This document shows, one piece after another, positions 1 through 64,000 of a stretch of DNA of 64,000 nt; the first letter of the stretch is position 1, and the number at the start of each line of letters is the position of its first letter. The position numbers were made by a program, and so were the translations under genes. The stretch comes from Numidum massiliense. Its GTDB lineage: Bacteria; Bacillota; Bacilli; Thermoactinomycetales; Novibacillaceae. The notes beneath the pieces were generated by a model, which had not been told where the DNA came from, ran no database searches, and was given only the letters and a program-made list of their open reading frames with translations. Where the stretch lies: assembly GCF_001375555.1 (NCBI RefSeq), contig NZ_CTDZ01000009.1, positions 186,001 through 250,000 on the forward strand. Reading direction: 5' to 3'.

Positions 1-192
1 AAATTCGTCAAGCTCATCGTCGACTACGTCATCAAGAACGGGATCATGGACAAACGGGTGCTGCAAGAAGAGCCATTCCGCACCGTCGGCAGCATTGTCG
101 ACTTGTTCCAAGACAATATGGACGCCGCAAAGGAGCTTATCGGGATTATTGAGGGGATTAACCGCAACTGTGAGGTGGTGACGGGGGCGTAG
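1..192 (+). CDS. C-terminal end of a probable type I restriction R subunit (partial)
   Basis: The window opens inside a reading frame that runs 63 codons to a TAG stop. The encoded tail (KFVKLIVDYVIKNG, then PFRTVGSIVDLF, then GIIEGIN) resembles the helical C-terminus of HsdR-type type I restriction subunits, which often read 'V-x-Y-V-x-x-N-G-x-(L/M)' followed by 'PF' and 'LF'. HsdR would translocate DNA by ATP hydrolysis and cleave unmodified DNA in a complex with HsdM and HsdS. The catalytic and helicase domains lie outside the window, so the assignment rests on a short tail and is tentative. No hsdM or hsdS follows; the downstream DNA is decayed accessory sequence. Confidence 0.4.
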   Translation, partial: KFVKLIVDYVIKNGIMDKRVLQEEPFRTVGSIVDLFQDNMDAAKELIGIIEGINRNCEVVTGA

Positions 193-301
193 CTGTTTCG
201 TCGTGAGAAGGGCGTGTTGGGAAGTACCGATTAGTGGAGGCATCTAGGGGTAACTGCTAGTGAAGGCACTGTATGAGTAAGAAATCTTGTAAACGGGACT
301 G

Positions 302-338
302 CCGCTAGAAGGGGAGTTGTCGGCTGCCCTTCTAGCGG
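302..338 (+). terminator. Perfect 12-bp inverted repeat after the HsdR-like gene
   Basis: CCGCTAGAAGGG at 302-313 pairs with CCCTTCTAGCGG at 327-338 around a 13-nt loop. It lies 110 nt after the stop of the partial gene. There is no T-tract, so it may be a weak terminator or another structured element. The rest of 193-531 shows no supportable gene. Confidence 0.4.
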
Positions 339-531
339 GTCATTGGTCGTTGATCGCTCGGCTACTTATTATCCTGTTTGACATGGGATGAATGTTTTGT
401 TGCTGGAGGTGTCATGTCATCGGCGAATGGAGTTACTTGCGTGCCATGCCCTGGGGGTGTCCTATCGCCAGCAAACACAGTTATGGGCATAACTAAGAGG
501 GCGATTACAACGACCGACGAAATTAACCTTT

Positions 532-828
532 TCACAACATTCCCTCCCTGCGAATTAACGCTTCTACCTGATACATATGTTCGGCTTCCTTATGAAATGC
601 TTCTTTGTTGCCTGCTCGTTCGTAGTAGTTCGCTAAAACGAAGTGAAAGTCCTTCATTTTATTGAACAACTTACTTTTTTCCGCTAGTTGCAATCCCTCT
701 TCGCACAACGACAACACTTCAGGAGAATTTTGCTCCAAAGCAATCTCCTGTTTTCTTCAACATTTGTCCTAACAGTTCGTCCGTCAAACCGAGTTGTTCC
801 CGGATGTAGGCGACCTTACTATAACGAC
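532..828 (-). pseudogene. C-terminal TPR fragment of an RNPP-type regulator, frameshifted
   Basis: On the minus strand a reading frame beginning near 828 encodes YSKVAYIREQLGLTDELLGQML. It is broken at an A-run (aag-aaa-a-cag) and continues in the next frame as QEIALEQNSPEVLSLCEEGL through HFVLANYYERAGNKEAFHKE to a stop at 532. This is typical of the C-terminal tetratricopeptide helices of NprR/PlcR-family (RNPP) regulators, which bind secreted signalling peptides. The helix-turn-helix part is absent here. Removing a single A restores one continuous frame, so this is a recent frameshift in an already truncated gene. Confidence 0.55.
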
Positions 829-938
829 ACACAAAAAAAAGACTAGAAAATTTTTCTATCAGCAGCAGGAATTAGCGATTTAATGTCGAATGCTCCTAGT
901 AACAATATTTTCTGTCAATCGAATGGGGGTCATTGAAT

Positions 939-1091
939 ATGGAGCTCGATCCAATCACGTTAGGTTCACTGATCCGCAAACGTCGCAAAGACATGGGGTT
1001 CACTCTGAACGACCTGGCCAACGACAACGTCTCCGTCCCGACGATCAGCAACATCGAGCGCGGCATCACGGGCAATCTCGCCAGTGAGTAA
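939..1091 (+). pseudogene. N-terminal HTH fragment of an RNPP-type regulator
   Basis: The reading frame encodes 50 residues beginning MELDPITLGSLIRKRRKDMG and continuing NDLANDNVSVPTISNIERG, a textbook XRE-type helix-turn-helix of the NprR/PlcR kind. It stops at TAA just after ITGNLASE. Full-length relatives continue for about 350 more residues of TPR repeats, so this is a truncated relic. It faces away from the C-terminal fragment at 532-828, which is on the other strand. Either one gene was split by an inversion or two copies decayed. A 50-aa DNA-binding stub could in principle still be expressed. Confidence 0.55.
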
Positions 1092-1119
1092 GAAAATCTT
1101 AACGCCCTGGGAATAGAGG

Positions 1120-1357
1120 GCTTATGGGGCACTAGGGTATGCATTTGCATTAATTCGTGCAACGCTTGTGACCAAATATATTTGGCTTAAAAACGAAGAT
1201 AAGCTAGCCAACGATCAAAAGAAAACACTCGAGCGATTGAAAGGTGGTAAGGCGAGAGCAGGAGTAAAGTGACTTTCTTGACGGCTGCTTTCGCCTATGA
1301 GAACCTTTTAAGCGCAAAAAGAACCCATGGTTTACCCATGAGAAAGAGCGAAGAGCC
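1120..1357 (+). mobile_element. Right-end relic of an ISL3-family insertion sequence
   Basis: Codons 1120-1272 read ALIRATLVTKYIWLKNED then NDQKKTLERLK, resembling the conserved ISL3-family transposase stretch T-x-Y-x-W-L-K-N-P-E-x-L-x-x-x-Q. About 85 nt later the sequence ends in a block whose reverse complement starts GGCTCTTCGC and continues into CATGGGTAAACCATGGGTTC, like the terminal repeats of ISL3 elements, which begin GGCTCTTC. The left end and most of the transposase are missing, so the element is immobile. Confidence 0.55.
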
Positions 1358-1504
1358 TCTAACTTTTACCTCACGCCGCATATACTCCCCAATATTTTCT
1401 TAAGCACCGGACAGTCATTAACCAGCTATTACGAGCTTAAATGCTCCCCTATCTAATGACCATCGATTGTAATCCAACATAATAACAAAATTAGAAAAAT
1501 CCAA

Positions 1505-1533
1505 TTGCAAAGAGGCGAAAAATAGGCTATAAT
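1505..1533 (+). promoter_or_regulatory. Sigma-A promoter of the LXG toxin operon
   Basis: TTGCAA at 1505-1510 and TATAAT at 1528-1533 are separated by 17 bp, 111 bp upstream of the first small gene. The block from about 1503 to 1560 is repeated almost base for base at 50002-50058, next to a scar of this locus. That supports this being the conserved promoter segment of the operon. Confidence 0.65.
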
Positions 1534-1643
1534 CTCAGTAATTAATGTAAGTGTTTTCTTATGGGGCAGAGCATAGAGTATAGAGCATCTAGCGGAACTT
1601 ATTCAATTGTCATTAATAGTCGCTGCAGAAAGAGGGGGTAAAG

Positions 1644-1943
1644 ATGACAGAAATTACGTCGAATCTAAGGACCTTGCAACACTTTACAATGAAAATGGAA
1701 GTCGGTAATCGCTCGATGGCTCATGACGCCGAGAGTGAACCATTAGCGCCGTCGCCAAATACAAACGTCACCGCTAACGCGCGTATGATCGAGGCGTACA
1801 GTGATTATGTCACGCTTGCCGGCGATTTTTACTCGTGCATGGCGGCAGACATTAACCGTTTAAAGTCAATCGGGGACTCTTTTACGGAAGAAGACCAGCG
1901 GGCGAGCCAGTCTTTTCAGCGCCATCCGTTGTCGGTGGAATAA
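1644..1943 (+). CDS. Small LXG-associated helical protein (DUF3130/TIGR04197-like)
   Basis: This 99-aa protein starts at ATG 1644 behind AGAGGGGG. The C-terminal half (NARMIEAYSDYVTLAGDF then DINRLKSIGDSFTEEDQRAS) fits the small WXG100-like proteins encoded upstream of LXG effectors, known as TIGR04197, DUF3130 or Lap1-type. In studied systems these bind the LXG helical domain and form part of the export signal for the type VIIb secretion system. Position supports this: it is the first gene of a four-gene operon ending in toxin and immunity genes. Residues 1-40 look disordered. The family assignment is from pattern recognition only. Confidence 0.6.
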   Translation: MTEITSNLRTLQHFTMKMEVGNRSMAHDAESEPLAPSPNTNVTANARMIEAYSDYVTLAGDFYSCMAADINRLKSIGDSFTEEDQRASQSFQRHPLSVE

Positions 1944-2103
1944 ATCTGTCGGTCGCACAGCGTAAACCTGTTCGTCGTGTAAAACCATCTGCAGAACAAC
2001 CGCGTTCGTGGGAAAACGAGTGATCGTTTTGTGGTGTCGTTATAAGGTGGGGAGTGCAAAAGTATGTTGCACCCGAGATCTAGTGAGAAGGAGGACAAAT
2101 GCG

Positions 2104-2475
2104 ATGGAAGAAGAGGAGCGACTCAAACAAATGGCGATCCTTTCGGGGAGGATCGCCGAAGCCGAGGAAGATTTGCGAAAGAACGCAAGGAAAATTGAAC
2201 AGAATGAACAGACGATAGGCGAAGTTGAACAGTCTATGCAGCAGGGGAAGTGGCTCTTGGAAGCGATGCAAACAGGATGGTCCGGCGAGCGGGCGCATCA
2301 GTTCTACAATCAATCGTCAGCCGGACTGTTCGAAGCCAAACGGCACATAGAACACGCTCTGTACGAAGAACAGGAAGCGCTGCAAACGCAAAGGAAGCAG
2401 TTAAGGGTGAAACAAGACCAGTTGCAACGCACATACGCGCAACTGAAAACGAGGGGGCATGAGTCGTGGGATTAA
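2104..2475 (+). CDS. LXG-associated coiled-coil partner (DUF3958/YwqH-like)
   Basis: This 123-aa, strongly charged protein is almost entirely heptad-like helix, for example EEDLRKNARKIEQNEQTIGE, and carries a central W-SGERAHQF turn resembling the W-x-G hairpin of WXG100 proteins. Start ATG 2104 has AAGGAGG 11 nt upstream; the longer frame from 2008 lacks a comparable site. The stop overlaps the toxin start by 10 nt, implying coupled translation. Known families in this position (DUF3958, or DUF5082 as in YwqH) act as LXG-domain chaperone or targeting partners. It is likely co-folded with the N-terminal domain of the next protein. Confidence 0.6.
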   Translation: MEEEERLKQMAILSGRIAEAEEDLRKNARKIEQNEQTIGEVEQSMQQGKWLLEAMQTGWSGERAHQFYNQSSAGLFEAKRHIEHALYEEQEALQTQRKQLRVKQDQLQRTYAQLKTRGHESWD

Positions 2476-4067
2476 AAATACATATGCCTGAAGTGCATCA
2501 ACAGATCCAAACGATCAATGGCGTGTTATCGATGAAAAATACATTTGCTCATAACATCCTAGCTGCGTTGGAGTCATTCGTCGAGGATACAGAGTTAAAA
2601 GGCAGCGCCTATCAGTCAGCAAAAGATTATTTTAACGCGACGTATGTTGCCTTAACAAAAGGGATGATTCGAGTACACGAAGAAATGATCGCCGGCAATG
2701 AGCGCTTCATCCAGCAGTTTACGAGCGAGGTAGACTCCTCGCCAAGTGCCATCATCGACGAAGACCAATTAAGACGACAAATTGACGAGCTAAATAATTG
2801 GAAGAGAAAATTAATGGATAAATTGAACGGTAACTTTGAGAATCTCATCAACGATAAGCTTAACATTGAACAGTTGGCACAAACGATTGCCGCTCTGCGC
2901 CAATTTAACTGCAGTAGCGCAGATATATACGACTCAGCAAAATTTTTAATGGAACAGATTCAAGCGGGTTTAAGGGCGGTCAATTATTACAGCACTTGGG
3001 ATGCGAAAACGAATCGTTATACCCATCAGCTAAAGGACCTATCGTGGAGCCGTATATTGCAGAAGGACTGGGATTTCTCTCGGAAAACAGAACGAGAACG
3101 ATTTATTGACCAGATGAAGGAACAATACGGTTTTTCCGACGACGAAATAGAGATTATGGAGAAACTACGGAAGAAATTAAAGAAAAGATACCCGAAGCTC
3201 TCGTCAAAACAGCTTGACTGGTATTTCTCGCGACTGTTGGGAGGGTTTGTTTATGGCGATTCCGAAGGAGAAAGCATTTGGAAAGACTTAGGGAATAAAA
3301 TTGCTTGGGAGTCGACGGCAGGAAACCCATATGTCGATGTAGAATACCTCACACTGGATGGGCAACTTGTTCGCTTAACGGAAGAATTCTACTTTACTAA
3401 GGTATTAGGTATATCGGAAGAAGAGTATAGATTGTTGAGGTACAAGGTACGGATTCAGAACTTCATAGTCGGCAGACCAAACGTTTTTAGTTGGGAGGTG
3501 ATAGTTGATGACGGTTACTCATATTTATATAAAAGTAAATTTGAGGAAGCGACGGGTCGCAAGTTAAGTATGGAAGAGTTCAAGAAAAAATGGGAAGAGC
3601 AGTATGATGCAATGAAACATTGCGGTGATTTTGCTCACCAAATGATCATCGTTGCGACATTAACATATGAAAATCCCCTACCTTCCTTGGCAGATATTGT
3701 TACCTTGGGGGAAACCGATGATAATGCGGGTTGGTTAGGCGATGCCACTAATGATAAAGATGGCCCACTTAGCATGGGGCCGGACGATTACAAAGCGGAT
3801 TTAGACGCGGTGAACATTCACCACTTGATGGAGACTAAGGAAATATCTTACATCAAGGCCAGTAATCAATATTACCGTGACCTCGATGCGAAATATACGC
3901 GGGCTGAAATGTTCCGGAAGATCAAGAGCTTGAAAGAAGTTAAAAAGGCTATTTTGGCAAAGTTGAAGGTTGATACGATGGAAGAGGTTCGTAAAATAGC
4001 ACCCGACACGTATAACTTTTACCGGAGCTTGGAGGACGGGAACAATGAAATGGGTGATTACCGATGA
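2466..4067 (+). CDS. LXG-domain polymorphic toxin, TelC-like C-terminus (type VIIb effector)
   Basis: This 533-aa protein starts at GTG 2466 behind GAGGGGG. Residues 1-200 form an LXG-type helical domain (FVEDTELKGSAYQSAKDYFN then ALTKGMI). A charged middle region follows, and the C-terminal domain spans roughly residues 375-533. That domain carries an aspartate-rich signature: CGDFAHQ at 386, DNAGWLGDAT at 419, and DDYKADLDAVNI from 440. The length and Asp-rich domain, paired with a TipC-like neighbour, resemble TelC, a type VIIb toxin that attacks lipid II outside the membrane. I infer that relationship from memory; polymorphic toxin type 44 is an alternative. The stop overlaps the immunity start (ATGA). 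Confidence 0.65.
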   Translation: MGLKIHMPEVHQQIQTINGVLSMKNTFAHNILAALESFVEDTELKGSAYQSAKDYFNATYVALTKGMIRVHEEMIAGNERFIQQFTSEVDSSPSAIIDEDQLRRQIDELNNWKRKLMDKLNGNFENLINDKLNIEQLAQTIAALRQFNCSSADIYDSAKFLMEQIQAGLRAVNYYSTWDAKTNRYTHQLKDLSWSRILQKDWDFSRKTERERFIDQMKEQYGFSDDEIEIMEKLRKKLKKRYPKLSSKQLDWYFSRLLGGFVYGDSEGESIWKDLGNKIAWESTAGNPYVDVEYLTLDGQLVRLTEEFYFTKVLGISEEEYRLLRYKVRIQNFIVGRPNVFSWEVIVDDGYSYLYKSKFEEATGRKLSMEEFKKKWEEQYDAMKHCGDFAHQMIIVATLTYENPLPSLADIVTLGETDDNAGWLGDATNDKDGPLSMGPDDYKADLDAVNIHHLMETKEISYIKASNQYYRDLDAKYTRAEMFRKIKSLKEVKKAILAKLKVDTMEEVRKIAPDTYNFYRSLEDGNNEMGDYR

Positions 4068-4672
4068 GCATGCGGTGGAAGATTGCACTTATCTTGCTTG
4101 TATTGTTGGCTGCACTGTATCTTTATAAGACGAGTCAAATCAAGAACGCATTTGATGAGATGTATTACGATAAAGTGCCGTCGTTTTTTGGCGGTTATAG
4201 TCCAGCCAGTTTTAAAGGGACGAGAATATTGGGACCTTTAAGCGACGGCGTACGTTTCATGGCGGAGGATAGTATTTATGAAAGCGTCAATAGTGATTAT
4301 TTAAAGTCAAATGAAGTATATAATCTTTATTTCTACAAAGATGAAGCAAGAATAGTTCTCAGTTTTAATAAATTTATTGCAGCAAAGACGAATGTGAGGG
4401 TTAAGTATGAATATGGTGTAAATGAACGTAAAATAAGTGAATATCCGATTATAGTTATTACTGAGGGCTCTAATGGAAGAAGCAAAGTCATTCGCGGTCA
4501 TACAGATGTTACAGAGTTCCTTAAGAAGCGAGGCATCACCGAGCGTACAATAGAGGAATATCGGCATTACATGCTGTACGATACGCTGTTAGCCAATTGG
4601 TTTAAGGAAAACAAAGGCAAATCGAAATTTGACCTTAACAATATAGGGGAGTTAACAATTGTTAAGGAATGA
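4064..4672 (+). CDS. Membrane-anchored candidate immunity protein, copy 1 (TipC-like)
   Basis: This 202-aa protein has one N-terminal transmembrane segment (residues 6-21, ALILLVLLAALYLY), then KNAFDEMYYDKVPSFFGGYSP and a presumably extracytoplasmic domain. A single anchor with an outward-facing domain suits a protein that neutralises a toxin acting on the outer face of the membrane, as TipC does for TelC. It starts by a 4-nt ATGA overlap with the toxin stop, so the two are translationally coupled. Two paralogues follow. Residues 1-56 and about 150-202 are nearly identical among the three, whereas the centre differs. Confidence 0.6.
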   Translation: MSMRWKIALILLVLLAALYLYKTSQIKNAFDEMYYDKVPSFFGGYSPASFKGTRILGPLSDGVRFMAEDSIYESVNSDYLKSNEVYNLYFYKDEARIVLSFNKFIAAKTNVRVKYEYGVNERKISEYPIIVITEGSNGRSKVIRGHTDVTEFLKKRGITERTIEEYRHYMLYDTLLANWFKENKGKSKFDLNNIGELTIVKE

Positions 4673-4823
4673 TTTTGACTCTCTTATAAGGCTACGATTT
4701 ATGTGATCCGGAACGACGGCATGGTTGACCAGTCCAGTAGACCATGAACAATCACCTTCATAATTCCAAGCGATTCAAATCACAGCTACATTCCAATTTG
4801 TGCTAGGTAGGGGAAAATGGCAG
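4673..4823 (+). repeat. Conserved linker between immunity copy 1 and toxin fragment 2
   Basis: This 150-nt non-coding stretch begins after the immunity stop with ATTTTGACTCTCTTATAAGG. It has a diverged counterpart between copies 2 and 3 (about 5900-6005) and another at 50094-50215 beside the distant scar. Its conservation marks it as part of the duplicated unit rather than random spacer. No clear promoter or terminator is visible in it. Confidence 0.6.
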
Positions 4824-5294
4824 GAGCAGTATGACTCAATGAAAGATTGCGGTGATTTTGCTCACCAAATGATCATCGTTGCGACATTAACACATGAAAA
4901 TCCTCTGCCTTCTTTGGCAGATATTGTTACCCTAGGAGAAACAGATGACAACGCTGGTTGGTTAGGCGATGCCACTAATGATAAAGATGGCCCACTCAGC
5001 ATGGGGCCGGACGATTACAAAGCGGATTTAGACGCGGTGAACATTCACCACTTGATGGAAACGAAGGAAATATCTTACATTGAGGCCAGTAATCAATATT
5101 ATCGTGACCTCGATGTGAAGTATACGCGGGCTGAAATGTTTCGGAAGATCAAAAGCTTGGAAGAAGTTAAGAAGGCTATTTTGACAAAATTGAAGGTTGA
5201 TACGATGGAAGAGGTCCGTAAAATAGCACCCGACACGTATAACTTTTACCGGAGCTTGGAGGACGGAAACAATGAAATGGGTGATTACCGATGA
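4800..5294 (+). pseudogene. Orphan toxin C-terminal module, copy 2 (no LXG domain)
   Basis: An open frame of 164 codons repeats the last 157 residues of the full toxin, from EQYDSMKDCGDFAHQ to GDYR, at about 95% identity. It lacks the LXG export domain and the middle region. The presumed catalytic motifs (CGDFAHQ, DNAGWLGDAT, DDYKADLDAVNI) are intact, but without LXG it should not be exported. GTG 4800 has no good ribosome binding site, so its own expression is doubtful. Its stop still overlaps the following immunity start by ATGA. It could be a silent cassette able to recombine with the full toxin. Confidence 0.6.
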
Positions 5295-5899
5295 GCATGC
5301 GGTGGAAGGTTGCACTTATCTTGCTTGTATTGGTGGCTGCGCTATATCTTTATAAGACGAGTCAAATCAAGAACGCGTTTGATGAGATGTATTACGATAA
5401 AGTGCCGTCGTTTTTTGGCGGTTATAGTCCAGCGAGTTTTAAAGGGACGAGAATATTGGAACCCTTGGATAATATGGCTAGATATATAGCAGAAGACCAT
5501 ATTTCTGAAGGGTACAATAGTAGTTACTTGAAGGAAAACGAAGTATACAATATATATTTTTATCGTGGGACAAAAAAAATAGTCCTTAGCTTAAATAAGT
5601 TAATTGATGAGAGAACAAATTTAAGGGTAAAGTGCGAATATAATGTAAAGAACCGAGAGATGAGCCAACTTCCCGTTACAGTTATTACAGAAAATTCGAA
5701 TGGTGAAAGCATAGTTATTGAAGGTCACACTCGTGTTATAGACTTTCTTAAAAAGCATGGCATCACCGAGCGTACAATAGAAGAATATCGGCATTACATG
5801 CTGTACGATACGCTGTTAGCCAATTGGTTTAAGGAAAACAAAGGCAAATCGAAATTTGACCTTAACAATATAGGGGAGCTAACAATTGTTAAGGATTGA
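5291..5899 (+). CDS. Membrane-anchored candidate immunity protein, copy 2
   Basis: This 202-aa paralogue of the protein at 4064-4672 has the same transmembrane anchor and the same tail (RTIEEYRHYMLYDTLLANWF and onward). The centre, residues 57-150, is clearly different, for example ILEPLDNMARYIAEDH against ILGPLSDGVRFMAEDS. It is intact and coupled by ATGA to the truncated toxin module in front. In polymorphic toxin loci, extra immunity genes protect against toxin variants of other strains. The conserved ends with a variable centre fit specificity residing in the centre. Confidence 0.6.
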   Translation: MSMRWKVALILLVLVAALYLYKTSQIKNAFDEMYYDKVPSFFGGYSPASFKGTRILEPLDNMARYIAEDHISEGYNSSYLKENEVYNIYFYRGTKKIVLSLNKLIDERTNLRVKCEYNVKNREMSQLPVTVITENSNGESIVIEGHTRVIDFLKKHGITERTIEEYRHYMLYDTLLANWFKENKGKSKFDLNNIGELTIVKD

Positions 5900-5935
5900 T
5901 TATTAAGGCGATAGCAATTTATGTGATCTGAAACG

Positions 5936-6376
5936 ATGGTTCCATTCAAGCGTTTTAGATTGCAGCTATATCCTAAATTGTGCCAAGTTATAGGAAAACG
6001 GAAAGAGCAGTATGACGCAATGAAAGATTGCGGTGATTTTGCTCACCAAATGATCATCGTTGCGACATTAACATATGAAAATCCCCTACCTTCCTTGGCA
6101 GATATTGTTACCTTGGGGGAAACCGATGATAATGCGGGTTGGTTAGGCGATGCCACTAATGATGAGGCCAGTAATCAATATTACCGTGACCTCGATGCGA
6201 AATATACGCGGGCTAAGATGTTTCGGAAGATCAAAAGCTTGGAAGAAGTTAAGAAGGCTATTTTGACAAAGTTGAAGGTTGATACGATGGAAGAAGTCCG
6301 TAAAATAGCACCCGACACGTATAACTTTTACCGGAGCTTAAAGGATGGGAAAAATGAAATGGGTGATTACCGATGA
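5936..6376 (+). pseudogene. Orphan toxin module, copy 3, with 99-nt in-frame deletion
   Basis: This 146-codon frame aligns with the toxin C-terminus from KEQYDAMKDCGDFAHQ, but jumps from GDATND straight to EASNQYYRDLD. Exactly 33 codons are missing relative to copy 2, including the Asp-rich DDYKADLDAVNI motif. The encoded domain is therefore almost certainly inactive. The first 22 codons are read-through of linker DNA. The deletion is in frame and no stop has accumulated, and the ATGA overlap with the next gene is kept. This fits a role as a translational leader for immunity copy 3, or a recent event. Confidence 0.65.
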
Positions 6377-6981
6377 AAATGCGGTGGAAGATTGCACTTA
6401 TCTTGGTTGTATTGGTGGCTGCGCTGTATCTTTATAAGACGAGTCAAATCAAGAACGCGTTTGATGAGATGTATTACGATAAAGTGCCGTCGCTTTTTGG
6501 CGGTTATAGTCCAGCGAGTTTTAAAGGGACGAGAATATTGGAAGCTATAGATGACATCGCTCGTTATATGTCAAAAGACTTTATTTCTGAGTTTTATAAT
6601 AGTGGTTATCTGAGGGATGACGAAGATTTATATCTGTATTTTTATAGAAACAAGGAGGTATTACTGCTCAGTTTTAATAAAATGATCGATAGCAAAACTA
6701 GTATTCAAGTTAATTATGAGTATGTTGTAAATAGGAAAGAACTTAAGCAACTTCTGATCAAGATTTACACTGAAAATCCTAATGGAGACGATATTATCAT
6801 AGAAAGGCCGTATGAAGTTACAAAATTCCTTAAGAAACACGGCATCACAAAGCGTACAATAGAGGAATATCGGCATTATATGTTGTATGAGACGCTTCTG
6901 GCCAATTGGTTTAAGGAAAACAAAGGCAAATCGAAATTTGATCTTAACAATATAGGGGAGTTAACAATTGTAAAGCAGTGA
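6373..6981 (+). CDS. Membrane-anchored candidate immunity protein, copy 3
   Basis: This third 202-aa paralogue begins MKMRWKIALILVVLVAALYL and ends in the shared tail, with the most divergent centre of the three (DLYLYFYRNKEVLLLSFNKM and LLIKIYTENPNGDDIIIERP). It is intact although its partner toxin module has lost the presumed active site. Retention of an intact immunity gene behind a dead toxin module is what selection for protection against non-self toxin would produce. The operon appears to end here; about 300 nt of AT-rich DNA follows. Confidence 0.6.
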   Translation: MKMRWKIALILVVLVAALYLYKTSQIKNAFDEMYYDKVPSLFGGYSPASFKGTRILEAIDDIARYMSKDFISEFYNSGYLRDDEDLYLYFYRNKEVLLLSFNKMIDSKTSIQVNYEYVVNRKELKQLLIKIYTENPNGDDIIIERPYEVTKFLKKHGITKRTIEEYRHYMLYETLLANWFKENKGKSKFDLNNIGELTIVKQ

Positions 6982-7281
6982 TTGTTAATAGAATAATAAA
7001 TGTTAATATATTAATAGCGTTATTAGGGTTTATAATATCCAATATCTGACAATAATCCGCTAATTCCTGTCTCTGTTGATAAAAATAATTCCTGTTTCTA
7101 TGGAAAAAAATTAAGTATTTTTTCGATTTATCAAAGAAGGTGTCTACCTACATGAAAACGCATGCTTGACAGCAAGTTCACATACAATCAAGTGTATACA
7201 TTCGATCCAATTTAGCGAACCAGTCGAGCGATGAAGCCATGGAAAAAAAGAAGAAATCTAAAAAGAATGGAGGAATGCTGG
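6982..7281. other. AT-rich intergenic region after the toxin array
   Basis: No gene is visible in this 300-nt stretch. It holds an imperfect direct repeat of TAATTCCTGT (two copies about 30 nt apart, near 7050-7100) and a TTGACA at 7166. The nearest -10-like hexamers are 11 and 23 bp away, so a promoter for the DinB gene cannot be pinned down. Confidence 0.4.
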
Positions 7282-7785
7282 ATGCAACATCATTCCGTAC
7301 AAATGTATAACTATCACACGTGGGCCAACCAACAGGTGCTTGCCCACTTGCGTGAACTTCCCGAAGACATTTTTCGACGGGAGATTCCTAGCGTTTTTCC
7401 TTCGATTTCCGAAGTGCTCGTTCATATGTACGTCGCCGATAAAATGTGGGTAGAGGCGTTGCGCAAGAAGCTGCCCTTTGACGACGTAGCAAAGCTAAGT
7501 GAACAGTTGAAGGACGAAATGGCAACGAAAAACCTAGAGGAAATGGATGCGATGTTTGGCCAGTCTTCCGAGGAGTGCCGAACATTTTTCGCACAACATT
7601 GCGACTTGGAGAAGACTTTTACGCTAGAACACCCAAACTGGGAAAAAAAACAACTTCGCATTGCCGATGTGGTTGATCACCTCGTCAATCACGGGACGTA
7701 CCACCGGGGACATATTTCGGCGATGTTACGCCAAATGGGGCACAAAGGCGTGTCTACTGACTACGTGTTTTATTTGTTACGCTAA
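7282..7785 (+). CDS. DinB family protein
   Basis: This 167-aa protein starts at ATG 7282, set by GGAGG at 7269-7273; an upstream in-frame ATG at 7231 has no such site. DinB-like proteins are four-helix bundles with a three-histidine metal site. The expected histidines are visible in YNYHTWAN, VLVHMYVADKMW and HLVNHGTYHRGHI. Members include damage-inducible proteins and thiol-transferases such as bacillithiol S-transferases. The actual reaction cannot be told from sequence. It stands alone, with no operon partner. Confidence 0.85.
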   Translation: MQHHSVQMYNYHTWANQQVLAHLRELPEDIFRREIPSVFPSISEVLVHMYVADKMWVEALRKKLPFDDVAKLSEQLKDEMATKNLEEMDAMFGQSSEECRTFFAQHCDLEKTFTLEHPNWEKKQLRIADVVDHLVNHGTYHRGHISAMLRQMGHKGVSTDYVFYLLR

Positions 7786-8007
7786 TCGTCAAGAAAAACG
7801 TGTCTATACTTGAAAATGCATAAAACGCCGCCGTTTGATACGGTTTAACAAAATTGTATAGAATGCAACTATTTTTCTCAGAATGACCTTGAAATGAACA
7901 TCTTGAAGTGATAGACTAAAAATCATTAACATAAGGTGATTATTTGTACATGTTGTATAAATAACACCTTTTTTTATTCTACATTGTGGAGGCGATGTCA
8001 ACAATTT
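7786..8007. other. Leader region upstream of the amino-acid ABC operon
   Basis: No gene is seen in this 220-nt stretch. It contains AT-rich promoter-like sequence around 7840-7930, and no riboswitch signature is recognisable. Confidence 0.3.
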
Positions 8008-8664
8008 ATGGATCAATTTGTCGAGAGTTTTACTAGGACGTTTATCGGTTTTGTGAAAGCGGCAGGCGTAACATTGCAATTGACGGTCGTGTCTCTATTG
8101 TTAGCTTCTGTCATCGGTCTCGCGTTTGCTTTTTTGAAACTGTCGAAGCGGCGTACGCTGCGGTTAATTGCGGACGGTTACATTGGCATCATTCGTGGGA
8201 CACCGTTAATTGTGCAAATCATGTGGTTATATTTCGGAATTACCAAATTTGTCGTATTGTCTAAGTTTTGGGCGGGTGCTTTAGCACTAGCGATTCACAG
8301 TGGTGCTTACATTGCCGAAATATTCCGTGGATCGATCCAGTCGGTTGATAAAGGCCAAATGGAGGCGGCACGTTCGTTAGGAATGTCCAACACGTTGGCG
8401 ATGAAGCGAATTATTTTACCCCAGGCGCTACGGCGCGCAATCCCTCCGCTCGGAAATCAGTTTATTATCGGTTTGAAAGATTCCTCTCTCGTCGCGTTTA
8501 TTGGAGTGACGGAAATTTTCAACTTATCGATGAGTGAGGCTGCAGCTACGTTTCGACAACTAGAATTTTACACTATTGCTGGGTTGTACTATTTAGTACT
8601 GATCCTACTGTTTACGATGATCGTGAACAAAATTGAGAAGCGGCTCGACCAGGGGAGGAGGTGA
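8008..8664 (+). CDS. Polar amino-acid ABC transporter permease
   Basis: This 218-aa protein of the HisM/GlnP type has hydrophobic segments starting near residues 17, 65, 85 and 180. The cytoplasmic EAA loop reads [29 protein letters not shown], which docks the ATPase. FIGVTEIF and [10 protein letters not shown] are typical of this family. ATG 8008 follows GTGGAGGCG; the longer frame from 7936 has no site. It is the first gene of a three-gene operon with an ATPase and a lipoprotein. The substrate is probably a polar or sulfur-containing amino acid, but cannot be read from sequence. Confidence 0.85.
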
Positions 8665-8672
8665 TTGGCGGG

Positions 8673-9395
8673 ATGATTAAAATACGGGGGTTACAGAAAA
8701 AGTTTGGCGATGTATCGGTGTTGAAAGATGTTAGTTTGGATGTCGGGGAGCAGGAAGTTGTCGTTATTCTCGGTGCGAGCGGCTCGGGAAAGAGCACGTT
8801 ACTTAGGTGTATGAACTGTTTGGAGATAAAAGATGCGGGACAATTATGGTTCGATGGGCATCGAATTGAACCTTACAGCACCAATATAAATCAGATTCGC
8901 GCCGACATTGGCATGGTCTTTCAACATTTCAACCTATTTCCCCATATGACCGTGTTAGAAAACGTGATTGAGGCACCTGTACACGTCAAGCGCGATAATA
9001 AGGCAGATGCAAAAGAACAGGCACTATTGCTACTAAATAAGGTAGGAATGGCCGATAAAATAGACGTTTATCCGGAAAAGTTGTCCGGGGGGCAAAAACA
9101 ACGGGTGGCGATTGCCCGGGCGCTAGCGATGAATCCGCGTGTCATGTTGTTCGATGAGCCGACGTCAGCGCTCGATCCCGAGTTGGTCGGGGAAGTGTTG
9201 CAAGTGATGAAAGAGCTCGTGCAAGAGAGCATGACAATGGTTGTCGTCACACACGAGATCGGTTTTGCCCGCGAAGTGGCAGACCGAGTCGTATTTATGC
9301 ACGACGGAGTCATTGCCGAGGAGGGGAAGCCGGATGAATTTTTCCGCAATCCGCAGCACCCGAAGGCAGAACAGTTTTTAAATAGTGTGTTATAA
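8673..9395 (+). CDS. Polar amino-acid ABC transporter ATPase
   Basis: This 240-aa ATPase of the GlnQ/HisP family powers import through the preceding permease. It has Walker A (GASGSGKST, about residue 36), the Q-loop ([15 protein letters not shown]), signature LSGGQKQR, Walker B ([12 protein letters not shown]) and the switch His (VVTHEIG). ATG 8673 lies 11 nt after GGGGAGGAGG; the frame could also be read from GTG 8661, but that codon sits inside the ribosome binding site. Spacing of 8 nt from the permease stop indicates one transcript. Confidence 0.9.
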
Positions 9396-9409
9396 GAGGA
9401 GGAACGAAT

Positions 9410-10198
9410 TTGCGCAAGTATTGGGGACTGGTTGTTATTTTGGCCGTGATGCTTTTGGCGGTCGCTTGTGCGACAGAGGAAAACGGTCAAGTAGACGGCG
9501 CTAATGGTGAAAAAAAGGGGGATGGTGAGGTATTTACGTTTGCCATGAGTGGGCTTTACCCCCCGTTTAACTACCAAGATAGTGGTAAGTTAACGGGCTT
9601 CGACGTCGAAGTTGGGATCGCCCTCGCAGAGAAAATGGGGATGAAGCCTGAACCCGTGTCCAACCCGTGGCAGACGATATTAGCAGCACTAGAATCGGGT
9701 AAGTTCGATGCGATTATCGGGAGTATGGCGATTACGAAACAAAGGGAAAAGAAGGTTGACTTTTCTGACCCGTACTACGAATCAGGGGCGCAAATCTTCG
9801 TATCGCATAAAAACTCTTCCATTAAAAAAGCGGATGATTTAAAGGGGAAAGAGATTGGTGTAGTCGTTTCGAGCAGTTTTGAGAAGGTGGCGAAGGAATA
9901 CACTGATAAAGTTGTGACGTACGACAGCGATGTGACAGCACTGCAAGATTTACTCGTCGACGGTCGTCTCGATGCCGTTATTACCGACGAATTAGTCGGG
10001 AAACACGCCATTAATCATAACGGCTTGAAAGTGAAACCGGTCGGTGACCCTCTTTATACAGATAAAATGGCGATTGCCGTGCAAAAGGGAAATAAACAAT
10101 TGCTAGAGAAAATTAACAAGGCGTTAAAAGAAATAATCGACGACGGCACCCATGCTAAAATTAGTGAAAAGTATTTCGGCGAAAATATATTGAATTGA
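9410..10198 (+). CDS. Amino-acid ABC transporter substrate-binding lipoprotein
   Basis: This 262-aa family-3 solute-binding protein starts at TTG 9410, directly after GAGGAGG. The N-terminus is a lipoprotein signal (LVVILAVMLLAVAC) with the lipidated Cys at about residue 20. The two-lobed domain shows SGLYPPFNYQ, LTGFDVEVGIALAEKMG, IIGSMAITKQREKKVDFSDPY and DAVITDELVGK, all characteristic of polar amino-acid binders. It completes the operon with the permease and ATPase and would deliver the ligand at the outer membrane face. A strong hairpin follows at 10227-10266. Confidence 0.9.
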   Translation: MRKYWGLVVILAVMLLAVACATEENGQVDGANGEKKGDGEVFTFAMSGLYPPFNYQDSGKLTGFDVEVGIALAEKMGMKPEPVSNPWQTILAALESGKFDAIIGSMAITKQREKKVDFSDPYYESGAQIFVSHKNSSIKKADDLKGKEIGVVVSSSFEKVAKEYTDKVVTYDSDVTALQDLLVDGRLDAVITDELVGKHAINHNGLKVKPVGDPLYTDKMAIAVQKGNKQLLEKINKALKEIIDDGTHAKISEKYFGENILN

Positions 10199-10226
10199 GT
10201 ACTTTAGGGGATTTTGAACATAGTAA

Positions 10227-10266
10227 ACGAATAACGGGGAAACGGTGAACGCTCCCTGTTATTCGT
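10227..10266. terminator. Bidirectional terminator between convergent operons
   Basis: ACGAATAACGGGGA at 10227-10240 pairs with TCCCTGTTATTCGT at 10253-10266 (one G-T pair). It sits between the plus-strand amino-acid transporter operon and the minus-strand ECF operon, which converge here, so it probably serves both. Confidence 0.7.
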
Positions 10267-10279
10267 GTACTACTGTTCG

Positions 10280-11110
10280 TTAAACAAATGGGTTGTAGAA
10301 CCGATTTCCGTCGTGGAAGGTGACGATGAGCGATACGATTAAGACGGCGGCGACAAAGGTGAGGGCGACATAATCTTGTGTTTGAAATGGGCGGGCGGCA
10401 TACCACGTCCGTTTGTTGTTTTTGCCGAAGCCGCGTAGCTCCATCACATTGCTAATCGTCTCGATACGTTCGAGGCTGGAAAAAATGAGCGGCAAGACGA
10501 TCGCGGAGGCGTTTTTAATCCTCTTAAACAACTTTTCTTTGCGCGATAGGTCGATGCCGCGCGCCTGTTGTGCGAGTGAGATGTCGCGAAAGTCGCGCTG
10601 AATGTCCGGGATGTAACGTAAGGCGATCGCGACCGAGTAGGCGACGCGGTAACTGACGCCGATCCGGTTGAGCGAGGATGCGAACTCGCTCGGATTGGTC
10701 GTCAAGATGAACAGCAACGCCGTGGGGATGACGGTCAAATATTTAAGCGTCACGTTAAATTCGTAAAACAACTGTTCCGCTGTGACGACATAGTTGCCGG
10801 CAATCGGAAACAGCACGTGTTTCGTCCCGTAAATTTTCACCCCCTCTTGCGGAGAAAAGATGAAAATGGCAACATCGTTTATTATGAGAAATATAAGTAT
10901 AAAATAAATAATGAACGATATTTCGCGCCATTTTACTTTCGATATTTTAAAAATGACGATACTCCCTACGAATAAAAAGAGGAGGACGCGCGTGTCGTAT
11001 GTGAGCATGCCCGCCGCCGACCACATGAGAAAACAGAGCAGTTTCGTCGCCCCAGTTAAGTTGTGAATCGGCGACTGGCGCTCGATGTACGATAACATGT
11101 CTACTGCCAC
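10280..11110 (-). CDS. ECF transporter transmembrane component (EcfT)
   Basis: This 276-aa membrane protein scaffolds the energy-coupling-factor transporter. It begins at GTG 11110 behind GGAGGTG, overlapping the ATPase gene by 10 nt. Several transmembrane segments precede the two diagnostic coupling motifs, AQQARGIDLSRKEK and VMELRGFGKNNKR, whose Arg-Gly pairs insert into the two ATPase domains. Order in the operon is S component, double ATPase, then this gene. It transfers ATP-driven motion to the substrate-binding S component. Confidence 0.85.
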   Translation of the reverse strand: MAVDMLSYIERQSPIHNLTGATKLLCFLMWSAAGMLTYDTRVLLFLFVGSIVIFKISKVKWREISFIIYFILIFLIINDVAIFIFSPQEGVKIYGTKHVLFPIAGNYVVTAEQLFYEFNVTLKYLTVIPTALLFILTTNPSEFASSLNRIGVSYRVAYSVAIALRYIPDIQRDFRDISLAQQARGIDLSRKEKLFKRIKNASAIVLPLIFSSLERIETISNVMELRGFGKNNKRTWYAARPFQTQDYVALTFVAAVLIVSLIVTFHDGNRFYNPFV

Positions 11111-12816
11111 GTCGCACGCACCTCCTGATCGTACGCGATAAAATGTTGCACAAATTGCCGCGGATTGGCTAGATGAGCGCGTTCAGCTAACGTAAAAAGT
11201 GACGTTTCTTTTAGGTTAGCTCGTGCGATGAGTTCGCGGTCGGTTAGGATATTCGCCGCAGTGTCGTCGGCGAGTGTCGTTCCGTCCCCGATGACGATCG
11301 CCCGCGGGGTGTATTCGAGCATTAAGTGCATGTCGTGGGTAATCATGAGAATCGTCACCCCTTGACGGTTGAGCTGCGATAAAAACTCCATAATTTCCGT
11401 ATAATGGCGAAAGTCTTGCCCCGCTGTCGGCTCGTCCAAAATGATCACTTCCGGATTTAACACTAAAATGGAGGCAATCGTGACGCGTTTTTTTTGTCCA
11501 AAACTTAGTGCCGCGATCGGCCAGTTGCGATACGGATACAAACCGCAAACTTTTAGCGCTTCTTCGACCCGCGGGCGTATGTCTGCCTCGGGAACACCGC
11601 GCACGACGAGGCCTAAGGCGACTTCATCGAAGATCATGTGTTTCGAGATCATTTGATTCGGGTTTTGCATTACCATGCCGATACGTAATGCCCGCTCTTT
11701 GATCGTGTCCGCTGTAATGTCTCGCCCATCGAATAAGATGCGCCCGCCGTTCGGTCGTTCAAAGCCGCAAATTAATTTGGACAGCGTCGACTTACCGGCA
11801 CCGTTTTTGCCGACGATGCTCACCATTTCTCCCTTAGATACTGCAAAAGAAACGTCTTGCAGCACTTTTTTCCCGGGCGCGTAACTGAAGCTAATGTTCT
11901 TTAGCTCCAATAGCGGGGCAGCGTCGCTTCGTGCGGCGGGTAGATGCGTACTTGCCAACCAGTTCGTCAGCTTCTGTTTGCATGAGTCTAGCTGAATGTG
12001 TGCAATGTGCCGTGGGCGCATTGCCGATGTAATCTCACAACCGGCATATTTCAATGCGGTCACGTACAGCGGTTCCCGTATGCCGCAGTCTTCCAACACT
12101 GTCGTCGCGAGCAGTTCGTCCGGCGGCAGAGCGGCGACGATGCGGCCTTCGTTCACGACGACGATGCGATCGACCTCGCGGTATAACACGTCCTCCAACC
12201 GATGTTCGACGATGACGACCGTCGTGTCGGTCTGCTGTTGGATGAGATCAATCAGTTCAATCGCGTGCTTTCCTGTGGCAGGATCCAAGTTCGCGAGCGG
12301 TTCGTCGAACAGTAAAATATCGACGTCGTCGACCATGACGCCCGCTAGGGCGACACGCTGTTTTTGGCCACCGGACAACTGGTGCACGCCGGAGGGCAAG
12401 TGGTCGTTCATGTCGACCATTTGCGCCACTTTTTCGACGCGCGTGCGCATTTGCGCTTGCGGCACGCAGTCGTTTTCTAACGCAAAAGCGATGTCCTCGC
12501 CAACGGTGAGGCCGATGAACTGGCCATCCGGGTCTTGCAAAACCGTACCGACCACTTTTGATAGCTTAAAAATGCTCTTATCCTTCGTTTCGCGCCCAGC
12601 AATGGTCAAGCTTCCGGTAATGTCACCTTTGTAGGAAAAAGGGATGAGTCCGTTGACACAGTGGGCGAGGGTGCTTTTTCCCGAACCGGAAGGTCCGATG
12701 ATGAGCACCTTTTCGCCTTTGTAAATCGTCAAGTTAATATCGTAAAGCGTCGGTTCCGCTTGGCTGCGGTACTTGAAGCCGAAGTTTTTAAACGCGATGA
12801 TCGGTTCTTTAGTCAT
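11101..12816 (-). CDS. ECF transporter double ATPase (YkoD-like, two ABC domains)
   Basis: This 571-aa protein fuses two ABC ATPase domains, so the usual EcfA1/EcfA2 pair is one polypeptide. Domain 1 (residues 8-235) has [17 protein letters not shown] and LLFDEPLANLDP. Domain 2 (about 300-520) has GKNGAGKST, LSFGQKKR (a variant signature) and IILDEPTAGQD. A roughly 65-residue linker between them corresponds to the DUF3744 segment of YkoD-like ATPases. It acts with the EcfT protein that follows and the S component that precedes it. ATG 12816 has AAAGGACGA just upstream. Confidence 0.88.
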   Translation of the reverse strand: MTKEPIIAFKNFGFKYRSQAEPTLYDINLTIYKGEKVLIIGPSGSGKSTLAHCVNGLIPFSYKGDITGSLTIAGRETKDKSIFKLSKVVGTVLQDPDGQFIGLTVGEDIAFALENDCVPQAQMRTRVEKVAQMVDMNDHLPSGVHQLSGGQKQRVALAGVMVDDVDILLFDEPLANLDPATGKHAIELIDLIQQQTDTTVVIVEHRLEDVLYREVDRIVVVNEGRIVAALPPDELLATTVLEDCGIREPLYVTALKYAGCEITSAMRPRHIAHIQLDSCKQKLTNWLASTHLPAARSDAAPLLELKNISFSYAPGKKVLQDVSFAVSKGEMVSIVGKNGAGKSTLSKLICGFERPNGGRILFDGRDITADTIKERALRIGMVMQNPNQMISKHMIFDEVALGLVVRGVPEADIRPRVEEALKVCGLYPYRNWPIAALSFGQKKRVTIASILVLNPEVIILDEPTAGQDFRHYTEIMEFLSQLNRQGVTILMITHDMHLMLEYTPRAIVIGDGTTLADDTAANILTDRELIARANLKETSLFTLAERAHLANPRQFVQHFIAYDQEVRATWQ

Positions 12817-12841
12817 TCGTCCTTTAATGATCGGTTACACC

Positions 12842-13396
12842 TCATTCTTTGTGTAAGCTACCGCTTTTCGTGCGCGATTTCGCGTATACAGTGACTAATA
12901 ATGTTCCTAAGATGCCGACGCTCAACATGTTGAGCCCACCGGAGACGATCCCCTGTAAAAACACTTTGTTCGCCGGTTCGGCGTAAATGACGATATCGAG
13001 GATCGGGGCGATTAACGGCCAGCCAATCGCTTGAATAATTACTTGGGCGATGTTGAAGCGCACGATTTGTTTTACGCCGAATTCGCCTTCTTCAATGTTG
13101 ATTTTTTTGAAGGCTAGTCCGAACAGGAAGCCGACGAACGCGGACACGAGGACCCAACTCCACCAAGGTGAACCATAAAAAATGGCGTCCTTTAGTGCGT
13201 GTCCGATGAAGCCGATGAGCCCGCCAGCTACCGGGCCGTACAGTAGCGCCATTAAGGCGAGAAAGGCGTAGCTCGTTTCAATCGTCGTATTCGGTACTCC
13301 GGTAGGGATGACGACGAAACGACCTAAAATGACGAATACTGCCGTGCCGATGCCGATGGCGACGATCGTTTTCGTACTAAGTTTTTTCTCTCCCAC
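12842..13396 (-). CDS. ECF transporter S component, UPF0397 family
   Basis: This 184-aa integral membrane protein binds and translocates the small-molecule substrate of the ECF transporter. The sequence follows the UPF0397 pattern closely: [60 protein letters not shown] and [20 protein letters not shown] 13396 is preferred over the longer GTG 13405, because AAGGA lies 8 nt before it and family members start with M-(G/K)-x-K-K-L. The substrate is unknown. The T-box and SAM-hydrolase gene in front point towards amino-acid, methionine or adenosine-related metabolism. Confidence 0.85.
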
Positions 13397-13465
13397 ACAG
13401 ACCACGTCCTTTTCTAAATAATTAATAATTTGTAATCGAGCAAAATCCGATTCAATGGGTCCGAA

Positions 13466-13535
13466 TCAACGACAACGAGTCAACGGCAACGAGTCAACGG
13501 CAACGAATCGACGGCAACGAATCGACGGTTACGGA
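13466..13535 (-). repeat. 14-bp tandem repeat, five copies
   Basis: Five consecutive 14-bp units (TCAACGACAACGAG, two TCAACGGCAACGAR, then two TCGACGGYWACGRA variants) lie between the SAM-hydrolase gene and the S-component gene. They sit in the otherwise short intergenic stretch of one transcript, just upstream of the S-component start. Their function is unknown; they could be a length-variable spacer. Confidence 0.7.
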
Positions 13536-13563
13536 TGATGGATACGCGCATTTATGTTGCTAA

Positions 13564-14421
13564 TTATTCGTAAACGATTTTCGGCGCTTTGCGGATGGCG
13601 ATGCGCCAATCGATGCCAGTGCCGATGTTGTACGCATTGGCAAACGACCCTTGATTGATCGCTACGCCTAAATTGTCGAGCGAATTGACGTACACGATCG
13701 GTTCGCCGACGCGAATATCGCTGAAGGAGCGTCCGAACACGATGATATTTTTGTACACGGTCCGTTTTCGCGTGTAGTTTTCAATCGTTACTTCGACGGA
13801 TTTGCCGTACGCGATTCCTAGATCAGTAAACAGCGAGCGGTGAATATTCGTCCACAAGTTGCCAAAGCGAACGTCCAAAATATCAATCGCTCCCGTAATG
13901 ACGTCGTCTTGCAGCTTGGTCGGAACGAGGGGTAATAAGGCGATCGAATCGACGGGTACTTCTGGTCCCACTTCTTCGAAACGAATGACGTTTGCAGCCA
14001 AGCGCGCGCCGGTATAGGCGTAAATGTCCCGTCCGTGAAACGTATAAGATTCCCCGGAATTCGGGAGTCGGTTTACCGATTCGTCGATGGTGCGCACTTC
14101 GGCAATCGCGTCTTTAATGTGAGTCAATGTCCCGTTGTCCGGCGTAATAATGTACTGTCCGGCGGTCGTTTTCACGGCAATGCTGCGGCGAGTAGACCCT
14201 ACTCCCGGGTCGACGACCGATACGAACACGGTCCCTTCGCGCCAGTAAGCGACAGTTTGCAAGAGGCGATAGGACCCTTCCCATATGTTATATTGGGGAA
14301 TGTCGTGCGTCAAATCAAAAATGCGGAGGTTTGGATCGACCGAGTTGGCCACCCCGTACATTGCGCTGACGGCCCCATCACTAGTCCCAAAATCCGATTG
14401 TAATACTAAAGCGTTCGACAT
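13564..14421 (-). CDS. SAM hydroxide adenosyltransferase / SAM hydrolase (DUF62)
   Basis: This 285-aa protein of the fluorinase/chlorinase-like DUF62 family hydrolyses S-adenosylmethionine to adenosine and methionine. The N-terminal SAM site (LQSDFGTSDGAVSAMYG), VVDPGVGS and the proposed Asp-Arg-His water-activating set (D71, R78, H129 in YTFHGRD) are all present. That set separates hydroxide adenosyltransferases from true halogenases. It is the first gene of the ECF operon and sits 35 nt after a T-box terminator, so it should be induced when a specific tRNA is uncharged. Confidence 0.85.
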   Translation of the reverse strand: MSNALVLQSDFGTSDGAVSAMYGVANSVDPNLRIFDLTHDIPQYNIWEGSYRLLQTVAYWREGTVFVSVVDPGVGSTRRSIAVKTTAGQYIITPDNGTLTHIKDAIAEVRTIDESVNRLPNSGESYTFHGRDIYAYTGARLAANVIRFEEVGPEVPVDSIALLPLVPTKLQDDVITGAIDILDVRFGNLWTNIHRSLFTDLGIAYGKSVEVTIENYTRKRTVYKNIIVFGRSFSDIRVGEPIVYVNSLDNLGVAINQGSFANAYNIGTGIDWRIAIRKAPKIVYE

Positions 14422-14455
14422 GTGTCTCGTCTCTCTCCTTCTTGTCTAATAAATT

Positions 14456-14712
14456 AAAAAACCCCGCCCTTAATAATTCAAGGGCGAGGTTTAATTCCCG
14501 CGGTACCACCTAGATTTACTATTTGCTCACACAAATAGCCTCGACAAGTACGGAGCGCAGTTTCCAATGCGGTATGCCAAGCCTTTTCCGCCTGCTTCGT
14601 CCCCCAGTTGCGTACTTGGCGTAGCGTACGTGTCGCAACGCGCCAGAGTACTAGCGGAGGAAGATCGACAAGGTGACAGCAGCTGAGATTAGCGGCTTAA
14701 CATATGTGTGCA
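14456..14712 (-). promoter_or_regulatory. T-box riboswitch controlling the SAM-hydrolase/ECF operon
   Basis: Read on the minus strand, the leader ends with the T-box core AGGTGGTACCGCGG (plus 14498-14511). The terminator AACCTCGCCCTT/AAGGGCGGGGTT plus a T-run follows at 14492-14456. Upstream lies a Stem I: CCGC/GCGG at its base, then the specifier-loop motifs AGTA (around 14650) and GAA (around 14597). The triplet directly after GAA is GCA, which would be an alanine codon, but this reading is uncertain. No ATG in the loop supports a Met specifier. The variable T-box base T fits a tRNA with discriminator A. Confidence 0.88.
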
Positions 14713-15125
14713 CTGCTTTGCTCTTATACTGTGGTATTGTTAACGAGTACCAAATCTCGTCGTCCCCTACTCAGATCCTCCAGTGAGATGTGGATCGGTT
14801 CAGTTGACGCAGCTCGGAGACCATTTTTCACTTGCACCGTTTTTTGCTTCTTTTCAGCTACCGAAGCTCTCTGGAGAAAAAACAGTTGCAGCTACTTTTC
14901 TCGTCATCGCCTTTGCTGTTTCAGTGTACTGTTGGCTTAACGCCTCGTGTGTTGTCTTTCGTGTTGTAAAGATTATTGGATACTATATCGCACAGTGGAA
15001 AAAATGTCAACGGTGAAATTGTCCCCAGTCAAGTTAGCGATCAGCGGAGGCCTCCCCAAAAGAAATACACTGCAAGATTAAGAGATTACATAAGGACAAT
15101 TAATGTGGATTCATCCTCAACTGCG
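14713..15125. other. Intergenic region between the T-box and the M23 peptidase promoter
   Basis: Apart from the probable promoter for the T-box transcript near 14725-14755 (a TATAAG hexamer on the minus strand), this 400-nt stretch shows nothing I can support. The small open frames here have no ribosome binding site and no recognisable protein. Confidence 0.4.
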
Positions 15126-15154
15126 TTGACATTCGTATAGAAAAAGGGTAATAT
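15126..15154 (+). promoter_or_regulatory. Strong sigma-A promoter with long leader before the M23 gene
   Basis: TTGACA at 15126-15131 and TAATAT at 15149-15154 are separated by exactly 17 bp. The next gene starts at 15479, giving an untranslated leader of about 315 nt. I see no known riboswitch consensus in that leader. Confidence 0.55.
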
Positions 15155-15478
15155 TTTGTATGTAAGCGATCTCTAGCAAGTCTTATAGCGTCAGAGGTTG
15201 TTCATTTAGGGTTGCGACATGTTATCAAGCGCTGTTATCCGCTAATGAATGATGTGAATGCCATGATGCTACTTGGGTTTCTTGTCAGAAAATATCTCAA
15301 TCTCTAGTAGACAAGCATACGGTGAAGCAGACCGGAGTTACATTTTACTGTTGATCGTTGGGGGGTGATGACGATGTAACGGTAGGAGGGTACGCGACGT
15401 CGTTCATTTTGGAAGATCTACTCATTGTTTGGAAACTTCCAGTGAAAAATGAGGAAACAATAGGGGGTAATTAAAGTA

Positions 15479-16276
15479 ATGAAGCGTGTCACAATGACGA
15501 TTCTCTCTGCGGTGCTTTTAGTTGCGTTGTTGTTAATAGGGCCGATCCCACAAGTTGCCGATGTGCAGGCAGCACCGAAGTTCCAAATGCCTTTTCCTTG
15601 TGGGCAAAAGTGGCAAGGAAGCACGCGGAAAAATCATAGTCCTAAGCTTGCCGTCGACTTTAGTCGTTCCGGTGCAAAAGGAAAAGCAGTCGTCGCCTCC
15701 GCGGGCGGTACTGTCGAAGTCGTTACAGACCTTAAGAATAGGAGCTACGGGAAGTACGTCGTGATTAACCACGGTGGAGGTTGGAAAACGTACTACGCAC
15801 ACTTGAACTCGTTTAGTGTGAAAAAAGGGCAGAAAGTGTCGATGGGAACGAAAATCGGCACGGTCGGCAGCACAGGTAATTCAACTGGTCCTCACTTGCA
15901 CTACGAGCAAAGGTACAATGGGAAATTGCAGTATATCAAGTTAAACGGCAAAAAGATTACCTACTACGGTAAAAAGACGTACACGAGTAACAATAAGTGT
16001 GGCAGCGGAGGTGGCGGTAAAAAGCCAGTCACAGGAACGGTAAAGACGAGCGGTAAGAACTTAATTGTCAGGTCTGGCCCGGGCACGAAGTACAAAGCGG
16101 TCGGTACGCTGAAGAACGGGCAAAAAGTAACGATTACGTGCCAGACGAAAGGAAGTAAAGTGAAGGGTACATACGGCACGAGTACCCTCTGGAATAAAGT
16201 GGGGAAAGGCTACGTGTCTGACGCTTACGTTTATACGGGCTCGAACAAGCAAATTGCGCCAACTTGTAAGAAGTAG
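15479..16276 (+). CDS. Secreted M23 family metallopeptidase with SH3 domain
   Basis: This 265-aa cell-wall endopeptidase has a signal peptide over residues 1-32 (ending ADVQAAP). The M23/LytM domain spans residues 36-170, with zinc ligands H53, D60 (LAVDFS) and the GPHLHYE motif (H139, H141). A glycine-rich linker (GSGGGGKK) leads to a C-terminal bacterial SH3 domain (KNLIVRSGPGTKYKAVGTL) for wall binding. Substrate would be peptidoglycan cross-bridges or stem peptides. ATG 15479 follows TAGGGGG by 11 nt. The H-x6-D spacing is wider than in lysostaphin but is seen in related secreted M23 proteins. Confidence 0.85.
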   Translation: MKRVTMTILSAVLLVALLLIGPIPQVADVQAAPKFQMPFPCGQKWQGSTRKNHSPKLAVDFSRSGAKGKAVVASAGGTVEVVTDLKNRSYGKYVVINHGGGWKTYYAHLNSFSVKKGQKVSMGTKIGTVGSTGNSTGPHLHYEQRYNGKLQYIKLNGKKITYYGKKTYTSNNKCGSGGGGKKPVTGTVKTSGKNLIVRSGPGTKYKAVGTLKNGQKVTITCQTKGSKVKGTYGTSTLWNKVGKGYVSDAYVYTGSNKQIAPTCKK

Positions 16277-16305
16277 GCGTCTGTTAGGCGCCTGTTTACA
16301 AATCG

Positions 16306-16334
16306 GTGGGGATGTCTGTAATGGGCATCCCCAC
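16306..16334 (+). terminator. Hairpin after the M23 gene
   Basis: GTGGGGATG (16306-16314) pairs with CATCCCCAC (16326-16334), 30 nt after the stop. A short T-run follows further on (TTTTTATT from 16350). It lies between convergent transcription units. Confidence 0.55.
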
Positions 16335-16384
16335 TTATAGCGGAAGGCCTTTTTATTGGGGTAAGCCCAGTTGCCGTGTTAATC

Positions 16385-16543
16385 CTAATCTACGCGGTGC
16401 CAAAATTTCCGGTAAAACAACCGATTGACTAACAAAAACGTCGGTAGCCAGCTCGTCAGCCACCAGAGATCGAAAACAATTTTTTTCTGCCTCGTTTTTC
16501 CTCGAATCGGTAATTTACCCGTACATGACGCGATCGTTGTCAC
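16385..16543 (-). CDS. Small hypothetical protein, 52 aa, coupled to the upstream gene
   Basis: A GTG start at 16543 overlaps the TGA stop of the upstream gene (GTGA). It opens a 52-codon frame with basic, tryptophan-rich content: KLPIRGKTRQKKIVFDLWWL then TSWLPTFLLVNRLFYRKFWH. It looks like a short membrane-associated peptide with one hydrophobic stretch (about residues 23-40). The tight overlap and continuous frame suggest it is real. I recognise no family. Confidence 0.45.
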   Translation of the reverse strand: MTTIASCTGKLPIRGKTRQKKIVFDLWWLTSWLPTFLLVNRLFYRKFWHRVD

Positions 16544-17031
16544 TTCTCTACGACGAGTCCGTCGGCTATCCAGTTAATAAATAAGGCCATCGTCTCCTCG
16601 TACCATTCCTCATCGATTAACTCTCGTTGCATAGTTTCGTCGGTTAATCGATTGAGCGGCCCTATTTCGCGAAATAAGTCGCGGAAAGATAATTTTGAGG
16701 CTAGATTGCCCCAGAATGCTTTTGATTCATACTCATCGACCAATGTCCCCAGCCGCTCCTCAACTTCAAGTGAGGCGTAATATTTGGTACCGTGTTGTTG
16801 GAGGACATCGTCCCCTACGTCAAATTGTTTGGCGTAAGAAAAAATATGTTGCTGATTTTGTTCGTAAACTTCAATGGTTTCATGAGCGCCACGCGAGCTG
16901 TTAGCAAGCCAATTACCTAAGTAGACGACTTCTATTAATTTTATGTACTGCGCTTTGCTTAGCTTAATTTTCAATCGAGGTCCGTCCTTCCTTAAAGGAT
17001 GCATTTTGTTTAACGATTGATCCAACACCAT
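16540..17031 (-). CDS. Hypothetical protein
   Basis: This protein is about 163 residues if translated from ATG 17031; a GTG at 17118 or an ATG at 17004 are alternatives, and none has a convincing ribosome binding site. It is acidic and helical, with KLSKAQYIKLIEVVYLGNWL near the start and FRDLFREIGPLNRL and EEWYEETMALFINWIADGLV near the end. I recall similar unnamed proteins in Bacillales but no function. It is followed by a 4-nt overlapping small gene, suggesting a two-gene unit. Confidence 0.6.
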   Translation of the reverse strand: MVLDQSLNKMHPLRKDGPRLKIKLSKAQYIKLIEVVYLGNWLANSSRGAHETIEVYEQNQQHIFSYAKQFDVGDDVLQQHGTKYYASLEVEERLGTLVDEYESKAFWGNLASKLSFRDLFREIGPLNRLTDETMQRELIDEEWYEETMALFINWIADGLVVEK

Positions 17032-17302
17032 TCTGGCATTGTTCCCATAAACGTTGTCTATTAATCTACAGCATCGTACACTCCCTAGTGCCGAAAGTGA
17101 ATCGTAACGAAGTGTCACAAAGACGTTATTGCTCCATTGGTATATTAGTGGTATATTGAACGAAAATCGATGTTTATCATGGAAACGCGTGTATTCGCTT
17201 TCCTAGGGAGGTGGTTACTATCTAATAGAACTTAACTTGCAGATAGACAAATACTGCCAAACGCTGTTACGTATAAATCGTCTCAGGAGGTATTAGGCAC
17301 GC

Positions 17303-18166
17303 ATGAAAATAGGTTTGAGTACGTATAGCTTATCGCGTAAAGTACAATCTGGGGAAATGACAGTTTTTGATGTCATTCAGTGGACTGCCGATCACGGTGG
17401 CGAACACGTAGAAGTCGTCCCTTTTGGCAGTGAATTGGAAGATGACCGTCAACTCGCCAAGGACATTCGTAAAAAAGCGGAAACGGTTGGCATCGATATC
17501 TCGAACTATGCAGTAGGGGCTAATTTTATTTGTGATAGTGAGGAAGAGTTCGAGCGGGAAATTGAAAAAACGTTGCGTAAAGTTGATACAGCGCATGCGC
17601 TCGGTGCGAAGCTCATGCGACATGACGTCGCTTTTCGTCCGATTGGGGAAGTGTCGATTAACCAATTTGTCGCCGATTTTCCTCGCTTAGTGGAAGCGTG
17701 TCGCCGGATTGCCGATTATGCGCGCGAATACGGGATCACGACGAGTGTTGAAAATCACGGTTTTCACGTGCAAGCGAGTGACCGCGTGCAGCAGTTAGTT
17801 ACGGCTGTCGACCGCCCTAACTTTAAAACGACGCTCGATGTTGGGAATTTTCTTTGTGTTGACGAAGACCCAGTAGCAGCTGTGAAAAACAACTTGCCGT
17901 ACGCGTCCATCGTCCACTTGAAGGACTTTTATTGGCGTCCATCTTACCGTAACCCTGGCGAAGGCTGGTTCCAGACATCGCACGGCAATTACTTAAGAGG
18001 GGCGATTGTCGGCCAAGGTGACATTGACATGTGGGAAATTATGAAGATCGTCAAAAACAGCGGTTACGACGGGTATTTATCCATTGAGTTTGAAGGGATG
18101 GAAGATTGCGCTCTCGGATCAAAAATTAGTATGGAAAATGCGAGACGTCTGTGGGGAGAACTTTAA
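17303..18166 (+). CDS. Sugar phosphate isomerase/epimerase family TIM-barrel protein
   Basis: This 287-aa protein of the AP-endonuclease-2/xylose-isomerase-like superfamily starts at ATG 17303 behind CAGGAGG. Metal-site motifs are visible: SVENHGFHVQ (Glu, His), TTLDVGNFLCVDEDP (Asp), IVHLKDFYW (His, Asp) and the C-terminal LSIEFEGMED (Glu). Such proteins isomerise or epimerise sugars, inositol derivatives or keto-acids. It is first in a gene set with an oxidoreductase and DUF4127, then a sugar ABC transporter, so it likely acts on an imported carbohydrate. The exact substrate is unknown. Confidence 0.85.
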   Translation: MKIGLSTYSLSRKVQSGEMTVFDVIQWTADHGGEHVEVVPFGSELEDDRQLAKDIRKKAETVGIDISNYAVGANFICDSEEEFEREIEKTLRKVDTAHALGAKLMRHDVAFRPIGEVSINQFVADFPRLVEACRRIADYAREYGITTSVENHGFHVQASDRVQQLVTAVDRPNFKTTLDVGNFLCVDEDPVAAVKNNLPYASIVHLKDFYWRPSYRNPGEGWFQTSHGNYLRGAIVGQGDIDMWEIMKIVKNSGYDGYLSIEFEGMEDCALGSKISMENARRLWGEL

Positions 18167-18247
18167 TAACGGGATGATTGTTCTAAGGACGACTTATTGT
18201 GTTCATGTGCATGTTGTGTTAGGTACCCATGAGAGGAGAGTTTTGTA

Positions 18248-19309
18248 ATGAAACAATTAAATGTCGGTGTTGTTGGAGCGGGCTCTATTTCAGCCATGCA
18301 TTTAGGAGCCTATAAAAACAATAAAATGGTGAAAATATCCGCTGTATGTGATCTTAATGAACAAAGAGCCCGGCAAAAAGCGGCTGAATATGACATTCCG
18401 GATGTTTACACCGATTATAATGACCTGCTCGCAGACGAAATGATTGATGCTGTCAGTATTTGTACGTGGAACAACTCGCACGCCGAAATTGCCATTGCGG
18501 CGCTGGAAGCCGGGAAGCACGTGCTCGTGGAAAAGCCGTTATGTCAAACGGTTGCCGAAGCAGAGCAAATCGAAGCGGCGGTGCACAGAAGCGAGCAAGT
18601 GCTGCAAGTCGGTTTTGTTCGCCGCTTCGGTACGAACGTCAACGTGTTAAAAAAATTTATTGACGCGGGCGACCTTGGAGACATTTATTATGCGAAGACG
18701 TCGTGTTTGCGCCGTTTAGGGAACCCGGGGGGCTGGTTTGCCGACCGCGAACGTTCGGGAGGCGGACCGTTGATTGACGTCGGCGTTCACGTGATCGACT
18801 TATGCTGGTATTTGATGGGCAAGCCAAAAGTAAAGTCGGTCAGCGGCAATACGTACAAAAAGCTCGGTAACCGGAAGAACGTAGAAAATTTGTCATACTA
18901 TAAAGCGGCCGATTACGATCCCGATTTAAACACAGTAGAAGACATGGCTAACGCTGTCATTCGCTTTGAAAACGGGGCGTCGCTAGTTGTCGATGTCAGT
19001 TTTACGTTGCATGCGAAGGAAGATGAACTGACCGTCAAGTTATACGGTGACAAAGGCGGCGTAGAAGTGGAGCCACAACTGTTACTCGTTAGCGAAAAAC
19101 ACGATACGATCCTAAACGCCGTACCGCAAATCGACGATTTATCTTTTGACTTTGAAAATGGCTTTCAAAGTGAAATCGACCATTTTGTACATTGTTGTCT
19201 CGGTGAGCAGAAGACGATCGCACCGGTAGAAGACGGGGTTGAGATCATGAAAATATTGTGTGCGATTTATGAATCGAGCGAGAAAGAACAGGAAATTTAT
19301 TTGAATTAA
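18248..19309 (+). CDS. Gfo/Idh/MocA family NAD(P)-dependent oxidoreductase
   Basis: This 353-aa protein starts at ATG 18248 behind GAGAGGAGAG. The N-terminal Rossmann fold (VGVVGAGSISAMHLGAYKNN), the VEKPLCQTVAEAEQI motif with the conserved EKP, and the RSGGGPLIDVGVHVIDLCWY segment define the family. The last includes the catalytic D-x-x-x-H. It probably oxidises or reduces a sugar or cyclitol in step with the isomerase-like protein 80 nt upstream. A hairpin terminator follows at 19368. Confidence 0.88.
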   Translation: MKQLNVGVVGAGSISAMHLGAYKNNKMVKISAVCDLNEQRARQKAAEYDIPDVYTDYNDLLADEMIDAVSICTWNNSHAEIAIAALEAGKHVLVEKPLCQTVAEAEQIEAAVHRSEQVLQVGFVRRFGTNVNVLKKFIDAGDLGDIYYAKTSCLRRLGNPGGWFADRERSGGGPLIDVGVHVIDLCWYLMGKPKVKSVSGNTYKKLGNRKNVENLSYYKAADYDPDLNTVEDMANAVIRFENGASLVVDVSFTLHAKEDELTVKLYGDKGGVEVEPQLLLVSEKHDTILNAVPQIDDLSFDFENGFQSEIDHFVHCCLGEQKTIAPVEDGVEIMKILCAIYESSEKEQEIYLN

Positions 19310-19367
19310 GTTTTATGAAGGTTGTATTTAAGGCTTTTCCTGTTCTCGGATATAGGCATTATTTACT

Positions 19368-19396
19368 GTCCTCGTTACAGCGAGGACTTCTTTTTC
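19368..19396 (+). terminator. Rho-independent terminator inside the carbohydrate cluster
   Basis: GTCCTCG (19368-19374) and CGAGGAC (19381-19387) pair around TTACAG and are followed by TTCTTTTTC. It separates the isomerase/oxidoreductase pair from the DUF4127 gene, either as a stop or as a partial attenuator. Confidence 0.6.
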
Positions 19397-19430
19397 GCTA
19401 ATTGAAAATTTTAATAAGGGGCGTGTAAAG

Positions 19431-21062
19431 GTGGCGAAAATTGTTTATTTACCGTTGGATGAACGTCCATGTAATTACTCGTATCCACAGCAATTAGCAG
19501 CGATGACCACGCTTGATTTCATCGTTCCCGAGCGGTCGTTACTCGGGAATAAAAAGGAGCCAGCCGACATACCAGCCATACAGGAATGGCTGAAAGAGGT
19601 GACGATCGACGCCGATTACCTTATTGCCTCGATCGATCTGCTCGTCTACGGGGGAATTGTCCCCTCTCGGTTGCACCAATTGTCTATGGAACAATGCTTA
19701 GCGCGTTTGCACATACTCGCACAAATTAAACAGGCGAATCCAAAGCTGAAGATTTACGCTTATAATCTCATCATGCGCACACCTGCTTACGACAGCAGCG
19801 ATGAAGAACCGGATTACTATGAGTACCATGGCCGACAGTTGTATTTGTACGGGTGGCTGACAGACAAGGCGGCAAGAGGAGAATTGACAGCAGCAGAGGA
19901 GACGCAATTGGTAGAAGTTAAAGCTAATCTTCCGGGCGAGTATTTAGACGATTTTATGTCGCGTCGGTATGTGAATAGCGCCATTAACAGCAACAGCATC
20001 GATTTAGTGTCACAAGGTGTTGTCGAACGGTTAATTATTCCGCTCGACGACAATTCCGCGTACGGTTTCACGGCTCAAGAGCAGCGGCAGTTAGTTTTTA
20101 AAGTCGCAGAGATGAACCTCATGGATCGCGTAGCGATTTACCCGGGAGCTGACGAAATTGGGTGTACCTTGTTTGCCCGCGTGTTTTGTGAAACGATGCG
20201 CTATACACCGGAAATATTTGTTCGTTATTCTTCGACACTTGCACCGTTCATTATCCCGAAACTCGAAGATCGGACACTAAACGAGAGTATTAAACATCAG
20301 TTGACAGCTGCTGGGGCAGTGATGGCAGATCATTCTCGGGATGCACATGCGATACTAATGGTTCATGCGCCAGCAGTAGGAGAAGCGAATGTCGCCGACG
20401 GGCAACCGTTTGCCGAGCGGCACGCGTCTTATTACTCTGAAGTGAACATCCCTGAGTTTGTACACGCCATCGAGAATTATTTGGGGAAAGGTAAACTTGT
20501 GGCGCTTGCAGACGTCGCTACCATTAACGGCAGCGACTCCACGCTAATGGACATACTGAGTAAGTTAGGCCTATTAGCTGACATCGCGGCTTACGCTGGA
20601 TGGAACACGATGGGTAATACGCTCGGTACAGTCATTGCGCACACGGTGATTGAGTCGTACTATCATACGGCGAACCGTTCAAACGGCTGTTCAGTCGATC
20701 GTGTAACCGTTCGCTCCTCGACTAGAAGCAACGATAGTGATCGCCTGAAGCAGAGTCGCGTCTTTTACTATTCACGCTTAGTTGAAGATTGGGGGTATCA
20801 AGCAGTCGTCCGAGGAGACGTATGCGAGAACGACTTGCCTTCACTCGGAGTTACCGTTAGGGACTTGTCCTCTAGACAGAATCAAATAGAAAAAATCGTT
20901 GCTGGTAAGCTCGAGACTTTTGTCCACAAAAAATTACAACAAGGGTGTCGGGACACCATTACGTTAAGTGACGTTCACTTGCCGTGGCGGCGCATGTTCG
21001 AGGTCGGATTTACTCTTGAACTTCAAAAAAATGATAGTCATTTGGCAGACCACTACTTGTAG
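19431..21062 (+). CDS. DUF4127 family protein
   Basis: This 543-aa protein starts at GTG 19431 and matches the DUF4127 pattern: YLPLDERPCNYSYPQQLAAM at the N-terminus, SIDLLVYGGIVPSRLHQL, YPGADEIGCTLFARVF, and LADVATINGSDSTLMDIL with AGWNTMGNTLGTVIAH near the C-terminus. The conserved D-E-R-P-C and G-A-D-E-x-G motifs look like an active site. No signal peptide is present, so it is cytoplasmic. Its biochemical role is not established. Here it sits between a sugar isomerase/oxidoreductase pair and a sugar importer, arguing for a carbohydrate or glycoconjugate function. Confidence 0.85.
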   Translation: MAKIVYLPLDERPCNYSYPQQLAAMTTLDFIVPERSLLGNKKEPADIPAIQEWLKEVTIDADYLIASIDLLVYGGIVPSRLHQLSMEQCLARLHILAQIKQANPKLKIYAYNLIMRTPAYDSSDEEPDYYEYHGRQLYLYGWLTDKAARGELTAAEETQLVEVKANLPGEYLDDFMSRRYVNSAINSNSIDLVSQGVVERLIIPLDDNSAYGFTAQEQRQLVFKVAEMNLMDRVAIYPGADEIGCTLFARVFCETMRYTPEIFVRYSSTLAPFIIPKLEDRTLNESIKHQLTAAGAVMADHSRDAHAILMVHAPAVGEANVADGQPFAERHASYYSEVNIPEFVHAIENYLGKGKLVALADVATINGSDSTLMDILSKLGLLADIAAYAGWNTMGNTLGTVIAHTVIESYYHTANRSNGCSVDRVTVRSSTRSNDSDRLKQSRVFYYSRLVEDWGYQAVVRGDVCENDLPSLGVTVRDLSSRQNQIEKIVAGKLETFVHKKLQQGCRDTITLSDVHLPWRRMFEVGFTLELQKNDSHLADHYL

Positions 21063-21117
21063 AGATGCGTGTCATATTCCGTTATAGTTTAAAAAATAAT
21101 TAGATTAAATGATATAC

Positions 21118-21135
21118 AGGGGGAAATTTCCCCCT
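21118..21135. promoter_or_regulatory. Perfect 18-bp palindrome (operator candidate)
   Basis: AGGGGGAAATTTCCCCCT is a perfect palindrome 11 bp upstream of a TTGACA box. It could bind a dimeric regulator such as the RpiR protein encoded at 24766. It could instead act as a hairpin ending the DUF4127 transcript, but it has no loop and no T-run, which favours the operator reading. Confidence 0.45.
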
Positions 21136-21146
21136 AAAATATAATC

Positions 21147-21175
21147 TTGACAAAAATACCCCGCCGTGATATTTT
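21147..21175 (+). promoter_or_regulatory. Promoter of the sugar ABC transporter operon
   Basis: TTGACA (21147-21152) is followed after 17 bp by TATTTT (21170-21175). The binding-protein gene starts at 21408. An imperfect cre-like sequence, CAGAAGCGCTTTCG, lies at 21256-21269 in the leader; it deviates from the CcpA consensus at three positions. Confidence 0.45.
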
Positions 21176-21407
21176 TAATGTGAACGATATTTACGTAAGT
21201 TACATATCTGTTGTACAAAGAAAACGCATACGCAATCGGTTAGTCAGGGTTACTTCAGAAGCGCTTTCGATTGAGTAACTGGATAGTAGGCTTTAAAGGA
21301 GGTGAGGAGCCAAGTTGTCTATTGACTAAGTTTAGGTGTTCTGCTTTTTTCGTTATGAATATAGGCCTGTTACGGTGTCACTAAAATTGTTTTTAGGAGG
21401 ATTAACG

Positions 21408-22733
21408 ATGAAATGGAAATCAGTTGTGGCGGCGTTACTCTCGGTCTGTTTAGTTTTCGTCTTAGCCGTAGGTTGTTCACAGTCTAGTAATTCTGATGGC
21501 GTTCAAGGGAAAAAGGGCGAGGGTAGCAAAAAAAGCGGTGAAAAAGTAACGCTTGATTTTTGGTATGGTTGGGGAGGTCACGAGGGAGAGGCACTTGAAG
21601 AACTTATCAAAGAGTTTAACGAGAGCCAAGATAAAATTGTTGTCAAAGGACTAAGTCAAGGAGACTATCAAAAACAGTTAACTGCTATTACTGGAGGAAA
21701 CCCGCCGGACATTGCTACACAGTTTGGTTCTTCTGTTGCGCCTTGGGGAGTCAAGGGCGCCATGACACCTCTGGACGATTTGATCGCTAAAACTGATACT
21801 AAATTGGACGACTTTGTGCCAGCGGCGTTAGAAACTGGGAAATACGACGGTGTAACGTATGCGGTTCCGTATACGATGCACGTTAATATGTTATTTTACA
21901 ATAAAGATATTTTGAAGGAAGCGGGATATGACGAACCTCCGGAAACGTTGCAAGAGCTTCAAGAATACGCAAAGAAGCTAAGCGTTCTCAGAAAAGACGG
22001 TTCGTTAGAGCGCCTAGGATTGTGGCCAGGAGTCGATTGGTTGACGATTATGCATGCATACGGTGCAGAATTTTGGGATACAGGTAATAACCGAGTGACC
22101 CCAGGACATGAAGGTGTTAAAAAAGGGGTCGCATTCGCTAAAGAAATATGGGATGAGTACGGAACTGCAAACTTAGATAGATTCACTGCCAGTCTCGGAA
22201 AATCAATGTCGGAGCAAAACCCGTTTTTTAGCGGTAGATATGCGATGGCAATCGGTGGGGAATGGACGCCAACCTTTATTGAAAAATATGCGCCTGATTT
22301 AAATTACGGAATTGCGCCGATTCCGTATGACAAAGATCGACCGGATTTGAAAAACACAGGTAATGTGACAACGAGTGTGTTATATATCCCTAAAGGTGTG
22401 AAACATCCGGAGGAATCGTGGCAGTTTTTATCTTGGCTTACGGATAAAGAGCAGATGGTGAAGTTTACAGCTGCGATTGGTAACCTACCGACGAGGATGA
22501 GTGCGCTGGACGATAAGGGATATGACAAAGTACCGGGTTTTAAAGAGTTTCTCGAGTATTCGAAGGGAGACAATATGAGATCTTTCCCTTCATTGCCGTT
22601 TACGGAACAGTATATTTCTGAGATTGCAAAACAGTACGACGCTATCTTGCGTGGCAAAGTGTCATTCGATGAAGCGGTGAAAAAGATTGAAGATAAGATG
22701 CAACCTCTCGCCGACAAACATTATAAAAAATAG
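21408..22733 (+). CDS. Sugar ABC transporter substrate-binding lipoprotein
   Basis: This 441-aa family-1 solute-binding protein starts at ATG 21408, fixed by TAGGAGG at 21393-21400 and by the signal peptide; the frame from 21336 would bury the signal. The lipoprotein signal ends VFVLAVGC. The mature domain shows VTLDFWYGWGGHEGEALEEL, LIKEFNES, TAITGGNPPDIATQF and MLFYNKDILKEAGYDEPPET, typical of oligosaccharide or glycerol-phosphate binders. It feeds the two permeases downstream. No ATPase is encoded nearby, so a shared MsmK-type ATPase is implied. Confidence 0.9.
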   Translation: MKWKSVVAALLSVCLVFVLAVGCSQSSNSDGVQGKKGEGSKKSGEKVTLDFWYGWGGHEGEALEELIKEFNESQDKIVVKGLSQGDYQKQLTAITGGNPPDIATQFGSSVAPWGVKGAMTPLDDLIAKTDTKLDDFVPAALETGKYDGVTYAVPYTMHVNMLFYNKDILKEAGYDEPPETLQELQEYAKKLSVLRKDGSLERLGLWPGVDWLTIMHAYGAEFWDTGNNRVTPGHEGVKKGVAFAKEIWDEYGTANLDRFTASLGKSMSEQNPFFSGRYAMAIGGEWTPTFIEKYAPDLNYGIAPIPYDKDRPDLKNTGNVTTSVLYIPKGVKHPEESWQFLSWLTDKEQMVKFTAAIGNLPTRMSALDDKGYDKVPGFKEFLEYSKGDNMRSFPSLPFTEQYISEIAKQYDAILRGKVSFDEAVKKIEDKMQPLADKHYKK

Positions 22734-22809
22734 AAGGCTACTTCACAGTTTGTGAGCGTGATTAAAACTTCTAGTTTAAAGAGGGGTATACGGTACGTAC
22801 GAAGAAACG

Positions 22810-22827
22810 GGTCCCATTTATGGGACC
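22810..22827 (+). terminator. Intercistronic hairpin after the binding-protein gene
   Basis: GGTCCCA and TGGGACC pair perfectly around TTTA in the 124-nt gap before the permease. Such hairpins usually stabilise or partially terminate the upstream message, so that binding protein is made in excess over permeases. Confidence 0.5.
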
Positions 22828-22857
22828 TGGAATTATACTTAAGGAGGAGAGTGCAAC

Positions 22858-23751
22858 ATGTCCGTATCTAAAAAGCGGCGAAATTTTTTGTTAGGACTTG
22901 CTTTTGCCTCACCGTGGCTCATTGGTTTTCTAGCGTTTACTGTTTACCCTTTTGTTAGCTCATTTTATTACAGTTTGACGGAATATGACTTATTTTCACC
23001 TCCACAATGGGTAGGTTTTGCTAACTACGTAGAAATATTTCAAGATAGTAATTTTTATAAGTCGTTAACAAACACTTTTTTTATGGCATTCATTGCAGTC
23101 CCCATTAATATTACGCTTTGCTTGCTTATTGCGTTGACATTGAACCTAAAAGTGAAGGGGATCCGCTATTACCGCACCTTGTTTTATCTTCCAGCAGTTA
23201 TTCCTGCCGTAGCGATGGCCATGCTGTGGAGTTGGATTTTGAATCCAGAGTACGGAATTTTAAATACAATGCTTGGTGCGATTGGCTTGCCGGAGCCCGC
23301 ATGGTTAACTGACCCGTTGTTTACAAAACCGTCGTTAATTATTATGGGTTTTTGGGGGACAGGTGCAGGAGCGTTGATTTTTTTAGCTGCTTTACAAGGC
23401 ATTCCGCGACAATATTATGAAGCCGCTGAACTTGACGGAGCGAACTGGTGGCATCGTTTTCGCTATATTACGTTACCAGCTTTATCGCCCATTACGCTGT
23501 TTCAATTAATTATGGGATTAATCGGCGCCTTTCAGATTTTTACAGAGTCCTTCATTTTAATGGAAGGTGCGAGTGGGGGACCTGATCAATCGATGTTGTT
23601 TTATGCTGTTAACTTATATCAAGAAGCTTTTGGTTTCTTAAATATGGGGTATGCTGCTGCGTTAGCGTGGATTTTGTTTATTATTGTCATGTTAATTACG
23701 ATTGTCATTTTCAGAACGTCCTTACGTTGGGTATACTATGGAGGTGAGTGA
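22858..23751 (+). CDS. Sugar ABC transporter permease (MalF/UgpA type)
   Basis: This 297-aa inner-membrane permease starts at ATG 22858 after AAGGAGGAGAG. The six expected transmembrane segments are visible, starting with LLGLAFASPWLIGFLAFTVY. The EAA motif reads YYEAAELDGANWWHRFRYIT-LP. It pairs with the next gene to form the translocation channel and overlaps its start region (the GGAGGTGAGTGA context), so the two are cotranslated. Confidence 0.9.
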   Translation: MSVSKKRRNFLLGLAFASPWLIGFLAFTVYPFVSSFYYSLTEYDLFSPPQWVGFANYVEIFQDSNFYKSLTNTFFMAFIAVPINITLCLLIALTLNLKVKGIRYYRTLFYLPAVIPAVAMAMLWSWILNPEYGILNTMLGAIGLPEPAWLTDPLFTKPSLIIMGFWGTGAGALIFLAALQGIPRQYYEAAELDGANWWHRFRYITLPALSPITLFQLIMGLIGAFQIFTESFILMEGASGGPDQSMLFYAVNLYQEAFGFLNMGYAAALAWILFIIVMLITIVIFRTSLRWVYYGGE

Positions 23752-23753
23752 TC

Positions 23754-24638
23754 GTGGAAACAACCGTTAACGTACCGCATCCCATACGCACGAAAAAGCG
23801 GAAGCGAAGTTTAGGATACAAGTTGCGGAAAACCATCTTGCCGCATCTGCTATTGATTACACTCGGGCTCCTATTTTTATTTCCGTTTGTGTGGCTCCTG
23901 TTAACTTCGTTAAAAACGTCACAGGAGATTTTTCAGGTGCCGATCAAGTTTTTTCCTGAAAAACCACAGTGGGGCAACTTTGTCGATGCGATCAAGGCGA
24001 TGCCGTTTACACTGTACGTCGCTAATACGCTACTCCTCTGTCTGATTAATGTGTTTGGCCAGGTGATCTCATCACCACTAGTGGCGTACTCTATTTCCAA
24101 AATCGAATGGAGGTGGCGCAATGTCATCTTCGCGATCATTGTTGCTACGATGATTCTCCCGCCTCAAGTAACGATGATCCCTTTGTACATCGTGTTTAGT
24201 AAACTGGGATGGGTGAATACGTATTTGCCGTTGACGATCGGCGCATTTTTCGGGGCACCGTTCTACATCTTTTTGTTGCGGCAATTTTTTATGGGGATTC
24301 CGAACGAATTAGCGGAAGCGGCGCGACTGGATGGTGCATCTGAATTCCGGATCTACTGGCAAATCATGTTGCCGCAAGTTAAACCTGTATTAGCGACAGT
24401 TGCTCTGTTTACCTTCGTCGGTGTGTGGGGCGACTTCATGGGACCGCTCATATATTTAAACGATGCTGATAAATGGACCATTATGGTTGGATTGCAGAAC
24501 TTTTTCGCTGAGCACGGTGCGCAATGGGAGTTGTTAATGGCTGCAGCGGCAATCTTTACGCTACCGTCGGTTATCATTTTCTTCTTCACGCAAAAATACT
24601 TTTTGCAAGCTGGATCCGCTCTAACAGGATTCAAATAA
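23754..24638 (+). CDS. Sugar ABC transporter permease (MalG/UgpE type)
   Basis: This 294-aa second permease of the sugar importer is read from GTG 23754, 9 nt after GGAGG; an in-frame GTG at 23748 is too close. The first membrane segment is LLLITLGLLFLFPFVWLLLT. The EAA loop reads ELAEAARLDGASEFRIYWQI-MLP, where the ATPase docks. It ends with the typical C-terminus YFLQAGSALTGFK. Confidence 0.9.
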   Translation: METTVNVPHPIRTKKRKRSLGYKLRKTILPHLLLITLGLLFLFPFVWLLLTSLKTSQEIFQVPIKFFPEKPQWGNFVDAIKAMPFTLYVANTLLLCLINVFGQVISSPLVAYSISKIEWRWRNVIFAIIVATMILPPQVTMIPLYIVFSKLGWVNTYLPLTIGAFFGAPFYIFLLRQFFMGIPNELAEAARLDGASEFRIYWQIMLPQVKPVLATVALFTFVGVWGDFMGPLIYLNDADKWTIMVGLQNFFAEHGAQWELLMAAAAIFTLPSVIIFFFTQKYFLQAGSALTGFK

Positions 24639-24765
24639 TGATTTGTCGATAGCCCCGCTTCCGATCAGATGGTATTCTTAGGTATGCGGCAGTGTTACCG
24701 ATGTTGATCGTGTTTAGCAGCTTTTTTGACTGAACGTTACGAGACTAACTGGGGAGGTGGTCTGT

Positions 24766-25629
24766 TTGAATAAAGGAAATGATGTACAAGACACGCTGCT
24801 CGCCATCCGCAGCCATCTAAACGCCTTAACGAAAACTGAAACAGTCGTGGCGGAGTACGTTTTGTCCCATGCGTCAGAGGTTATTTATTTGTCGGTAACA
24901 GAGCTGGCCGAACAAGCAGACGTCGGTGAGACGACCGTTCTTCGTTTTTGTCGCAAACTTGGCTTTCGCGGCTTTCAAGACTTTAAGCTATCGCTTGCGC
25001 AAGATCTCGTGCAACCGCCGACGACGTTTACGAAAGAGGAAGTGTCGCCGGAAGATGACGCTCAGACGTTAGGACATAAAGTTGTCGCATCCCACTGCAG
25101 CATTTTAGAAGAGACGCGTAAATTGTTACAGCCAGCTAAATTAGAGCAAGCAATCGGGTTACTCGTAAACGCGGAAATGATCCAGTTTTACGGTGTAGGT
25201 TCGTCCGGGTTAACGGCGATGCAGGCCTCTCATTCGCTTACGCGAATCGGAAAAAAGTGCGACGCCAAACTGGATGCACACTTTCAGGCGATGACTGCCT
25301 CGCTACTGTCGGAGAAAGACGTCGCAGTTGGCTTCTCAGTGTCTGGCAGTACGAAGGATACGATTGATAACTTACAAATCGCGAAGGAGTCCGGCGCGAA
25401 AATTATTTGTATCACTCACAACGCCCGTTCGCCAATTACGAAGTTGGCGGATGTCGACTTATTGATGGCGGCACGAGAAAGTCCGCTGCAGGGAAGTTCA
25501 ATGGCTGCTAAAATTTCACAACTGACAGTCGTGGACATTTTATGCTTAGGCGTCGAGTTACAGTTGGACGATGCAGCACGCTCGTCGCGGAAGCGGACCG
25601 CACAAGCCGTATCTGAAAAACTGTATTGA
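24766..25629 (+). CDS. RpiR/MurR family transcriptional regulator
   Basis: This 287-aa regulator starts at TTG 24766, 8 nt after GGGGAGG. The N-terminal helix-turn-helix (SVTELAEQADVGETTVLRFCRKLGFRGFQDFK) binds DNA. The C-terminal SIS domain (residues 115-260: IQFYGVGSSGLTAMQASH, AVGFSVSGSTKDTIDNL) senses a phosphosugar. In this position it most likely controls the surrounding sugar operon in response to an intermediate made by the isomerase or dehydrogenases. Confidence 0.9.
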   Translation: MNKGNDVQDTLLAIRSHLNALTKTETVVAEYVLSHASEVIYLSVTELAEQADVGETTVLRFCRKLGFRGFQDFKLSLAQDLVQPPTTFTKEEVSPEDDAQTLGHKVVASHCSILEETRKLLQPAKLEQAIGLLVNAEMIQFYGVGSSGLTAMQASHSLTRIGKKCDAKLDAHFQAMTASLLSEKDVAVGFSVSGSTKDTIDNLQIAKESGAKIICITHNARSPITKLADVDLLMAARESPLQGSSMAAKISQLTVVDILCLGVELQLDDAARSSRKRTAQAVSEKLY

Positions 25630-25827
25630 TGATACAGTTTACCTTCGTATGAAGGGGAAGGAAAGTGTGCTCAAAAAAATCTCAGCCTACTTTTCTAGAG
25701 TTGTTTTTGAGCGCACTTTAACTTCATTCGTCTCGTCCGTTCATCCTATTGGAGGCGTGTTATTCTTAGAGAGGCGTTTACAAGCACACATAATTGTGAA
25801 TTAAATCACATGGAGAGGGGTAATAAC

Positions 25828-27096
25828 ATGATTAAAGCTGCATTAATCGGTGCTGGATCGCGGGGGGCTAAACGTTTAGCATCGTACGCGTTGCGTAAGC
25901 CGCACGACATCCAGTTTGTAGCTGTAGCAGAGCCGAATGAGACGCGGCGGCGAGAATTTGCCGAACAGCACCGCATTCCAGAAGAGGGGCAGTTTACTTC
26001 TTGGGAAGAGATGTTGGCGCTACCTCGTTTATGTGAGGCAATCTTAATTTGTACGAATGACGACTTACATTTTCAGCCGACGATGCGCGCTTTGGACATC
26101 GGTTATCATATTTTGTTAGAAAAACCAATGGCTAACGATCCATTGGAGACGTTGTTGATGGCGGAAAAAGCAAAAGAAAAAGAACGTCTCTTATTAATTG
26201 CGCACGTCCTACGCTACTCACCGTTCTTTATCGCATTAAAGGAATTATTGGAAGATGAAGTGATCGGGAACATCGTGACGATTCAGTGGAACGAAAATGT
26301 CGTCTACTGGCACCAGGCGCACAGTTACGTACGCGGTAACTGGGGGAACCGTGCGCGTTCTAGTCCGATGATCCTCGCTAAATGTTGTCACGATACAGAC
26401 ATTTTGCAGTGGCTCGTCGGCGATGAATGTGAGGCGGTCTCATCTTTTGGTGGGCTCGCTTACTTCCATAGCGGCAATGCGCCGGAAGGAGCGGCAGAGA
26501 GGTGTATCGACGGCTGTGCCGTCGAGGCAACTTGTCAGTTCTCAGCGCTAAAATGGTATTACAACGAGATTGACGATTGGCCGCAAAACGTCGTCAGCGA
26601 CGAGCCGACACTGGAAGCAAGGTGGCAAGCGCTTGCGGAAGGCCCTTACGGTCGTTGCGTCTTTTATTGTGACAACGACGTCGTCGACCACCAAGTGATG
26701 AATTTACGTTTTAAAAACGGGGTCACAGTCGCCTTTACGATGGCCGGTTTCTCTACCGACGAGTCTGATACGCGTACGTTCAAAGTTATGGGTACAAAAG
26801 GAGAAATTCGCGGTCACATGGAGAAGAACATTATCGAGGTCCGTGACTTCACCGGCAAAATCTCACGTATTCATCCCGAGCAGATTGACGGCGATCACGG
26901 CGGGGGCGATTACAACTTAATGAAAGATTTTGTGAATATCATGCAAAGCGGAAACTTTACTGAGGCGAAGAGTTCGGGTGAAGAGTCGGCGCGTAGCCAC
27001 ATGATTGCTTTTGCCGCGGAACATTCCCGTTTGACGGGTGAAGTCGTGTCGTTAAACGCGTATATGAAAGCAGTGCGCGAAGGGATTTACTCGTAA
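25828..27096 (+). CDS. Gfo/Idh/MocA family oxidoreductase, cysteine-containing subgroup
   Basis: This 422-aa protein starts at ATG 25828 behind GGAGAGGGG. The Rossmann fold (ALIGAGSRGAKRLASYAL), LEKPMANDPLETLL and the active-site region SPMILAKCCHDTDILQWL are clear. A cysteine-bearing insert (ERCIDGCAVEATCQF) distinguishes the subgroup and may form a structural metal or disulfide site. It is the second dehydrogenase of the locus and follows the RpiR gene by 198 nt. The substrate is probably a sugar acid, cyclitol or aminosugar derivative. Confidence 0.87.
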   Translation: MIKAALIGAGSRGAKRLASYALRKPHDIQFVAVAEPNETRRREFAEQHRIPEEGQFTSWEEMLALPRLCEAILICTNDDLHFQPTMRALDIGYHILLEKPMANDPLETLLMAEKAKEKERLLLIAHVLRYSPFFIALKELLEDEVIGNIVTIQWNENVVYWHQAHSYVRGNWGNRARSSPMILAKCCHDTDILQWLVGDECEAVSSFGGLAYFHSGNAPEGAAERCIDGCAVEATCQFSALKWYYNEIDDWPQNVVSDEPTLEARWQALAEGPYGRCVFYCDNDVVDHQVMNLRFKNGVTVAFTMAGFSTDESDTRTFKVMGTKGEIRGHMEKNIIEVRDFTGKISRIHPEQIDGDHGGGDYNLMKDFVNIMQSGNFTEAKSSGEESARSHMIAFAAEHSRLTGEVVSLNAYMKAVREGIYS

Positions 27097-27157
27097 AATT
27101 GCGTTTCGGTACACCGTGTGAAGCTTTTCAGGCATGTAAATAAAAATTAACCATTAT

Positions 27158-27190
27158 AAAAAAGGGCGTTCCGTGGAACAGCCCTTTTTT
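27158..27190. terminator. Bidirectional terminator at the end of the carbohydrate cluster
   Basis: AAAAAAGGGC-GTTCC and GGAAC-AGCCCTTTTTT form a strong hairpin with an A-run in front and a T-run behind. It serves both the plus-strand oxidoreductase and the convergent DUF4855 gene. Confidence 0.8.
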
Positions 27191-27207
27191 AAGCTATTTT
27201 CAACTGT

Positions 27208-29679
27208 TTATGGTTTCTTTTTTACCTTGATTACTTTAATGAATGTTTTTTGTTTTCCGTTATAAGAGATCGTTACTTGTACGGTTGCTTTCCCGTTTTT
27301 GACACCTTTAATCACTTGTCGGTGCTGTTCGTTGTCCTCACCGACTAGCTCTATCGCTTTTCCCTTTTTAATCGACCATTCGTATGTTGCATCTTTCGCT
27401 GGAATGAGGTATCCATTTTCAAAAAAGCTCTGTACAGTCAACGTTGTTTCTTTGCCCAATTCAAGAATGGAATTACCACCCTTTAGTTTATTAAACTGCC
27501 AAGGGGATACTTCAAGTGTGACGGACTCCGCTTCTATTCCAGCAACTATGGCTCGGATCGATGCTTTTCCCGCTTTACGGGCAACAAGCTTGCCATCGTC
27601 CGTTACGTTAATCACTTCTGGGTCGGTGCTTTCAAATTGGACATCGGAAGCGACGGTTGGTTGACCTTGTTCGTTTTTAACCGCCCTATTAACGACAGTC
27701 GGTGTCCACTCGCTGCCCACGTCCATCGTTGGTACCTTTGAAGGAAGGGAGATGGCGTAGTCGGGAGCGAGCTTCATCTTTTCGTATTGACGTAACGTGA
27801 TATTATCAAAATAAAGGGTTGCCCGACTCGTGTTAAATTCATTCATTGTAAGCGACATGCGTATCATATTTTTCAGATTTGCACCTTCTGCGGACAATTC
27901 AGCGAGGGGGATCTCTACTTCATTCCATTGTTGAGGTTGTAGTTTTACTGTTTTTGACTTAGACGATCCCCAATCGTACGCATCGTACATAAACTCCAGC
28001 ACTAGTTTTTGTTCTTGATCGGTGTCGTTGTAAACAGTCATTGCTACCGTGTCGTAACTGCTCCAATCGGTGTTTGTGTAATTGACAAATTCGCGATCGG
28101 AATCTGCTAATCTATCAGAAGAAGAGTCGATAAACGCGCGAACAGGTCCCCACCCGCTTGGAAAATCTACTTTTAAGGACTGGCTTCCGGAGTGTACCTT
28201 CTCCGTACTAAATGATCTTGGAACAACAGTGTTGCCACCGACGTTAAACTCACCTTGAAAATCGCCAACGGTATATGTGTCGACAATTGTTTCGCCTTTA
28301 CCCGTGCCCAAGGCGACGTCTTTATAAATTGTTTCATTCATCGGGATGCTTAGTGAAATGGATTTGCTACCGAAGCTATCTTTGCTAACTGTAAAATTGT
28401 GTTCAATCGATAAAAGGCCATCTTTCCTAAACCTGCCGTTCTCATCAGTAGTTCCCAACACACCACTTTCATCGCTAACTGTTGCACCTGCGAGTGGTGT
28501 GCCATCAAAATCGATTGCACGTAAGTCAACACTTCCTGTCGGAGGTTCAAACTCCCCTTTGGCAAACTTGTAAATGTCGGTGTAAAACTGACGGCCGACT
28601 GGACTTTTATGGTGGTATAGCTCATAAATCGCATATACATCCTGGTAATAAGCAAGGATGGAATCTTTCATATAGCCGTATTTCACACCGCCAATTAAAT
28701 AGTTATATAACGCTTGACGATAGTGCGGCTCTTCAATGGCTCGAAGGTCAAATTCTATTTCAACGCCTTGACTGTTTTCTTTAGCTAATTTTGCTATTTC
28801 TTCAATCCGCTTGATTGTTGTGTTTTCCTGGAAGAAATGATTAGGTTGAATGAGTGAAAAATCAAATCCGTATTTATTTCCATTTGCCTTTTCACCCGCA
28901 CCAGACCAAGGGATCCAGCCTAACCGCATGCCTTTACTGTTTAAGTAATCCGCTGCGTATTTTACATTTTCCTTTTCCCCGGGAACAGCAGGGTCTAAAT
29001 CTTCCTGGAGCCAATAAAAACCAGCAAGTTTCAAATACTTATATCCCTGTTTGTAAAATTTGGCGGTCATCGTATCAATATACCACTTGACCAGTTCATT
29101 TCGCGTTTCTAAGCTCTCTAAATTAGCACTGATCCCATCGCCTTTAAAGTCGCCGAAGTCTTTACTTTGCGGGTCGGGAAAAGGGAGTGTTAAATACACA
29201 TTTACGGTCTTGTTCCGATCGCCAAGCGTCTTACTCACTTCTTTAACCGCTTGATTGAGTGCATCGAGCTGTTGGTTTTTGATGAACATGCGATCCATAG
29301 CCCATTGCCAATCTTTTAAAGTACCCGGTTTTGAATCTTTCACCCAATCATACCATCTGTGCAAACTTCCTTTATAAGGAGATTGCGTAGCTAACATTAA
29401 AAACGTATCAAAAAAGTAGTCTTCTGCCTTGCCTTCTTCATTTAAATAGCCAACGTAAGGCAGAAATTTATCCTTGTCGTAGTCCCCTACCTTTACGCCG
29501 TCATAGTTGTTAGGGTCGTAGTACCCCGTATAAATAAGGGCGATATTGGAAGCGTGGTTTGATTTAGGATCGTCTTTCGGAAGGTAAGCTGCAAAAGCTG
29601 ACTGGGCAAAGAGAGAGACACTTAACAACAGAGCAAGACATACAATTGATGCGGTCTTTAATTGAGATTTCATAAACAT
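27208..29679 (-). CDS. Secreted DUF4855 multidomain protein
   Basis: This protein is about 823 residues and is exported by a Sec signal peptide (VCLALLLSVSLFAQSAFAA). Residues 35-375 match the DUF4855 pattern (ALIYTGYYDPNNYDG, FFDTFLMLATQSPYKGSLHR, LKLAGFYWLQEDLDP, FDFSLIQPNHFFQ), which looks like a TIM-barrel glycoside-hydrolase-like module. A carboxypeptidase-regulatory/fibronectin-like domain (residues 385-450), a galactose-binding-like carbohydrate domain (460-620) and two bacterial Ig-like regions follow. It may act on or bind extracellular glycans that feed the sugar importer. ATG 29679 follows GAGGGG by 5 nt; ATG 29673 is also possible. Confidence 0.78.
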   Translation of the reverse strand: MFMKSQLKTASIVCLALLLSVSLFAQSAFAAYLPKDDPKSNHASNIALIYTGYYDPNNYDGVKVGDYDKDKFLPYVGYLNEEGKAEDYFFDTFLMLATQSPYKGSLHRWYDWVKDSKPGTLKDWQWAMDRMFIKNQQLDALNQAVKEVSKTLGDRNKTVNVYLTLPFPDPQSKDFGDFKGDGISANLESLETRNELVKWYIDTMTAKFYKQGYKYLKLAGFYWLQEDLDPAVPGEKENVKYAADYLNSKGMRLGWIPWSGAGEKANGNKYGFDFSLIQPNHFFQENTTIKRIEEIAKLAKENSQGVEIEFDLRAIEEPHYRQALYNYLIGGVKYGYMKDSILAYYQDVYAIYELYHHKSPVGRQFYTDIYKFAKGEFEPPTGSVDLRAIDFDGTPLAGATVSDESGVLGTTDENGRFRKDGLLSIEHNFTVSKDSFGSKSISLSIPMNETIYKDVALGTGKGETIVDTYTVGDFQGEFNVGGNTVVPRSFSTEKVHSGSQSLKVDFPSGWGPVRAFIDSSSDRLADSDREFVNYTNTDWSSYDTVAMTVYNDTDQEQKLVLEFMYDAYDWGSSKSKTVKLQPQQWNEVEIPLAELSAEGANLKNMIRMSLTMNEFNTSRATLYFDNITLRQYEKMKLAPDYAISLPSKVPTMDVGSEWTPTVVNRAVKNEQGQPTVASDVQFESTDPEVINVTDDGKLVARKAGKASIRAIVAGIEAESVTLEVSPWQFNKLKGGNSILELGKETTLTVQSFFENGYLIPAKDATYEWSIKKGKAIELVGEDNEQHRQVIKGVKNGKATVQVTISYNGKQKTFIKVIKVKKKP

Positions 29680-30026
29680 TAGCACCCCTCGTTTTTTTTA
29701 GACAGTGATTTGCAACGTAGGATAACGGTTTCATGAAGAAAAAAACGCTCTCAGTCAATTAACAGGATAAACCCTCCCCTCAATAGTATTATAGAGGATT
29801 TTATCTCCTAATAGCAAGATATCATGAATGATCGTGGAATGCAATCGCTTTAGAAATATAAAGGTGATATCTTTGGTGTATGTGTGGCTAAGAGGAAGTA
29901 AGAGTTCGGTGATTATGATAGTGCTCGCCGATAACGTTACATCAGCGGGGAATTTTTGTTGAAACGTTTTTCCGCATTGTACGTAAAACAACAAGAGGGC
30001 AAGCGTTTGGAAAGGAAGTGGATCAT
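29680..30026. other. Divergent intergenic region
   Basis: This 347-nt region separates the minus-strand DUF4855 gene from the plus-strand DUF2207 gene and must hold both promoters. TATTATAG near 29787 is a possible -10 on either strand. GAATGCAATCGCTTTAG at 29837-29853 weakly resembles a CcpA site. Nothing else is supportable. Confidence 0.35.
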
Positions 30027-31988
30027 ATGAAAAAAGGCCGCCCGTTACGATTCAATTTCGCCTTTTGTTTAACTCTGTTCATTTTCATTGTAGCTGGTTG
30101 TGAGGAGAACCGCTCCTATTCGATCGATCAGGTGCACATCGACGCTGAAATACTACCAGATGGCGACTTGTATGTCGAAGAATTGTACACGTACAATTTT
30201 AAAGGAATGTTCAATGGGACGACGCGGCAAATTAAGGACGAGGGGCACGACGGGCTCGAGTTTTTTGAAGCGTATGTGCCTCCGGGAAATAAAAAATTAG
30301 GTGGATTCTCGCTTGAGGAAGCAAAGCCGTTGCGAACAAAAAGGGAAGATGACACCTTTCGTATTTACACGCGGTCACAAGATGAGACAAAGCGGGTGTT
30401 TTACCGTTATCGCCTGAAACATGCGGTTCAGAAATACGAAGACGTCGCTGAACTGTATTGGGCTTTTTTTGACGACGACAATGAGACAGATTTGAAGCAC
30501 TTGACGATCGATGTGTCCTTGCCGCTGCAAATGCCAAAGGAATCCCTCATCGTGTTTCTGCACGACAAAACGGGTGGAGAAATTGCCAAGCAGACAGATT
30601 ACTTCGTCCGTTACACAAATAAACTGTTGCCTTCCGGAGAAACATCTGAGTTGCGCTTGTTATTTCCGCCGGATCTACTCCCGGAAGCGTCTCTAAAACA
30701 GGAAAAGATGAAAAGCAGCATCTTAGAAGAGGAAAATAAGTTACAACAACGTTACGCCATTCGGGAAGAAAAGTTAGCGGTTGGAGAAAAAATCGCGTTT
30801 GCCTTCGTCGTGTTGCTGCTTTTGGCGATCGTTTACTTCGCTTTTGTCGCGCTCAGCCGTTTGTTCAAGCGCCGGTCATACGTCGCGCGCGAGGAGTTAG
30901 AAAAACTCGATCCGCTGTTAGCTGTTTATATTTATCAAAAGGGGGAGCTCCACCATCTAGATATTGTGGCAGCGCTCTTCTCCTTATACCGACGCGGGGT
31001 GGTAGACATACAAAAAGTACCGAGTCGCCTAAGGCGTGGCGAAGGTGCAGAGATGCCGGCGGAGACGTTCCAATTCGTGTGGCTAGGCGACTCTAACGGG
31101 TTAAGTGAGTCGGATGCTTTCTTGTGCGATTGGCTCTTTAGCGGTACATACGGTGAAGAAGGTTGTTTTCTTCTAGAATCTCTCGTACCTCCGACGGAGT
31201 CAGACGATTTGTACGTGAGTGAGCTAGATGCATATGGGGAGCAAATGAGATATTTTGATGACAAATTTAAAAAGTGGCGCGATCTCGTGACGGAAGAGGA
31301 CGCATACACCGCGTATTACGGTGAGTACAAACCGCGAAAATACGTCGTACGCAGTTTGCTAGCGGTGCTATTTCCGCTACTTGTGTACTTGTACAACGCT
31401 GACGTCGCTTCCTTTGCATCGACGGTGTTTGCTAGTGTGGCGTTAGGAGCTTTAGTCGTCTATACGTGGTTTTATTATCATAAAATACTACCTGTCGGTG
31501 GATTTCTTGGCGGTTCTTTTATGTTTTGCGGTGGAGGACTAAGTATGTCCGACGCTTCAGGGGCTTATGCGATTGCGGTCTTACTGTCCATCGTTCTATG
31601 CCTGTTCGTGCCAGCTAAACGCAGTCGTAAAGATAAGGTGCCCTACTTCTCGGCGGTTAAAAAGTGGCGCCGCGAGCTCATGGAACCTGGCTATGCGGTA
31701 GGCGGTGATCCACGCCGCATCGATCGCCTGATGCAATATGCCCTCGCCTTAGGAGTCGGGAAACAGTTTGCGCACCACAACGGGGAACAGCTCGCATTAA
31801 GTGAAATGGTCGAGATGTTTCCGCTTATTGCCGAACCGTTAGCGACGGCGACGTCATTTAACGAAACGTATCGCTCTTGGGCCACGTGGTCCACTTCTTC
31901 TTCTTATTCTTCGAGCGGGAGTAGCTCATCCGGCGGTTCGAGCGGCGGAGGCGGAGCGGGGGGAGGCGGTGGTGCTGGCGCCTTTTAA
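30027..31988 (+). CDS. DUF2207 domain membrane lipoprotein
   Basis: This 653-aa protein starts at ATG 30027, 9 nt after AAAGGAAG. The N-terminal segment FAFCLTLFIFIVAGC has a lipobox-like end. The extracytoplasmic DUF2207 domain (SYSIDQVHIDAEILPDGDLY and onward) covers residues 30-230. A transmembrane helix near 250 (AFAFVVLLLLAIVYFAFVAL), a cytoplasmic wing and two more membrane segments around 450-520 follow. It ends in a Ser/Gly-rich tail (SSSGSSSSGGSSGGGGAGG), a hallmark of this family. The function is unknown. It stands alone between two terminators. Confidence 0.82.
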   Translation: MKKGRPLRFNFAFCLTLFIFIVAGCEENRSYSIDQVHIDAEILPDGDLYVEELYTYNFKGMFNGTTRQIKDEGHDGLEFFEAYVPPGNKKLGGFSLEEAKPLRTKREDDTFRIYTRSQDETKRVFYRYRLKHAVQKYEDVAELYWAFFDDDNETDLKHLTIDVSLPLQMPKESLIVFLHDKTGGEIAKQTDYFVRYTNKLLPSGETSELRLLFPPDLLPEASLKQEKMKSSILEEENKLQQRYAIREEKLAVGEKIAFAFVVLLLLAIVYFAFVALSRLFKRRSYVAREELEKLDPLLAVYIYQKGELHHLDIVAALFSLYRRGVVDIQKVPSRLRRGEGAEMPAETFQFVWLGDSNGLSESDAFLCDWLFSGTYGEEGCFLLESLVPPTESDDLYVSELDAYGEQMRYFDDKFKKWRDLVTEEDAYTAYYGEYKPRKYVVRSLLAVLFPLLVYLYNADVASFASTVFASVALGALVVYTWFYYHKILPVGGFLGGSFMFCGGGLSMSDASGAYAIAVLLSIVLCLFVPAKRSRKDKVPYFSAVKKWRRELMEPGYAVGGDPRRIDRLMQYALALGVGKQFAHHNGEQLALSEMVEMFPLIAEPLATATSFNETYRSWATWSTSSSYSSSGSSSSGGSSGGGGAGGGGGAGAF

Positions 31989-32027
31989 AGCCGCGCTTAA
32001 AGCGCCGGGTAGTGTGTGCGAGAAACT

Positions 32028-32080
32028 AAGGGCTAATCAGCAGGAGAGGGGGAGCCCCTCCGTGCCGGTTAGCCCTTTTT
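32028..32080. terminator. Bidirectional terminator between DUF2207 gene and adhE
   Basis: AAGGGCTAA (32028-32036) pairs with TTAGCCCTT (32069-32077), with an inner GAGGGG/CCCCTC stem and a T-run. It serves the convergent DUF2207 and adhE transcripts. Confidence 0.7.
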
Positions 32081-32167
32081 GTAGCAATATATTTTTTTCG
32101 TTGCTTTTTTGTCCAGCGTACCTTACCCCTGTGTCCAGCGTACCTTACCTCTACTATTTACAGGGGG

Positions 32168-34777
32168 CTAAACCCCTTTATACGCCTGGCGGTAAATGTC
32201 GGTCAGTTCGCTGACGAGCGGCATCTTCGGGTTCGCCGTCGTACACTGGTCTTCGAAGGCGCGGTCGGCTAATTCGTCGACTTGTCGCTCGAACACTTTC
32301 GCGTCGACGCCGCAGGCGGCAATACTGAGCGGAATGTCGACCGTTTTGGCCAGCTTGACAATCGCCTGTACGAGGCTCTCCACGCCTTCTTCCGTCGTCT
32401 TCGCGGGCAGACCGAGGGAACGGGCGATTTCGGCGTACCGCTTGTCGGCGACAAAATGCTCGTATTTCGGGAAGACGGACAGTTTCGTCGGCCGCTTAGC
32501 GTTGTAGCGAATGACGTGCGGCAGCAAAATCGTATTGGCGCGCCCGTGGGCAATGTGGAAGGCCGCACCGAGTTTGTGAGCCAAACTGTGGTTAATCCCT
32601 AAAAAGGCGTTAGCAAAAGCCATTCCGGCAATCGTCGAGGCGTTGTGCATTTTTTCTCGCGCGAGTTCGTCGCTGCCGTCGTTGTAGGCGCGCGGCAAAT
32701 ATTCAAACACGAGCTGGATCGCTTTGATCGCCAGGCCGTCGGTGTAGTCGTTCGCCATGTTCGAGACGTACGCTTCAATGGCGTGCGTGAGGACGTCCAT
32801 GCCGGTATCGGCCGTCACGTGTTTCGGCACGGTCATGACAAACTGCGGGTCGACGATGGCGACGTTCGGTGTCAATTCGTAGTCGGCGAGCGGGTATTTC
32901 ATGTCATTTTCTTTGTCGGTAATGACGGCGAATGACGTCACTTCCGAACCCGTACCAGACGTCGTCGGAATGGCGACGAATTGCGCCTTTTGCCCGAGGC
33001 GCGGGTACTTGTACACCCGTTTGCGAATGTCGAGAAACTTTTGTTTAAGGCTGAAAAACTTCGTTTCCGGATGCTCGTAAAACACCCACATCGCTTTTGC
33101 CGCATCCATCGGCGAGCCCCCGCCGAGGGCGATGATCACGTCGGGACGGAAGGCGTTCATCATTTCGACGCCGCGCATGACCGTTTCTACGGACGGATCC
33201 GGTTCGACGTCGGAAAAAATTTCACAGTGGACGTAGTCGAGTCGGCTGCGCAAATGGTGTAGTACCGTTTTAACGTACCCGAGTTCGACCATGCCCGGGT
33301 CGGTGACGATAAACGCCTTGCTGATGTCAGGCATTTTTTCCAAGTATTGCACAGCACCTTTTTCAAAGTACACTTTTGGCGGAACTTTAAACCACTGCAT
33401 ATTGACACGCCTCTTCGCCACTTTTTTCACGTTGAACAGATGGATGGTACCGACGTTCGTCGAGACGGAGTTGCCGCCGTACGTGCCACAGCCTAATGTT
33501 AAGGAAGGCATGTAGCCGTTGTATATGTCGCCGATCGCACCTTGGGAAGACGGCGCGTTGACGATGATGCGCCCGGCTTTCATCCGTTCGCCATAGGCGC
33601 GGATGACGTCGTTATTTCGCGAATGAATGACGGCTGAATGGCCTAGTCCGTTGTAGGCGATCATTTCTTCGGCGCGCTTGAAGCCCTCTTCCGCTTGTTT
33701 GACGCGGTAGCAAGCGAGTACCGGGCTTAGCTTTTCCCCTGAGAGCGGGTAGGACGGACCGACCCCTTCCAGTTCGGCGATTAAAATTTTCGTGTCTTCT
33801 GGTACGGTGACGTCGGACCGTTTCGCAATTTCGTACGCTGATTGTCCGACCACGTCCGGATTGACGCCTTTCTCGGTCATGACGTAAGCGGACACTTTGC
33901 GCTTCTCTTGCTCCGAGAGGAAGTGGCAACCTATCGCAGTGAGTTCCTGTTTTACCTGGTCGTAAATGGCGCTGTCGACGATGACGGCCTGTTCTGAGGC
34001 ACAAATCATGCCGTTGTCGAACGTCTTAGACAAGACGAGGTCGTTGACGGCCCGTTTAATGTCAGCAGACTGCTCGATGTAACACGGAACGTTGCCTGGT
34101 CCTACGCCGAGAGCCGGTTTTCCGCTACTGTAAGCTGCTTTCACCATGCCGCTGCCGCCAGTGGCCAAAATGAGGGCGATCCCCGGGTGGTTCATTAAGT
34201 AGCTCGTTGCTTCGACTGACGGTTTTTCAATCCACTGAATGCAGTTTTCCGGTGCGCCGGCTTTGACTGCCGCGTCGTGCACGATTTTTGCCGCGGCGAC
34301 GCTACACGATTGCGCGGAAGGGTGGAAGGCGAACACGATCGGGTTACGCGTTTTTATCGAAATTAGCGCTTTGAACATCGTCGTCGACGTCGGGTTTGTT
34401 ACCGGCGTAACGCCGGCGATGACGCCGACCGGTTCGGCGATTTCGATGATCCCTTCGTGGGCGTCGTCTTTAATGACCCCGACCGTTTTGTCGTACTTGA
34501 TGCCGTGGTAAATGTATTCCGTGGCGAAGATGTTTTTAATGATTTTGTCTTCGTAGACGCCTCTTTTCGTTTCTTCGACGGCGAGTTTCGCGAGTGACAT
34601 ATGTTTGTCTAAGCCGGCCAAAGCCATTTCTTGCACGATGTTGTCAACAGTTTCTTGATCGAGGGACATGAACTCGTTTTGTGCCTTTTTGGCTGCCGCA
34701 ACGAGCGAATCGATCATCTGTTTGGCATCGTCTGTGTGTACGGCTTTTACTTTCTCTTTTTTTTGCGTCGTTCCCAT
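32168..34777 (-). CDS. adhE: Bifunctional acetaldehyde-CoA/alcohol dehydrogenase
   Basis: This 869-aa fusion reduces acetyl-CoA to acetaldehyde and then ethanol, regenerating NAD+ during fermentation. Residues 1-440 are the CoA-acylating aldehyde dehydrogenase, with nucleophile Cys in FDNGMICASEQAV. Residues 460-869 are the iron-dependent alcohol dehydrogenase (IALGGGSPMDAAKAMW, TTSGTGSEVTSFAVIT, DVLTHAIEAYVS and the His cluster HSLAHKLGAAFHIAHG). Length is the usual 860-890. ATG 34777 follows AAAGGAGGCC. Three Rex-like palindromes upstream imply repression at high NAD+/NADH. Confidence 0.95.
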   Translation of the reverse strand: MGTTQKKEKVKAVHTDDAKQMIDSLVAAAKKAQNEFMSLDQETVDNIVQEMALAGLDKHMSLAKLAVEETKRGVYEDKIIKNIFATEYIYHGIKYDKTVGVIKDDAHEGIIEIAEPVGVIAGVTPVTNPTSTTMFKALISIKTRNPIVFAFHPSAQSCSVAAAKIVHDAAVKAGAPENCIQWIEKPSVEATSYLMNHPGIALILATGGSGMVKAAYSSGKPALGVGPGNVPCYIEQSADIKRAVNDLVLSKTFDNGMICASEQAVIVDSAIYDQVKQELTAIGCHFLSEQEKRKVSAYVMTEKGVNPDVVGQSAYEIAKRSDVTVPEDTKILIAELEGVGPSYPLSGEKLSPVLACYRVKQAEEGFKRAEEMIAYNGLGHSAVIHSRNNDVIRAYGERMKAGRIIVNAPSSQGAIGDIYNGYMPSLTLGCGTYGGNSVSTNVGTIHLFNVKKVAKRRVNMQWFKVPPKVYFEKGAVQYLEKMPDISKAFIVTDPGMVELGYVKTVLHHLRSRLDYVHCEIFSDVEPDPSVETVMRGVEMMNAFRPDVIIALGGGSPMDAAKAMWVFYEHPETKFFSLKQKFLDIRKRVYKYPRLGQKAQFVAIPTTSGTGSEVTSFAVITDKENDMKYPLADYELTPNVAIVDPQFVMTVPKHVTADTGMDVLTHAIEAYVSNMANDYTDGLAIKAIQLVFEYLPRAYNDGSDELAREKMHNASTIAGMAFANAFLGINHSLAHKLGAAFHIAHGRANTILLPHVIRYNAKRPTKLSVFPKYEHFVADKRYAEIARSLGLPAKTTEEGVESLVQAIVKLAKTVDIPLSIAACGVDAKVFERQVDELADRAFEDQCTTANPKMPLVSELTDIYRQAYKGV

Positions 34778-34802
34778 TATGAAACGGCCTCCTTTTAGAG
34801 AT

Positions 34803-34822
34803 TATGTGAAATAATTCACAAG
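34803..34822 (-). promoter_or_regulatory. Rex operator 1 upstream of adhE
   Basis: Read on the minus strand, CTTGTGAATTATTTCACATA matches the Rex consensus TTGTGAA-N4-TTCACAA nearly perfectly. It is centred about 35 bp before the adhE start. Confidence 0.8.
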
Positions 34823-34895
34823 ACCGCGTAAGGAAAAACGAACTGTGCATCCTTCAATCGGTCAATCGTCAATCGGTACACAGGTGCGACCATAC

Positions 34896-34913
34896 ATGTG
34901 AATAATTTCACAA
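34896..34913 (-). promoter_or_regulatory. Rex operator 2 upstream of adhE
   Basis: TTGTGAAATTATTCACAT (minus strand) has intact TTGTGAA and TTCACA half-sites with a 4-bp AT spacer. It lies 92 bp upstream of site 1, about nine helical turns. Confidence 0.8.
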
Positions 34914-34992
34914 GGGACGGTGTGTATAAACGATGATGATACTTATTACACTTTCATTTTACCAATTATTTAAGGGGGTGTGTGCGACAACT

Positions 34993-35009
34993 ATGTGAAT
35001 AAAACACAT
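34993..35009 (-). promoter_or_regulatory. Weaker Rex-like site 3 upstream of adhE
   Basis: ATGTGTTTTATTCACAT (minus strand) keeps the TGTG and CACA cores but has poorer half-sites. It lies about 97 bp beyond site 2, so the three sites are almost evenly spaced. Confidence 0.55.
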
Positions 35010-35061
35010 TTAAAATAAGTAGTAGTATGAAAACGTTTTTTCAATTTCCGACAGGTAAGGC

Positions 35062-35625
35062 TCATTTTTGAAAAACGTAGCCGTCGTGGAAGCCGTGCAC
35101 GTCCGAAAACGATTCGTACTTGCGCAAGGTAAGCTCGGGGAAATAGTGTACGAGTTCATTTTCTTCCAAGCAAAATTTGCGGGAGATCCCTTTGGCACGC
35201 GCTTGACGGTAGTTGAACGTACTGATGAGTAAAATGCCTCCGGTGTGTAGCATGGCCGGTAGTTGCTGGAATGCCACCGCATCCGGTTTGTAACGGCTGA
35301 TGACGATGTTGTCGTACGTACCGAGTAGATCGCCGAGAGCGGTAGTCGTTAGGTCGAGCTGTTCGGTACATACGGTGACGCCGCGCGCTGTCGCAAACGT
35401 GTGCAGGCGCCTTAACGCTTCGCGCGCAAAATCAACTCCGGTGACGCGGAAGCCGAGCTTGGCTAAATATATGGCATTGCGACCGTCGCCGCAGGCGAAA
35501 TCGAGCACGCTGCCACGTTTGAGTAGGTGACTGTTTTGGACGAGGTACGCTTCTGGCTCCATTAACTGCTGTGGACGCTCTTTATATTTTTTCTCCCAAC
35601 GGTTTTTTTCGGCTGTGTTAGTCAC
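35062..35625 (-). CDS. SAM-dependent methyltransferase (TehB/UbiE-like)
   Basis: This 187-aa class I methyltransferase starts at GTG 35625, 8 nt after a G-run (GGGGGGGG); the frame extends further upstream without a site. Motif I VLDFACGDGRNAIYLAKLG, the acidic strand TGVDFAREALRRL and post-I LDLTTTALGDLLGTYDNIVI bind SAM. The short length and lack of a specificity domain fit tellurite or thiopurine-type or generic small-molecule methyltransferases. Its stop faces the adhE promoter region about 50 nt away. Substrate unknown. Confidence 0.85.
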   Translation of the reverse strand: MTNTAEKNRWEKKYKERPQQLMEPEAYLVQNSHLLKRGSVLDFACGDGRNAIYLAKLGFRVTGVDFAREALRRLHTFATARGVTVCTEQLDLTTTALGDLLGTYDNIVISRYKPDAVAFQQLPAMLHTGGILLISTFNYRQARAKGISRKFCLEENELVHYFPELTLRKYESFSDVHGFHDGYVFQK

Positions 35626-35907
35626 GACGGTTCCCCCCCCTGACACGTTTATGTATATGGTCGTTAAGCTTTTCGTACGGCGACCCGTGCTAAAATGATC
35701 GTAGCACACGTTTGGCAGAAAGGCGAGAGGCGTACAGTACTGCTGCTTCAGTAGTTAGGTGGATGGTCAAGGTAATGTATGCGGTATCTCGCATGGAAGG
35801 CGAGTCGTATTCAACGTGCAACGGTTTTAGACTTCGTGCGTAAATAGAGGTAGGAAGATTTCATTTTATAGCAACTAGCTAATTATTTCAGAACGGGAGT
35901 GAGCGCG

Positions 35908-36975
35908 ATGCAAGAGCAGAAAAGGATTCTTTTAGATGTCGACACTGGAATTGACGATGCGTTAGCTATTTTTTATTTGCTCCATTCTCCCAACGCCGTC
36001 GTAGAAGGTATAACGACCGGCTATGGCAATGTCTCGGTGCTGCAGGCGACGTACAACACGTTGCAAATAGTCGAATTGGCCGCTCGGCATCGCGAAATTC
36101 CGGTCGTCCCCGGGGCGGAGCGACCGCTGCTTAGGAATTGGGAAGGACCAGCTGCGCGCGTTCACGGTGAAAATGGTTTCGGAGACGTCGTTCTTCCTCC
36201 GCCAAAACGGACGGCATTAGCCGCACATGCGGCCGATTTTATTGTGGAGAAGGTGAATGCGGCCCCAGGAGAGATGACTCTCGTCTGCATCGGGCGCTTA
36301 ACGAATTTAGCACTCGCTTTGGCAAAAGATGCGCGATTGCCGCAGAAGGTAAAAGAAGTCGTTATTATGGGCGGAGCGGTTCGCGTCCCCGGTACAGTTA
36401 CGCCCGTGTCGGAAGCGAATATGCACGGGGATCCGGAAGCTGCACATCTTGTGTTTGAGTCCGGGTGTCCGATCACATTAGTGCCGTTGGATGTCGCACG
36501 TCTATTAGATGTGCCCCGGAAAGTCGTCTTCGACGAAGAACATTTCGCACAATTAGCTACGACAACTCAACAAGCAATCCCTTGTCTCGCGCAACTGCTG
36601 CGCTTTCGTCTGAAGGCGTACGACGACGGGCACGTAACGGCAGGTCCATTACACGACCCGCTAGCTGTTGCGGTCGCACTCGATCCGACGCTCGTACAAA
36701 AAGAGGAGATGTACGTAAAAATTGAAACGAAAGGGTGGCTCTCTTTAGGGGCGACGATTGTCGACTTGCGTCTGAAACAGTGCGAACGACATAACGCGTC
36801 CGTTTGCGTCGACGTAGATCGAGAGCGTTTTCTTGCTGAATTTTATGGGCGTTTATTTGATGGATCAAAAAGTGGTGGTGGATGTGATGTGCCAAAAGGT
36901 TACAATCCTTCCAGCAAGAAAAACGGCAATTTGCGAATGGATGACAAACTACCCGTGAAGGAGGAACAGCGATGA
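35908..36975 (+). CDS. Inosine-uridine preferring nucleoside hydrolase, copy A
   Basis: This 355-aa enzyme cleaves ribonucleosides to base and ribose. It has the calcium-site motif LLDVDTGIDDALAIFYLL at the N-terminus, the ribose-binding IGRLTNLALALAKDAR, the VIMGGAVRVPGTVTPVSEANMHGDPEAA block, and the late HDPLAVAVALDP motif. ATG 35908 is chosen over GTG 35899 because GGGAG lies 9 nt ahead of it. It carries a C-terminal extension of about 40 residues beyond its neighbour. Its stop overlaps the next start (ATGA), so the two paralogues are coupled. Confidence 0.9.
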   Translation: MQEQKRILLDVDTGIDDALAIFYLLHSPNAVVEGITTGYGNVSVLQATYNTLQIVELAARHREIPVVPGAERPLLRNWEGPAARVHGENGFGDVVLPPPKRTALAAHAADFIVEKVNAAPGEMTLVCIGRLTNLALALAKDARLPQKVKEVVIMGGAVRVPGTVTPVSEANMHGDPEAAHLVFESGCPITLVPLDVARLLDVPRKVVFDEEHFAQLATTTQQAIPCLAQLLRFRLKAYDDGHVTAGPLHDPLAVAVALDPTLVQKEEMYVKIETKGWLSLGATIVDLRLKQCERHNASVCVDVDRERFLAEFYGRLFDGSKSGGGCDVPKGYNPSSKKNGNLRMDDKLPVKEEQR

Positions 36976-37904
36976 AATCGCTCATAATTGATGTCGATAC
37001 GGGAATTGACGATGCGCTAGCACTTAGTTACGCGCTGCACTCACCGGAATTACGTGTACTAGGGGTGACAACGTCGTTCGGAAATATTTCGGTTGAGGAG
37101 GCGACGCGCAATACGCTATCGTTGCTCGAAATGAGCGGGCGACCGGAAATACCGGTGTTGCCAGGGGCGGGAAAGCCAATTTTTCGTGACGATTTAAAGG
37201 GGAAAGCGACGAACGTTCACGGCGACGACGGACTAGGCAACAGTCACTTACCGACGCCGAAAATTACGCACAAATACGAGTATGCAAGTGAATTTATCGT
37301 CAACCAAGTGACTCAGCTGCCTGGGCAGGTAACTGTCATTACTGTCGGTCCGTTGACTAATTTAGCCACGGCGCTCATGCGTGAACCGGCAATTGCACAC
37401 TCGATTGCGCGCGTCGTCGTAATGGGGGGCGCGGTTACCGTTCCCGGTAATGCGACTCCTATGGCAGAAGCGAATATTTACGCGGATCCAGAGGCGGCGG
37501 AATACGTGTTTCGCTCCGGCGCTCCGCTCACTCTCGTCGGCCTCGACGTGACGATGCAGACGTTGTTGAAACGCACCGAGTTACAGCGGTGGCGGGAGGA
37601 AGGAACCGCGTTCAGTCGTTTTCTCGCTAACATTACCGATTTTTACATGGATGCCTATAAAAATTTTTATCCCGGCATCGATGGGTGTGCCTTACACGAT
37701 CCGTTAGCTGTCGGGGTCGCTATCGACGAGTCGTTCGTAAAAACGACACCGATGTTCGTGCAAGTCGACACAGAAGGGGAGTTGTCGCTCGGCCGGACGA
37801 TCGCCGACCGTCGCCCGAACCGTGTGGTAACGCCGAATATGGACGTCTGCCTCGATGTGGATGCGGAACGGTTTGTCAGCCACTTTTTGTCTCGTGTCGT
37901 GTGA
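36972..37904 (+). CDS. Nucleoside hydrolase, copy B
   Basis: This 310-aa paralogue of the preceding enzyme starts at ATG 36972 behind GAAGGAGG. IIDVDTGIDDALALSYAL, VGPLTNLATALMREPA, VVMGGAVTVPGNATPMAEAN and HDPLAVGVAIDE give the complete metal and ribose sites. Two adjacent but diverged hydrolases suggest different nucleoside preferences, or a heteromeric enzyme. No nucleoside transporter is encoded nearby. Confidence 0.9.
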   Translation: MKSLIIDVDTGIDDALALSYALHSPELRVLGVTTSFGNISVEEATRNTLSLLEMSGRPEIPVLPGAGKPIFRDDLKGKATNVHGDDGLGNSHLPTPKITHKYEYASEFIVNQVTQLPGQVTVITVGPLTNLATALMREPAIAHSIARVVVMGGAVTVPGNATPMAEANIYADPEAAEYVFRSGAPLTLVGLDVTMQTLLKRTELQRWREEGTAFSRFLANITDFYMDAYKNFYPGIDGCALHDPLAVGVAIDESFVKTTPMFVQVDTEGELSLGRTIADRRPNRVVTPNMDVCLDVDAERFVSHFLSRVV

Positions 37905-38352
37905 AAGTTCGCACCCATGGAAAAGTATACGTTTTGAAATAAGGTGCACGTCTCAATGTTTCACTGAATCCGCGCAATGCTTCTGTTCTATGTCTATAAA
38001 GTGGATGAAGCCGCGAAAGAGGTCATTGTTTTACGCTGCTTCTACGGGGCGCAAGATTATAATAAATTAATATAGGGACTATGTAATGGAGGGCACCTCG
38101 TGTAGAGGTGTTTTTTCATGGGCTTTTCCTTGAAAAAAACAGTTGATTTTGAAATTAAGTCATGTTAGTGTATAAAATAAAACTTATAATACACACCTAT
38201 TTACTATGGTATTACGTGCGGTTGAATCCGAGGTGGATTGAACAGGCGCAGTTGGATGATATTCTCGCGTCACTGACGGCGATCGTCAACGCCGACGATA
38301 TATCCGAATATTGTTAGTAAATGGAACGATGGACAAAAAGGATGTGACGAAC
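37905..38352. other. Intergenic region before the cysteine synthase operon
   Basis: This 448-nt stretch holds the terminator at 38094-38116 and AT-rich promoter-like DNA at 38140-38200 (TATAAAATAAAACTTATAAT). It also holds an unassigned open stretch, 38218-38317, reading LNPRWIEQAQLDDILASLTA then IVNADDISEYC. That stretch lacks a ribosome binding site and may be a gene remnant. No riboswitch pattern for sulfur metabolism is recognisable. Confidence 0.4.
38094..38116 (+). terminator. Rho-independent terminator
   Basis: CACCTC (38094-38099) and GAGGTG (38105-38110) pair around GTGTA and are followed by TTTTTT. It closes the nucleoside hydrolase transcript, or attenuates transcription into the cysteine synthase gene. 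Confidence 0.75.
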
Positions 38353-39282
38353 GTGCAGGTATTCCGAAATGTGACCGAATTGATCGGTAACACCCCGCTA
38401 GTGAAGCTAACGAGGCTGCGGCCTGCGGATGGTGCCGACGTATATGTCAAGTTGGAATCCTTTAATCCGGGGCGCAGTGTAAAGGATCGCGCGGCATACC
38501 ACATGATTATTCGCGCAGAACGGGAAGGTTTGTTACAAAAGGGAGCGACAATTATTGAACCGACGTCGGGGAATACCGGGATCGGTTTGGCGATGGTCGC
38601 CGCGGCTCGGGGGTATCGGTCTATTTTTGTCATGCCGGATACGATGTCAGAAGAACGGATTCGCCTCCTTAAAGCATACGGCGCACGAGTCGTTTTAACA
38701 CCCGGAGAGCAAAAAATGCCTGGTGCGATTGAAAAAGCACAGCGGTTATTGAAAGAAATACCGGGAAGCTTCATGCCGATGCAGTTTGAAAACAGCGCTA
38801 ACCCGGATAGTCATCGGGAAACGACCGCTGTAGAAATTATCGCGGCGATGGATGAAATCGGGACAGAACTAGCTGCTTTGATCGCTACCGCTGGCACGGG
38901 GGGAACGGTCACAGGCACAGGAGAAACGTTGAAAAAACGTTACCCGCATGTAACGGTCCACGTGGTAGAACCGGCTGGTTCTCCCGTGTTATCTGGCGGT
39001 GCGCCGGGTTCGCATAAGCTCGTCGGAACGAGTCCTGGTTTTATCCCTCCCGTCCTGAACAGATCCGTTTACGACGAAATCATCCAAATCGACGACGAAC
39101 AAGCATACGATACCGTCCGTCGCTTGGCAAAAGAAGAAGGCATTCTCGTCGGCCCTTCCTCCGGCGCTTCCGTATATGCGGCTATGCAAGTAGCGAAACG
39201 CCTTCCGCCTACTCAAGTCGTCGTTTGTATTGCGCCGGACTCGGGTGAAAGGTATTTGTCGACTGATTTGTTTGTGGATTGA
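38353..39282 (+). CDS. cysK: Cysteine synthase family PLP enzyme
   Basis: This 309-aa fold-type II PLP enzyme combines O-acetylserine with sulfide to give cysteine. NVTELIGNTPLVKLTRLR opens the protein. The PLP lysine lies in NPGRSVKDRAAYHMI, the substrate loop is EPTSGNTGIGLAM, the phosphate loop is ATAGTGGTVTGTGETL, and the late GPSSGASVYAAMQVA binds the ring. GTG 38353 is preferred, since AAAAGGATG precedes it and the length then equals the family norm; ATG 38329 is possible. It heads an operon with a sulfonate-type ABC importer, so it likely fixes sulfur released from that source. Confidence 0.88.
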   Translation: MQVFRNVTELIGNTPLVKLTRLRPADGADVYVKLESFNPGRSVKDRAAYHMIIRAEREGLLQKGATIIEPTSGNTGIGLAMVAAARGYRSIFVMPDTMSEERIRLLKAYGARVVLTPGEQKMPGAIEKAQRLLKEIPGSFMPMQFENSANPDSHRETTAVEIIAAMDEIGTELAALIATAGTGGTVTGTGETLKKRYPHVTVHVVEPAGSPVLSGGAPGSHKLVGTSPGFIPPVLNRSVYDEIIQIDDEQAYDTVRRLAKEEGILVGPSSGASVYAAMQVAKRLPPTQVVVCIAPDSGERYLSTDLFVD

Positions 39283-39303
39283 TGACTGAATGGGGGTGGG
39301 GAG

Positions 39304-40146
39304 ATGTTTTTACATCTTGAACACGTCAGTAAGTCTTTTGGGCAGACGAGTTCCGGCGTGTTAGATGTACTGCAAGACATTGACTTGGAAGTGGAGAAAG
39401 GGGAATTTGTATCGATTGTCGGGCCTTCCGGTTGTGGAAAATCGACATTGTTGTACCTCATTTCTGGACTAGAGCAAAGCAGTCAAGGGCGTATATTGAA
39501 GAATGGGCGTCCTGTGACAGCACCCGGTCCCGATCGCGTCGTCGTCTTTCAAGAGGCGGGCCTGTTTCCTTGGCTCACCGTCCTAGACAATATCACATAC
39601 GGTCTCCGCTGCATTGGCACGCCGAAGAAAGAGGCCCGGGAAAAAGGGCTTGAGATGCTACGGACCGTTCACTTGAGTCGCTATGTCCATGCGTACCCGC
39701 ATCAACTGTCTGGCGGGATGAAACAACGCGTCGCCATCGCCCGCGCGCTCGTTATGGAACCGGATGTGTTGCTCATGGATGAGCCTTTTGCCGCGTTAGA
39801 TGAACAAACGCGGATTGTCCTTCATCACGAGCTACTCAATATTTGGCGCAAGACGCAAGTGACGATCCTTTTTGTCACCCATAACATTCGGGAGGCAGTT
39901 CAGCTTTCTGAGCGGATTCTCGTCATGGGGACGCGTCCCGGTCATATGAAAGCTGAATTACGGGTACCTACGGCAAGGGATGGGATTGCGCCAGACAGTG
40001 TGACTCTTTATTATGAACAGCAAATTATTACGTTGCTCAAAGAAGAAATTGAGCAAGTCGTAAAGGAGGAAATGGGCGATGACTACTGCTTTGAGGCGCA
40101 TCCTCTTTATCGCGATGTTAGCGGTGATTTGGGAAGTCACACCTAA
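39304..40146 (+). CDS. Sulfonate/nitrate/taurine-type ABC transporter ATPase
   Basis: This 280-aa ATPase of the SsuB/TauB group has Walker A GPSGCGKST, Q-loop VVFQEAGLFPWLTVLDNI, signature LSGGMKQR and Walker B LLMDEPFAALDEQTR. The sequence [13 protein letters not shown] is typical of this subfamily. It follows the cysteine synthase gene by 21 nt, and its 3' end overlaps the permease gene by 68 nt. It energises uptake of an organosulfur compound such as an alkanesulfonate. Confidence 0.88.
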   Translation: MFLHLEHVSKSFGQTSSGVLDVLQDIDLEVEKGEFVSIVGPSGCGKSTLLYLISGLEQSSQGRILKNGRPVTAPGPDRVVVFQEAGLFPWLTVLDNITYGLRCIGTPKKEAREKGLEMLRTVHLSRYVHAYPHQLSGGMKQRVAIARALVMEPDVLLMDEPFAALDEQTRIVLHHELLNIWRKTQVTILFVTHNIREAVQLSERILVMGTRPGHMKAELRVPTARDGIAPDSVTLYYEQQIITLLKEEIEQVVKEEMGDDYCFEAHPLYRDVSGDLGSHT

Positions 40147-40840
40147 AATGTCTAGCTTGCCCGACTCGATGTACCCCCCGCTCACGCAGGTTTTACATAC
40201 GCTCCTTTCCGGCCTTCTTACTGGGCAATTGTGGATCGCGCTAGCTAAAAGCCTCGGTCGCTTGTTAATCGGATTTACCATTGCACTCCTCGTCGGGTTA
40301 AGTCTCGGTTACTTTATTTGGCGGTCGAAGTGGGTGGAGGACACACTCGGCTTTGTCATTACCGCTTTACAGTCCATTCCGAGTATCGTCTGGTTTCCGC
40401 TGGCGATCATTTGGTTTGGTCTGAACAACGAGGCTATTCTTTTTATCGTCGCCCTTGGGGCGACGTGGACGATGACGATAAACGCCGCATCGGGGTTTAA
40501 ACATGTACCGTTACTTTATCAGCGGGTGGCGCACACCTTTGGAGCAACCCCTTTCCATTATTTGCGGACCGTCCTTTTTCCAGCGGCGGTTCCCCAGCTC
40601 ATCTCCGGGATGCGCACCGCTTGGGCTTTTTCATGGCGGGCGCTAATGGCTGGGGAATTGCTCGGAGCCGGGGAAGGATTAGGTCAGCTGTTGGAAATGG
40701 GCCGTGCCCTCGGTCAAATGGATCTCGTCATCGCCGTCATGATCGTGATCGGTATCATCGGTGTCGTCATCGATAACGTCATTTTCCTACGCATGGAGCG
40801 GCGTGTGCATGCGAAATGGGGGGCGGCTAAGGCGGCTTGA
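40079..40840 (+). CDS. Sulfonate-type ABC transporter permease
   Basis: This 253-aa permease of the SsuC/TauC group starts at ATG 40079, 10 nt after AGGAGG, inside the 3' end of the ATPase gene. The EAA-like loop reads HTFGATPFHYLRTVLFPAAVPQLI. Membrane segments such as ILFIAMLAVIWEVTP and LLIGFTIALLVGLSLGYFIW fit the family. It forms the channel for the lipoprotein-delivered substrate. Confidence 0.88.
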   Translation: MTTALRRILFIAMLAVIWEVTPKMSSLPDSMYPPLTQVLHTLLSGLLTGQLWIALAKSLGRLLIGFTIALLVGLSLGYFIWRSKWVEDTLGFVITALQSIPSIVWFPLAIIWFGLNNEAILFIVALGATWTMTINAASGFKHVPLLYQRVAHTFGATPFHYLRTVLFPAAVPQLISGMRTAWAFSWRALMAGELLGAGEGLGQLLEMGRALGQMDLVIAVMIVIGIIGVVIDNVIFLRMERRVHAKWGAAKAA

Positions 40841-40913
40841 AGTTTATCGCATCGGAAGTCACGAAGAACACGAAGAAAGGGAACGAATTTAGGCAAAAGA
40901 GGAGGAAGAAGAT

Positions 40914-41945
40914 ATGGTCTACAGAAAACGGAGGCTTTCGCGATTACCGTTCCTGGCGTTGTCGGTTCTCCTGCTAATCGCCACCGTAACCGGCTGTGCA
41001 GGCACGACTGCCGATGCACTTAAAACCGACAGTGGCGAAAAAAAGGAAGTGACCATTGGCTACTTTCCTAATTTAACGCACATCGCGACGATCGTGGCGT
41101 TAGAAAAAGGCTACTACGAAGAGGCGTTCGGGGATCAAGTTGCTATTCAAACGAAAACGGTCAACAACGGTGGATTGTTTATGGAAGCGATGGCGACGAA
41201 GGCGATTGACATCGGAACGGTAGGACCGGGGCCAGTCATCAACTTTTACGTGAAAAACCCGGACTATCACATTATTTCCGGGGCCGTCAACGGTGGCGCT
41301 GTTCTCGTCGTGCGCGGCGACAGCGGGATTAACGACTTGTCTCAGTTGGACGGCAAGCGGATCGCGATTCCAGTCATCGGTAGCACACAAGATGTGATGC
41401 TCCGCAAGGCTTTGCAGTCGGACGGACTTCAAACGACGTCCAACGGTGGGACAGTCGAATTGTTTGCGGCTGCACCGAGCGATACCGCCCCGCTTTTTCT
41501 ACAAAAATCGGTCGATGGCGCGGCGACACAAGAACCGTGGGGCGGTGTACTAGAAGAACAGGCAGATGGAAAATTGCTTCTTGACTGGGATGCGTTCGCT
41601 TGGGGAGAAGAATCGACAAACACGGTCGTCGTCGCTCGGAATGACATATTAGCCGACAAATCGCTGGTGCGCAGCTATCTAGAGGCTCATGTAAAGGCGG
41701 TGAAGTACATTCAAAAACACCCCGCCGAAAGTCGACAGCTCGTCATCGCGCACATCAAACAACTGACGGGGAAAGAATTGGATGAGAAACAATTAGCTGC
41801 CGCGTTTCAGCGCATGCGCGTCACGTCTGACGTGAATGAATCGGTTATTAAGGAAATGGCCAGCATTAGTAAAGAGGCGGGATATATTTCTGAGGACGCG
41901 ATCGATGGATTAGTTGATTTATCCATCCTTAACGAGTTAAAATGA
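40914..41945 (+). CDS. Sulfonate-type ABC substrate-binding lipoprotein
   Basis: This 343-aa SsuA-like solute-binding protein starts at ATG 40914 behind GAGGAGGAAG. The lipoprotein signal ends LIATVTGC. KEVTIGYFPNLTHIATIVAL, GLFMEAMATKAIDIGTVGPG and QLDGKRIAIPVIGSTQDVML are typical of aliphatic sulfonate and taurine binders. No SsuD monooxygenase is encoded here, so either another enzyme releases the sulfur or the substrate is not a sulfonate. A terminator at 41998 ends the operon. Confidence 0.88.
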   Translation: MVYRKRRLSRLPFLALSVLLLIATVTGCAGTTADALKTDSGEKKEVTIGYFPNLTHIATIVALEKGYYEEAFGDQVAIQTKTVNNGGLFMEAMATKAIDIGTVGPGPVINFYVKNPDYHIISGAVNGGAVLVVRGDSGINDLSQLDGKRIAIPVIGSTQDVMLRKALQSDGLQTTSNGGTVELFAAAPSDTAPLFLQKSVDGAATQEPWGGVLEEQADGKLLLDWDAFAWGEESTNTVVVARNDILADKSLVRSYLEAHVKAVKYIQKHPAESRQLVIAHIKQLTGKELDEKQLAAAFQRMRVTSDVNESVIKEMASISKEAGYISEDAIDGLVDLSILNELK

Positions 41946-41997
41946 CAACGAATTAACATGACGAAACGGATTTTTATGACCGATATACTACGAGTTT

Positions 41998-42030
41998 AAA
42001 CCTCCCTACGGTCGTGTGGGGAGGTTTTTT
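41998..42030 (+). terminator. Rho-independent terminator of the cysK-ABC operon
   Basis: AAACCTCCC (41998-42006) pairs with GGGAGGTTT (42020-42028), followed by further T residues. Its position 50 nt after the last stop is right for an operon terminator. Confidence 0.85.
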
Positions 42031-42169
42031 ATGGAAAAACCGGCCCGTATCGCGACACCGTCGTCGTCGCTTAGGAGTACTGCCTGAACATCCATTGCAT
42101 GCCTTTGAATACGTTTTCACCTTATAAATATATTTATCGCGAAATAAGAATGTAACTTTATCGTTATCC

Positions 42170-42198
42170 TTACATTTTTAATTTTAGTGTGATATAAT
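42170..42198 (+). promoter_or_regulatory. Promoter of the OPT transporter gene
   Basis: TTACAT (42170-42175) and TATAAT (42193-42198) are 17 bp apart, about 180 bp before the gene. The leader contains a CTAAC/GTTAG hairpin near 42224-42241 whose role is unclear. The rest of the 345-nt intergenic space shows nothing further. Confidence 0.5.
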
Positions 42199-42375
42199 TT
42201 ATAAAAATCGTTGCACGCCATCCTAACAAAAAATGGTTAGCGGTGGCGCGACGACGGGAGGGATAGCGGATCGCCGCACGTTATGCGTTTAGCAGCACAA
42301 CGCGCAGGTGTGGAGTAGAGCCGCTGTTTTTCTTTCGTACTAATTGTTGCATTATACTGAAGAAAGGTGTCGATA

Positions 42376-44253
42376 ATGGACAAGCAGCAAGACAACTCAT
42401 CATTTAAGCCGTACATTCCGGCGCACGAGACGCAGCCGGAAATGACGTGGGTGGCGGTCGTCACCGGGGGCATATTGGCGGTTCTGTTTGGAGCGGCCAA
42501 CGCCTATTTAGGATTGATCGTCGGGATGACCGTGTCCGCGTCGATTCCTGCGGCGGTCATTTCGATGGCCTTATTGCGCGGCATCATTAAGCGCCAATCA
42601 ATTTTGGAAAACAACATCGTACAGACGATTACGTCGACAGGGGAGTCGGTAGCCGCTGGCGTTATTTTTACTCTTCCCGCGCTATTTATTTGGAAGCTGC
42701 AGCCCAGTTTGACGACGATCGGCATTATTGCCCTCGCCGGCGGGATTCTCGGTGTCATCTTAATGATTCCGCTGCGTAAAGCACTTATCGTGAAAGAACA
42801 CGAGACGTTGCCTTATCCGGAAGGGAAGGCGTGTGCGGAAGTGCTCGTCGCCGGGGAAAAGGGCGGCAGCGGTGCGCGTCTCGTCTTCTCCGGGCTCGGG
42901 ATCGGGGCGTTGTTTAAGACGATTATGGACGGGTTCAAGGTGTTCCCGTCCGAAATCGAATGGCAAATTCCAGGGTTTAAAAATGCGGCCGTCGGCATGG
43001 ATGTGCTACCCTCTTTGCTCGGCGTCGGCTATATCGTCGGCCCGCGCATTGCCGGCTTTATGCTCGGAGGAGCGGTGCTCGGGTGGTTAGGCATTATTCC
43101 GCTCATTAGTTATTTCGGAAGTTTCGTGCCGGATGCCATCTTCCCGGCGACCGAACCGCTCAGTAAGCTAGATTACTGGGGCATCTGGGGAAATTATTTG
43201 CGCTATATCGGGGCAGGTGCGGTCGCGCTCGGCGGCATTGTCGGGTTGCTCAAGACGTTACCGACGATTTTCTCCTCCTTTAGTGCGGCGATCAAAGGTT
43301 TTGCGAAGACGGCTGGCGAACAGAGCGACTTGCGTACAGATAAAGACATCTCTTTGGCGACGATCGGCATTTTGACGATCGTGCTCATCGCCATTTTGGC
43401 CTTTTTCCCGCATATTGAGGTCGGTATTGCCGGGGCGTTGCTCATTCTCGTGTTCGGCTTTTTCTTCGTGACCGTGTCAGCGCGCATCGTCGGCATCGTC
43501 GGCAGTTCGACCAACCCCGTATCGGGGATGACGATTGCTGCATTAATTTTTACCGCGCTCATCTTTAAAAGTCTCGGTTATACCGGTGAATCGGGGATGG
43601 TTATCTCGATTATCGTCGGGGCAGTCGTCTGTATTGCCGCGGCGCTGTCGGGTGATACAGCGCAAGATTTGAAGACTGGATTTATCGTCGGCGCGACGCC
43701 GAAGTACCAGCAAATCGCGCAGTTGTACGGCGTGCTCATCTCTAGCGTGACGATCGGTTTCGTCTTAGTGCTACTCGATCAGGCCTACGGTTTTGGTACG
43801 AAAGAATTGCCGGCACCGCAAGCGTCGTTAATGGTCATGATCGTGGAAGGGATCATGGATGGTAACTTACCGTGGAACCTCGTCTTTATCGGAATGGCGA
43901 TCGGTTTGGCCGTCGAATTGTTCGGCGTGAGCTCCTTGCCGTTTGCCATCGGACTGTACTTGCCGTTCCACTTGTCCGCACCGATTATGGTCGGGGGACT
44001 GATCCGCTTCGAAATCGAGTGGCGAGAAAAAGATGAACTTGCCTTAAAACGTAAGCAAGAGCGGGGCATCTTGCTCGCATCCGGCTTTATCGCTGGTGAG
44101 GCGCTCTTCGGGGTGCTGATCGCCCTCGCCGTAACGGTCGGTCTCAACTTGTCGAGTGAGCCGTTGTTCGGACGGTGGATGGCGCTAGCTGCGTTTGCGC
44201 TCGTCACGGCGATCCTCTACTTTACCGCGAATAAGAAGGAAGGCGTACGTTAA
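42376..44253 (+). CDS. OPT family oligopeptide transporter
   Basis: This 625-aa polytopic protein has about 14-16 hydrophobic segments and starts at ATG 42376 after GAAAGG. The N-terminal motif GGILAVLFGAANAYLGLIVG, the SIPAAVISMALLRG loop and the GEKGGSG and TLPYPEGKACAEVLVAGEKG regions are typical of bacterial OPT proteins. These import oligopeptides or metal-chelate peptides by proton coupling. It may supply peptides to the epimerase pathway encoded next. A strong terminator follows. Confidence 0.9.
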   Translation: MDKQQDNSSFKPYIPAHETQPEMTWVAVVTGGILAVLFGAANAYLGLIVGMTVSASIPAAVISMALLRGIIKRQSILENNIVQTITSTGESVAAGVIFTLPALFIWKLQPSLTTIGIIALAGGILGVILMIPLRKALIVKEHETLPYPEGKACAEVLVAGEKGGSGARLVFSGLGIGALFKTIMDGFKVFPSEIEWQIPGFKNAAVGMDVLPSLLGVGYIVGPRIAGFMLGGAVLGWLGIIPLISYFGSFVPDAIFPATEPLSKLDYWGIWGNYLRYIGAGAVALGGIVGLLKTLPTIFSSFSAAIKGFAKTAGEQSDLRTDKDISLATIGILTIVLIAILAFFPHIEVGIAGALLILVFGFFFVTVSARIVGIVGSSTNPVSGMTIAALIFTALIFKSLGYTGESGMVISIIVGAVVCIAAALSGDTAQDLKTGFIVGATPKYQQIAQLYGVLISSVTIGFVLVLLDQAYGFGTKELPAPQASLMVMIVEGIMDGNLPWNLVFIGMAIGLAVELFGVSSLPFAIGLYLPFHLSAPIMVGGLIRFEIEWREKDELALKRKQERGILLASGFIAGEALFGVLIALAVTVGLNLSSEPLFGRWMALAAFALVTAILYFTANKKEGVR

Positions 44254-44318
44254 GTGTGCTAAAAGCGAAGGATGAGGATAAGTAGCTTAGGATTACGTAC
44301 AATAACGTAACGATTAGA

Positions 44319-44358
44319 GCAGCTCTCCCAAATGACGGGGGAGCTGCTTCTTATTTTT
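44319..44358 (+). terminator. Terminator after the OPT gene
   Basis: GCAGCTCTCCC (44319-44329) pairs with GGGGAGCTGC (44338-44347), followed by TTCTTATTTTTA. Confidence 0.8.
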
Positions 44359-44575
44359 AAACACCTTTTGGCAATACAAGCGAAATAATGGTACGATTCC
44401 CTTGAAGCTATATGCCGAGGGCTCTGTCGGTTATGTGAAAGAAAAGCTGGCAGGCAAGGTAAAATATCCACCAATGTTCGCATGTTCGCAGCTGCGCGTC
44501 GTTTGGGCGATTCGAGACAAGTTTTTATCGCGATGGTTGATGACGATGGATTTTTAAATGTAGGAGGAAAAAGGT

Positions 44576-45976
44576 GTGACGATCAAAATTGCGGCTTTCG
44601 GATCGGAACAATTTTTAAATCGGCTAGTAACGTTGGCGGAGAATGTCACGGATCTTACTGTCGTGCCATACGTTTACCGTCATCCGGAAGAGACGCCGCT
44701 GATCCTCAAACAAGCGACAGACTGTGATGTGCTTTTATTTACAGGAATGTTGCCTTATTTTTTCGCAAAGCAAACCATTCGAGAAGTGGACATTCCGGCA
44801 GTTTCCATTCCGTTTCACGAAACGATGGTCACGTTGTCGCTATTCCACATTTATTACCACAAACGCGTACCGCTTGCAAGAATTTCCATCGATATACCAG
44901 ACCGACAGTACGTCGATCGCGTGTTGGCTGAACTTGATATACAGGAAACACCCTTACATGTACAAGATTACAAGTGGATTTTTGACGACCGTGCGACAGG
45001 GCGATTGTTCGACGTGGATCAGTTTGTGGCCGTCCACGAACGGTTGTGGCAAGCGCACAAAGTGGATGTCGTGCTAACGAGTATCCACGCCGTGTACGAC
45101 CGACTTAAAGCAAAAGGTGTCGACTGTGTGCGCATGATCGACTCCGAGGAAAACATGATGGCAAGTTTAAAGCGAGCAAAAGCGGTCGGACAGCTAGAAA
45201 AAAGTAAACGGGCGCAAATTGCGGTCGGCATCGTCGCGCTCGATCGGACGGCACGTCAGACTGACGACGGTACACAAGCTCATAAAGATACACTAATTAA
45301 CGACGATATACAATCTCATGACGATACGAAAACTGCCATACATAAAATGCGGCGTGCCCTGGCTCAGTTTGCGAACCGAATGAACGCTTCGGTGCAATAT
45401 GTCGACGAAGAGAAAGGGAAAATGATGTTGTACAGTACGCGGGGCGGGGTTGAACATGTGACGAACCGCTTTCGCGACATGCGCTTTTTGTACGCGCTAG
45501 AGGAAGCGTTGCAAATGACAGTACGTGCCGGGTTCGGCTTCGGGGTGACGGCGAAGGACGCCGAAGAGCACGCGCAAATTGCGCTAGCTCACGCGAGACA
45601 GACAGAAGGTATGAGCAGCGCCTTTATCGTGACGGAAGAGCAACTCGTCATCGGGCCACTCAATGTCACACGCGAGGTGGATCGAAAAAAATATCACTTG
45701 CGCACCGTAGACAAACACATCCAGCGCATCGCGCAACAGACGCGGTTAAGTGTGTCCAATGTGACGAAAGTGTTAGCGTTCAACCGCGCGCGGGGCGGGG
45801 AGCGCTTTACATCCCATCAGTTAGCCGATTATTTAGGCGTCAGCCGGCGGACGGCAGAACGTATCCTAAAAAAGTTACACGAAGAGCGGTTCGTTCACGT
45901 CGTCGGGGAGGAGCAACCGTACCAGCACGGCCGACCGCGCGCTGTCTACGAGCTAGCCGATGACACGATGGCTTAA
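44576..45976 (+). CDS. Transcriptional regulator with GGDEF-like core and C-terminal HTH
   Basis: This 466-aa protein starts at GTG 44576 after AGGAGG. The N-terminal half (residues 1-200) resembles periplasmic-binding or response-type sensor folds (VLLFTGMLPYFFAKQTIREV, VDVVLTSIHAVYDRLKAKGV). Residues 260-370 look like a degenerate nucleotide-cyclase/GGDEF fold (RAGFGFGVTAKDAEEHAQIA, LAHAR) without the GGDEF motif. The C-terminus has a winged helix (FTSHQLADYLGVSRRTAERILKKL). The build recalls PucR/CdaR-like and Bacillus sensor regulators but I cannot name it. It precedes the epimerase and transporter genes and probably controls them. Confidence 0.7.
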   Translation: MTIKIAAFGSEQFLNRLVTLAENVTDLTVVPYVYRHPEETPLILKQATDCDVLLFTGMLPYFFAKQTIREVDIPAVSIPFHETMVTLSLFHIYYHKRVPLARISIDIPDRQYVDRVLAELDIQETPLHVQDYKWIFDDRATGRLFDVDQFVAVHERLWQAHKVDVVLTSIHAVYDRLKAKGVDCVRMIDSEENMMASLKRAKAVGQLEKSKRAQIAVGIVALDRTARQTDDGTQAHKDTLINDDIQSHDDTKTAIHKMRRALAQFANRMNASVQYVDEEKGKMMLYSTRGGVEHVTNRFRDMRFLYALEEALQMTVRAGFGFGVTAKDAEEHAQIALAHARQTEGMSSAFIVTEEQLVIGPLNVTREVDRKKYHLRTVDKHIQRIAQQTRLSVSNVTKVLAFNRARGGERFTSHQLADYLGVSRRTAERILKKLHEERFVHVVGEEQPYQHGRPRAVYELADDTMA

Positions 45977-46108
45977 AACGTATGTGCGGCAAGCGAGACT
46001 TCAGACAGCAGATTGACCGGGGGAAGTTTTCAGATGAAGTTTTCAGATGGCGACAGCGGCCATGGACAGGATCGCCATGGCCGCATCATTGTCGTTTGAT
46101 TTTGTATA

Positions 46109-46136
46109 TTGACTTGAGACCAATATTCGCTATATT
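46109..46136 (+). promoter_or_regulatory. Promoter of the epimerase operon
   Basis: TTGACT (46109-46114) and TATATT (46131-46136) are 16 bp apart (an alternative TATTAT gives 18 bp), about 65 bp before the epimerase start. Confidence 0.55.
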
Positions 46137-46199
46137 ATAGAAGACAATTAGCGACTATAAAGCGACAACTATTAAACGTATGGGAAGGATGAAGTTGTT

Positions 46200-47312
46200 T
46201 TGCACATTACTGCAGTTAGTATTTTTGGTATCCGCTTACCGTTAAAAATTCCGTTCGTCGTCAGTTATGAGTCGTATGACGTTATGCCGTCGCTCATTGT
46301 CAAAGTCGAAACAAACACCGGCTTGTATGGGTACGGAGAAGCCGTTCCCGACGAACACGTTACCGGGGAGACGTGGGAAGGGACGTATGAAGTGATTCGC
46401 CACACCCTCGCGCCAGCCGTCCTCGGCAAAAACCCGTTTGACATCGAAAAAATTCACGCGACGATGGACAGCTGCATTTACAGCGCCCCTGCAGCAAAAG
46501 CGGCGATCGATATCGCCTGTTACGACTTAATGGGTAAGGCGGTTGGACAACCTGTGTACAATTTAATCGGTGGCCAATACCGCCAGCGGTTGGCGGTGGC
46601 GAAAGTGCTCTCCATTCAAGAGCCGCACGAGATGGCGGAAGAAGCGACGGCGGCACTCGCCTCAGGTTACCGGGTGTTAAAATTAAAAGTCGGTACGGAC
46701 AAAGTGAAAGATATCGCCCGCATTAAGGCGGTACGGCAGGCGGTCGGCACAGATGTCCCGCTGCGCGTCGACGCCAATCAAGGATGGGAAAACAGTGCCG
46801 ACGCGCTGTACGCGCTCGCGCGCATCAAAGCGTGCGACATTGCATGGATTGAACAGCCGGTCGCCGCGGACGACCTCGATGCGCTCCGCGAAGTGAAACA
46901 GCAGACGACGGTGCCGGTAATGGTCGACGAAGGGGTGCGCGGCTCGCGCGACATGCGGGAAGTGATCGCGAAGCGCGCCGCAGACAAAGTGAACATTAAG
47001 TTGATGAAGTGTGGCGGCATTTTTCGGGCCGTACAGCTGACACACCAAGCGGAAATGGCCGGGATGACGTGCCAAATCGGATCGATGGTCGAGTCTTCGA
47101 TCGGTTCAGCGGCTGGCTTGCACGTGGCGACTGCGAAGAAAAATATTCGCAGCAGTGAGTTAACCGGGCCGCTTCTGTTTAGTCGCGACGTCGGCAATTT
47201 GACGTACGAGCTTCCATACGTGCAAATGCGGGAAAAGCCGGGCTTAGGCGTGGATGTTGACAAGGGTGTGTTGGATGAGTTAACAGTGATGCGTGCGACA
47301 GTGGGTAGCTAA
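46200..47312 (+). CDS. Dipeptide epimerase, enolase superfamily
   Basis: This 370-aa muconate-lactonising-enzyme-type protein starts at TTG 46200 after AAGGATG. It fits L-Ala-D/L-Glu epimerases (YkfB/YcjG). The first acid/base Lys pair is in RVLKLKVGTD (K-x-K), metal ligands are in RVDANQGW, WIEQPV and VMVDEGVRG, and the second catalytic Lys is in VNIKLMKCGG. The D-x-D motif that recognises dipeptides is not obvious by eye. With YfcC and a D,D-carboxypeptidase downstream, turnover of cell-wall dipeptides is plausible. Other dipeptides or N-succinylamino acids remain possible. Confidence 0.82.
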   Translation: MHITAVSIFGIRLPLKIPFVVSYESYDVMPSLIVKVETNTGLYGYGEAVPDEHVTGETWEGTYEVIRHTLAPAVLGKNPFDIEKIHATMDSCIYSAPAAKAAIDIACYDLMGKAVGQPVYNLIGGQYRQRLAVAKVLSIQEPHEMAEEATAALASGYRVLKLKVGTDKVKDIARIKAVRQAVGTDVPLRVDANQGWENSADALYALARIKACDIAWIEQPVAADDLDALREVKQQTTVPVMVDEGVRGSRDMREVIAKRAADKVNIKLMKCGGIFRAVQLTHQAEMAGMTCQIGSMVESSIGSAAGLHVATAKKNIRSSELTGPLLFSRDVGNLTYELPYVQMREKPGLGVDVDKGVLDELTVMRATVGS

Positions 47313-47367
47313 GCGAATCGTTTTAAGCGAATAGTCTAGAACCAACCAATAAGATCGAGGTGACGTT

Positions 47368-48792
47368 ATGCAAACGACTGCGCAAACTAAACAGGCAACT
47401 ACAAAAAAGAGATTCAAAATTCCGCACACGTATGCGATTTTGTTCATCATTATTGTGTTAGCGACGGTCGCGACGTATGTCGTTCCCGCCGGTGAATACG
47501 AGCGGGTTGAAGAAGATGGCAAAACAGTCGTCGTCGGCGATAGCTACCACGCGGTGGACAGTTCCCCTGTCGGCTTGTTTGACTTGTTTAAAGCGATTCC
47601 ACAAGGGATGGAAAAAGGGGCAACGATTATTTTTTACATTTTTCTCGTCGGTGGGGCTTTCGGTATTATTCGGGAAACGGGGGCCATCGAAGCGGGAATT
47701 CAAAAAGCTGTCCACCGCTTGGAGAATCGGGAGAAGTTACTCATTCCGGCGACGATGTTCGTCTTTTCGATTGGTGGCGCCACGATGGGGATGTCCGAGG
47801 AGTCGATCATTTTTGTGCCGATTGGGATCGCTGTCGCACGGGCGATGGGGTTTGATGCAGTGACCGGCACGGCGATGGTCAGCTTAGGGGCTGCGAGCGG
47901 ATTTATCGGCGGGATGATGAATCCGTTTACTGTCGGCGTGGCTCAATCGATCGCTGAAGTGCAGCTTTTTTCCGGGATCGGCTTCCGTTTTTGTGCCTAT
48001 ATCGTTTTTTTATCGTTCGGCATGTGGTACGTGACGCGTTATGCAATTAAGGTGAAACAGAACCCGTCGCGGAGCGTTGTTTACGACATCGAACAGGCCT
48101 ATAGAAGCGAGCGGGAAACGAGTACCGCTACAGCAGTTGCCACTAAGCTCAATTATCGCCACATCGGCGTATTTTTGGTGATCGTTGCCGGTTTGGCCTT
48201 TAACATGTACGGAGTGTTTGAGTGGGATTGGTTTTTGACGGAGTTGACCGCTTCTTTCATTATAATGGGCTTCGTGTCGGGACTCATCGGCGGCCTCGGC
48301 GTCAACCGTCTGTTTGAGTCTTTCGTCAGCGGGATGCGTCTCGTGGCATTCGGCGCCTTAATTGTCGGCTTCGCGCGAGCGATTCTCGTTGTATTGGAGC
48401 AAGGGAATATTATCGATACGATTGTGTACTCGCTCGCTTCGACAATTAGTCATCTACCGGGGACACTTAACGTGATCGGCATGTACGTCGTACAGACGCT
48501 GATTAACTTTTTCATCCCTTCCGGTAGTGGGCAGGCGGCAACGACGATGCCGATCATGACCCCACTCGCAGACTTGCTCAACATTGAGCGCCAAGTGGCC
48601 GTATTAGCGTTTCAGTACGGCGATGCGATTACGAACTCGATTATTCCAACCTCGGCGGCGTTAATGGGCTATTTGGCCGTTGCCGGAATTCCGTATGAGC
48701 GCTGGGTAAAGTTCGTGTGGAAGTTAATTGCTGGTTGGATCGGGATCGCGACGGTGTTTCTCGTGGCGGCTGTTTTGCTCGGCCTATCGTAA
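47368..48792 (+). CDS. YfcC family transporter
   Basis: This 474-aa membrane protein has about 12 hydrophobic segments. It matches the YfcC/C4-dicarboxylate anaerobic carrier-like family: TYVVPAGEYER, GATIIFYIFLVGGAFGIIRE, GMSEESIIFVPIGIAVARAM, and the late INFFIPSGSGQAATTMPIMT with GDAITNSIIPTSA. Family members carry basic amino acids, peptides or dicarboxylates. It lies 55 nt after the dipeptide epimerase, so the likely cargo is a dipeptide or its amino-acid product. Confidence 0.85.
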   Translation: MQTTAQTKQATTKKRFKIPHTYAILFIIIVLATVATYVVPAGEYERVEEDGKTVVVGDSYHAVDSSPVGLFDLFKAIPQGMEKGATIIFYIFLVGGAFGIIRETGAIEAGIQKAVHRLENREKLLIPATMFVFSIGGATMGMSEESIIFVPIGIAVARAMGFDAVTGTAMVSLGAASGFIGGMMNPFTVGVAQSIAEVQLFSGIGFRFCAYIVFLSFGMWYVTRYAIKVKQNPSRSVVYDIEQAYRSERETSTATAVATKLNYRHIGVFLVIVAGLAFNMYGVFEWDWFLTELTASFIIMGFVSGLIGGLGVNRLFESFVSGMRLVAFGALIVGFARAILVVLEQGNIIDTIVYSLASTISHLPGTLNVIGMYVVQTLINFFIPSGSGQAATTMPIMTPLADLLNIERQVAVLAFQYGDAITNSIIPTSAALMGYLAVAGIPYERWVKFVWKLIAGWIGIATVFLVAAVLLGLS

Positions 48793-48893
48793 GCCGTTGT
48801 CAGTTCCTCCGTGTCATGGTATTCTTATTGAGGTAGTTTCCATATTTTGTGGAGAAACAGAAAGATACTTTTGAGAGGGGAAGTTGCTAGTTT

Positions 48894-49760
48894 ATGAGTA
48901 AGTTACGTCGCATCGCGTTGACAGCATTGTGCTGCTGTGCGGTCGTCGGGATGACTGCGTGCAATACCGATTCCGAGACGAAAGGTGGAGACGGTGGCAA
49001 AGCGGCGCAAGCGAATGAAAAAAGCGGGCAAACTGCCAAGGGGACAAAACAAGATAAAAACAACGGCGCCATAAAAGGCGATAACGAAGACAAAGCGAAC
49101 GAAGGTAAGCAGCAAGAGGCAAGCGGTCGCGGAGGGAAGAGTGCGGATTACCTTGCGGAGACCATCGATAAAGACGGCGTCGTCACGAACCCTGACGACT
49201 TGTTGGTCGTGATGAACAAGAAGCGCAGCCTCCCGGCAGACTACGAGCCGAAAGACCTCGTCGTCCCGAATGTGCGTTTTCCGTTCGAGGAAGACTTGCC
49301 GCAGAAAAAAATGCGCGCCGAAGCAGCAAAAGCTTTGGAAAAACTTTTTGCAGCGGCTGAGAAAGACGGGATCGCCCTATTCGCTGTCTCGGGGTATCGG
49401 TCATACGAATACCAAGAGTCTATTTTCGCTTTTAACGTCGAGCAAAAAGGAGAAGAAGAGGCCAACCGCGTCAGTGCGCGTCCCGGGCAAAGTGAACACC
49501 AGACCGGATTGACGATGGACGTGTCGTCGGAATCGGCCGGTTTTGACTTGATCGAGGCGTTCGGTGAAACGCCAGAAGGAAAATGGATTGCCGAAAACGC
49601 GGCTGATTTCGGTTTTATTTTGCGCTACCCGAAAGGGAAAGAAGACATTACGGGGTATGTGTATGAACCGTGGCACCTTCGCTACGTCGGCAACAAAGAA
49701 GTGGCAAAAGAAGTGATGAGCGAAGGGTTGACGTTGGAGGAGTATTTTTCGGGAGAGTAA
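48894..49760 (+). CDS. M15 family D-alanyl-D-alanine carboxypeptidase (VanY-like) lipoprotein
   Basis: This 288-aa protein starts at ATG 48894 after AGAGGGG. A lipoprotein signal (LTALCCCAVVGMTAC) is followed by a charged linker (residues 25-85). The VanY/DacY zinc domain has SGYRSYEYQE, the SxHxxGxxxD motif (SEHQTGLTMDVSS, His and Asp ligands) and the third ligand in EPWHLRYVG. It trims terminal D-Ala from peptidoglycan stem peptides outside the cell. Placement after epimerase and transporter genes suggests a cell-wall peptide salvage unit. Confidence 0.9.
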   Translation: MSKLRRIALTALCCCAVVGMTACNTDSETKGGDGGKAAQANEKSGQTAKGTKQDKNNGAIKGDNEDKANEGKQQEASGRGGKSADYLAETIDKDGVVTNPDDLLVVMNKKRSLPADYEPKDLVVPNVRFPFEEDLPQKKMRAEAAKALEKLFAAAEKDGIALFAVSGYRSYEYQESIFAFNVEQKGEEEANRVSARPGQSEHQTGLTMDVSSESAGFDLIEAFGETPEGKWIAENAADFGFILRYPKGKEDITGYVYEPWHLRYVGNKEVAKEVMSEGLTLEEYFSGE

Positions 49761-49863
49761 CGATTTCTGACGGGAATGAAAGTACTTGTTATCGGTTGTG
49801 GTCGGAACGATCGGAGCGAGTAGGTGAATAGTTCCCGTTTACTGATAGCGAGCGGGGAAGTTG

Positions 49864-49899
49864 ACGCGGACGATTCCCAGTGAGGGAAGTCGTCCGCGT
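49864..49899 (+). terminator. Terminator hairpin after the M15 gene
   Basis: ACGCGGACGATTCCC (49864-49878) pairs with GGGAAGTCGTCCGCGT (49884-49899) with one bulge, followed by TTGTATATG. It ends the epimerase/transporter/carboxypeptidase unit. Confidence 0.6.
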
Positions 49900-50001
49900 T
49901 TGTATATGTGCTTAGGAAGTAGGAAGTGTCGTTGCTGGTGTGACTGGGCGTGGTGTAACGATTTTTTGTTAGAAGGGAAGATGTGATCATGCCCTTTTTT
50001 T

Positions 50002-50215
50002 ATTGCAAAAAAGACGAAAAATAGGCTATAATCCCGGTAATTAATGTAATTTTATCTTAGCAATACAGGGGAGCTAACAATTGTGAAGAAATGATTTTGA
50101 CTCTTATAAGGCTACGATTTATGTGATTAGAAACGACGGCATGGTTGATCAGTCCAATAGGCTTTGAACAATCACCTTCACAGTCATTCTAGCGCTTCAG
50201 ATACAGCTATATTCT
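50002..50215 (+). repeat. Scar of the LXG locus: promoter fused to immunity tail and linker
   Basis: Positions 50002-50058 repeat the LXG operon promoter block of 1503-1560, including TTGCAA and TATAAT. At about 50060 the match switches to the 3' end of the immunity gene (CAGGGGAGCTAACAATTGTG, compare 4644 and 5875). It then continues through the inter-unit linker (compare 4673-4790) to about 50215. Everything between promoter and immunity tail is missing. No gene is encoded. The remainder of 49900-50335 shows no other feature beyond a TATAAT at 50291 that may belong to the next gene's promoter. Confidence 0.8.
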
Positions 50216-50335
50216 AATACACTTAACTCGATCGTTAACTTCACGATGCATCTGCTTTTCGGAAAATAAACATTGTAGTCAACGATACGCTATAATAGCA
50301 TTACGATGATGATAGATTACAGCGGGGGATTTTGT

Positions 50336-52342
50336 GTGAAAACGAAGATCGGAGTCATTTCGCCCTCTCCACAGTTTACGGCGCTTGCTCGGAAGGTGTC
50401 GGCGCAGCTCGGCATATCCGTGTTAATCGAGGAGGGGGCGCTAACGCGTGGCCTAACGCGCGCAAAAAAAATGATTGCCGTAGACGACGTCAACACGATC
50501 GTCGCACGCGGTAGCACGGCGACGCTGTTAAAAGAACATCTCGACATTCCCGTCGTCAAAGTAAACGTCACAAACTTCGACCTATTGAAAGCGCTACGCC
50601 AGGCGAAGAAAGACGCGGACGAAGTCGTGTTGCTCGACCACGTCAGCCACTGCCACTTGTACGATTTGCCCTTTATCGAAGAATTGCTTTCCATGCGCAT
50701 CGTGCACGAGTCGTTTCACGATGAAAAAGAGATCGTATACATCATTAAACAGCTGGCGCTCGATCAGGCGAAAGATATGATTGTCGGGACGGCGCAATGT
50801 TTGGCCAACACGGCAATCAACCGAGGCATTCGCTCCCTCGTCGTTCCTTCTTCGCCGGAGGCGATCGTGGAGGCGTTACAGCGTGCTCAGGAGATATCTG
50901 CTGTTTACGAGGAAGAAAAATTGCGGCAGCACCATTTGGAAACGATCATCTCCTATGTGTTTGACGGTGTCATCGCTACCGACCAAGCCGGAAAGGTGAC
51001 GGTGTTTAATGACTTAGCGGCAAAAATGCTCGGTGTACACCGGGAAAGTGTGCGCGGCGAGTACCTCCACAACGCACAATTTCCACAAATAAAGAAGTTG
51101 TTAGGCGATGGTTCGGAAGCGCGGGAGAAAATTGTGTCGTTAGGTCGCAGTCAATTAGTCGTCAATCGGATCAAGCTAAAAGGGCAAGGTGACAGTGCGG
51201 TCATTACGTTCCAAGAAGTGGACGAGGTGATGCAGCAAAACGCCATTTTGCGGAGTGAACTGTACAAACGGCGGTTTTACGCTAAGTATACGTTTGACGA
51301 CATTCGCTGTGCGAGCGGGGCGATGCAAGGTGTGATCGCGATGGCAAAAAAATATGCGCAAAGCGACAGTAACGTGCTCGTCACCGGTGAAAGTGGCACC
51401 GGAAAAGAGCTGATGGCGCAAAGCATCCACAGTGCGAGTGCCCGCCAGGCCAAGCCGTTCATCGCTGTCAACTGTGCGGCCCTTCCCGAAAACCTACTAG
51501 AGAGTGAACTGTTTGGCTATGAGGAGGGGGCATTTACCGGGGCAAAAAAAGGTGGCAAACCAGGTCTGTTCGAGATGGCGCACGGCGGTACCGTCTTTTT
51601 GGATGAAATCGGCGATTTGCCGCTCGCCCTCCAAGCGCGTTTGTTACGCGTGTTGCAAGAAAAAGAAGTGATGCGTATCGGCGGCGACCGCATCGTCCCG
51701 GTTGACGTGCGCGTCATCTCGGCGACGAATAAAGATCTTATCGAAAGTATGCAGCAGGGTAACTTTCGTGTTGACCTGTTTTACCGACTCAACATTTTAC
51801 AAATTCATGTGCCGCCGCTACGCGAGCGCAAGGACGACATTCCGCTACTCGTGCAGCAATTTCTCGCTAAAAATGGGGCTCAAGGCGATGTCGTCGACGA
51901 AAAGCTTATGCAGGTGTTTACGCGCTACGATTGGCCGGGGAACGTACGGGAGCTGGAAAACGTCGTCGAGCGACTCGTCGCACTAGACGGGACGGCGGTG
52001 CCGGACATGGAGAAGATGTTGTTTCCCTGGGAGATCGCCCTGACGGAAGGACGGGTAAGTAACGGAATAGCGACCGAGGAACGGGTGAGCAAAGAAATAG
52101 CGCGTGAAGAACGGGCGAGAGAGGATGGTGCGGAAAGTGAATACCCGGGACGTGAGCGGGGAGTATCGGAGAAACCGATGAATGCCGAAGAGATTACAGT
52201 AAAAATCGGCACGCTTAAGGAGATGGAGCAGCAAATCATTCGCCATTTGGTCGCGCGGTTCGGACAAAACCGGCAAGTGCTAGCCGATCAACTGGGGATC
52301 AGCCGCACGACGTTGTGGAAGAAAGTAAAGACGAACGCCTGA
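50336..52342 (+). CDS. Sigma-54-dependent activator, PrpR type
   Basis: This 668-aa protein starts at GTG 50336 after AGCGGGGG. It has a PrpR-N sensor domain (residues 1-185, [20 protein letters not shown]), a PAS-like domain (about 200-310, [20 protein letters not shown]) and a AAA+ domain. The AAA+ domain shows Walker A GESGTGKE, the sigma-54-contacting GAFTGA loop and Walker [14 protein letters not shown] charged linker (about 580-620) leads to a Fis-type HTH ([20 protein letters not shown]). Such activators bind upstream sites and open -24/-12 promoters. Both elements lie directly downstream, so it most likely drives the acyl-CoA/phenylacetate operon. Confidence 0.92.
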
Positions 52343-52405
52343 GCGTAGCAGTGTAATCGTCGCACCACCTCAAAAAACGCCTAGGTTCATCTGCTACTGT
52401 ATCCT

Positions 52406-52430
52406 GTGAACCATAAATCATTAGGTTCAC
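52406..52430. repeat. GTGAACC inverted repeat
   Basis: GTGAACC (52406-52412) and GGTTCAC (52424-52430) form perfect 7-bp arms with an 11-nt spacer, just after the activator gene. It could be a hairpin or an additional protein site. Confidence 0.4.
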
Positions 52431-52443
52431 AACTTAACTATCA

Positions 52444-52460
52444 TGTTTAAATATTAAACA
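52444..52460. promoter_or_regulatory. Upstream activator site 1
   Basis: TGTTTAAATATTAAACA is a perfect inverted repeat with 7-bp arms around ATA. It is about 215 bp upstream of the -24/-12 promoter and is the expected kind of dimer site for a sigma-54 activator. Confidence 0.65.
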
Positions 52461-52465
52461 ATCTA

Positions 52466-52482
52466 TGTTTAAAAATCGAACA
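52466..52482. promoter_or_regulatory. Upstream activator site 2
   Basis: TGTTTAAAAATCGAACA repeats site 1 imperfectly. The two centres are 22 bp apart, two helical turns, so dimers would bind on the same face of the DNA. Confidence 0.6.
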
Positions 52483-52590
52483 ATGCCTTGTCGTTCCGAT
52501 CTTCCGTCCGTTGTGAACAGCGGCGCGTTGTTCACTGTAGCGCTTTATTCGCCTATACCGCTATATACATGAAAAACCTTACAGTGTACG

Positions 52591-52637
52591 AAGCTTTGCC
52601 ATCTCTCCTTACTGGAGATGGGGGAGCTTCTTTTTTT
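52591..52637 (+). terminator. Terminator between activator sites and the -24/-12 promoter
   Basis: AAGCT...CCATCTC pairs with GAGATGG...AGCTT, followed by a run of seven T. It would stop read-through from the activator gene and insulate the sigma-54 operon. Confidence 0.75.
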
Positions 52638-52660
52638 GTACGTGCACTTATTTGTGGCAG

Positions 52661-52677
52661 TTGGCACAGTTGTTGCT
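52661..52677 (+). promoter_or_regulatory. Sigma-54 (-24/-12) promoter
   Basis: TTGGCACAGTTGTTGCT matches the RpoN consensus YTGGCAC-N5-TTGCW, with the invariant GG and GC exactly 12 bp apart. Transcription should start near 52688. That leaves no room for a ribosome site before ATG 52694 and favours GTG 52724 for the next gene. Confidence 0.85.
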
Positions 52678-52723
52678 TATTGAGAAAGGGGGAATGGACA
52701 AAACAGTTTTGGAGGGAGCGCAG

Positions 52724-53677
52724 GTGGATCATTATTTGCAACCGACACGGCCACACTTTCAATACGTGACCTATGAAAAAAACGCTCACATCTGCACGAT
52801 TACAATCAACCGACCGGAAGTGTACAATTGCTTAAACTTCCACACGTTGCGGGAAATGACGCGCGCCTTTGAATTGGCGTCGTGGGACGACGACATCGGA
52901 GTCGTCGTATTGACCGGTGCGGGGGACAAGGCGTTTTGCACGGGCGCTGACTTGAAGGAGCAAAACAACGAAGTGATCGATCGCCCGCGCAACTACTGGA
53001 AATGGATGGGTGCCTTCATCGAGGCGCACGAGAAGTTGTTAAACATCGGCAAGCCGACGATTGCCCGTTTGAACGGCATCGTCGTCGGCGGAGGCAACGA
53101 GTTTAACATGAACTGTGATTTGGCGATTATGGCAGACCACGGGTACATCCAGCAAGTGGGCAATTCCCACGGCAGCGTCGCCGCGGGTGGGGCGACGCAG
53201 TGGCTACCGATTACGGTCGGCGACCGGCGGGCGCGGGAAATTTTGTGGCTTAACGAAGAAATTAGCCCACAGCAGGCACTCGACTGGGGACTCGTGAACG
53301 AAGTCGTCCCGCTGAATGAACTCGATCAAGCGGTGCAGCGTATGGCGGAAAAGCTGCTCAATAAGCTGCCCGAGTGTATGCGCTATACGAAGGAACAGAC
53401 CAACTTCTGGAAAAAGTTTTCCTTAAACATGACCGTCGGCCATGCGCGCGACTGGCTCACTGTGCACAGTGGTGCCTATGAGACGTATGAAGCGATGCGC
53501 GCGTTTAACGAGAAGCGGAAGCCGGACTATGCCGCCCTGCGCCAGCGGATGGCGACAGGTGGCTCCTATGAACACTTGTGGGGGGCGCCAATGCTCGACT
53601 GCCAGCAGTGTGGGGCGAAAGATTTACCGGAGCACTTCACCCATTGCGGTGTGTGCGGGGCACCGCTAGCTAAGTAG
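52724..53677 (+). CDS. Crotonase family protein with C-terminal zinc ribbon
   Basis: This 317-aa enoyl-CoA hydratase/isomerase superfamily protein starts at GTG 52724, 7 nt after GGAGGG, consistent with the sigma-54 start point. The CoA-binding core shows TINRPEVYNCLNFHTLREM, VVLTGAGDKAFCTGADLKEQ and NGIVVGGGNEFNMNCDLAIM (oxyanion hole). The longer helical region (NYWKWMGAFIEAHEKLLNIG) recalls ring-hydrolysing relatives such as BamA/Oah. A C-terminal C-x2-C...C-x2-C ribbon (CQQCGAKDLPEHFTHCGVCG) is unusual for the family. First in the catabolic operon, it may be the ring-opening hydrolase, though that is inference. Confidence 0.78.
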   Translation: MDHYLQPTRPHFQYVTYEKNAHICTITINRPEVYNCLNFHTLREMTRAFELASWDDDIGVVVLTGAGDKAFCTGADLKEQNNEVIDRPRNYWKWMGAFIEAHEKLLNIGKPTIARLNGIVVGGGNEFNMNCDLAIMADHGYIQQVGNSHGSVAAGGATQWLPITVGDRRAREILWLNEEISPQQALDWGLVNEVVPLNELDQAVQRMAEKLLNKLPECMRYTKEQTNFWKKFSLNMTVGHARDWLTVHSGAYETYEAMRAFNEKRKPDYAALRQRMATGGSYEHLWGAPMLDCQQCGAKDLPEHFTHCGVCGAPLAK

Positions 53678-53817
53678 ACAGTTCTTCACTATGCTGACAG
53701 ATCGCTTTCGTTGCGTTGGCGGAGATGCTAATCACGCGGATCCCGCCAATACGGAATAACATTGTTGCGCAAAAGTGGCAGATTGTTAAACGAAACGAGA
53801 AACGGAGGCTAAATTGA

Positions 53818-54687
53818 ATGAAAGACGTTAAACAGTTATTAATCGTCGGCTCCGGCGTTATGGGGCGGGGGATTGCATACGCCAGTGCGCTGGGCTGTTT
53901 TCAGACGACGGTGCAAGACGTGTCCGAGAAGGCACTTAAAAAGGCGCAAGCAGAAATCGAGCGGTATGCGGCAAACGGCGTGTCGCGCGGGAAAATGACG
54001 GCGGAAGAAGCAGAACAACTCAAAGCGCGCATAGCGTATACGCGCGACTTGGCAGAGAGTGCCGCAGCAGCCGACTTTGTTATTGAAGCAGTGCCGGAAG
54101 TGATTGACATTAAGCGCGATGTGTTTGAGACGTTAGATGCGCATGCGCGTCCAGAAGTCATCTTGGCGACGAACACGTCGACGATGAGCCCGACGGAAAT
54201 TGGCTCTTTCACGAAGCGCCCGGAGCGCGTCATTGCGATGCACTTTTTTAACCCGGTGCCGAAGATGAAACTGGTGGAAATTATTCGCGGTCTGGAAACG
54301 AGCGATGACACGAGTGCCGTCGTTAAGCAGGTCGCTGAAGCGATGCAAAAAGAAACAGTCGTCGTGAACGAATTTCCCGGGTTTGTGACGAGCCGCGTAA
54401 GCGCCTTAGTCGGTAACGAGGCGTTCCACATGTTGATGGAAGGCGTCGGCACACCGGAAGAGATCGACAAAGCGATCGAACTCGGACTGAACTATCCGAT
54501 GGGGCCGTTTAAGCTGGGCGACCTCGTCGGGTTGGACACGCGGCTTAATAACTTACAGTACTTGCACGAGACGCTCGGGGAGCGCTTCCGCCCGAGTCCG
54601 CTACTCGTGAAATATGTCAAAGCGGGTCGTTTAGGGCGGAAGACGGGGAAAGGTGTTTACGACTATACAAAGCAGGAAGAGGGGTAG
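53818..54687 (+). CDS. paaH: 3-hydroxyacyl-CoA dehydrogenase
   Basis: This 289-aa NAD-dependent dehydrogenase starts at ATG 53818. It has a Rossmann fold (LLIVGSGVMGRGIAYASALG), the catalytic His in IAMHFFNPVPKMKLVEII with Glu nearby, and the C-terminal dimer domain with GVGTPEEIDKAIELGLNYPM-GPF. It oxidises the 3-hydroxyadipyl-CoA-type intermediate in the lower phenylacetate pathway, feeding the thiolase two genes on. The symbol rests on context; a general 3-hydroxybutyryl-CoA dehydrogenase has the same sequence features. Confidence 0.88.
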   Translation: MKDVKQLLIVGSGVMGRGIAYASALGCFQTTVQDVSEKALKKAQAEIERYAANGVSRGKMTAEEAEQLKARIAYTRDLAESAAAADFVIEAVPEVIDIKRDVFETLDAHARPEVILATNTSTMSPTEIGSFTKRPERVIAMHFFNPVPKMKLVEIIRGLETSDDTSAVVKQVAEAMQKETVVVNEFPGFVTSRVSALVGNEAFHMLMEGVGTPEEIDKAIELGLNYPMGPFKLGDLVGLDTRLNNLQYLHETLGERFRPSPLLVKYVKAGRLGRKTGKGVYDYTKQEEG

Positions 54688-54887
54688 GGCAAACTGGATC
54701 GGCAGGAGAGAGCCATCGCGGGAGTCGTGCGGGGGCACACGAGAACACGTACCGTGTGATCACGCGCCCCCTACTGTGTACGCCCACTGCACGACGCACC
54801 ATCGACACGAGTGAATGTATACGGAGTGCAGATTAAGTGGCAAAGCAAAAAGCAAATTGAAGGAAATCGATTGAGGAGGAGACGCCA

Positions 54888-55664
54888 ATGACTTTTAACT
54901 ATTTAAGAGTTGACATAAAAGATTGGATCGCGACGGTGACGATTAACCGTCCGGAAAAAAACAATGCGATGAACCCGGACAGCTGGGCCGAACTAGGGGA
55001 GGCGATTAAGCAACTAAACGCAGCCGACGATGTGCGGGTCATCGTCATTACCGGTGCCGGAGAAAAAGCATTCGTCGCCGGAGCCGACATTCAGTGGCTA
55101 CACGAACGAAAGCCACTCGACATTTACGGACTCGCGGTGCAGGATGTGCTGCAAAGTGTGTTTCGTTCGTACAAGCCCGTCATCGCGGCGGTTAACGGCT
55201 ACGCCTTAGGCGGTGGCTGTGAACTCGCCCTCGCCTGCGACATTCGCCTTGCGAGTGACAATGCGAAAATGGGGCAGACGGAAATTAAATTAGGTATTTT
55301 ACCAGCGGGCGGCGGCACACAGCAACTGACGAAAATTGTCGGTTTGGCCAAAGCGAAGGAACTGATCTTGACCGGGGATATCGTCGACGCGGCAGAGGCA
55401 AAGGCGCTCGGTTTGGTCAACCACGTGTATCCGCAAGAGGAATTAATGGATCGCGTGTACGAGTTTGCGCAAAAAATCGCTAGCCGACCGCCCGTGGCGG
55501 TGCGCATGGCGAAAATTGCCTTAAACGAAAGTGCCACTGCCGATTTGGCGAGTGGTCTCGCCTTGGAAAAGTCGTTGCAGGCTTATCTTTTCAGTACAGC
55601 AGATAAACAGGAAGGTACGAAAGCGTTTTTAGAAAAAAGAAAACCGAACTTTACGGGAGAGTGA
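54888..55664 (+). CDS. Enoyl-CoA hydratase
   Basis: This 258-aa crotonase starts at ATG 54888 after GAGGAG. VTINRPEKNNAMNPDSWAEL, VVITGAGEKAFVAGADI-type substrate motifs (here VIVITGAGEKAFVAGADIQW), NGYALGGGCELALACDIRLA and a catalytic Glu region TEIKLGILPAGGGTQQL give a complete active site with both hydratase glutamates. It hydrates an enoyl-CoA in the beta-oxidation-like steps. The thiolase start overlaps its stop region, so the two are in one transcript. Confidence 0.9.
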   Translation: MTFNYLRVDIKDWIATVTINRPEKNNAMNPDSWAELGEAIKQLNAADDVRVIVITGAGEKAFVAGADIQWLHERKPLDIYGLAVQDVLQSVFRSYKPVIAAVNGYALGGGCELALACDIRLASDNAKMGQTEIKLGILPAGGGTQQLTKIVGLAKAKELILTGDIVDAAEAKALGLVNHVYPQEELMDRVYEFAQKIASRPPVAVRMAKIALNESATADLASGLALEKSLQAYLFSTADKQEGTKAFLEKRKPNFTGE

Positions 55665-55669
55665 CACAC

Positions 55670-56875
55670 ATGATGCGGAAGGAAGTTGTCATTGTCGACG
55701 CGGTGCGGACGCCGATCGGCCGCTACCGGGGGGCGCTGAAAAGCGTACGGCCAGACGATTTGGCGGCGCTCGTCATCCGCGAGCTGCTGAAGCGCCAGCC
55801 GGAGGTAGAGCCGGCAGACGTGGAAGATGTCATTTTTGGCTGTGCGAACCAGGCGGGAGAAGATAACCGCAACGTGGCGCGCATGGCGGGACTGTTAGCT
55901 GGGTTACCACTTGCAACGGGGGGCGTTACCGTCAATCGGCTGTGCGGATCGGGCCTCGACGCCGTCAACCAAGCGTATCGCGCGCTCGCGCTCGGCGAAG
56001 GTGACGTGTATATCGGCGGTGGCACGGAAAGTATGACGCGGGCGCCCTTCGTCATGGGAAAGGCGGAAGCGGCCTTTCCGCGCGGCGATGCACACCTATT
56101 TGACACGACGATCGGTTGGCGCTTCATTAACCCGCGCTTGGCGGACATGTACGGCACGTTGAGCATGCCGGAGACGGCGGAGGAAGTGGCGCAGCGGTTT
56201 GGCGTGTCCCGGGAAGCACAAGATCAGTTCGCCTTCGCCAGTCAGCAAAAAACGGCCCGGGCGATGGCGAGTGGTCGCTTTGCCGACGAAATCGTCCCGG
56301 TCGAAATTCGCGACCGCAAAGGCGAAGTGCGTGTCGTCGACGAAGACGAGCACCCGCGTCCCGAGACGACGCTAGAAAAGCTCGCGTCGTTAAAACCGCT
56401 CTTTCCGGATGGGACAGTGACGGCGGGGAACGCCTCAGGCATTAACGACGGGGCATCTGCCGTGTTGCTCATGACGGAACAAAAAGCAGCAGCGCTAGGC
56501 GTGAAGCCGCTTGCCCGCATCGTGACGACAGCGGTGCAAGGGATAGAACCGAACATCATGGGGTTAGGTCCGGTCGGAGCGACGCGTAAGGCGTTAGCTC
56601 GCGCCGGGTTGACGGTGGACGACCTCGGGTTGGTCGAACTGAACGAGGCGTTTGCCTCCCAGTCTCTCGCTTGCATCGAACAGTTGGAACTAAATTCAGA
56701 GAAGGTGAATGTGAACGGCGGGGCGATTGCCCTCGGTCACCCGCTCGGCGCCAGCGGGGCGCGCCTATTGACGACACTCGTGCACGAAATGAAGAAGCAG
56801 GGCGTTCGCTACGGGTTGGCGACGATGTGTATCGGCGTCGGCCAAGGCATTGCGACGATTGTGGAAAAAGTGTAG
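55670..56875 (+). CDS. paaJ: Acetyl-CoA acyltransferase (3-oxoadipyl-CoA/3-oxo-5,6-dehydrosuberyl-CoA thiolase)
   Basis: This 401-aa thiolase starts at ATG 55670, 10 nt after GGGAG. The nucleophile Cys lies in TVNRLCGSGLDAVNQAYRAL, the His motifs are NVNGGAIALGHPLGASGARL and the second Cys is in LATMCIGVGQG. DAVRTPIGRYRGALKSVRPD and the late SMTRAPFVMGKAEAAFPRG are typical of PaaJ/PcaF thiolases. It releases acetyl-CoA twice in the phenylacetate pathway, ending in succinyl-CoA. A terminator at 57002 closes this part of the cluster. Confidence 0.9.
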   Translation: MMRKEVVIVDAVRTPIGRYRGALKSVRPDDLAALVIRELLKRQPEVEPADVEDVIFGCANQAGEDNRNVARMAGLLAGLPLATGGVTVNRLCGSGLDAVNQAYRALALGEGDVYIGGGTESMTRAPFVMGKAEAAFPRGDAHLFDTTIGWRFINPRLADMYGTLSMPETAEEVAQRFGVSREAQDQFAFASQQKTARAMASGRFADEIVPVEIRDRKGEVRVVDEDEHPRPETTLEKLASLKPLFPDGTVTAGNASGINDGASAVLLMTEQKAAALGVKPLARIVTTAVQGIEPNIMGLGPVGATRKALARAGLTVDDLGLVELNEAFASQSLACIEQLELNSEKVNVNGGAIALGHPLGASGARLLTTLVHEMKKQGVRYGLATMCIGVGQGIATIVEKV

Positions 56876-57001
56876 CCGTAGCGTGGGGTATACGTATGTC
56901 TATCGTTAGTATACGCTGGTTTCCGCGGATCCCCTACAAGGGCTTCAGTGATCGGCAGCAATGGCCAAGGCCATCGCGCAATCGCGTATAACTAACGGCA
57001 C

Positions 57002-57049
57002 GAGGGAATACACCTTTATTTGCAAGGGATACAGTGTATTCCCTCTTTT
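57002..57049 (+). terminator. Terminator between the thiolase gene and paaA
   Basis: GAGGGAATACAC pairs with GTGTATTCCCTC (57034-57045), followed by TTTT. It splits the island into a sigma-54 unit and a separately promoted paaABCD unit. Confidence 0.85.
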
Positions 57050-57083
57050 GCTGAACGAGATAAAGTTCTGTATTGCAATCTAT

Positions 57084-57117
57084 ATAACGTTATAATATAA
57101 TAACGTTAAAATAACGT
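57084..57117 (+). promoter_or_regulatory. Promoter/operator of the paaA operon
   Basis: Three direct ATAACGT repeats start at 57084, 57100 and 57111; together with intervening AACGTTA they also form overlapping inverted repeats. A TATAAT at 57091-57096 lies among them, but no good -35 is visible at the right distance. The layout looks like an operator covering a promoter, as for PaaR-type (TetR) repressors; no such regulator is encoded in the window. Confidence 0.55.
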
Positions 57118-57143
57118 CATATATTTTAAGGTGGTGTTAGACG

Positions 57144-58127
57144 GTGGCACAAGTGACACAAGCGGCACAAGTGGCAGAAGTGCCGTTGACGACAGAAGAA
57201 AAAAAGGCGCAGTTTTTGGCGCGTATTGACCGCGGCGAAAAAATCGAAGCGAACGATTGGATGCCCGACGACTACAGGCAGGCACTCATCCGGTTGATCG
57301 CCATGCACGGCATTAGCGAAATTATGGGAGCGTTTCCGGAGAAAGAGTGGGTGCCGAAGGCGCCGACGTTGCACCGCAAACTCGCGATTATGGCGAAGGT
57401 GCAAGATGAGATGGGGCACGGGCAACTGCTCATCCGCGTGGCGGAAGACTTGATGAGGCCGCTCGGGAAAACGCGAGAACACATTATGCAAGATTTGTTC
57501 GCCAAAAGGCAGCGGTTTCACAACGTGTTCCATATGGAGGCGCCGACATGGGCCGATGCGGCAGTGATCGCGTGGCTCGTCGACGGGGCAGCGATTCTCA
57601 CCCAGACGATGTTACTTGAAGGGTCTTACGCACCGTATGCCCGCGCACTGAAGCGCGTTGTGCAAGAAGAGTCGTTTCACGCCAAACACGGGGAAAGCCT
57701 CGTCTTAGCGTTGGCGGAAGGGAATGAGGAACAGCGAGCCATGCTACAAGAGTCGATCAACCGCTGGTGGGAACCGTTGTTAATGTTTTTCGGACCAGCC
57801 TCGAAAAAAGAAGTCGGGACGACGCACCAAGACATTAACACCCGCTACAAACTGCGCAGTAAGTCCAATGAAGAGCTAAGGCAGGAGTTTTTGTCGAAGT
57901 ATGTCCCCCACATTTGGCAAATGGGGATGACCGTTCCTGACGAGGCTCTCCGTTACGACGAGAAAGAAGGCGCTTGGCATTACGCGCAGCCGGATTGGGG
58001 AAAATTCCGGCAAATCATCGACGGCAATGGCCCGTGTTCTGAAGAGAGAATCCGCCTGCGGCAAGCGTCTTACGAATACAACTGCTGGGTGCGGGAGGCA
58101 CTCGGAGCGGAAGCAGACGTCAGTTGA
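57144..58127 (+). CDS. paaA: Phenylacetyl-CoA 1,2-epoxidase subunit A (catalytic)
   Basis: This 327-aa catalytic di-iron subunit starts at GTG 57144 after AAGGTGGTG. The ferritin-like fold carries the metal ligands in GAFPEKEW, AKVQDEMGHGQLLIRVAEDL and VQEESFHAKHGESLV (E-E-x-x-x-H pattern). MEAPTWADAAVIAWLVDGAA is highly characteristic of PaaA. With PaaC and PaaB it converts phenylacetyl-CoA to the 1,2-epoxide using O2 and reducing power. Confidence 0.95.
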   Translation: MAQVTQAAQVAEVPLTTEEKKAQFLARIDRGEKIEANDWMPDDYRQALIRLIAMHGISEIMGAFPEKEWVPKAPTLHRKLAIMAKVQDEMGHGQLLIRVAEDLMRPLGKTREHIMQDLFAKRQRFHNVFHMEAPTWADAAVIAWLVDGAAILTQTMLLEGSYAPYARALKRVVQEESFHAKHGESLVLALAEGNEEQRAMLQESINRWWEPLLMFFGPASKKEVGTTHQDINTRYKLRSKSNEELRQEFLSKYVPHIWQMGMTVPDEALRYDEKEGAWHYAQPDWGKFRQIIDGNGPCSEERIRLRQASYEYNCWVREALGAEADVS

Positions 58128-58150
58128 GTGAGTGGAAAGGAGTAGTCGCG

Positions 58151-58486
58151 ATGAGCACAAACGCAGAGAAGTTTTACGAGGTGTTCGAAGTGTTTGCACG
58201 CCGCGAGCCGACAGCCCCGATGCGTCATTATTTTAGTTTATTGGCACCGAACCACGATATGGCTGTCGTGATGGCGAAGGAAAACTTTTTTCGCCGCGAA
58301 AAGATTTTCGACATTTGGGTCGTCAAACGTAGGGACATCCGCATGTTGACGGAAGAGGAACGGCACATGTTGCCACGTTTGGACAAGCGGTACCGCGAGG
58401 CGGGCGGTTACTCGGGCCATGCGAAGCGGTGGCGGGCACTCGCAGCAGAGACGGCGGGCGAAGGAGGTCAGAAGAATGGGAGCTAA
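58151..58486 (+). CDS. paaB: Phenylacetyl-CoA epoxidase subunit B
   Basis: This 111-aa protein starts at ATG 58151 after AAAGGAG. It matches PaaB: YEVFEVFARREPTAPMRHYF, LAPNHDMAVVMAKENFFRRE and FDIWVVKRRDIRML. PaaB bridges PaaAC units in the epoxidase. It overlaps paaC by 11 nt, indicating tight coupling. It is slightly longer than the E. coli protein (95 aa) because of a C-terminal basic/Gly extension. Confidence 0.93.
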   Translation: MSTNAEKFYEVFEVFARREPTAPMRHYFSLLAPNHDMAVVMAKENFFRREKIFDIWVVKRRDIRMLTEEERHMLPRLDKRYREAGGYSGHAKRWRALAAETAGEGGQKNGS

Positions 58487-59276
58487 TTTAACGGAAGCGA
58501 CGGCGCTTACCGACTTGCTGTTCCAGTTAGCCGACGACGACTTTATTAACGCGTACCGCGGCTCGGAATGGCTCGGATTAGCCCCGCACATTGAAGAAGA
58601 CGTGGCGCTTTCGTCAATTAGTCAAGACACGATGGGGCACGCCGCACTTTATTACGGCTTGCTGGAGAAGTTGGGGCTCGGGAACGCCGACGATCTTAGC
58701 CACTTGCGAGAGGAGGCTCAGTTCAAGAACGCGATCGTGTTGGAGTGGAAAAACGGGCCGGGGAAGTACAACGACCAGCCCCAGTACGACTGGGCATTAA
58801 CCGTCGTTAGGCAGCTTATGTACAACATCGTAAAAAAGATAAGGCTTCGCGCATTGCGACAATCGTCGTACGAACCGCTCGTACACGCAGCAGTGAAAAT
58901 AGCGACGGAGCATACGTACCATCTGATGCATTGGGAATTGTGGTTTAAGCAGTTGATGACGAGCACGCGTCAGGCGCGCCAGCGCATGGAACAAGCTCTT
59001 GCCCGCGTCTGGCCTGAAGTCGGCGGCCTGTTGACCCTCGGGCCAAAAGGCGAGGAGATGGTGAGCGCCGGGCTAATCGAGAGCGAAGCAATGATGAAAC
59101 AGCGCTTTATGAAGGAAATCGAGGCAGTTTTTAGTAACGTCAACTATACGCCCGACGGCGAACCGGGCTTCTCTTCCGGAGACGGGCGCCGTGGGGAGCA
59201 TACAGACGATTTAACGGAGGCGTTACAAACACTTTCGGAAGTGTATCGCATCCGTCCACTAGCGGCGAGTTGGTAA
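58476..59276 (+). CDS. paaC: Phenylacetyl-CoA epoxidase subunit C (structural)
   Basis: This 266-aa ferritin-like subunit starts at ATG 58476, fixed by AAGGAGG at 58461-58467. DLLFQLADDDFINAYRGSEWLGLAPHIEEDVALSS, SQDTMGHAALYYGLLEKLG and ATEHTYHLMHWELWFKQLM match PaaC. Ligand residues are only partly preserved, as expected for the non-catalytic partner. It pairs with PaaA. Confidence 0.94.
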   Translation: MGANLTEATALTDLLFQLADDDFINAYRGSEWLGLAPHIEEDVALSSISQDTMGHAALYYGLLEKLGLGNADDLSHLREEAQFKNAIVLEWKNGPGKYNDQPQYDWALTVVRQLMYNIVKKIRLRALRQSSYEPLVHAAVKIATEHTYHLMHWELWFKQLMTSTRQARQRMEQALARVWPEVGGLLTLGPKGEEMVSAGLIESEAMMKQRFMKEIEAVFSNVNYTPDGEPGFSSGDGRRGEHTDDLTEALQTLSEVYRIRPLAASW

Positions 59277-59368
59277 TGGGAGTCGAATCGTCTGCGTATT
59301 AATAGTGACGATCACTGCTGGAATTGTCACGACACGATAAAAGTCGGCTATTAAAGGGGGTGGTCGCG

Positions 59369-59914
59369 GTGACCGTGCAACAGCCAGCTGGAAACATGGC
59401 GATGAAAGCCACTGTAGAAAAAGCTATTGCGGAAAAAGTCGGCGAGTCACTTAACGACGTGAAAGACCCGGAGATCCCTTCCGTCAGTATCGCTGAGCTC
59501 GGGATGGTTCACCGTGTCGACGTGCGGGACGGTGTCGCCTATGTCGAACTACTACCGACGTTTAGCGGTTGCCCCGCGTTAGGGATCATCGAGCAAGATG
59601 TGAAAGATGCCGTCGGTTGCGTCGACGGGGTGTGCGATGTCACTGTGCGCTTCGTGTTCCACCCGCCGTGGACGACGGACCGCATTACCCCGGAGGGACG
59701 GGAAAACCTGAAAGCGTACGGCATTTCTCCCCCGACGGCTACGCAGCGAGAAGGGGAACCGTGGACCGTCGACTGTCCGTACTGCGGTTCACCGTACACG
59801 ACGCTGGAAAACATTTTCGGTCCGACCGCCTGTCGCAGTTTGCTCTACTGCACAAATTGCAAAAATCCGTTTGAAGCGATGAAACCGGTCGCAACTTGGC
59901 ATGCACACAAATAA
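59369..59914 (+). CDS. paaD: PaaD, epoxidase Fe-S/maturation protein
   Basis: This 181-aa protein starts at GTG 59369 (8 nt after AAAGGGGG); in-frame GTG codons at 59360 and 59375 are alternatives. The N-terminal DUF59/MIP18 domain (LNDVKDPEIPSVSIAELGMV, LLPTFSGCPALGIIEQDVKD) is followed by a C-terminal zinc-ribbon-like part (CPYCGSPYTTLENIFGPTAC, CTNCKNPFEAMKP), as in all PaaD proteins. It is thought to help maturation of the epoxidase metal centre. paaE, which usually follows, is absent. Confidence 0.92.
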   Translation: MTVQQPAGNMAMKATVEKAIAEKVGESLNDVKDPEIPSVSIAELGMVHRVDVRDGVAYVELLPTFSGCPALGIIEQDVKDAVGCVDGVCDVTVRFVFHPPWTTDRITPEGRENLKAYGISPPTATQREGEPWTVDCPYCGSPYTTLENIFGPTACRSLLYCTNCKNPFEAMKPVATWHAHK

Positions 59915-60010
59915 GGATTGTCACGCATCAAGACTAGCATGCACTCAAATAAGGATTGGCACGGATCAAGTATTGTCATGCACTCATTGGGACTCATCAA
60001 GTATTGACCC
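59899..60010 (+). repeat. 38-39 bp imperfect tandem repeat at the 3' end of paaD
   Basis: Units beginning GCATGCACACAAATAAGGAT (59899), GCATGCACTCAAATAAGGAT (59937) and TCATGCACTCATTGGGACTC (59976) follow one another. The first unit includes the last paaD codons and its stop. It reads as a local duplication that decayed; no function is apparent. Confidence 0.7.
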
Positions 60011-60068
60011 GCGCGAATAGATCGGAATAGGCATTGCAAGTACTCAAAATGAGGAGAGGATGGTTGAA

Positions 60069-60380
60069 ATGGTAAAATTGATTGCCCTGTACAAACAGCC
60101 GGAGGACAAGGAAGCGTTTGACAAGCACTATTACGGCCCACACACGGAGGTCACGAAGAAAATTCCTGGCCTGCGCAAAATGAAAGTGACGAAAGTGATC
60201 GGCTCGCCAATGGGAAAAAGCGACTATTATTTGATGTGTGAAATGTATTACGACAGCCTTGAAGCGTTTAAGGAAGCAATGAAGACAGACGAGGCAAAAG
60301 CATCGGGCAAAGACCTCATGTCCTTCGCCGGAAATCTGGTCACGTTGATGATCGGGGAAGAAGTCGATGACGAAGCCTAA
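60069..60380 (+). CDS. EthD family protein
   Basis: This 103-aa ferredoxin-like (dimeric alpha-beta barrel) protein is read from ATG 60069, 10 nt after GAGGAGAGG; ATG 60060 is also in frame. VKLIALYKQPEDKEAFDKHY, the conserved GPHTEVTKKIPGLRKMKV and the C-terminal phenylalanine-containing FAGNLVTLMIGE match EthD. Such proteins accompany oxygenase clusters with an undefined role. It overlaps the following hydratase gene by 14 nt. Confidence 0.85.
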   Translation: MVKLIALYKQPEDKEAFDKHYYGPHTEVTKKIPGLRKMKVTKVIGSPMGKSDYYLMCEMYYDSLEAFKEAMKTDEAKASGKDLMSFAGNLVTLMIGEEVDDEA

Positions 60381-61143
60381 CTTTATTAAAACGTCGGTAG
60401 ATGGCGGGATCGGGCGGGTTGTCCTTAACCGCCCGGAAGTGCTCAACGCGCTCAACCGGGGGATGGTGACGGAAATTGTCACTGCGTTGGAAGCGTTTGA
60501 CCAGAATGACGACGTGCGCGTCATTGTGCTGTCGGGAGAAGGACGCGCCTTTGCCGCCGGGGCAGACATCGCGGAGATGGCGGCGGAGGATCCGCTCGAT
60601 TTGGAACTGGCCGATCCGTTTGCGGTGTGGGACCGCATCGGCAAGGTGAAAAAGCCGCTCATTGCCGCAGTGCACGGTTTAGCTTACGGCGGCGGCTTTG
60701 AACTCGCCTTAGCATGTGACCTCATTTTTGCTGCACACGACGCCAAATTTGCTTTTCCGGAAGTGAAGCTCGGCGTCATGCCCGGCGCCGGAGGAACGCA
60801 GCGGTTAACGAAAGTGATGGGTAAAGCGAAAGCGTTGGAATGGCTCTGGTTAGGTGAACCGATGTCTGCAAAAGAGGCGTGTCATTTCGGGGTCGTCACT
60901 CGTGTCGTCGCGGCCGAAGGGCTCATGGACGAAGTGCACGACTTTGTCCGCCGTTTAACGCAGCAAGCGCCTTTGTCGTTACGCTTAATTAAGGAAGCGG
61001 TACATAAGGCGATCGACTACCCCCTCGACGAAGGGATGCAGTTTGAACGGAAAAACTTTTACCTCCTCTTTGCTTCTGCGGATCAAAAGGAAGGCATGCG
61101 CGCCTTTCTCGAGAAGCGCAAGCCGCTGTTTAAAGGGGAATGA
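60367..61143 (+). CDS. paaF: Enoyl-CoA hydratase/isomerase
   Basis: This 258-aa crotonase starts at ATG 60367, overlapping the EthD gene. VVLNRPEVLNALNRGMVTEI, VLSGEGRAFAAGADIAEMAA, HGLAYGGGFELALACDLIFA and FPEVKLGVMPGAGGTQRLTK provide both hydratase glutamates. It is the likely 2,3-dehydroadipyl-CoA hydratase PaaF. The symbol rests on context, since the hydratase at 54888 has an equally good active site. Confidence 0.82.
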   Translation: MTKPNFIKTSVDGGIGRVVLNRPEVLNALNRGMVTEIVTALEAFDQNDDVRVIVLSGEGRAFAAGADIAEMAAEDPLDLELADPFAVWDRIGKVKKPLIAAVHGLAYGGGFELALACDLIFAAHDAKFAFPEVKLGVMPGAGGTQRLTKVMGKAKALEWLWLGEPMSAKEACHFGVVTRVVAAEGLMDEVHDFVRRLTQQAPLSLRLIKEAVHKAIDYPLDEGMQFERKNFYLLFASADQKEGMRAFLEKRKPLFKGE

Positions 61144-61288
61144 GCCGGTTAACGTTAGCTTCCTCCTCCGCAGCGGTACGATTTTTTTAAAATGGGCATC
61201 TTGCAGGAAAAGAGGGAGAGGATGATAGAGGCGTTGAAGGGGAGCAGATAGCAGTTCGTGAAATGGAAAAGAGGGAGGGGGGAATAAC

Positions 61289-62062
61289 ATGTTTGCAACG
61301 ATCCGCTATACGGTCGATAACAACGTTGCCTGGATCGCGCTTAACCGTCCGGAGACGTTGAATGCGTTCACGGCCGAGATGAATCGCGAGATGACGGCAG
61401 CACTAAAACAGGCGGGTAAAGACAGAACGGTACGCGGCGTCGTCCTTACGGGTGAAGGGCGAGGGTTTTGTTCGGGCCAAGACCTCGCCGACGTGCAAGA
61501 TGTGGACGATTATGCCGTCGTGTTGCGCGAGCGATACAACCCGATGATGACGGCGCTGGCGGCTCTAGAGAAACCCGTCGTCGCCGCCGTCAACGGAACG
61601 GCGGCAGGGGCGGGCATGAGTCTCGCACTCGCCTGTGATTTTCGCTTGCTGTCGGAACGAGCGAGCTTTATTAACGCGTTTATTCACGTTGGGCTCATCC
61701 CCGATTCGGGCAACCTGTACTACTTGACCCGATTAGTCGGACAGGCGAAGGCACTTGAGTTAGCAATGCTCGGCGAGAAGGTGAACGCGGAAGAAGCGCT
61801 GGCATTGGGGCTCGCGACGCGCGTCGTCCCTGCCGAAACGTGGGAAGCGGACGTACGTGCATTTGCGGAGCGACTGGCGAGGATGCCGACTAAAGCACTC
61901 GGCCTCATTAAGCGCTATGTGCGGCTAAGTTGGGAATCCGATTTCACGGAAATGCTCGTTCATGAAGCAGAGGCACAGCGCATTGCCGGACGCTCGGCTG
62001 ATCACAAGGAAGGCATCCAAGCGTTTCTGGAAAAGCGCAAGCCGCAGTTTAGCGGCAACTAG
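61289..62062 (+). CDS. paaG: Enoyl-CoA isomerase/hydratase
   Basis: This 257-aa crotonase starts at ATG 61289 after GAGGGAGGGGGG. It shows the PaaG pattern: IALNRPETLNAFTAEMNREM, VLTGEGRGFCSGQDLADVQD, NGTAAGAGMSLALACDFRLL and INAFIHVGLIPDSGNLYYLT. The first hydratase Glu is replaced (AGAGMSLAL) and the Asp of PDSG is kept, as in PaaG isomerases. PaaG converts the 1,2-epoxide to the oxepin (seven-membered ring) CoA ester. This gene fits that role best among the four crotonases here. Confidence 0.88.
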   Translation: MFATIRYTVDNNVAWIALNRPETLNAFTAEMNREMTAALKQAGKDRTVRGVVLTGEGRGFCSGQDLADVQDVDDYAVVLRERYNPMMTALAALEKPVVAAVNGTAAGAGMSLALACDFRLLSERASFINAFIHVGLIPDSGNLYYLTRLVGQAKALELAMLGEKVNAEEALALGLATRVVPAETWEADVRAFAERLARMPTKALGLIKRYVRLSWESDFTEMLVHEAEAQRIAGRSADHKEGIQAFLEKRKPQFSGN

Positions 62063-62162
62063 CTTTTTTCAGTAAAGATTTTGTAGAGGACGTAGTAAAA
62101 GACTTATAGGTTACGAGAATAGTTGTTAAACATCATCATCACCATCTATAGGAGTGAATCCA

Positions 62163-63683
62163 TTGAATGAAGTAGTAGAAAAAGCACCTGACGTACAACC
62201 GATGAAACGCGACGCGTACAAAATGATCATCGGCGGGGAATCAGTCGACGCGATCTCCGGCGAGACGTTTACGACGTACAATCCCGCTACAGGGAAGGCT
62301 CTCGCACAAGTTCCACGTGCAGACAAAGAAGATGTCGACCGCGCAGTGAAAGCGGCGCGCGACGCGTTCGAAAATGGCAAGTGGCGCCGTTACCCCGTTG
62401 GGAAGCGGGCGCGCGTCATGAACAAAATCGCCGCGATGATGCGCGCCCGTTTCGATGAACTCGTCGAACTGGAAGTGTTGAACAGCGGCAAAACAGTGAC
62501 AGCGGCACAAGGGCAAGTCATGCAGGCGATTGAGAATTTCGAGTTTTTCGCAGGAGCAATCGTCGGCTTTCGCGGGCACGTCAACAACATGCCGGGTCCT
62601 TTTCACAACTATACGTTAAAAGAGCCGATCGGCGTCGCGGGGCAAATTATTCCGTGGAACTATCCGTTCATGATGGCGGCGTGGAAAGTGGCGCCAGCGA
62701 TCGCTGTCGGCTGTTCCGTCGTGTTAAAGCCAGCTAGCCTGACTCCGATTACAGCGATCGTAATGACGGAAATATGCCATGAAGCCGGCGTGCCGGCGGG
62801 GGTCGTCAACATCGTCACCGGGCCAGGTTCTAGTATCGGTTCGTACCTCGTCGAACACGAAGGAATTGATAAAATCGCCTTTACCGGGGAAACGGAAACC
62901 GGTAAGGACATTATGGCACGCGCCTCTAACACCCTTAAGCGCGTCACGCTCGAACTCGGCGGCAAGTCGCCGAACCTCATTTTCCCGGACGCCGATTTGG
63001 ACGGCGCCGTCGACGGGTCGATCTTCGGCATTTACTACAACACGGGGCAGTCGTGTGAAGCGCGTTCCCGCTTACTCGTGCACGAAAGTATTTACGACGA
63101 ATTTGTCGAGAAGTTCATCGCCAAGACGAAAAAGTTAACACTCGGGAACCCGCTAGCGAAAGAAACGCACGTCGGGGCAGTGATTAGTCAAGGGCAACTC
63201 GACGTCATCGACGGCTATGTGCAATCGGCGAAAGAGGAAGGAGCGACGGTTGCCGTAGGCGGTCGCACGGTGAAAGTGGACGGATTTGAAGGTGGCTACT
63301 GGTATGCCCCGACGGTCATTACGAACGTGACGCGTGACATGAAAGTCGTTCAAGAGGAAATCTTCGGGCCGGTCGTCGTCGTCATGCCGTTTAAAGATGA
63401 GCGCGAAGCGATTGCATTGGCGAATGACACGAAGTACGGATTAGCTGCCGCGATTTGGGCCAAAGACCAGGGGCTCATCCACCGCGTCGCCGGTGGGATT
63501 CAGGCGGGCACGATTATGGTCAACTCCCCGTTCTCTGCGTTCCCGGGCACGCCCTTCGGCGGGTATAAACAGTCGGGCTTTGGTCGCGAGCTATCGATCG
63601 AAGCGCTCGAGTTGTATACGGAAACGAAGAGCATCCTCTCCTACACGGGGCGGCGCCCGCTCAATCCGTTCGGCATTGAGTGA
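62163..63683 (+). CDS. Aldehyde dehydrogenase of the phenylacetate cluster
   Basis: This 506-aa NAD(P)-dependent aldehyde dehydrogenase starts at TTG 62163, 8 nt after AGGAG. It has the NAD site FTGETETGKDIMARAS, general base Glu in RVTLELGGKSPNLIF and nucleophile Cys in YYNTGQSCEARSRLLV. It would oxidise 3-oxo-5,6-dehydrosuberyl-CoA semialdehyde, the job of the N-terminal half of E. coli PaaZ. It stops at normal ALDH length and has no MaoC hydratase domain, so ring opening must be done by another protein. Confidence 0.88.
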   Translation: MNEVVEKAPDVQPMKRDAYKMIIGGESVDAISGETFTTYNPATGKALAQVPRADKEDVDRAVKAARDAFENGKWRRYPVGKRARVMNKIAAMMRARFDELVELEVLNSGKTVTAAQGQVMQAIENFEFFAGAIVGFRGHVNNMPGPFHNYTLKEPIGVAGQIIPWNYPFMMAAWKVAPAIAVGCSVVLKPASLTPITAIVMTEICHEAGVPAGVVNIVTGPGSSIGSYLVEHEGIDKIAFTGETETGKDIMARASNTLKRVTLELGGKSPNLIFPDADLDGAVDGSIFGIYYNTGQSCEARSRLLVHESIYDEFVEKFIAKTKKLTLGNPLAKETHVGAVISQGQLDVIDGYVQSAKEEGATVAVGGRTVKVDGFEGGYWYAPTVITNVTRDMKVVQEEIFGPVVVVMPFKDEREAIALANDTKYGLAAAIWAKDQGLIHRVAGGIQAGTIMVNSPFSAFPGTPFGGYKQSGFGRELSIEALELYTETKSILSYTGRRPLNPFGIE

Positions 63684-63726
63684 GTGGGTCGCGCGCCGTA
63701 ATAACGATCCGAAGCAGGTGAATCGT

Positions 63727-64000
63727 GTGGATAAGTTAACAACAATTTTCCAGCGGGACCCGTATGCGCAGTTACTGCGTATGGAACTCGTCCGCTGTGA
63801 ACCCGGCTATGCAATGACGCGTGTGACAATTACAGATGACATGCTGAACTTCCACGGTACGGCAAACGGCGGGCTCATTTTTTCGCTCGCCGACTATGCC
63901 TTTGCCGCTGCGAGTAACGCATACGGGCAAACTGCGGTCGGCATTAACACACACATGTCTTATCACGCTGCGGGAAAGGTAGGCGACGTACTTACGTGCG
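63727..64000 (+). CDS. paaI: PaaI-type hotdog thioesterase (partial)
   Basis: The first 91 codons are present and the gene runs off the window. GTG 63727 follows AGGTGA. The hotdog core LNFHGTANGGLIFSLADYAF and TAVGINTHMSYH are characteristic of PaaI (N-x-x-G-x-x-H-G-G motif region, here HGTANGG). PaaI hydrolyses ring-hydroxylated or dead-end phenylacetyl-CoA species to protect the CoA pool. Position after the aldehyde dehydrogenase confirms the cluster. Confidence 0.88.
   Translation, partial: MDKLTTIFQRDPYAQLLRMELVRCEPGYAMTRVTITDDMLNFHGTANGGLIFSLADYAFAAASNAYGQTAVGINTHMSYHAAGKVGDVLTC

Follow-up and report, generated by a model that had tools for sequence, protein, structure and literature searches.

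In Numidum massiliense, a T-box leader whose specifier is almost certainly the methionine codon ATG precedes a gene for a SAM hydrolase and the genes of an ECF transporter. These features lie in the window (the whole stretch of 64,000 nucleotides that we analyzed) and are listed in Table 1. The genes directly downstream of the leader encode, in order, a DUF62 protein with both SAM_HAT domains, an ECF S component, a double ATPase, and a T component, which bears out the proposal in an earlier note on this DNA that a T-box precedes a DUF62 SAM hydrolase and ECF genes. All four genes belong to a single operon. We think it quite likely that this operon serves methionine supply, and likely that it is a module for obtaining methionine from SAM, with the transporter as one of its parts, that is induced by methionine starvation.

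Table 1. Positions of the leader, its parts, and the four downstream genes in the window.
Feature	Position	Strand	Evidence
Predicted promoter, TTGACA-17-TATAGT	14982..15010	-	11/12 consensus matches (the sole evidence); same strand as the T-box, upstream of it
T-box leader (stem I, stem II region, insert, stem III, antiterminator)	14477..14916	-	RF00230 covariance match
Stem I with specifier loop	about 14916-14806	-	
Specifier codon in the loop of stem I, ATG (Met)	14822..14824	-	Covariance alignment; register; homologous leaders
Insert between stems II and III, ~150 nt	14562..14720	-	Alignment with two relatives, which lack the insert
Stem III (GGCTATTTG...CAAATAG)	14519..14540	-	Aligned to the model's stem III
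T-box motif AGGTGGTACCGCGG	14511-14498	-	Sequence present
T-box motif and antiterminator	14483..14511	-	RF00230 alignment, fold
Intrinsic terminator, 15 pairs then T run	14492-14459	-	-21.1 kcal/mol, z -5.8; first in terminator scan
SAM hydrolase (DUF62, SAM_HAT_N and SAM_HAT_C), 285 aa	13564..14421	-	Pfam 5.6e-50 and 7.6e-23
ECF S component, 187 aa (PF07155 / PRK13661 family)	12842..13405	-	Profile matches
ECF ATPase, two fused ABC domains, 571 aa	11101..12816	-	TIGR04520 419.3 bits (cut-off 315), TIGR04521 361.9 (cut-off 330)
ECF T component, 276 aa, overlaps the ATPase gene	10280..11110	-	PF02361 5.7e-27

A default Rfam scan of the window gave no match, as the score of the leader is below Rfam's gathering threshold. 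Its alignment to RF00230 runs from end to end (model positions 1-219 of 219) and scores 77.6 bits (E 5.7e-17), as compared to a gathering score of 93. A scan of the whole genome with RF00230 recovered the same leader (E 6.4e-17) as one of 20 T-box matches. The low score is likely due to the insert of about 150 nt, as relatives of the leader do not have it: close relatives score 97-115 bits against RF00230, which is above 93, and the two that we aligned score 109 and 114 bits. The insert folds back on itself (-52 kcal/mol), and with a z of only -1.8 this fold is weakly better than those of shuffled sequences. We also considered whether the insert was a repeated element, which was ruled out by its being present in a single copy in the genome.

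The rest of the leader has the expected parts. The AGGTGGTACC motif is conserved within the full-length covariance match, and the helix at the position of stem III covaries in relatives. The antiterminator and the terminator are mutually exclusive: the 5' arm of the terminator overlaps the antiterminator, and the common segment is 14492-14483. The predicted promoter is the best among 10 promoter-like sites in 10150-15300. The earlier note had placed a complete T-box at 14456-14712. The T-box is real, and both AGGTGGTACCGCGG and the terminator are present in that span, but the leader is encoded by the minus strand and takes up more sequence (14916-14477). The span covers the 3' half only (the insert, stem III, the antiterminator, and the terminator) and is without stem I.

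The choice of specifier depends on stem I. In the RF00230 alignment, ATG (14824-14822) is set opposite the model's specifier. This codon is also in the register that the genome's other T-boxes share, where nine bases that end with GAG or a close variant follow the codon. As a control for the register, we read the codon at the same position in those T-boxes (the downstream genes were named by eye from their translations). This gave TAC before genes for tyrosyl synthetase and DAHP synthase, TCC before serS, ATG before metS, CGG before argS, CTC before leuS and ilvB, ATC before ileS, TGG before trpS, CCC before proB, GGC before glyQ, TGC before cysE, GTC before valS, and TTC before pheS. Furthermore, ATG is invariant across the homologous leaders that precede a SAM hydrolase in Bacilli (56 of 56). 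These leaders are the one in the window, 42 from loci in our first survey (see below) with a T-box motif, eight from a second family, and five from genomes that have only the hydrolase; one of the 56 (L127) was read by eye. The helices of the homologous leaders covary, with 24 of 39 predicted pairs changed on both sides. Three more pairs predicted by RNAalifold have their first bases in the specifier loop (columns 116-118); these pairs had no changes on both sides, and we took them to be spurious.

The 3' part of the leader is consistent with a reading of tRNA-Met. TGGT (14508-14505) is complementary to the ACCA end of tRNA-Met, and ACCA is the end of both Met(cat) tRNAs that we recovered here. 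The discriminator of tRNA-Met is A, which the variable base in TGGN matches; this variable base is A in the Gly and Cys T-boxes and C in Ser, which matches their tRNAs. The pairing with the discriminator does not separate Met from Ala, as the discriminator of tRNA-Ala is also A. We found nothing in favor of the earlier note's proposal that the leader responds to alanine through a GCA specifier instead of ATG. The GCA triplets in 14456-14712 occur by chance. That span does not include stem I, and the covariance alignment places the specifier elsewhere, at an ATG outside the span, in agreement with the genome's register and with every one of the homologous leaders. Such a placement is one of the outcomes that the note itself had named as refuting its proposal. 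We see practically no chance that this is an alanine-responsive T-box. ATG also matches the function downstream, as a SAM hydrolase releases methionine. The note had expected that one amino acid would control both the enzyme and the importer; the T-box should indeed couple them in this way, and the amino acid would be methionine, not alanine.

As a T-box, the leader is ordinary, and methionine T-boxes are already known. It has the architecture, the AUG register, the UGGU end, and the competing antiterminator and terminator in common with other Met T-box leaders (RF00230), including that of metS in this genome. It differs from them in the insert between stem II and stem III and in its target, which is a SAM-consuming hydrolase and an ECF importer, not a synthetase or a biosynthesis gene.

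The predicted hydrolase is far above the cut-offs for both of its domains (169.3 bits for SAM_HAT_N, cut-off 26.3; 81.1 bits for SAM_HAT_C, cut-off 25.5). D71, R78, and H129 line up with motif positions of PH0463 and are invariant in three relatives. We take these residues of PH0463 to be its Asp-Arg-His triad, which appears to be intact in the window's hydrolase. DUF62 proteins, for example PH0463 (2wr8, 1wu8), are among the solved chains closest to this enzyme. In DUF62 proteins the His-Arg-Asp triad is strictly conserved, and it is absent from halogenases (review, PMC10491745). Both Pfam domains and the aligned triad positions are common to this enzyme and to the DUF62 SAM hydrolases PH0463 and StDUF62. 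The window's enzyme differs in that it is in a regulated operon with a transporter and in that it does not reach the cut-offs of NCBI's equivalog families for (R)-SAM hydrolases (139.7 versus a cut-off of 350, and 118.6 versus 470).

The ECF complement in the operon is complete (S, A, A', and T are all present). All of these components, and the S-component fold, are common to ECF operons with S, fused A-A', and T genes; the link to a SAM hydrolase is what distinguishes this operon from them. In its predicted structure (pLDDT 90.9), the S component has the S-component fold and matches solved S components with Z up to 17.4. The S component is labelled as a riboflavin transporter by the names of PF07155 and of NCBIfam PRK13661 (255.3 bits, cut-off 99), and if the transporter does carry riboflavin, then its place behind a Met T-box would be incidental. 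When we compared the S component to PDB sequences, solved RibU included, we found no relatives at E up to 1. The model matches the chains of ThiT, FolT, and RibU (S components for thiamin, folate, and riboflavin) about equally, with Z of 15-17 and all within about 3 of each other. Because the predicted fold does not clearly single out RibU from ThiT and FolT, the riboflavin label is unconfirmed. The conserved linkage to SAM hydrolase and a SAM riboswitch before one relative of the S component (both described below) also argue against it, and we consider riboflavin to be a very unlikely substrate.

We surveyed the gene neighborhoods in two ways. The first survey comprised 80 named genome loci that were selected by the hydrolase. 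At most of these loci, S, A, and T genes are within a few kilobases of the hydrolase. The T-box is present in Bacillaceae-type loci and is absent from the Clostridium, Lachnospiraceae, and Gemmiger-type loci. The second survey comprised 299 Bacilli genomes, with E below 1e-40 defining a strong match to the S component. The S component is found in 34 of these genomes, the hydrolase in 36, and both in 26 (Fisher p 1.8e-22, uncorrected for kinship). In all 26 genomes with both genes, the two are adjacent, and because they are always adjacent, we suspect that the substrates of the hydrolase and the transporter are linked.

Each half is also found without the other. Five genomes with the hydrolase and without the S component have kept the Met T-box, so the T-box alone says nothing about the transporter. 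Conversely, the hydrolase is absent from 8 of the 34 genomes with a strong match to the S component, and S components without a hydrolase occur in one family of large-genome Bacilli (f9). In one genome (G002), which has no hydrolase, a relative of the S component (41% identical) is directly behind a SAM riboswitch; the link of the S component to this riboswitch comes from this genome only. The Met T-boxes of the hydrolase-only genomes and the SAM riboswitch before a lone S component tie each half to methionine or SAM on its own. The earlier note had hoped for a clue to the substrate of an orphan S component, and linkage to methionine or SAM is indeed seen for both the hydrolase and the S component. 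Methionine control is not universal, as several related operons (streptococcus-like, Clostridium, and Lachnospiraceae) do not have a T-box and some genomes with the S component do not have the hydrolase.

We propose that the leader acts as a transcriptional T-box that reads tRNA-Met. If methionine is short, then uncharged tRNA-Met would pair through its CAU anticodon with the AUG of the specifier and through its ACCA end with UGGU. Binding of the tRNA would allow the antiterminator to form and the four-gene operon to be transcribed. The hydrolase would cleave S-adenosylmethionine, either the cell's own or imported, to methionine and adenosine. The dedicated ECF transporter would import a compound from this pathway, the most likely being SAM (either epimer) or a close compound that yields methionine. 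If tRNA-Met is charged, the terminator would form and the SAM-wasting enzyme would be off. Methionine as the output is supported by the ATG specifier and by the hydrolase-only operons. The induction by methionine starvation, the hydrolytic activity of the window's enzyme, and the substrate of the transporter are what we infer from sequence.

The same genome has four SAM riboswitches, which precede genes for a metN-like ATPase, a cystathionine synthase/lyase-like protein, an O-acetylhomoserine sulfhydrylase-like protein, and homoserine dehydrogenase. For a SAM hydrolase, a SAM riboswitch would be self-defeating because low SAM would switch the enzyme on. A sensor of the charging of tRNA-Met would avoid induction by low SAM, and in this respect a T-box seems to fit a SAM hydrolase. 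These riboswitches before methionine and sulfur genes could also be part of a circuit in which the tRNA-Met sensor induces the destruction of SAM, and the resulting drop in SAM then turns on the genes for methionine biosynthesis and uptake through their SAM riboswitches. In keeping with this, at one locus (L190) a SAM riboswitch is directly behind the T-box-hydrolase unit. However, such a circuit leaves the ECF transporter unexplained, and a shortage of methionine should lower SAM in any case. We consider this coupling improbable.

SAM or a close relative is the leading, although unproven, candidate for the substrate of the transporter: the constant adjacency of the two genes favors it, and the dissociations allow methionine or a precursor. 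That the substrate is SAM or its epimer seems possible, short of probable. Only tentatively do we suggest the full route, in which SAM, either fresh or epimerised, would enter through the ECF transporter and be split by the DUF62 hydrolase to methionine and adenosine. It may instead be, and we take this possibility seriously, that the hydrolase recovers methionine from the cell's own SAM (mostly the spontaneous R,S epimer) while the ECF transporter imports some other compound that supplies methionine, such as methionine or a precursor. Recovery from the cell's own SAM would explain why hydrolase-only genomes still carry the Met T-box, and it is consistent with the preference of a DUF62 enzyme for (R,S)-SAM (PMC12120602). 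Separate import would account for the S components without a hydrolase in the large-genome Bacilli. It would also resemble a "methionine precursor" group of ECF transporters that Rodionov et al. reportedly described in 2009 and tied to methionine by regulation. The adjacency of the two genes in every Bacilli genome that has both speaks against separate import, as it suggests linked substrates.

Some of the related operons without a T-box have other putative leaders. The Lachnospiraceae-type SAM hydrolase operons (L065, L072, L075, L084, L094, L097, L103, and others) share a short leader <=60 bases upstream of the hydrolase start. Directly after the -10 box, it consists of TGCAAGG, a variable hairpin, CCTTAGC, 3 to 4 bases, and AAAGG(A), which overlaps the ribosome binding site. 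This leader was present in 13 of the 16 genomes searched, at most once per genome. Its covariation is weak, and a search with one locus gave no Rfam match even at E 5. It is a candidate small regulatory RNA, in which either the AAGG farther upstream or the ribosome binding site could be the pairing partner of CCTT. In L065 (6501-7361 and 11527-12369) and L072, there are two different DUF62 hydrolases per operon, one as the first gene and one before the S gene, and both have SAM_HAT domains; one for each epimer of SAM is a possibility. The SAM hydrolase operon of L065 also includes a GNAT acetyltransferase that is fused to a GntR-type DNA-binding domain (7374-8927).

In the Clostridium operons (L053, L056, L059, L071, L091, and L102), CGAAT/CGAAC and TTCG boxes are found 30 bases apart, about 50-105 bases upstream of the hydrolase. 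These boxes (CGAAT/ATTCG, with fixed spacing) surround the promoter and resemble PurR boxes. In those Clostridium genomes, purE is not first in its operon, so it offers no comparison of PurR boxes. Purine control would fit with adenosine being the second product of the hydrolase. At a streptococcus-like SAM hydrolase-ECF locus (L142), RF02616 (SSRC8_2) matches 321-623, below its gathering score and near the hydrolase end; the leader of the operon may include this "sRNA". As for the neighbors of the T-box operon in the window, a secreted M23 peptidase with an SH3 domain is encoded divergently from it (15479-16276, plus strand). Farther along (19431-21062, plus strand), a DUF4127 protein is encoded beside a Gfo/Idh/MocA oxidoreductase and a sugar isomerase-like protein, and a sugar ABC transporter-like gene set follows.

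Methionine T-boxes, DUF62 hydrolases, and ECF transporters are already known separately, and T-boxes have been used before to assign transporters (Wels et al. 2008, PMC2494555). Our literature search found no paper that reports an operon with a Met T-box, a SAM hydrolase, and an ECF transporter, and earlier reports of this exact association are possible. Why cells keep DUF62 enzymes, which hydrolyze costly SAM to its parts, is a question that is still posed (PMC12120602, PMC10491745). The conserved Met T-box, with or without the transporter, points to a testable role for these enzymes, namely the release of methionine during methionine starvation, and the link to methionine gives an orphan S component with a riboflavin label concrete candidate substrates. 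If SAM is both imported and hydrolyzed, then the operon would be a SAM-scavenging route to methionine, which would give a physiological role to a large part of the DUF62 family.

Follow-up and report, generated by a model that had tools for sequence, protein, structure and literature searches.

An intergenic scar in the Numidum massiliense genome is probably the relic of a second TelC/TipC-type LXG operon copy

About 216 bases at positions 50002-50217 of the window (the whole 64,000-nucleotide stretch analyzed, bases 186001-250000 of a long contig in a genome of 3.76 Mb) are probably a dead remnant of a TelC/TipC-type LXG operon that was present in a second copy. This scar is intergenic and lies between two unrelated genes, which encode a VanY-like carboxypeptidase and a PrpR-type sigma-54 activator. 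Its homology is collinear with the LXG operon and, within the genome, specific to that operon; its junction is sharp, with only AA in common between the two sides; and relics of the operon are found elsewhere in the genome.

The scar is collinear with the LXG operon

We compared the segment 50002-50215 with the window, with its own genome, and with 60 further genomes. The scar carries a promoter block, an immunity gene tail, and a linker in the same order as the operon, and the coding body is missing. Its features are as follows:

50002-50049, plus strand: copy of the LXG operon promoter block (TTGCAA at 50003-50008, 18-nt spacer, TATAAT at 50027-50032)
50048-50049, plus strand: junction, a dinucleotide AA common to both parents, where the promoter and tail homologies overlap by 2 nt
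50048-50094, plus strand: TipC-like immunity gene tail, the last 14 codons and stop, with neither start nor body
50095-50217, plus strand: linker copy of the type following immunity gene 1

The promoter block aligned to positions 1503-1550 with 43 matches, 4 mismatches, and 2 gap columns, and both the TTGCAA and TATAAT hexamers are unbroken in the scar and in the LXG operon promoter alike. The local alignment score of 69 compares with a maximum of 32 in 300 dinucleotide shuffles. The tail was identical to the 3'-terminal 47 bp of immunity gene 1 (4626-4672) at 40 of 47 positions, and the linker aligned to 4673-4795 with 105 matches, 14 mismatches, and 8 gap columns. Together, tail and linker (50048-50217 versus 4626-4795) scored 199, compared with a shuffle maximum of 34 (300 dinucleotide shuffles). 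An exact match to the 18-mer promoter core occurred at two sites in the 3.76-Mb genome, the scar and the LXG operon, and the third-ranking site carried 2 mismatches. Since the scores lie far above those of shuffles and the promoter core is found at two genomic sites, we ruled out a chance likeness or a dispersed intergenic repeat.

These results bear out the claim of an earlier, sequence-only reading that the promoter, immunity 3' end, and linker recur 43 kb from the intact locus, in sequence as well as in coordinates. That reading had described a 57-bp promoter block with TTGCAA and TATAAT; the hexamers are right, but the length is not, as the promoter homology covers about 48 bp and the 57-nt family corresponds to the immunity tail. 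It had also named a widely dispersed repeat with no link to LXG genes as the result that would speak against it. Instead, the genome had five matches to the segment: apart from the scar itself, three lay in the LXG locus and the fourth in an immunity gene relic. In G+C content, the scar (0.355) is like the LXG region (0.376 to 0.414) and unlike the genes flanking it (0.52 to 0.53).

The parent locus

The intact operon and its array comprise the following features:

1503-1550, plus strand: intact LXG operon promoter block
1644-1943, plus strand: small WXG-like partner (DUF3130 / TIGR04197)
2008-2475, plus strand: small partner (DUF3958)
2466-4067, plus strand: LXG toxin with a TelC-like C-terminal part (PF04740, E 1.1e-9; 5ukh, E 7.4e-20)
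4064-4672, plus strand: TipC-like immunity gene 1 (NF033863, E 8.7e-23)
4673-4799, plus strand: linker 1, the parent type of the scar linker
4800-5899, plus strand: orphan cassette 1 (toxin C-terminal part, 4800-5294, and immunity gene 2, 5291-5899)
5936-6981, plus strand: orphan cassette 2 (toxin C-terminal part with an internal deletion, 5936-6376, and immunity gene 3, 6373-6981)

In the TelC/TipC type, the toxin has lipid II phosphatase activity, which the immunity protein neutralizes; we class the parent locus as a T7SS LXG toxin-immunity operon of this type by sequence. The toxin has an LXG domain at its N terminus (PF04740, 38.9 bits; cutoff, 26.5), and its residues 185-500 matched the solved structure 5ukh (E 7.4e-20), an entry titled "Uncharacterized protein" that we take to be the structure of TelC. 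Immunity protein 1, whose gene adjoins the toxin gene, falls into the NCBIfam TipC family (NF033863, 81.5 bits; cutoff, 30), and the immunity protein alignment matched TipC2 (6dhx, E 1.7e-5). EssC of the T7SSb machinery is encoded in the genome (TIGR03928, 1752.9 bits; cutoff, 778.4), and a parent T7SS system is therefore plausible.

The immunity genes of the array have conserved ends and variable middles: pairwise likeness among the three was 93 to 97% over the first 174 bases, 51 to 68% over the next 261, 76 to 87% over the next 87, and 91 to 98% over the last 87. Directly upstream of the LXG operon, an XRE-TPR regulator gene lies in broken pieces (468-1088). Another LXG operon (L019:2513-7962) is accompanied by further partner and immunity genes that form an incomplete second set, possibly an array rearrangement like that of the window operon in unrelated DNA; none of the other LXG loci of the genome (L018, L019, and L020) matched window positions 1-8000 at the DNA level. 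Elsewhere in the window, two neighboring genes at 35899-37904 have a 56-nt stretch in common (77%), and the first encodes DVDTGIDDALA; judged by this motif, they are presumably tandem nucleoside-hydrolase-like paralogues.

Junction and flanks of the scar

The promoter homology ends in ...TAATGTAA and the tail homology starts with AATTT..., the common part being only AA. Illegitimate joining leaves such an overlap, and chance often gives one as well. With only AA common to both sides, recombination between long repeats was ruled out as the origin of the junction. Thus, the loss by recombination that the sequence-only reading proposed does not fit the promoter junction, the alignment of which shows a 2-bp microhomology. 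We propose that a full or nearly full second operon copy once stood at the scar site and was lost through a single illegitimate deletion at this short (2-bp) microhomology, not through homologous recombination. Such a deletion would have kept the promoter, the last 14 immunity codons, and the linker and removed everything between promoter and tail, and the sequence beyond the linker would have been either lost as well or never present at the site.

The whole operon between promoter and tail is indeed missing, as had been claimed: positions 1551-4625 of the intact locus have no counterpart in the scar, a stretch of 3,075 bp that is measured on the intact locus and not on the scar site, where the intermediate may have held the promoter and immunity gene only. 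The loss had been thought to reach the last linker of the array. However, the scar linker resembles the first (4673-4795), and the sequence after immunity gene 3 gave no match to it.

The same junction could have arisen if the site had held an orphan immunity gene under an LXG promoter, without a toxin, whose gene body was deleted later. Such genes are common at LXG loci according to the available parts of two accounts (PMC10327511; PMC9484751), and neither the toxin nor the genes of the small partners have left traces at the scar site. The scar cannot separate this course of events from the loss of a full operon, but it requires an extra, earlier step, and we regard it as unlikely.

The homology to the operon ends at the edges of the scar. 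No homology was detected between the left flank and the sequence upstream of the intact promoter (200 of 200 shuffles reached the observed score), between the right flank and the sequence following immunity gene 3 (105 of 200), or between the right flank and window positions 1-8000 (87 of 200). Because the homology stops at the flanks and the longest word common to both edges measures 5 bp, a target-site duplication is not in evidence, and direct repeats in the flanks did not exceed 5 bp. The joined promoter-tail-linker unit had no further copy elsewhere in its own genome. Transposition was accordingly rejected, and the scar does not look like a mobile or integrating module, as neither a target-site duplication nor repeated ends nor another copy of the joined unit is present; the suggestion that the ends mark an integration-prone module finds no support, for want of a flanking direct repeat above 5 bp and of further homology in the flanks.

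The junction might also have been made elsewhere, for example, in a collapsed array, and the finished short fragment copied to a site that never held an operon. Homology running from the -35 box to near the end of the linker, with flanks that contribute no more, would suit such a copy, and the remaining relics are likewise fragments in intergenic places. Still, neither a target-site duplication (5 bp being the longest common word) nor a third copy of the joined unit accompanies the scar, and we consider this origin very unlikely.

Further relics and descent of the scar

A genome search with immunity protein 1 returned, besides the three array genes, residues 84-202 at C9:2007243-2007599 (minus strand) and residues 1-41 at C9:2331759-2331881 (minus strand). 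The second match belongs to a relic of 1.4 kb (L017:3785-5203, C9 at about 2.33 Mb) that is 94% identical to window positions 2743-4161 and runs from mid-toxin to the 5' start of the immunity gene. The toxin frame of this relic is open to its stop, and the relic is flanked by genes for an AraC-type regulator and a PepSY protein. The other relic (L016:5223-5594, C9 at about 2.01 Mb) is an immunity 3' fragment. It abuts a broken TPR regulator gene in the opposite orientation, of the same XRE-TPR type as the one upstream of the LXG operon, which has relatives at this locus; genes for a type I restriction subunit and a DUF6119 protein are found in the vicinity. Counting the scar, three partial copies of the LXG operon are dispersed in the genome.

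Because the order is collinear and LXG specific and two further relics exist, we favor a second operon copy as the source of the scar, either deleted in place or moved to the site already deleted. The promoter-tail-linker order is hard to explain without one. The proposal that the locus was once duplicated, with later loss, is likely to be right. The content of the 1.4-kb relic falls entirely inside what the scar lacks. The scar differs from the intact operon by 25 mismatches in 213 aligned positions, and the 1.4-kb relic differs by about 6%; with such different divergences, we make no claim that the two are pieces of one copy.

In a further reading, the scar would be a landing pad, with the promoter and the tail plus linker as homology arms between which a whole LXG array can be regained by double crossover. 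If this were true, the intact locus 43 kb away or incoming DNA would supply the array, and the dispersed relics would be reusable docking sites to swap toxin-immunity sets. We judge this highly improbable.

The tail of the scar differs at 7 of 47 positions from each of the tails of immunity genes 1, 2, and 3 and of the immunity fragment at 2.01 Mb, and it is therefore a recent copy of none of these four. By comparison, the tail of immunity gene 1 differs from those of genes 2 and 3 at 2 and 4 positions, respectively. By this measure, the scar tail appears to be a separate lineage in which homogenization with the array has ended. The scar can serve as an outside reference for the array. Its linker is full-length, as is linker 1, and linker 2 (5900-5995), which separates immunity gene 2 from the cassette after it, lacks an internal stretch that both of them contain. 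Since the scar linker is full-length, the shorter linker 2 is read as derived, which suggests a later deletion after immunity gene 2.

Possible activity of the scar

The scar is taken as dead by default. The unchanged promoter core leaves room for a kept promoter. Compatible with the remnant reading, the promoter could have been co-opted to transcribe the downstream PrpR-type gene: both hexamers are intact, the orientation is right, and there is no terminator-like site between the promoter and that gene. In addition, none of the 24 core sites has changed, compared with 25 of 189 in the rest of the scar alignment. However, this conservation is not significant (Fisher P = 0.085, with the 24 sites picked post hoc; 0.37 for the hexamers alone), another promoter-like site (50267-50296) lies closer to the PrpR-type gene, and the predicted leader (50037-50215) has a fold no stronger than that of its shuffles (z = -0.16). 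Overall, we hold co-option to be distinctly unlikely. Given that fold score and the lack of any Rfam family at the gathering threshold in the window, a structured RNA was rejected.

Relatives and known systems

Among 61 genomes, which include one other member of the family and no other of the genus, the segment 50002-50215 matched its own genome only. That set yielded no relative in which the scar position was seen to be empty or occupied by a full operon. Searches for relatives of the immunity protein yielded 214 pattern stretches in genome contigs and 80 in viral contigs, none of them confirmed, and nothing in plasmids; the toxin C-terminal alignment gave 355 pattern stretches that reduced to one locus, with 31% identity, in a Lachnospiraceae metagenome-assembled genome. 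The TipC family occurred in 3 of 151 genomes, the present one and two from another family of the class. As for the neighbors of the scar, the VanY-like protein was found in 10 of 21 genomes, and the PrpR-type gene had matches in 40 of 41; among the matches listed for the latter, the best outside its own genome had 40% identity over residues 56-604, and the others mostly covered the shared ATPase part.

In the portions available of the published work, tipC genes are described with conserved blocks at their 5' and 3' ends, through which Garrett et al. inferred recombination (PMC9484751), and telC operons with multiple tipC paralogues were reported by Klein et al. (PMC6193138). As far as these portions go, the parent locus shares with streptococcal telC-tipC operons a TelC-like LXG toxin and tandem TipC family genes with variable middles between conserved 5' and 3' ends (PMC6193138, PMC9484751). 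Unlike in those operons as described there, a toxin C-terminal fragment stands before each of two of the three immunity genes here, and the operon has relics at three remote places in one genome. The tspA fragments in the tsaI cluster of Staphylococcus aureus, as excerpted, resemble the present case in placing partial second toxin copies beside immunity genes; those fragments are at the same locus, whereas the scar is 43 kb away and keeps a promoter and an immunity tail, not toxin (PMC9484751). The LXG hotspots of Listeria monocytogenes, in the part of the account at hand, are several chromosomal sites that are occupied or empty depending on the strain (PMC10327511), in contrast to the single genome considered here.

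Toxin fragments, orphan immunity genes, and hotspots have thus already been described for LXG-type loci, according to the available text of these sources (PMC9484751, PMC10327511), and decayed operon copies are ordinary for such loci. In the accessible parts of the literature on LXG remnants, on orphan immunity genes and recombination, and on orphan polymorphic toxins, we found no description of the scar. The general picture of T7SS arrays is unchanged by it. What the scar documents is loss, besides gain, in T7SS toxin-immunity arrays, beyond the well-studied staphylococci, streptococci, and Listeria.
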